From Faecalitalea sp. UBA4312 (GTDB lineage: Bacteria > Bacillota_I > Bacilli_A > Erysipelotrichales > Erysipelotrichaceae): DNA of 11,729 nt. Below, in pieces: positions 1-11,729 of the stretch. The position numbers were made by a program, and so were the translations under genes. Position 1 is the first letter of the stretch; every line of letters starts with the position of its first letter. The stretch spans positions 1-11,729 of the forward strand of contig DGUK01000016.1 of the NCBI GenBank assembly GCA_002394635.1. Reading direction: 5' to 3'. Below the pieces are notes generated by a model. It saw only the letters and a program-made list of their open reading frames with translations. It was not told where the DNA came from and did not search any database.

Positions 1-314
1 ACGAGGATGTGATTATCTGCTTCTCGACCGACAGTATTGGTGAAGATGCTGAAGAGCTTGTGTTTGACAGGGAATCCTTTGACTTTAAACAACAAAGAAC
101 ACCGGATATCCAAATCGAGTCTTTGCCTGCAGATCTGATTGATGAAACACCAGAATCAGAACCGGAAGATGAGGATGAATCGGTGATTGAGGAAGAAACC
201 GAAGAGACCACGGGAACAGACGAATCGGCACCGGTCGATGAAACGGAAGGAACGGACGACGAATATACAGAAGACATTTATTCAGAACCTGTTACCGGAC
301 CGGACTCTTATTAA
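1..314 (+). CDS. C-terminal part of an unidentified protein with an acidic tail (partial)
   Basis: The reading frame is open from the left edge (codons begin at position 3) to a TAA at 312-314. The GTG at 9 has no ribosome binding site and is read here as an internal codon, so the gene almost certainly starts outside the window. About 104 residues are visible. The first 40 or so are mixed; the rest is dominated by Glu, Asp, Thr, Ser and Pro, for example EPEDEDESVIEEETEETTG, and looks intrinsically disordered. No catalytic motif is visible. Acidic or Thr/Pro-rich tails occur on several surface and cell-wall proteins, including some penicillin-binding proteins, but nothing here decides between them. 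A terminator follows 9 bases after the stop, so this is the last gene of its transcript. Confidence 0.75.
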   Translation, partial: EDVIICFSTDSIGEDAEELVFDRESFDFKQQRTPDIQIESLPADLIDETPESEPEDEDESVIEEETEETTGTDESAPVDETEGTDDEYTEDIYSEPVTGPDSY

Positions 315-323
315 ATAACGCAG

Positions 324-352
324 AACCACAGAGCAATCTGTGGTTTTCTTTC
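324..352 (+). terminator. Intrinsic terminator after the acidic-tail gene
   Basis: AACCACAG (324-331) and CTGTGGTT (338-345) form a perfect 8-bp stem around a 6-base loop. It is followed by TTCTTTCT, and the stem lies 9 bases after the stop codon of the upstream gene. It separates that gene from the HAD phosphatase gene at 396. Confidence 0.85.
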
Positions 353-395
353 TGTAAGAAACAAGGTAGAATGAAATAGATAATGTGAGGTAAGT

Positions 396-1178
396 ATGAA
401 AAAGAAGATCATCTTTTTTGATATTGACGGCACCTTGTTCTCTTCACAGGTCGGCTATGTGACAGACCGTGTAAAAAGAGCAGTTCGATCTGCTCAAGAC
501 AAGGGATATTTATGTTTCATTGCCACCGGACGTACATTCGGATTTATACCACAGGAAATTCAATCGATGGGATTTGACGGGTATGTATGTGCCAACGGGT
601 CTTTTTTGTTGTATCATGACCAGGTACTGTACTGTCATTATATTCCCGAAGAAGATGTTAGATCGCTGTATCTCCATCTGAAGAGAAAAAATCTGGAATG
701 CGATCTACAGGGAGAAAGAAATACTGCGATTGACAGAGAAAATAAAAAACTGATCCAGTATTTTGCCGATAGTGGGATCCCTTCTCAAAGCATTATTCAC
801 GAATATGATCTGGAAGAAAGAATGAAACATACAATCAAAATGGAGGTTTGGCTTCCTTCCCAACGATGGATCCCTTATATTTTGGAATACGAAGACCGTT
901 TTATTTATGAGCTCCATGCTCCGACGCACCATGTTGAATTCTTTAATCGCGGTATTACCAAGGCGGATGGTGTATTAAAAACGATGGAACTTTTGGAAAT
1001 TCCGGTGGAAAACAGTTATAGTTTTGGAGATGCAGAAAACGATATTCCGGTTGCCAAAGTAGTCGGACATCCGATTGCGATGGGGAATGCGGTGGATGCA
1101 TTGAAAGAATGCGCACAAGATATCTGCCTATCTATTGAAGAGGATGGGGTTGCGGTATATCTGGAAGCATTGGATTAA
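396..1178 (+). CDS. Cof-type HAD-superfamily hydrolase (HAD-IIB)
   Basis: A 260-residue protein of the Cof/YidA type: cytosolic, Mg-dependent phosphatases that act on sugar phosphates, nucleotides or pyridoxal phosphate. All four HAD motifs are visible. Motif I is FFDIDGT, with nucleophile Asp9 and acid/base Asp11. Motif II is ATGR, with Thr44. The motif III lysine is Lys189 in TKADG. Motif IV is GDAENDI, with Asp212 and Asp216. The roughly 100 residues between motifs II and III fit the C2 cap of the IIB class, and the length is normal for the family. The ATG start has GTGAGG at 385-390, five bases upstream. The membrane protein gene begins 20 bases after the stop with no terminator between, so the two are probably co-transcribed. 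The substrate cannot be read from the sequence. The family call is firm. Confidence 0.93.
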   Translation: MKKKIIFFDIDGTLFSSQVGYVTDRVKRAVRSAQDKGYLCFIATGRTFGFIPQEIQSMGFDGYVCANGSFLLYHDQVLYCHYIPEEDVRSLYLHLKRKNLECDLQGERNTAIDRENKKLIQYFADSGIPSQSIIHEYDLEERMKHTIKMEVWLPSQRWIPYILEYEDRFIYELHAPTHHVEFFNRGITKADGVLKTMELLEIPVENSYSFGDAENDIPVAKVVGHPIAMGNAVDALKECAQDICLSIEEDGVAVYLEALD

Positions 1179-1198
1179 TGGAAGGAATGTAAGAACGT

Positions 1199-2092
1199 AT
1201 GAATGCTGAATCAATGAAAGGAACAATCATCAATCTATGTGTTTCGCTGATCATGGTGGTGATCGTTTCCATCCTTCGGATACCGTGGCGGTGGACGTAT
1301 CTGATTCTGTATGCGTACGTTCTTTTTTCTATGGGTCTTTGTGTTATACGGGCTTCGGAATTGTATGATACCGCTCTGGATTTGCCTTTGCTGCATAAGA
1401 TCGATCAGGATCCGTTTGGACACCGGATCTTATCCGATCCGGCGTTTCGGAATATACTCATTTTATCTGTTGAGGTCGTTATCCATTCGATTTACGGTCT
1501 GCTCAACTTATTTATGGGCATAACGCAGCATTCCTTATGGCATGCCTCGGTTTCCGTCTATTACATTCTATTAAGCTTTATACGGGCATATCTGGTATAT
1601 AGCTATCGTAAGGCAGTGCGTCAGCCTTCCTATGTCCGGAACCGAAAAATCGAATTAAAAGCCTATTGTGTAACAGGCTTATTTCTTTTCTTTTTGAATA
1701 TTGCGATTTCATTGATGACAGGACATATGGTTGTAACCAACCCGTTGTTCGGATATACAAAGCTGTCGATCATTTCATCGGCTGTATTTACCATCTATAT
1801 TTTCAATTTGGCTTTGTATAATATCATTCACTACCGGAAGATGGAGAGCCCGATCTTGACGGCATCCAAAAATATCAACATGGCGGCCGCTTTACTGGCT
1901 ATATATAACTTTCAGATCATATTGATCAAAATTCTGCATATGGACAATGCCGCTATGCGCTGGATCAATGGTACAACAGGCACGATCATCAATATTTATC
2001 TACTCTATCTCTCGTTCCATATGATCCTGCGGGGATACCGTAAGACTAAGAGGCTAACTGTACAATACGGACACCACCAAGAACCGCAATAA
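1199..2092 (+). CDS. Polytopic membrane protein of unknown function
   Basis: I do not recognise this 297-residue protein. It has about eight hydrophobic stretches long enough to cross the membrane, near residues 8-26, 31-50, 85-107, 113-135, 153-174, 187-211, 225-244 and 258-280, joined by short basic loops such as RKAVRQ and HYRKMES. There is no cleavable signal peptide. The C-terminus is basic and hydrophilic (RGYRKTKRLTVQYGHHQEPQ) and probably cytosolic. The start ATG is preceded by GGAAGGA with a rather long spacer of about 12 bases; Met6 is an alternative start without a better site. It follows the HAD phosphatase gene by 20 bp and is probably in the same operon. Its last 47 bp overlap the convergent gene for a secreted protein. 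A transporter, receptor or enzyme role is all possible. Confidence 0.85.
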   Translation: MNAESMKGTIINLCVSLIMVVIVSILRIPWRWTYLILYAYVLFSMGLCVIRASELYDTALDLPLLHKIDQDPFGHRILSDPAFRNILILSVEVVIHSIYGLLNLFMGITQHSLWHASVSVYYILLSFIRAYLVYSYRKAVRQPSYVRNRKIELKAYCVTGLFLFFLNIAISLMTGHMVVTNPLFGYTKLSIISSAVFTIYIFNLALYNIIHYRKMESPILTASKNINMAAALLAIYNFQIILIKILHMDNAAMRWINGTTGTIINIYLLYLSFHMILRGYRKTKRLTVQYGHHQEPQ

Positions 2093-2693
2093 GATCTTTT
2101 GTATCCGGCAGATGCTTTTGATCTCCTGTATAGGTGATGTTGATTTCCAGACTGTAAGCATCCAGATCTAGATAACACGATGTTTTTTGATAGTAGACAG
2201 ATTGATAAACTTCTTTGGAATCTGCTTTGTAGGTGGTGGTAAAGCAGGTGAAGATCTTTGAATTTACCTGGATCGTTTCAGCTTCCGGCTGGGATTCTAT
2301 TGTAACTGTATATGTATCTAGAAAGTCTTCATCAAAAACCTTTTCCAGTTTCTTTGCTCTTTTTTGATCCATCTCGATCTGTTGATCAAAGGATGTGTCT
2401 TCCAGGTTATATAAAGAATAATGAACCTGAAAAGCTTCTTTCTTTACTTTGGGAACACATTCTACATAAAGATTGGTTTGTTCAGCATTTTTATATTTTG
2501 TTGCTGTATCGACCGTATAATAGCTTTTGATCATTAAGCGGACTGTATCCAGAAACAATGGATAATACCCTTGTTTATCCGGTACTGTGGCTGTATAACG
2601 ACTGTCTTCTGTCTCATTGTGAGCATAGACAGCAACAGGCTGCAAACATAAACACAAGGTCAATAAAATGGAAATGAATTTTTTATAATGCAT
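2046..2693 (-). CDS. Secreted protein of unknown function with signal peptide
   Basis: A 215-residue protein that I cannot assign to a family. The N-terminus is a clear Sec signal peptide: MHYKK, a hydrophobic core (FISILLTLCLCLQPVAV), and a probable signal peptidase I site after Tyr-Ala at residue 24. The two cysteines in the core do not form a lipobox, since the cleavage-proximal sequence is VYA-HNE. The mature part, about 190 residues, has alternating polar and hydrophobic stretches rich in Tyr, Thr and Lys, suggesting a beta-rich extracellular domain. No membrane anchor or LPXTG motif is seen. The start is well supported by AAAAGGAG (2708-2701), seven bases upstream. Its 3' end overlaps the convergent membrane protein gene by 47 bp, so antisense interference between the two transcripts is possible. 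Confidence 0.85.
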   Translation of the reverse strand: MHYKKFISILLTLCLCLQPVAVYAHNETEDSRYTATVPDKQGYYPLFLDTVRLMIKSYYTVDTATKYKNAEQTNLYVECVPKVKKEAFQVHYSLYNLEDTSFDQQIEMDQKRAKKLEKVFDEDFLDTYTVTIESQPEAETIQVNSKIFTCFTTTYKADSKEVYQSVYYQKTSCYLDLDAYSLEINITYTGDQKHLPDTKDLIAVLGGVRIVQLAS

Positions 2694-2713
2694 AAAATAA
2701 CTCCTTTTGTTTA

Positions 2714-2741
2714 ATTATAGAGAAAAAAGCTACGAATACAA
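2714..2741 (-). promoter_or_regulatory. Probable promoter of the secreted-protein gene
   Basis: On the minus strand a perfect TATAAT lies at 2719-2714, with a weak -35 candidate TTGTAT (2741-2736) at 16-bp spacing. The predicted transcript start, near 2707, falls on the ribosome binding site itself, so the 5' leader would be unusually short. The -10 box is good; the -35 match is poor. Confidence 0.4.
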
Positions 2742-2767
2742 GAAAGGAGCCGACTTTCGTCAGCCCC
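2738..2767 (-). terminator. Terminator-like hairpin on the minus strand upstream of the secreted-protein gene
   Basis: Read on the minus strand, GGGGCTGAC, loop GAAA and GTCGGCTCC form a 9-bp stem with two G-U pairs and a GNRA tetraloop. It is followed by TTTCTTGT. On the plus strand the two G-U pairs become C-A mismatches, so the structure belongs to a minus-strand RNA. It would end a transcript coming from the region 2770-3360. The U-tract is imperfect. Confidence 0.6.
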
Positions 2768-2850
2768 TGATTAATCCAATTGACTCTGTCAGTGCATTTT
2801 TCTTTATCGTTTTATTTTATTTTTATTCATGCACTTTTTATGACATTAAG

Positions 2851-3006
2851 GTTTTACTTTACTTCTTTCTCATCGGATCTTTCAAGCTTTCCCTTTACTT
2901 TTTTTGCCTTTGACTTTTTTTCGAGCATTTCTGCTTTACTTCTTCATCTTCCGGCTTTTCAAGTTCGTCACTTTACTTTTTTGATCCTCTGATTTTTTTC
3001 GAGTGC
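2851..3006 (-). repeat. Two diverged tandem 78-bp repeats
   Basis: Copies span 2851-2928 and 2929-3006. On the minus strand both begin CTCGAAAAAAA and share AAAAAAGTAAAG, CTTGAAA and GAAGTAAAG in the same order and at nearly the same spacing. By eye about 70 percent of bases agree. The period is a multiple of three. The first-read copy (3006-2929) contains a one-base insertion and a compensating loss relative to the other, and in-frame stops. Confidence 0.7.
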
Positions 3007-3164
3007 TTTCCTTTTGTCTTGTTTCACACTCCCCAATTTCTGTTTATTCTCTTTGCTTTCTGAAAACTACATCTTTATTATTCTGTGTTTTTCCTGCATT
3101 GATTTCAAACATACTTTTGTTTCTTTTCTTCCTTATGGCCTTCATGTGCAGAAGCCTTTTCCTT
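2854..3164 (-). pseudogene. Possible remnant of a Lys/Glu-rich repeat protein
   Basis: The minus strand shows successive Lys/Glu-rich runs in different frames: KEKASAHEGHKEEKKQKYV (3164 to about 3108), then SVKQDKRKALEKNQRIKKVK ending at a TGA, then LEKPEDEEVKQK one frame off, then MLEKKSKAKKVKGKLERSDE, followed by KEVK and a TAA at 2856-2854. The last runs derive from the two 78-bp repeats and imply an ancestral 26-residue repeat unit. The runs are separated by stops and frameshifts and lack ribosome binding sites. This fits a decayed gene, but a purine-rich non-coding RNA or plain compositional bias is also possible. I cannot name the parent protein. Confidence 0.35.
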
Positions 3165-3381
3165 CTATATCACTTGTCGGCCATGTGTGTTCAGAGCTTT
3201 ATTGGATTTTTACAATCTCATCATAACAGGTATTTTTTCATATACAAGGCCAATGGAAAGGTTGGTCTTTATTATGGAATGTTCTGTATTATATATAACA
3301 TTTAAAAGAACTTTGTACTATGAAAAGTTATAATCTTTTGTATAAGCATTTAATAAACTGGCATGATAAAAAATAATGAAA

Positions 3382-3416
3382 CTGGATATTTTTATATGTC
3401 CAGATTTTATTATAAT
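3382..3416 (+). promoter_or_regulatory. Hairpin or palindromic operator plus -10 box ahead of the pyridoxamine kinase gene
   Basis: CTGGATAT (3382-3389) and ATGTCCAG (3396-3403) pair as an 8-bp stem with one G-U and a 6-base loop. A perfect TATAAT follows at 3411-3416, so the dyad occupies the spacer and -35 area of the presumed promoter. No good -35 hexamer is visible, which suggests an activated or repressed promoter. The dyad could be an operator or, if transcribed from further upstream, an RNA hairpin. Confidence 0.4.
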
Positions 3417-3434
3417 AAAAGCAGAGGTGTTATT

Positions 3435-4283
3435 ATGAAGCGAATTTTAACGATTCAGGACATTTCCTGCCTGGGAAAGTGTTCTTTAACGATCGCCTTA
3501 CCTGTAATCTCTGCCATGGGAGTGGAAACTGTGATCCTTCCTACAGCGGTGTTATCTACACATACAATGTTTAAAAACTTTACTTGTAAGGATATGACGG
3601 ATCAGCTGCTTCCAATCGCTGAACATTGGAAATCGGAGGGGGTGACCTTTGATGCCATTTACACGGGCTATCTGGGCAGCAGTGAGCAGATGGAAATCGT
3701 AAAACAGATTTTTAATATGTTTAAAGAAGAGGATACACAGATCTTTATTGATCCGGTTATGGCTGATCATGGAAAGCTTTATCCGGCTTTTGATGAAACC
3801 TATGTTCGTTACAATGCGGACTTATGCGGGTGTGCAGATATCATTGTACCAAACCTGACAGAAGCTTGTTTTATGACGGGAATGGAGTATAAGGAAGTCT
3901 ATGATGAAGCGTATATTCTGGAATTGCTGCATGGGTTGGCAAAGCTCGGTGCCAGGATCGTGGTATTGACGGGTGTCTCTTTGCAGGAAGGCAAGACCGG
4001 TGTTTATGGATACAATACGGAAACCGGAAAAACATTCCATTATCAAAACAGCCGTGTGGATGCTACCTATCATGGAACCGGAGATATATTTTCCAGCGTT
4101 TCTGTGGGGGCATTGGTACAAGGCTTGTCCTTACAGGATGCTTTTCAAGTTGCGGCGGATTATACTGCATTGACCATTGAAACCACCCTGAAAAATCCAA
4201 AAAAACCATGGTATGGCGTGGATTTTGAAAAGACGATCCCGAATTTAATAAAAATGTTACAAGAAAAAAAGGCCAGTTCATAA
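3435..4283 (+). CDS. pdxK: Pyridoxamine/pyridoxal kinase (ribokinase fold)
   Basis: A 282-residue PdxK/PdxY-type kinase, which phosphorylates pyridoxal, pyridoxamine or pyridoxine with ATP in vitamin B6 salvage (cytosol). The N-terminus MKRILTIQDISCLGKCS and the following segment GVETVILPTAVLSTHT match the start of this group. The ribokinase-family anion hole and catalytic base are at GTGD, residues 214-217, with Asp217 as base. IFIDPVMADHGKLY and DIIVPNLTEACFMTG are typical core strands. I chose the ATG at 3435 because AGAGGTG lies six bases upstream. A longer in-frame start at 3363 would run through the TATAAT and the palindrome and has no ribosome binding site. The last four codons and the stop lie inside the terminator hairpin of the convergent rho gene. 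A hydroxymethylpyrimidine kinase role is less likely. The exact vitamer preference is unknown. Confidence 0.88.
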   Translation: MKRILTIQDISCLGKCSLTIALPVISAMGVETVILPTAVLSTHTMFKNFTCKDMTDQLLPIAEHWKSEGVTFDAIYTGYLGSSEQMEIVKQIFNMFKEEDTQIFIDPVMADHGKLYPAFDETYVRYNADLCGCADIIVPNLTEACFMTGMEYKEVYDEAYILELLHGLAKLGARIVVLTGVSLQEGKTGVYGYNTETGKTFHYQNSRVDATYHGTGDIFSSVSVGALVQGLSLQDAFQVAADYTALTIETTLKNPKKPWYGVDFEKTIPNLIKMLQEKKASS

Positions 4284-4292
4284 GAGCTGGCC
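4261..4292 (-). terminator. Intrinsic terminator of rho, embedded in the end of pdxK
   Basis: On the minus strand GGCCAGCTC, loop TTAT and GAACTGGCC form a 9-bp stem (4292-4271) with one G-U pair, followed by TTTTTTTCTTGT. The stem begins at the last base of the rho stop codon and includes the stop codon of the convergent pdxK. On the plus strand the hairpin also forms but is followed by TATATAG, a poor U-tract, so it serves rho much better than pdxK. Confidence 0.85.
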
Positions 4293-5584
4293 TATATAGT
4301 ATTCTGATAAAGTATCCGCTGGATCAAATCTCCGTTGTTAGCAGTTTTATCAAATAACGCAATGAGATTATCGGTGCTTTCTTCATTCCGCTGGCTGTTT
4401 AAAGCCTTTCGTATAATATCGACGGCTTTGGCTTCATCGTTGGATAAAAGAAGGTCGTCTCTTCTTGTACCGGATTTGGCGATATCAATGGCCGGGAAGA
4501 CACGGCGCTCCTGCAGCTTCCGGCTGAGTACGAGCTCCATATTGCCGGTGCCTTTGAACTCTTCATAAATAACGTCATCCATCTTGCTGCCGGTATTGAT
4601 CAAAGCAGTAGCCAGAATGGTCAGGCTGCCGCCTTCCCGGATATTTCTGGCTGCCCCGAAGAACTTCTTCGGCATATGTAAGGAAGCCGGATCCAGACCT
4701 CCAGAGAGCGTCTTGCCGCTCGGTGCACAAGTCAGGTTGTAGGCTCTGGCTAAACGAGTTATGCTATCTAAAAGGATCATGACATCTTTTCCATGTTCCA
4801 CTAGACGCTTAGCTCGTTCGATGGCCATTTCACTGACCCGGATATGATGCTCCGGCAGCTCATCAAAGGTGGAATGAATGACTTCCACATTTCTGCCACG
4901 CACGGTTTCCTTCATATCGGTAACTTCTTCCGGTCGCTCATCAATGAGAAGAATGATGATATGGATCTCTGGATTGGTCCTTTGTACCGATAAGGCCACA
5001 TCCTTTAATAAAGTGGTTTTACCGGCTTTAGGCGGGGATACGATCATGCCACGTTGTCCTTTGCCAATCGGAGACAGCAGATCGACCATACGCATGGATA
5101 ATTTATTAACAGTATTTAAGTGAATTCTCTCATCTGGGAAAACAGGTGTCAGCTTTTCAAAGTTGGGCCGCCGAATGGTTTGTTCGATCGTGCACCCGTT
5201 AATATTATGGACACGCAAAAGAGCACCATACCGGTCGGATGGATTTCTTTTCCCATATAATCCGGTTAAAACATCCCCGGTCTTTAACTTAAAATGTGTT
5301 ATTTGATATGGAGACACGTATACATCGTTAGGACCGGATAAATAATTCTCCCCACGTAAAAAGCCATACCCATCATTCAGTACCTCCAGGATACCGGTTG
5401 CGAGATTTTCTTGTTTTTGTGGTTCTTTTTCAGGGATTTCTTTTGTTTCAGATGCGGAGAATTGGGATGCGAGCAATTGGATCAGTTCAGGTTTTCGCAG
5501 AGTGGAGAACCCTTTCAGTTCTTTGTCTTTAGCCAGCTGTCGTAATTCACTGACAGACAAAGCATTTAATTCTTCTTTTGTCAT
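4292..5584 (-). CDS. rho: Transcription termination factor Rho
   Basis: Rho is a hexameric RNA-dependent ATPase/helicase that ends transcription at untranslated RNA. The 430-residue protein shows the usual order. A Rho N-terminal helical domain ([17 protein letters not shown], residues 8-24) comes first. A short Glu/Lys-rich linker follows, then the cold-shock-like RNA-binding domain ([15 protein letters not shown], about 64-78). The RecA-like ATPase core has Walker A PPKAGKTT around Lys189, Walker B DVMILLD ending at Asp273, and the C-terminal LSGGLDP and [15 protein letters not shown] segments. The linker is short and has no long disordered or Arg/Asn-rich insertion. A TTG at 5620 would add 12 residues but lies inside the -10 box and has no ribosome binding site, so the ATG at 5584 is preferred; its upstream AGAAAGAGA is only a modest site. 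It has its own promoter just after the nanE terminator. Confidence 0.95.
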
Positions 5585-5619
5585 ATAGGTATATCTCTTT
5601 CTATTTACATAGTAATCCA

Positions 5620-5648
5620 ATTATTATCAAAAATACATGGTTTGTCAA
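5620..5648 (-). promoter_or_regulatory. Promoter of rho
   Basis: On the minus strand a perfect -35 TTGACA (5648-5643) and a -10 AATAAT (5625-5620, five of six matches) are separated by 17 bp. The expected transcript start is near 5613, giving a leader of about 29 bases. The -35 box abuts the U-tract of the terminator that closes the upstream operon. Confidence 0.7.
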
Positions 5649-5674
5649 TAAAAAAGCTTCCATCAAGGAAGCTT
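5648..5674 (-). terminator. Intrinsic terminator of the glycyl radical enzyme operon
   Basis: On the minus strand AAGCTTCC, loop TTGAT and GGAAGCTT form a perfect 8-bp stem (5674-5654), followed by a run of T ending TTTTTATTG. The stem starts within the nanE stop codon. It ends the GRE-activase-DeoR-nanE transcript before the rho promoter. Confidence 0.88.
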
Positions 5675-6422
5675 AGTGTTTGGCTTTTTCTGCATCTCGC
5701 CAGTTGTCCTGGTAACCACTTAATAGATCCACGAAGCGCTTGGCTGTCAGATGCGGCCGCGTAATGGCACTGCCGACAACCACTGCATGAGCACCTAAGA
5801 AGATACATTTCATGGCATCTTCCGGTGTATACAAATGGCCTTCCATCATAACATAGGCATCCTTTCCACATTCCCGGCACATTTGGGCAAACATACGATA
5901 ATCGGCGCCTTCGATATGTGCGGTTTCTTTGGTATACCCATAGAGTGTCGGTGCCACGATATCCGCCCCGTTTTCAATAGCATGTTTGGCTTCTTCAATA
6001 TTGGATACATCCGCAAAGAAAATAGCTTCCGGAATTTCTTTTTTCGCTTGTTTTAACAGATCCCAGGCCTTTGTTCCTTCATGGGTGATCTGAGCTGTAC
6101 AATCTAAGGCAATGATTTCAGCACCGGCTTCCCAGATAGCCCGAACCTCCTTCATGGTCGGAGTGATAAAGACATCGGTATCATCATGCCATACTTTCCA
6201 TAGTCCGATCACCGGCAGGTCTACAGCTTCTTTGATTTCTTTGATTTGTTTTGGGTCATTGGCACGTAAACCGACAGCACCGGCCCATTTAGCTGCCTGT
6301 GCCATCTTTACATGCATGGTCTCTGTGTAGATTGGATCATCCGGTTGCGTCTGGCAGGATACGATCAGGCCGCCTTTCATACTTTCCAAAAGCGCATGTT
6401 TCTTTGGATCTGTTGTCTTCAT
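5673..6422 (-). CDS. nanE: NanE-like N-acylglucosamine-6-phosphate (ManNAc-6-P) 2-epimerase
   Basis: A 249-residue TIM-barrel protein of the NanE family, which in known cases converts ManNAc-6-phosphate to GlcNAc-6-phosphate in sialic acid and ManNAc use. Residues aligning with known active-site positions are visible: Arg53 in GLRANDP, Lys76 in PVIGLWK, Asp138 in FFADVS, Glu194 in MMEGH, and the phosphate-binding GSAITRP near the C-terminus. Two motifs differ from those I remember for NanE: APTLYGYT where GTTL-GYT is usual, and MMEGH where an AEG core is usual. The start has a strong AGGAGG seven bases upstream that overlaps the stop codon of the DeoR gene; gap 13 bp. A longer frame to 6560 overlaps the regulator and is rejected. 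No nanA, nanK or transporter gene is in the window, so the substrate may not be a sialic acid product. Family call firm, substrate open. Confidence 0.85.
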   Translation of the reverse strand: MKTTDPKKHALLESMKGGLIVSCQTQPDDPIYTETMHVKMAQAAKWAGAVGLRANDPKQIKEIKEAVDLPVIGLWKVWHDDTDVFITPTMKEVRAIWEAGAEIIALDCTAQITHEGTKAWDLLKQAKKEIPEAIFFADVSNIEEAKHAIENGADIVAPTLYGYTKETAHIEGADYRMFAQMCRECGKDAYVMMEGHLYTPEDAMKCIFLGAHAVVVGSAITRPHLTAKRFVDLLSGYQDNWRDAEKAKH

Positions 6423-6435
6423 TTTTCTTTTCCTC

Positions 6436-7197
6436 CTATTGACATACAGTAAAATTATCAGGTAAATCAGTGGACAGGGTCCATTGATCGATGTATACAT
6501 GAACAAAATCATCGGCGTGTGCCCAACAACACAAAGCGTGTTGATTGAATTTGGACGCATCCATTAACAAGGAACAGTCAGAACATCGTTCCATTACAGC
6601 TTTTTTCATAGCGCCGATGGAAATGTCGAATACATATACTTCGCCATTTTTTGCGTTCAGTCCATTGGCTGTCAAAAAAGCTTTATCGAAATGAAACCGT
6701 GCGATCATTTCCATGGTCAAGGGACCAAAGGATGTATCGTACGCTTTTTTGAATTGGCCGCCCAGTAAAAAGATATCCCCGGTGAAATCATTTGGCAGTT
6801 TCTGTACAAAATATGTATTCGGGGTAACAATGGTTACTTGTTTGTTCTGAATGAATTCCAGCAGAAAGGCGGCCGTTGTACCAGAATCAATATAAATACA
6901 ATCCCCGTCCTGGATAGACTGTGCTGCTTTCTGACAAATACATCGTTTTTCATCAGCGTGGATAAATTCCTTATCCACTGTCGCGATTTCATGATAAGAA
7001 GTCAGTGTCTTTCCCAGGTCCTTTAAGGAAGCACCACCTCTTTCACGAATGATCAGTCCTTGTTTTTCCAATTCATCCAGGTCACGCATAACACTGGAAC
7101 GAGATGTCTGCAGCATCTGCATCAAGTCCTTGATTGTGACCGAGGACTGTTGATGCAGCAGTTCCATGATGCGGATACTTCTTTCTTTCGATAACAT
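6436..7197 (-). CDS. DeoR-family transcriptional regulator
   Basis: A 253-residue DeoR-type repressor. The N-terminal winged helix-turn-helix (residues 1-57) has the family pattern VTIKDLMQMLQTSRSSVMRD followed by LDELEKQGLIIRERGGA. The C-terminal DeoRC sensor domain, which resembles ribose-5-phosphate isomerase and usually binds a sugar phosphate, contains YIDSGTTA and LLMDASKF. The start ATG has GGAGG seven bases upstream and lies two bases after the activase stop codon. It sits third in the operon, between the activase and nanE genes, so it is probably autoregulated. The 10-bp phased WTCA repeats in the divergent promoter upstream of the operon are its most likely target (inference). The position implies that the inducer is a phosphorylated sugar-like intermediate of this pathway. 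Confidence 0.92.
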   Translation of the reverse strand: MLSKERSIRIMELLHQQSSVTIKDLMQMLQTSRSSVMRDLDELEKQGLIIRERGGASLKDLGKTLTSYHEIATVDKEFIHADEKRCICQKAAQSIQDGDCIYIDSGTTAAFLLEFIQNKQVTIVTPNTYFVQKLPNDFTGDIFLLGGQFKKAYDTSFGPLTMEMIARFHFDKAFLTANGLNAKNGEVYVFDISIGAMKKAVMERCSDCSLLMDASKFNQHALCCWAHADDFVHVYIDQWTLSTDLPDNFTVCQ

Positions 7198-7199
7198 GT

Positions 7200-8084
7200 T
7201 CAGCCTCCGATCTTCACTTCTACATGGTATTGTTTGCCTAATTCTATATAAGGTGTCAATTGTGCCGGATCCATCATAGGGAAGTCATAGAGATAGGTTT
7301 TATGCAGCTGTTCCCATTTCGTTTTCCCCATGGAATGATAAGGAAGGAAATTGGCTTGTTGAATGCCTAAACGGGCATCCAGCTCCAATATGGATCTTAA
7401 TGTTTCCGGATCATCATTAAAGGTGGGGATGACCGGTGTCCTGGATATGACCTTCTTTGGATCCAGATATGACAAATTGATGATGATTTGTTCCCAGTTT
7501 CCCCCGGTGACTTCCTTCAGTTTTTTTGCATCTGTATGTTTGACATCAAACAAAAACAAGTCGATATACGGCTCTGCCTGTTTCAATAATTCAAGCGGAT
7601 AGCTGCCTGTTGTTTCCACAGCGACATGCAGGTTTTCCTTCTTAAAAGCCTGGATCAACTGCAGGAATCCTTCAAACTGTACAAAAGGTTCGCCTCCGGA
7701 AACGGTGACACCTCCATGGCTCATATCGTAATAATCCTTGTCCTTCAATACTTCCTGAACGATATCTCGTATCTCCATCGGCTGTCCATTGAGAGTCAAT
7801 GCGTTTTGCAGACAGTGATCCACACATTGCCCGCAGTGATGGCATAGGGCCGGATCCCAGTGAAAGGATGGCACAAAGGAAATGGCCTGATAAGGACATA
7901 TCTTCGCACATGTTTGGCAATGGATACATTTTCCGCTGTTGTGCATCAATACGGGAGACACTGTCCAGGTTTCCGGATTGGCACACCATGGACAGTGCAG
8001 GGGGCATCCTTTCAAAAAGACGGTGGTACGGATCCCTGGTCCATCATGGGTGGCAAATTTTTCAATATTCGATACATTAATCAT
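7200..8084 (-). CDS. Glycyl radical enzyme activating enzyme (radical SAM)
   Basis: A 294-residue radical SAM activase, which uses S-adenosylmethionine and a reduced 4Fe-4S cluster to abstract hydrogen from the glycyl residue of its partner enzyme. HDGPGIRT (residues 13-20) is followed by the radical SAM motif Cys27-x3-Cys31-x2-Cys34. A ferredoxin-like insert carries two complete 4Fe-4S sites, Cys53/56/59/63 and Cys81/84/87/91. GGVTVSGGEP (124-133) is the SAM-binding GGE motif. The extra clusters match activases of dehydratase/lyase-type glycyl radical enzymes rather than the short pyruvate formate-lyase activase. The ATG overlaps the end of the enzyme gene by 8 bp, with AGGA upstream inside that gene, pointing to translational coupling. 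It surely serves the adjacent enzyme. Confidence 0.95.
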   Translation of the reverse strand: MINVSNIEKFATHDGPGIRTTVFLKGCPLHCPWCANPETWTVSPVLMHNSGKCIHCQTCAKICPYQAISFVPSFHWDPALCHHCGQCVDHCLQNALTLNGQPMEIRDIVQEVLKDKDYYDMSHGGVTVSGGEPFVQFEGFLQLIQAFKKENLHVAVETTGSYPLELLKQAEPYIDLFLFDVKHTDAKKLKEVTGGNWEQIIINLSYLDPKKVISRTPVIPTFNDDPETLRSILELDARLGIQQANFLPYHSMGKTKWEQLHKTYLYDFPMMDPAQLTPYIELGKQYHVEVKIGG

Positions 8085-10347
8085 ATAAAGTCCTGCTCAA
8101 TAATTCATCTTGTACATCTTTTGTCAGATTCACAAATACTGCGCTGTAGCCGGCAACCCGTACAATCAGATCTGGGTATTTTTCCGGATGGATCTGGGCA
8201 TCTTCCAAAACCCCGTGATCGACCACTGTCACCATCAGCTGACAACCGCCTTTTTTAAAATACGTTTGAAATAACAGTTTCACTTTTTCCTTATCCTGGT
8301 GCATCATGCGAGGAGTAAACTTTATATTTTGTACACTGCCCCCATGGTATTTTGCTTTGAATAGGGATAAGGAGTTCAATACCGCTGTCGGTCCGGATCG
8401 GGCGGCACCTCCCTGTGGATTGTTGGCCGGATTCATATAAACACCCCGGTTTCTTCCGTCCAGGGAAGCATCGGTCTGATGTCCCCAATCGGTATTGGTC
8501 TGGTTATTGGAAATGACGATCAGATAATAGCCCATGCCTTCATCGATCCCTCGCTGGCGAATGCCTTTGGCTACAAATTCGTAAAGATCATTGGCCATTT
8601 CATCCACATCCGGGTTATCATTACCGTATTTTGGCAAATCGAGGATTTCTTTCTGCAGTTGCTCATACCCTCGATAATCCGCTAAAGCGGCCTGATTCAA
8701 TTGTTTCAATGAATACTTCTTCTGGTCATATACCAAGGTCTTGATGGCATACAATGCGTCGCTGGCATTGATATTTCCATACGTTTCATTGGTACCCCCA
8801 AGGATCCGTACGCCCCCATCGAGAAGTGCTTTTTGCCGGTGGATACAATCATCCATCAAGATCGAAGTAAACAGGAAGGAAACCTCCTGATTCATAACTT
8901 CATAGCTGTGCCTCTGGCAGTAAACACTCAGATCAAAATAGAAGTTCAATAATTCTTTATACTGGTTATAAAAATCATCAAAGGCTTGAAAAGAAGACAA
9001 CGGTTTGACTTTGACAGGGCCCGCCCTGTAAACATGATCCATCGGATCATACCCTTCATTGAGGGCTAACTGCATGATCTTGACCAGGTTTAACAGCGTA
9101 TTCGGGGTTCCGACACTTTGCCCCTGGATCACAAATTCACCGCATCCAAACGGGACATACTGCTCTGCCGTTTTCCGGTCAACACGCATCGCATACTGCA
9201 CGGCAGGTACATTGACATCATCGTTGTATAATGTCGGATAGGTGGCCCCACTGGCAATGCATTCATAGGCCATGTCCATAATATCCGCTGGTGTGTTCTG
9301 ATCAAAACGTAAGGTAAACTGAGGCTCAACATATCTTGTATCTTTACAGACACGTAGACAAATACGGGTAAATAAATCACACGCTTCCACATCCTCACGT
9401 CCCTGGCCACCGACGATGATCCGTCCATTGACGGTCGTTCTGCGATTTTCAATCATTTTCCACAGTGATTTTACAATGCGATAGGCCTGTTCTTCATCCA
9501 AGATCCCGGTATCAATATCATGTTTTAAGAAAGGGCCTAATACGATGTCCATGCGCCCGTAATTGATACAGCCGGCACATAAGGCATACAGCCAGAATAA
9601 CTGTAAAGCCTGTCGGAAGGTTTCGGGTTTATGATCTTTGATAAAGAGAAGATCAAAGCGCATCTGCTGCAATTCTTCTTTTCTTTTTCTATCTTCGCTC
9701 TCTTGGTAAGCCTGCTCAACCAATTCGATCTGTCGATCAATGACCTGTACAAACAGATGCATGGCCTCCATACAGGCTTGGATAAAATCATTCTGTGGCT
9801 GTGCGCCAATCAAGCGCATTAGACCGGGAATGCCAAGATTGACCAGTTTCTTATAATCGAGCATCATACCACTTAAACGGGCCGTTGCCATAAACGGATA
9901 TGTGCAATCGATAAAGCGACCTGTTGTATCCTCATTTAAAACATCTTGACAATAGATAGCTTTGACATCGTGATCCATCCAATAGTCATATAATATATCC
10001 ACACGAGCTTTCTGCTCCGGTGTTTCCAAAGTATCTTTAAAGGCTCTTAATTTGTGGAACACACAATAGTGACCTACACCACCGATGGATGTAACGGAAC
10101 CAAATCCGATCGGCAAAAAATCCAGACGTCCAGCAATCAGATCCCCATCTTCTATATGACGGAATAAAACCGGAAAAATGGTTTTCAGACAACGGATCTC
10201 CCGTTGCGCTTTGGATGATCCTTCACTTTCCTTATGGGCTTGGGTATAAGCTTCCATGATCTCCAATTGTTCTAACGGACTCTTTTCACACGGAATTTTT
10301 ACAGAGACTTCTACATTCTGTGCTCCATCAATACGAATTCGTTTCAT
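8077..10347 (-). CDS. Glycyl radical enzyme, PFL-like superfamily, reaction unassigned
   Basis: A 756-residue glycyl radical enzyme. The C-terminal radical motif is VRVAGYSAVF with Gly733. The active-site thiyl loop is PFGCGEFVIQGQSVGTPN with Cys402 and Glu404. Pyruvate formate-lyase would have two adjacent cysteines, so that activity is not expected despite likely database labels. The Cys-x-Glu pattern is that of glycerol, propanediol, choline and related dehydratases/lyases, but those normally have Cys-Val-Glu and here the middle residue is Gly. The linker before the radical domain reads NPANNPQGGAARSGPTAV, also atypical, and the N-terminus (MKRIRIDGAQNVEVSVKIPC) is unfamiliar to me. The start ATG has AGAGGTG six bases upstream; an in-frame GTG nine bases earlier lies inside that site. 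First gene of the operon with its activase, a DeoR repressor and nanE. Substrate unknown; a phosphorylated polyol or sugar is a reasonable guess. Confidence 0.93.
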   Translation of the reverse strand: MKRIRIDGAQNVEVSVKIPCEKSPLEQLEIMEAYTQAHKESEGSSKAQREIRCLKTIFPVLFRHIEDGDLIAGRLDFLPIGFGSVTSIGGVGHYCVFHKLRAFKDTLETPEQKARVDILYDYWMDHDVKAIYCQDVLNEDTTGRFIDCTYPFMATARLSGMMLDYKKLVNLGIPGLMRLIGAQPQNDFIQACMEAMHLFVQVIDRQIELVEQAYQESEDRKRKEELQQMRFDLLFIKDHKPETFRQALQLFWLYALCAGCINYGRMDIVLGPFLKHDIDTGILDEEQAYRIVKSLWKMIENRRTTVNGRIIVGGQGREDVEACDLFTRICLRVCKDTRYVEPQFTLRFDQNTPADIMDMAYECIASGATYPTLYNDDVNVPAVQYAMRVDRKTAEQYVPFGCGEFVIQGQSVGTPNTLLNLVKIMQLALNEGYDPMDHVYRAGPVKVKPLSSFQAFDDFYNQYKELLNFYFDLSVYCQRHSYEVMNQEVSFLFTSILMDDCIHRQKALLDGGVRILGGTNETYGNINASDALYAIKTLVYDQKKYSLKQLNQAALADYRGYEQLQKEILDLPKYGNDNPDVDEMANDLYEFVAKGIRQRGIDEGMGYYLIVISNNQTNTDWGHQTDASLDGRNRGVYMNPANNPQGGAARSGPTAVLNSLSLFKAKYHGGSVQNIKFTPRMMHQDKEKVKLLFQTYFKKGGCQLMVTVVDHGVLEDAQIHPEKYPDLIVRVAGYSAVFVNLTKDVQDELLSRTLYD

Positions 10348-10370
10348 CCTGGTCACCTCTCTTTACTTAC

Positions 10371-10376
10371 ACTATA
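10371..10376 (-). promoter_or_regulatory. Candidate -10 box for the glycyl radical enzyme operon
   Basis: TATAGT (10376-10371) on the minus strand lies about 25 bases before the start codon, next to the WTCA array. The best -35 candidate, TTGATT (10402-10397), is 20 bp away, which is long, so the exact promoter is uncertain. Confidence 0.3.
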
Positions 10377-10387
10377 ACACATAATCA

Positions 10388-10433
10388 TTCAAAATAAATC
10401 AAAATTAATCATAACTATTCATTTTTTATCAAA
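10388..10433. promoter_or_regulatory. Five WTCA motifs at exact 10-bp spacing, candidate DeoR operator
   Basis: Between the divergent operons TTCA or ATCA recurs at 10388, 10398, 10408, 10418 and 10428, each exactly 10 bp apart, followed mostly by A/T. All copies face the same side of the helix. The array lies just upstream of the extended -10 promoter of the HAD gene and overlaps the likely -35 area of the glycyl radical enzyme operon. DeoR-family repressors are known to use short direct repeats in tandem; assignment to the DeoR protein encoded in this operon is inference. Confidence 0.55.
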
Positions 10434-10455
10434 TCCAAAGATTCTTTTTGAAATG

Positions 10456-10464
10456 TGGTATAGT
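10456..10464 (+). promoter_or_regulatory. Extended -10 promoter of the HAD-IA phosphatase gene
   Basis: TGGTATAGT is an extended -10 element (TG, one base, then a five-of-six TATAAT match). No good -35 is seen, as is common with extended -10 promoters. The start codon is 24 bases further on, with AAAGGAG (10475-10481) between. Confidence 0.55.
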
Positions 10465-10487
10465 AAACAAATAAAAAGGAGTTCATT

Positions 10488-11192
10488 ATGAAATTTTGTT
10501 TTGACTGCGATGATACCTTATATAACTGCCGCCAACCCTTTTTGGATGCGCTGGCTGCGATGATACCGGATTATAACGGAGATATGGATGCATTCTATCG
10601 TTGCTACAGGGACAATGGGGAAAAAGTATTTGAATACGAACAAAAGAATATTATCACCAATGACGATGTGGGCATTTACCGGATCTATATGGCTTGTAAA
10701 GAGTGTGGCATTCCTTTTGGTTTGTTGGAAGCTGCTGATTTTCAGGATCTGTATCGGCAGAACCAGAAGCATATTCATATGGCGCCTGCCTTGCATACTT
10801 TTTTTCAAAATACGAACAGTGAAATCAGTATTTTATCCAATGGACAGGAAGCCCATCAAAAGGATAAGATACGGACACTTGGCATGTACAACTATGTGAA
10901 GGAAGATCATGTCTTTATCAGTGAACAGATCGGTGTGAATAAGCCGCATAAAGAAGCCTTTGAGATTATGGCGCACTCGCTCCATACGCAGCCGGAAGAC
11001 TGGATCTATATTGGAGATCATTATATCAACGATATCCAGGGAGCCAAGCAAGCCGGAATGCACACGATCCATATGAACCGTCACCATCACCAGGAAGGCC
11101 CTTGTGCAGATGTCGTGGTATATACGGAAGAGGAACTTGTAAACGTATTAAAAAAACTGGAGAATGAACACAAACAGCTGAAACAAGGATAA
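10488..11192 (+). CDS. HAD-IA family hydrolase (YjjG/phosphoglycolate phosphatase-like)
   Basis: A 234-residue cytosolic haloacid dehalogenase-type phosphatase. Motif I is FDCDDT with nucleophile Asp6 and acid/base Asp8. Motif II is ILSNG with Ser117. The motif III lysine is Lys152 in NKPHKEAF. Motif IV is GDHYINDI with Asp177 and Asp182. The cap lies between motifs I and II, as in subclass I. AAAGGAG is well placed, six bases before the ATG. The gene is divergent from the glycyl radical enzyme operon and shares its regulatory region, so it may act in the same pathway, removing a phosphate from a product or from a toxic side product. That link is inference; nucleotidase or housekeeping phosphatase roles are equally compatible with the sequence. 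The stop codon sits in the loop of its terminator. Confidence 0.9.
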   Translation: MKFCFDCDDTLYNCRQPFLDALAAMIPDYNGDMDAFYRCYRDNGEKVFEYEQKNIITNDDVGIYRIYMACKECGIPFGLLEAADFQDLYRQNQKHIHMAPALHTFFQNTNSEISILSNGQEAHQKDKIRTLGMYNYVKEDHVFISEQIGVNKPHKEAFEIMAHSLHTQPEDWIYIGDHYINDIQGAKQAGMHTIHMNRHHHQEGPCADVVVYTEEELVNVLKKLENEHKQLKQG

Positions 11193-11206
11193 CAGCTGTT
11201 TTTTTA
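11172..11206 (+). terminator. Intrinsic terminator of the HAD-IA gene
   Basis: AAACAGCTG (11172-11180) and CAGCTGTTT (11193-11201) form a 9-bp stem that runs into a T-tract. The 12-base loop holds the end of the gene, including its TAA stop. Confidence 0.85.
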
Positions 11207-11212
11207 TGACTT

Positions 11213-11251
11213 CAGGTAAAATACTCTATTTGAGTATGAACCTGTCTTTTT
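11213..11251 (+). terminator. Second tandem terminator-like hairpin
   Basis: CAGGT/ACCTG (11213-11217, 11240-11244) encloses ATACTC/GAGTAT (11221-11226, 11232-11237) with a small internal loop. TCTTTTT follows directly. It lies seven bases after the first terminator and probably acts as a backup. Confidence 0.55.
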
Positions 11252-11304
11252 AAGGTGATATAGTTTGGGTTCGTTATGATATCTTTAAAAAAAGTACTTT
11301 GGTT

Positions 11305-11331
11305 TTGACACGATTTGAATATTCATATACT
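11305..11331 (+). promoter_or_regulatory. Probable promoter of the ABC transporter gene
   Basis: A perfect TTGACA (11305-11310) and TATACT (11326-11331) are separated by 15 bp, shorter than the ideal 17. The leader would be about 60 bases and carries AAGGAG just before the start codon. Confidence 0.5.
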
Positions 11332-11400
11332 AGAAATAATTGTAATTCATTGGACAACAAAGGCTTATCTAATTGTCTTTTTTCATAAGGAGATATTCAA

Positions 11401-11729
11401 ATGATCCAGTTACAGAATCTGACAATTGAAACCAGGCATCCGATCGTCAGGAATATTCACTATACGTTTCAGCTTGGTAAGATCTATGGCATTGTCTCAG
11501 AGAATGGCAGTGGGAAAACCACGTTATTTCGGACGATGGTCCATTTGATCGACCCAAAAGAAGGAAAGATCCTTTTCGACGGAAAGCCTGTAGAATCCTG
11601 CTTAAAAGATGTTTTTTACTATGAAGATGTGGAATGGCTGGATGGAAACTTAAAGGGAGAAGACTACATAGCATTTGTTAAGAAAATGTGGGATTCCAAG
11701 GCTGACATAAAACCTGTGATCCAGGCTTT
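11401..11729 (+). CDS. ABC transporter ATP-binding protein (N-terminal part)
   Basis: The first 109 codons of an ABC-type ATPase, cut by the window edge. After a short N-terminal strand (MIQLQNLTIETRHPIVRNI) comes Walker A SENGSGKTT with Lys39, then the LIDPKEGKILFDGKPV segment typical of the family. The Q-loop area reads YYEDVEWLDGNLKGEDYI, with no clear Gln. This resembles the short ABC-2-type exporters (bacteriocin, antibiotic or Na-efflux type) where YLPE-like sequences take this place. The signature motif and Walker B lie beyond the edge. AAGGAG lies about nine bases before the ATG. A permease gene is expected downstream. Substrate unknown. Confidence 0.9.
   Translation, partial: MIQLQNLTIETRHPIVRNIHYTFQLGKIYGIVSENGSGKTTLFRTMVHLIDPKEGKILFDGKPVESCLKDVFYYEDVEWLDGNLKGEDYIAFVKKMWDSKADIKPVIQA

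Follow-up and report, generated by a model that had tools for sequence, protein, structure and literature searches.

A distinct clade of glycyl radical enzymes with a NanE-like epimerase partner, possibly acting on a hexose 6-phosphate

Introduction

Known eliminases among the glycyl radical enzymes (GREs) account for prominent gut chemistry, with choline, hydroxyproline, sulfonates and anhydrosugars as substrates, and a GRE that departs from those compared here raises the question of what it cleaves. A gene for such an enzyme lies in the window analysed here, i.e. the whole stretch of 11,729 nucleotides from Faecalitalea sp. UBA4312. An earlier sequence-only reading of this stretch regarded the product as an intact GRE unlike the known ones, and this interpretation is supported by our results; the NanE-like gene of the same operon was absent from that reading. 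The enzyme is accompanied with unusual constancy by a sugar 2-epimerase, and this makes its substrate class testable. A GRE literature search brought up one useful paper (PMC12441222), and among open-licence PMC papers, judged by title and abstract start, none on this particular clade was found.

The operon and its distribution

The gene belongs to a four-gene operon encoding the GRE, its activase, a DeoR regulator and a NanE-like sugar-6-phosphate 2-epimerase (table 1). The listed open reading frame of the GRE extends to position 10356, where it starts with GTG, but the ATG at 10347 is to be preferred, since the motif AGAGAGG ends 8 nt before it and the relatives start at the same residue (M-A-R-I-N-I-D-G). 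The activase, correctly noted as adjacent in the earlier reading, overlaps the end of the GRE gene by 8 nt. For the NanE-like gene the start was taken as the ATG at 6434, the listed frame (5673-6560) being over-long. The hairpin following it is the probable end of the operon, although it is weak evidence by itself, as the region contains seven such sites against 6.0 expected in shuffles.

Table 1. Features of the operon and of the GRE gene in the window.
Feature	Position	Strand	Basis
GRE, 756 aa	8077..10347	-	ORF listing, profile matches, clade alignment, trees
RBS-like AGAGAGGTGA	10353..10362	-	upstream of GRE ATG, direct reading
Codon of thiyl-radical Cys402	9142..9144	-	kept 78/78 in clade; counted from ATG 10347
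Codon of Gly403, x of Cys-x-Glu	9139..9141	-	Gly 35, Thr 43 of 78
Codon of presumed general base Glu404	9136..9138	-	78/78; role by analogy with known GRE eliminases
Codon of radical Gly733 (RVAGYSA)	8149..8151	-	78/78; Pfam PF01228, 90 bits
Radical SAM activase, 294 aa, 4Fe-4S ferredoxin motifs	7200..8084	-	TIGR02494, 308.9 bits (cut-off 174.35); Fer4 matches
DeoR-family regulator	6436..7197	-	PF00455, PF08220
NanE-like sugar-6-phosphate 2-epimerase, 253 aa	5673..6434	-	NF002231, 250.9 bits (cut-off 189), scored on the longer ORF
Terminator-like hairpin and T run	5654..5674	-	at NanE-like gene end

Some GRE match occurs in 54 of 60 related genomes (the window's own included), and 15 of the 60 carry a full, partial or broken copy of the clade discussed here. 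The observation is more than chance, given these 15 genomes with a copy of the subfamily and the gap that separates the copies (47-100% identity) from other GREs (about 30%). In a class-wide search at E <= 1e-180, 10 of 395 genomes contained a member of the clade, and the hosts, according to record titles, include gut and rumen Bacillota, Bacteroidota, Actinomycetota and spirochaetes.

Gene neighbourhoods were compared in the best 80 of 153 relatives from a contig scan, so the counts favour close relatives. The first ORF calls were mechanical, with some genes hidden under antisense ORFs, and neighbours were recounted by tblastn; those without a profile scan were named by cluster or by eye. Among these best 80 loci, the activase lies near the GRE in 75, a DeoR gene in 41, and a NanE-like gene of the type found here ('GRE-type', at least 46% identity) within 5 kb in 63. 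The last is within 5 kb in 45 of the 53 loci that retain at least 4 kb on both sides ('full-flank' loci).

Active site and phylogenetic position of the enzyme

The GRE matches the fold of solved GREs and both superfamily domains (the PFL-like PF02901 at 399.9 bits and the C-terminal glycyl radical domain PF01228). The Cys-x-Glu and glycyl loops of GRE eliminases, which read PFGCGEFVIQG and RVAGYSA in the window, are present in all 78 sequences of the clade alignment, so that Cys402 and Gly733 are indeed as intact as the earlier reading had them. That reading had also singled out the loop GCGEFV in place of GCVE, and the clade does differ here: its middle residue is Gly or Thr, whereas in 33 readable GRE rows outside the clade it is Val (32) or Ile (1), with Val in three and Ile in one of four HypD sequences. 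The mismatch with PflD noted there is likewise real, E. coli PflD having GCVE and YbiW GCIE. We dropped Gly403 as a catalytic novelty, however, because Thr is as common at this position. The segment NPANNPQGGAARSGPTAV, pointed out as unusual, is present in the window GRE; its NPANN part is the same in all 78 clade members and varies in four more distant ones, and neither PflD nor YbiW of E. coli has it. Other invariant residues of the 78-member alignment include Arg157, Arg302, Arg303, Asn307, Arg309, Asn416, Asn614, Asn615 and Asn618. Some of the invariant Arg and Asn residues align at or beside what we take to be the pocket positions of glycerol dehydratase, and the set may be counted in favour of an eliminase acting on a hexose 6-phosphate.

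The window GRE is about 26-29% identical to PflD, YbiW, CutC and HypD (PflD/YbiW, 26-27%; CutC, 26.1-29.3% and HypD, 25.6-26.9% against the clade), and placing it among them, as the sequence-only reading had proposed, yields a separate clade (SH-aLRT 100). The trees were 'quick' IQ-TREE runs with SH-aLRT support only, using 31 of the 82 available clade sequences; the first was without HypD, whereas the second, with four HypD rows and eight other rows removed (two for long branches, six for thinning), carries the warning that the long branches of CutC and HypD meet. The distance from the clade to these relatives is roughly twice that among the four themselves, as measured from four clade rows (the window, L061, L010 and L012), two of them long-branched. 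Judged by these distances, a wider gap separates the clade from the characterised relatives tested than separates those relatives from one another.

Profile scores agree with this separation, the GRE falling below the cut-offs of all listed NCBIfam GRE models by a factor of at least two. CutC (TIGR04394, 246.3 bits; cut-off 1050) and HypD (NF043068, 264.6; cut-off 1100) are ruled out as identities, and so is pyruvate formate-lyase, already rejected in the earlier reading (TIGR01255, 85.8 against 994.2 bits; Gly-Cys-Gly-Glu in place of Cys-Cys). Membership in PflD/YbiW is ruled out by the separate clade together with the PflD model PRK09983, on which the GRE reaches 225.7 bits (cut-off 1109) and the PflD-like protein of a related genome 1043. 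The models NF048009, NF048011, NF033715 and NF033718, which cover sulfopropanediol dehydratase and the 4-hydroxyphenylacetate and indoleacetate decarboxylases, give 196.9-231.5 bits against cut-offs of 1000-1150. Isethionate sulfite-lyase was compared as a structure hit only (profile match to 7kq3, 227.9 bits).

A known diol dehydratase, choline lyase, hydroxyproline dehydratase, sulfite lyase, arylacetate decarboxylase or pyruvate formate-lyase in disguise would have the fold and radical machinery in common with the window GRE, but given these scores and the depth of the clade we consider it hardly credible. The B12-independent glycerol/propanediol dehydratases take the highest Foldseek ranks and have the Cys-x-Glu chemistry in common with the clade. 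Yet His164, Ser282 and Asp447 (C. butyricum numbering), which we take to be active-site residues of glycerol dehydratase, correspond to a gap, Cys/Val260 and Asn416 in the clade, and the loop before IVGG is shortened and Arg-rich.

The NanE-like epimerase

The NanE-like cluster comprises 58 sequences, 57 of the GRE type and one ordinary. Equivalents of S. aureus NanE Gln11, Arg40, Lys63, Asp124, Glu180, Arg208 and Tyr149 are kept in all 58 and that of Phe72 in 54; in the solved S. aureus enzyme, the retained residues hold an aldose 6-phosphate in its open-chain form and carry out the epimerisation at C2. All tested catalytic residues and the second signature motif are as in NanE. The first motif, X-P-X-I-G-I-X-K-basic (PMC8482478), is altered to Ile-Gly-Leu-Trp/Tyr-Lys-Ile/Val, the second Ile being Leu in 56 of 58 sequences and the basic residue Ile (38) or Val (16). 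The GRE-type proteins form a clade apart from ordinary NanE (SH-aLRT 99, in a tree without one ordinary NanE, L181) and have changed residues beside the catalytic ones. A search of 23 chosen genomes, many picked for the apparent lack of a NanE in the neighbourhood of the GRE, found an ordinary NanE as well in 9 of the 16 genomes having the GRE type. This coexistence and the separate clade suggest that the GRE-type enzyme probably has a substrate other than ManNAc-6-P.

The same data bear on whether the GRE might be a carbon-nitrogen lyase that, after NanK- and NanE-like steps on an N-acylhexosamine 6-phosphate, would remove the C2 amide by a radical route. The acetamide contacts Tyr149 and Phe72 are kept, which speaks for such a lyase and against a plain hexose 6-phosphate; moreover, three scanned mannose-type EIIC proteins score best on an N-acetylgalactosamine EIIC model, though below its cut-off, and one operon with a NanE-like gene (L160) has a NagB-family gene scoring below the NagB cut-offs. 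The coexisting ordinary NanE, the separate clade and the altered residues argue against it, as does the single ROK kinase scanned, whose closest profile is a glucokinase model (253.8 bits; cut-off 260.35), NanK giving 135.6 of 450 bits, and a GH38 gene pointing to mannose (L103, below). We therefore regard this lyase as rather improbable.

Sugar-supply genes

In 23 of the 53 full-flank loci the GRE is accompanied by a gene for a ROK kinase or for a PTS of the mannose or fructose type; the other 30, 25 of them with the epimerase, have none within 5 kb, and neither does the window, which weighs against the hexose 6-phosphate reading given below. The type of supply correlates with the epimerase. 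Each of the 15 full-flank loci whose ROK kinase reaches at least 30% identity has it near (a sixteenth, weaker match was left out), and so do five of six loci with a mannose-type PTS, the sixth having it elsewhere in the genome. By contrast, no NanE, whether GRE-type or ordinary, was found at E <= 0.001 in the three genomes whose GRE sits beside a fructose-type PTS (L048, L074 and L103; completeness is given for one, G045). In L103 the order is EIIA-EIIB-EIIC-GH38-GRE-activase, where the names of EIIA and EIIB come from clustering and visual inspection, EIIC falls narrowly short of the fructose EIIC cut-off (149.9 against 157.55 bits), and the GH38 protein scores 595.7 bits on a mannosylglycerate hydrolase model (cut-off 1138). 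The manno form thus seems to need no epimerase. Four loci go against this pattern: in the assembly of L098, which has a ROK kinase, the sole NanE is of the ordinary type (39%); L041 lacks a GRE-type NanE and shows no supply gene; L070, also without a GRE-type NanE, has a GH38 gene at a distance of about 6 kb and, at about 9 kb, an EIIC assigned to the fructose type by cluster; and L064 has a mannosylglycerate PTS and hydrolase nearby with the epimerase also present.

Possible function

The neighbouring genes suggest that the GRE serves the breakdown of a phosphorylated hexose. Such a substrate is likely; that it is specifically a manno aldohexose 6-phosphate has somewhat less than an even chance, and our reading of the GRE as an oxygen-sensitive eliminase acting on this compound is tentative. 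A sugar would enter as the 6-phosphate through a PTS or ROK kinase, the NanE-like enzyme would interconvert the gluco and manno C2 epimers via the open-chain aldose, and the GRE would act on the manno epimer. The activase would generate the Gly733 radical, which would pass to Cys402; the thiyl radical would abstract a hydrogen atom from an OH-bearing carbon, Glu404 would accept the hydroxyl proton, and the neighbouring carbon-oxygen bond would break to leave a deoxy-keto sugar phosphate. As leaving group, the axial 2-OH of mannose 6-phosphate would be the first choice, since a C2 epimerase would then be worth having, but C2-O cleavage as such is doubtful. Mannose 6-phosphate would also be a metabolically odd substrate, because an ordinary ManA would handle it, and no ligand-bound clade member was found. 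If correct, the proposal would extend GRE chemistry to the direct radical cleavage of an ordinary reducing sugar phosphate and give the NanE fold a second job.

PflD and YbiW, the lyases of 1,5-anhydromannitol 6-phosphate and 1,5-anhydroglucitol 6-phosphate, respectively, have the GRE fold, Cys-x-Glu, the radical Gly and their own activases in common with the clade, and a similar ring-opening of a 1,5-anhydrohexitol 6-phosphate to 1-deoxyfructose 6-phosphate is conceivable, though improbable. Supply genes are of the same kinds (PTS, which adjoins PflD, and kinase), YbiW is the third-best structure match of the clade profile (298 bits), a GldA-like gene occurs in 3 of the best 80 of 153 loci, and one clade GRE (that of L044) has a PflD-like/FSA module nearby. 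Lacking a carbonyl, however, an anhydrohexitol would leave the conserved NanE-like enzyme without a substrate, and neither PflD nor YbiW has such a gene alongside; the clade has lost a His kept by PflD, YbiW and glycerol dehydratase, and the PflD profile and tree distances given above also count against it. An FSA gene adjoins ybiW. Among the related genomes, all 15 that carry the clade GRE have FSA-like genes, as do 26 of the 45 without it, but we rejected this co-occurrence as evidence, since many of these genes adjoin other GREs (by eye); FSA was found once in the best 80 of 153 loci.

The deoC gene raises the option of a polyol-phosphate dehydratase yielding a 2-deoxyaldose phosphate for DeoC. 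It appears eight times in the best 80 of 153 loci (1.40 Mb), against about one expected from 110 hand-counted copies in the 60 related genomes, the loci spanning other phyla too; mean copy number is 3.0 in the 15 relatives with the GRE and 1.4 in the 45 without, and another GRE type in the same genome adjoins deoC. But an alditol offers the epimerase no carbonyl, deoC also accompanies NanE-type and RmlD-like genes away from the GRE (L157, L159), and the one-contig genome G037 has GRE and epimerase with no deoC at E <= 1e-20, making this option very unlikely and ruling out DeoC as a universal step.

Returning to the hexose 6-phosphate eliminase, an extension that we regard as a long shot is that mannose 6-phosphate would be dehydrated to a 2-deoxy-3-keto sugar phosphate, which an RmlD-like or Gfo/Idh reductase would convert into 2-deoxyhexose 6-phosphate for cleavage by DeoC into acetaldehyde and erythrose 4-phosphate. 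It cannot hold for every member, given G037. In L106 and L112, deoC, a Gfo/Idh gene, the NanE-like gene, GRE, activase and a ManA-like gene form one stretch, and L038 and L044 combine deoC with an RmlD-like gene. If true, this would be a radical counterpart of the phosphoketolase split, dividing a hexose phosphate into C2 and C4 units in anaerobes without phosphoketolase.

A further neighbour (c14) was folded (pLDDT 72.9), and its best matches are cellobiose-phosphorylase-like (GH94) at about 11-16% identity; the model says only that it handles a glycoside.

Gene context and active site

The glycyl radical enzyme (GRE) gene of the window (PF02901, 399.9 bits; PF01228, 90 bits; Pfam) is followed downstream by three genes in the same direction, neighbours overlapping or lying apart by only a few bases, and after the terminator-like hairpin rho comes next. 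The ATG at 10347 is preferred as the start because the longer GTG start at 10356 falls within the ribosome-binding-site-like AGAGAGGTGA. Upstream, a HAD-family hydrolase gene (Pfam) diverges. Elsewhere in the window, two convergent genes share 47 bases at their 3' ends, and neither product matches a Pfam or NCBIfam model at E ≤ 0.001.

Coordinates of the features discussed
Feature	Stretch	Position	Strand
GRE, 756 aa	window	8077-10347	-
Radical SAM activase	window	7200-8084	-
DeoR regulator	window	6436-7197	-
NanE-like epimerase, 253 aa	window	5673-6434	-
Terminator-like hairpin, after NanE-like gene	window	5654-5674	
Overlapping gene	window	1199-2092	+
Overlapping gene	window	2046-2693	-
GH94-like protein	L090	7026-9260	+
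Different GRE and adjoining deoC	L156	5626-7977, 7993-8703	-
Divergent second GRE	L074	6330-8660	+
deoC to GRE-type NanE cluster	L157	4913-8279	+

The sequence-only reading had proposed an enzyme with intact Cys402 and Gly733, an adjacent activase, an unusual Cys-Gly-Glu in place of GCVE and no obvious known reaction, and all of this stands: the enzyme belongs to an uncharacterised, deep-branching GRE clade whose epimerase partner is nearly constant. Cys402, Glu404 and Gly733 are invariant in the clade alignment (n=78), where the middle residue of Cys-x-Glu is Gly (35) or Thr (43), as against Val (32) or, in YbiW, Ile (1) in the 33 readable non-clade GREs (37 rows, less one that could not be read and three that belong to the clade). 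Four HypD sequences have Val (three) or Ile (one). With respect to the active-site residues of glycerol dehydratase, the Val-Gly-His segment with His164 corresponds to a gap in the clade, Ser282 aligns with Cys/Val260 and Asp447 with the invariant Asn416; the stretch preceding IVGG is shortened to RRTTVNGR. PflD and YbiW, in contrast to the clade, keep the equivalent of His164, and membership in either group is rejected. The invariant Arg157, Arg302, Arg303 and Arg309, with several Asn, would suit a polyhydroxylated phosphate ester, a substrate class that we infer as a candidate. According to PMC12441222 (see also PDB titles 8id7 and 8id0), YbiW and PflD convert 1,5-anhydroglucitol-6-phosphate and 1,5-anhydromannitol-6-phosphate, respectively, to 1-deoxyfructose 6-phosphate. 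A sugar 6-phosphate substrate may be common to them and the clade, but an anhydrohexitol is at odds with the NanE-like epimerase, which requires a carbonyl.

Distribution and partner genes

In a GTDB contig scan, 153 stretches code for a relative. By record titles, the best 80 (59-82% identity), on which all locus counts rest, come from Erysipelotrichaceae, Enterococcus, Listeria immobilis, Lacticaseibacillus, Lachnospiraceae and other Clostridia, as well as Bacteroidia, Spirochaetaceae and Actinomycetota. In a related genome, the copy of the clade GRE at L034 (genome G003, contig C63) is broken by an in-frame stop, perhaps through decay or assembly error. Within 5 kb of the GRE, tblastn found the activase in 75 of these 80 loci, a NanE-like gene in 63, DeoR in 41, a ROK kinase in 22, a GH94-like protein (cluster c14) in nine, mannose-type PTS EIID in six and fructose-type EIIBC in three. 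Among the 53 loci with at least 4 kb on either side, a NanE-like gene is near in 45; for the other eight it lies elsewhere in the genome in G428, G012, G430 and G433, and the GRE-type NanE is absent genome-wide in G427, G045, G432 and G440. Thirty of the 53 have no nearby ROK kinase (at least 30% identity) or PTS of the types sought, and the window likewise has none.

The GH94-like protein, near the GRE at L090 and eight other loci and named for its fold, has no PDB sequence match and may represent a new family of glycoside phosphorylases or hydrolases. Eight Bacteroidota loci (L079, L080, L084, L085, L091, L100, L109, L110) have a 3-keto-disaccharide hydrolase domain protein near the GRE (PF06439, assigned from one scanned representative, L084), most also with Gfo/Idh oxidoreductases.

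The epimerase and the predicted substrate

PMC8482478 assigns Gln11, Arg40, Lys63, Asp124, Glu180 and Arg208 to the active site of S. aureus NanE and places Tyr149 and Phe72 close to the acetamide. Equivalents of the six and of Tyr149 are identical in all 58 aligned sequences of the GRE-linked cluster (one an ordinary NanE), that of Phe72 is kept in 54, and the first signature motif given there is altered. A tree separates 65 GRE-type from 14 ordinary NanE (SH-aLRT 99), the latter including the E. coli enzyme and a further NanE copy from the window's own genome (C21). The GRE type (at least 57% identity) occurs in 16 of 23 chosen genomes, nine of which have both types; three have the ordinary type alone and four lack NanE altogether. 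From its fold and catalytic set, the enzyme is predicted to epimerise an open-chain aldose 6-phosphate at C2. Given the duplication alongside ordinary NanE, the predicted substrate differs from ManNAc-6-P, although the retained acetamide contacts speak against this.

Sugar supply genes bear on which epimer the GRE would use. Genomes with a fructose-type PTS adjoining the GRE (G045, G434, G440) lack NanE of any kind; in Candidatus Epulonipiscium viviparus (G440), the genes of L103 run PTS EIIA, EIIB, EIIC, GH38, GRE, activase, the GH38 protein being related to mannosylglycerate hydrolase, with scores in this array under the cut-offs. The epimerase is near the GRE in 15/15 fully flanked ROK kinase loci (glucokinase being the nearest model for the single kinase scanned) and present in 6/6 mannose-type PTS genomes, once elsewhere in the genome. 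On these grounds, a manno-configured aldose 6-phosphate would enter the GRE directly, and its gluco epimer would pass through the NanE-like enzyme first. Exceptions are L098, with ROK and no GRE-type NanE found, L041 and L070; in L096 (G438, a 1.2 Mb assembly) GRE-type NanE was likewise not found.

Downstream steps and other GREs

No candidate downstream partner is constant across loci. deoC occurs in 8 of the best 80, sometimes paired with an RmlD-like or Gfo/Idh gene, and a deoC search of a one-contig GRE-bearing genome found none. The aldolase FSA adjoins ybiW in E. coli and occurs in 15/15 GRE-bearing relatives, many of its genes lying beside other GREs; FucO- or GldA-like genes are near the GRE in a few of the best 80 loci.

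In the window's own genome, a different GRE lies directly by deoC (L156, contig C33). This pair recurs in L158 and L032, the three GREs form one clade, and the enzyme resembles an alditol-phosphate dehydratase that would supply DeoC. L074, an Epulopiscium record with a fructose-type PTS, encodes a second GRE that is highly divergent (branch 4.72), followed by alcohol dehydrogenase- and FGGY-type kinase-like genes (by eye), GldA and DeoC. In L157, deoC, RmlD-like, ManA-like and GRE-type NanE genes lie together, adjoining a PflD-like GRE and FSA; the clade GRE of that genome sits on another contig.
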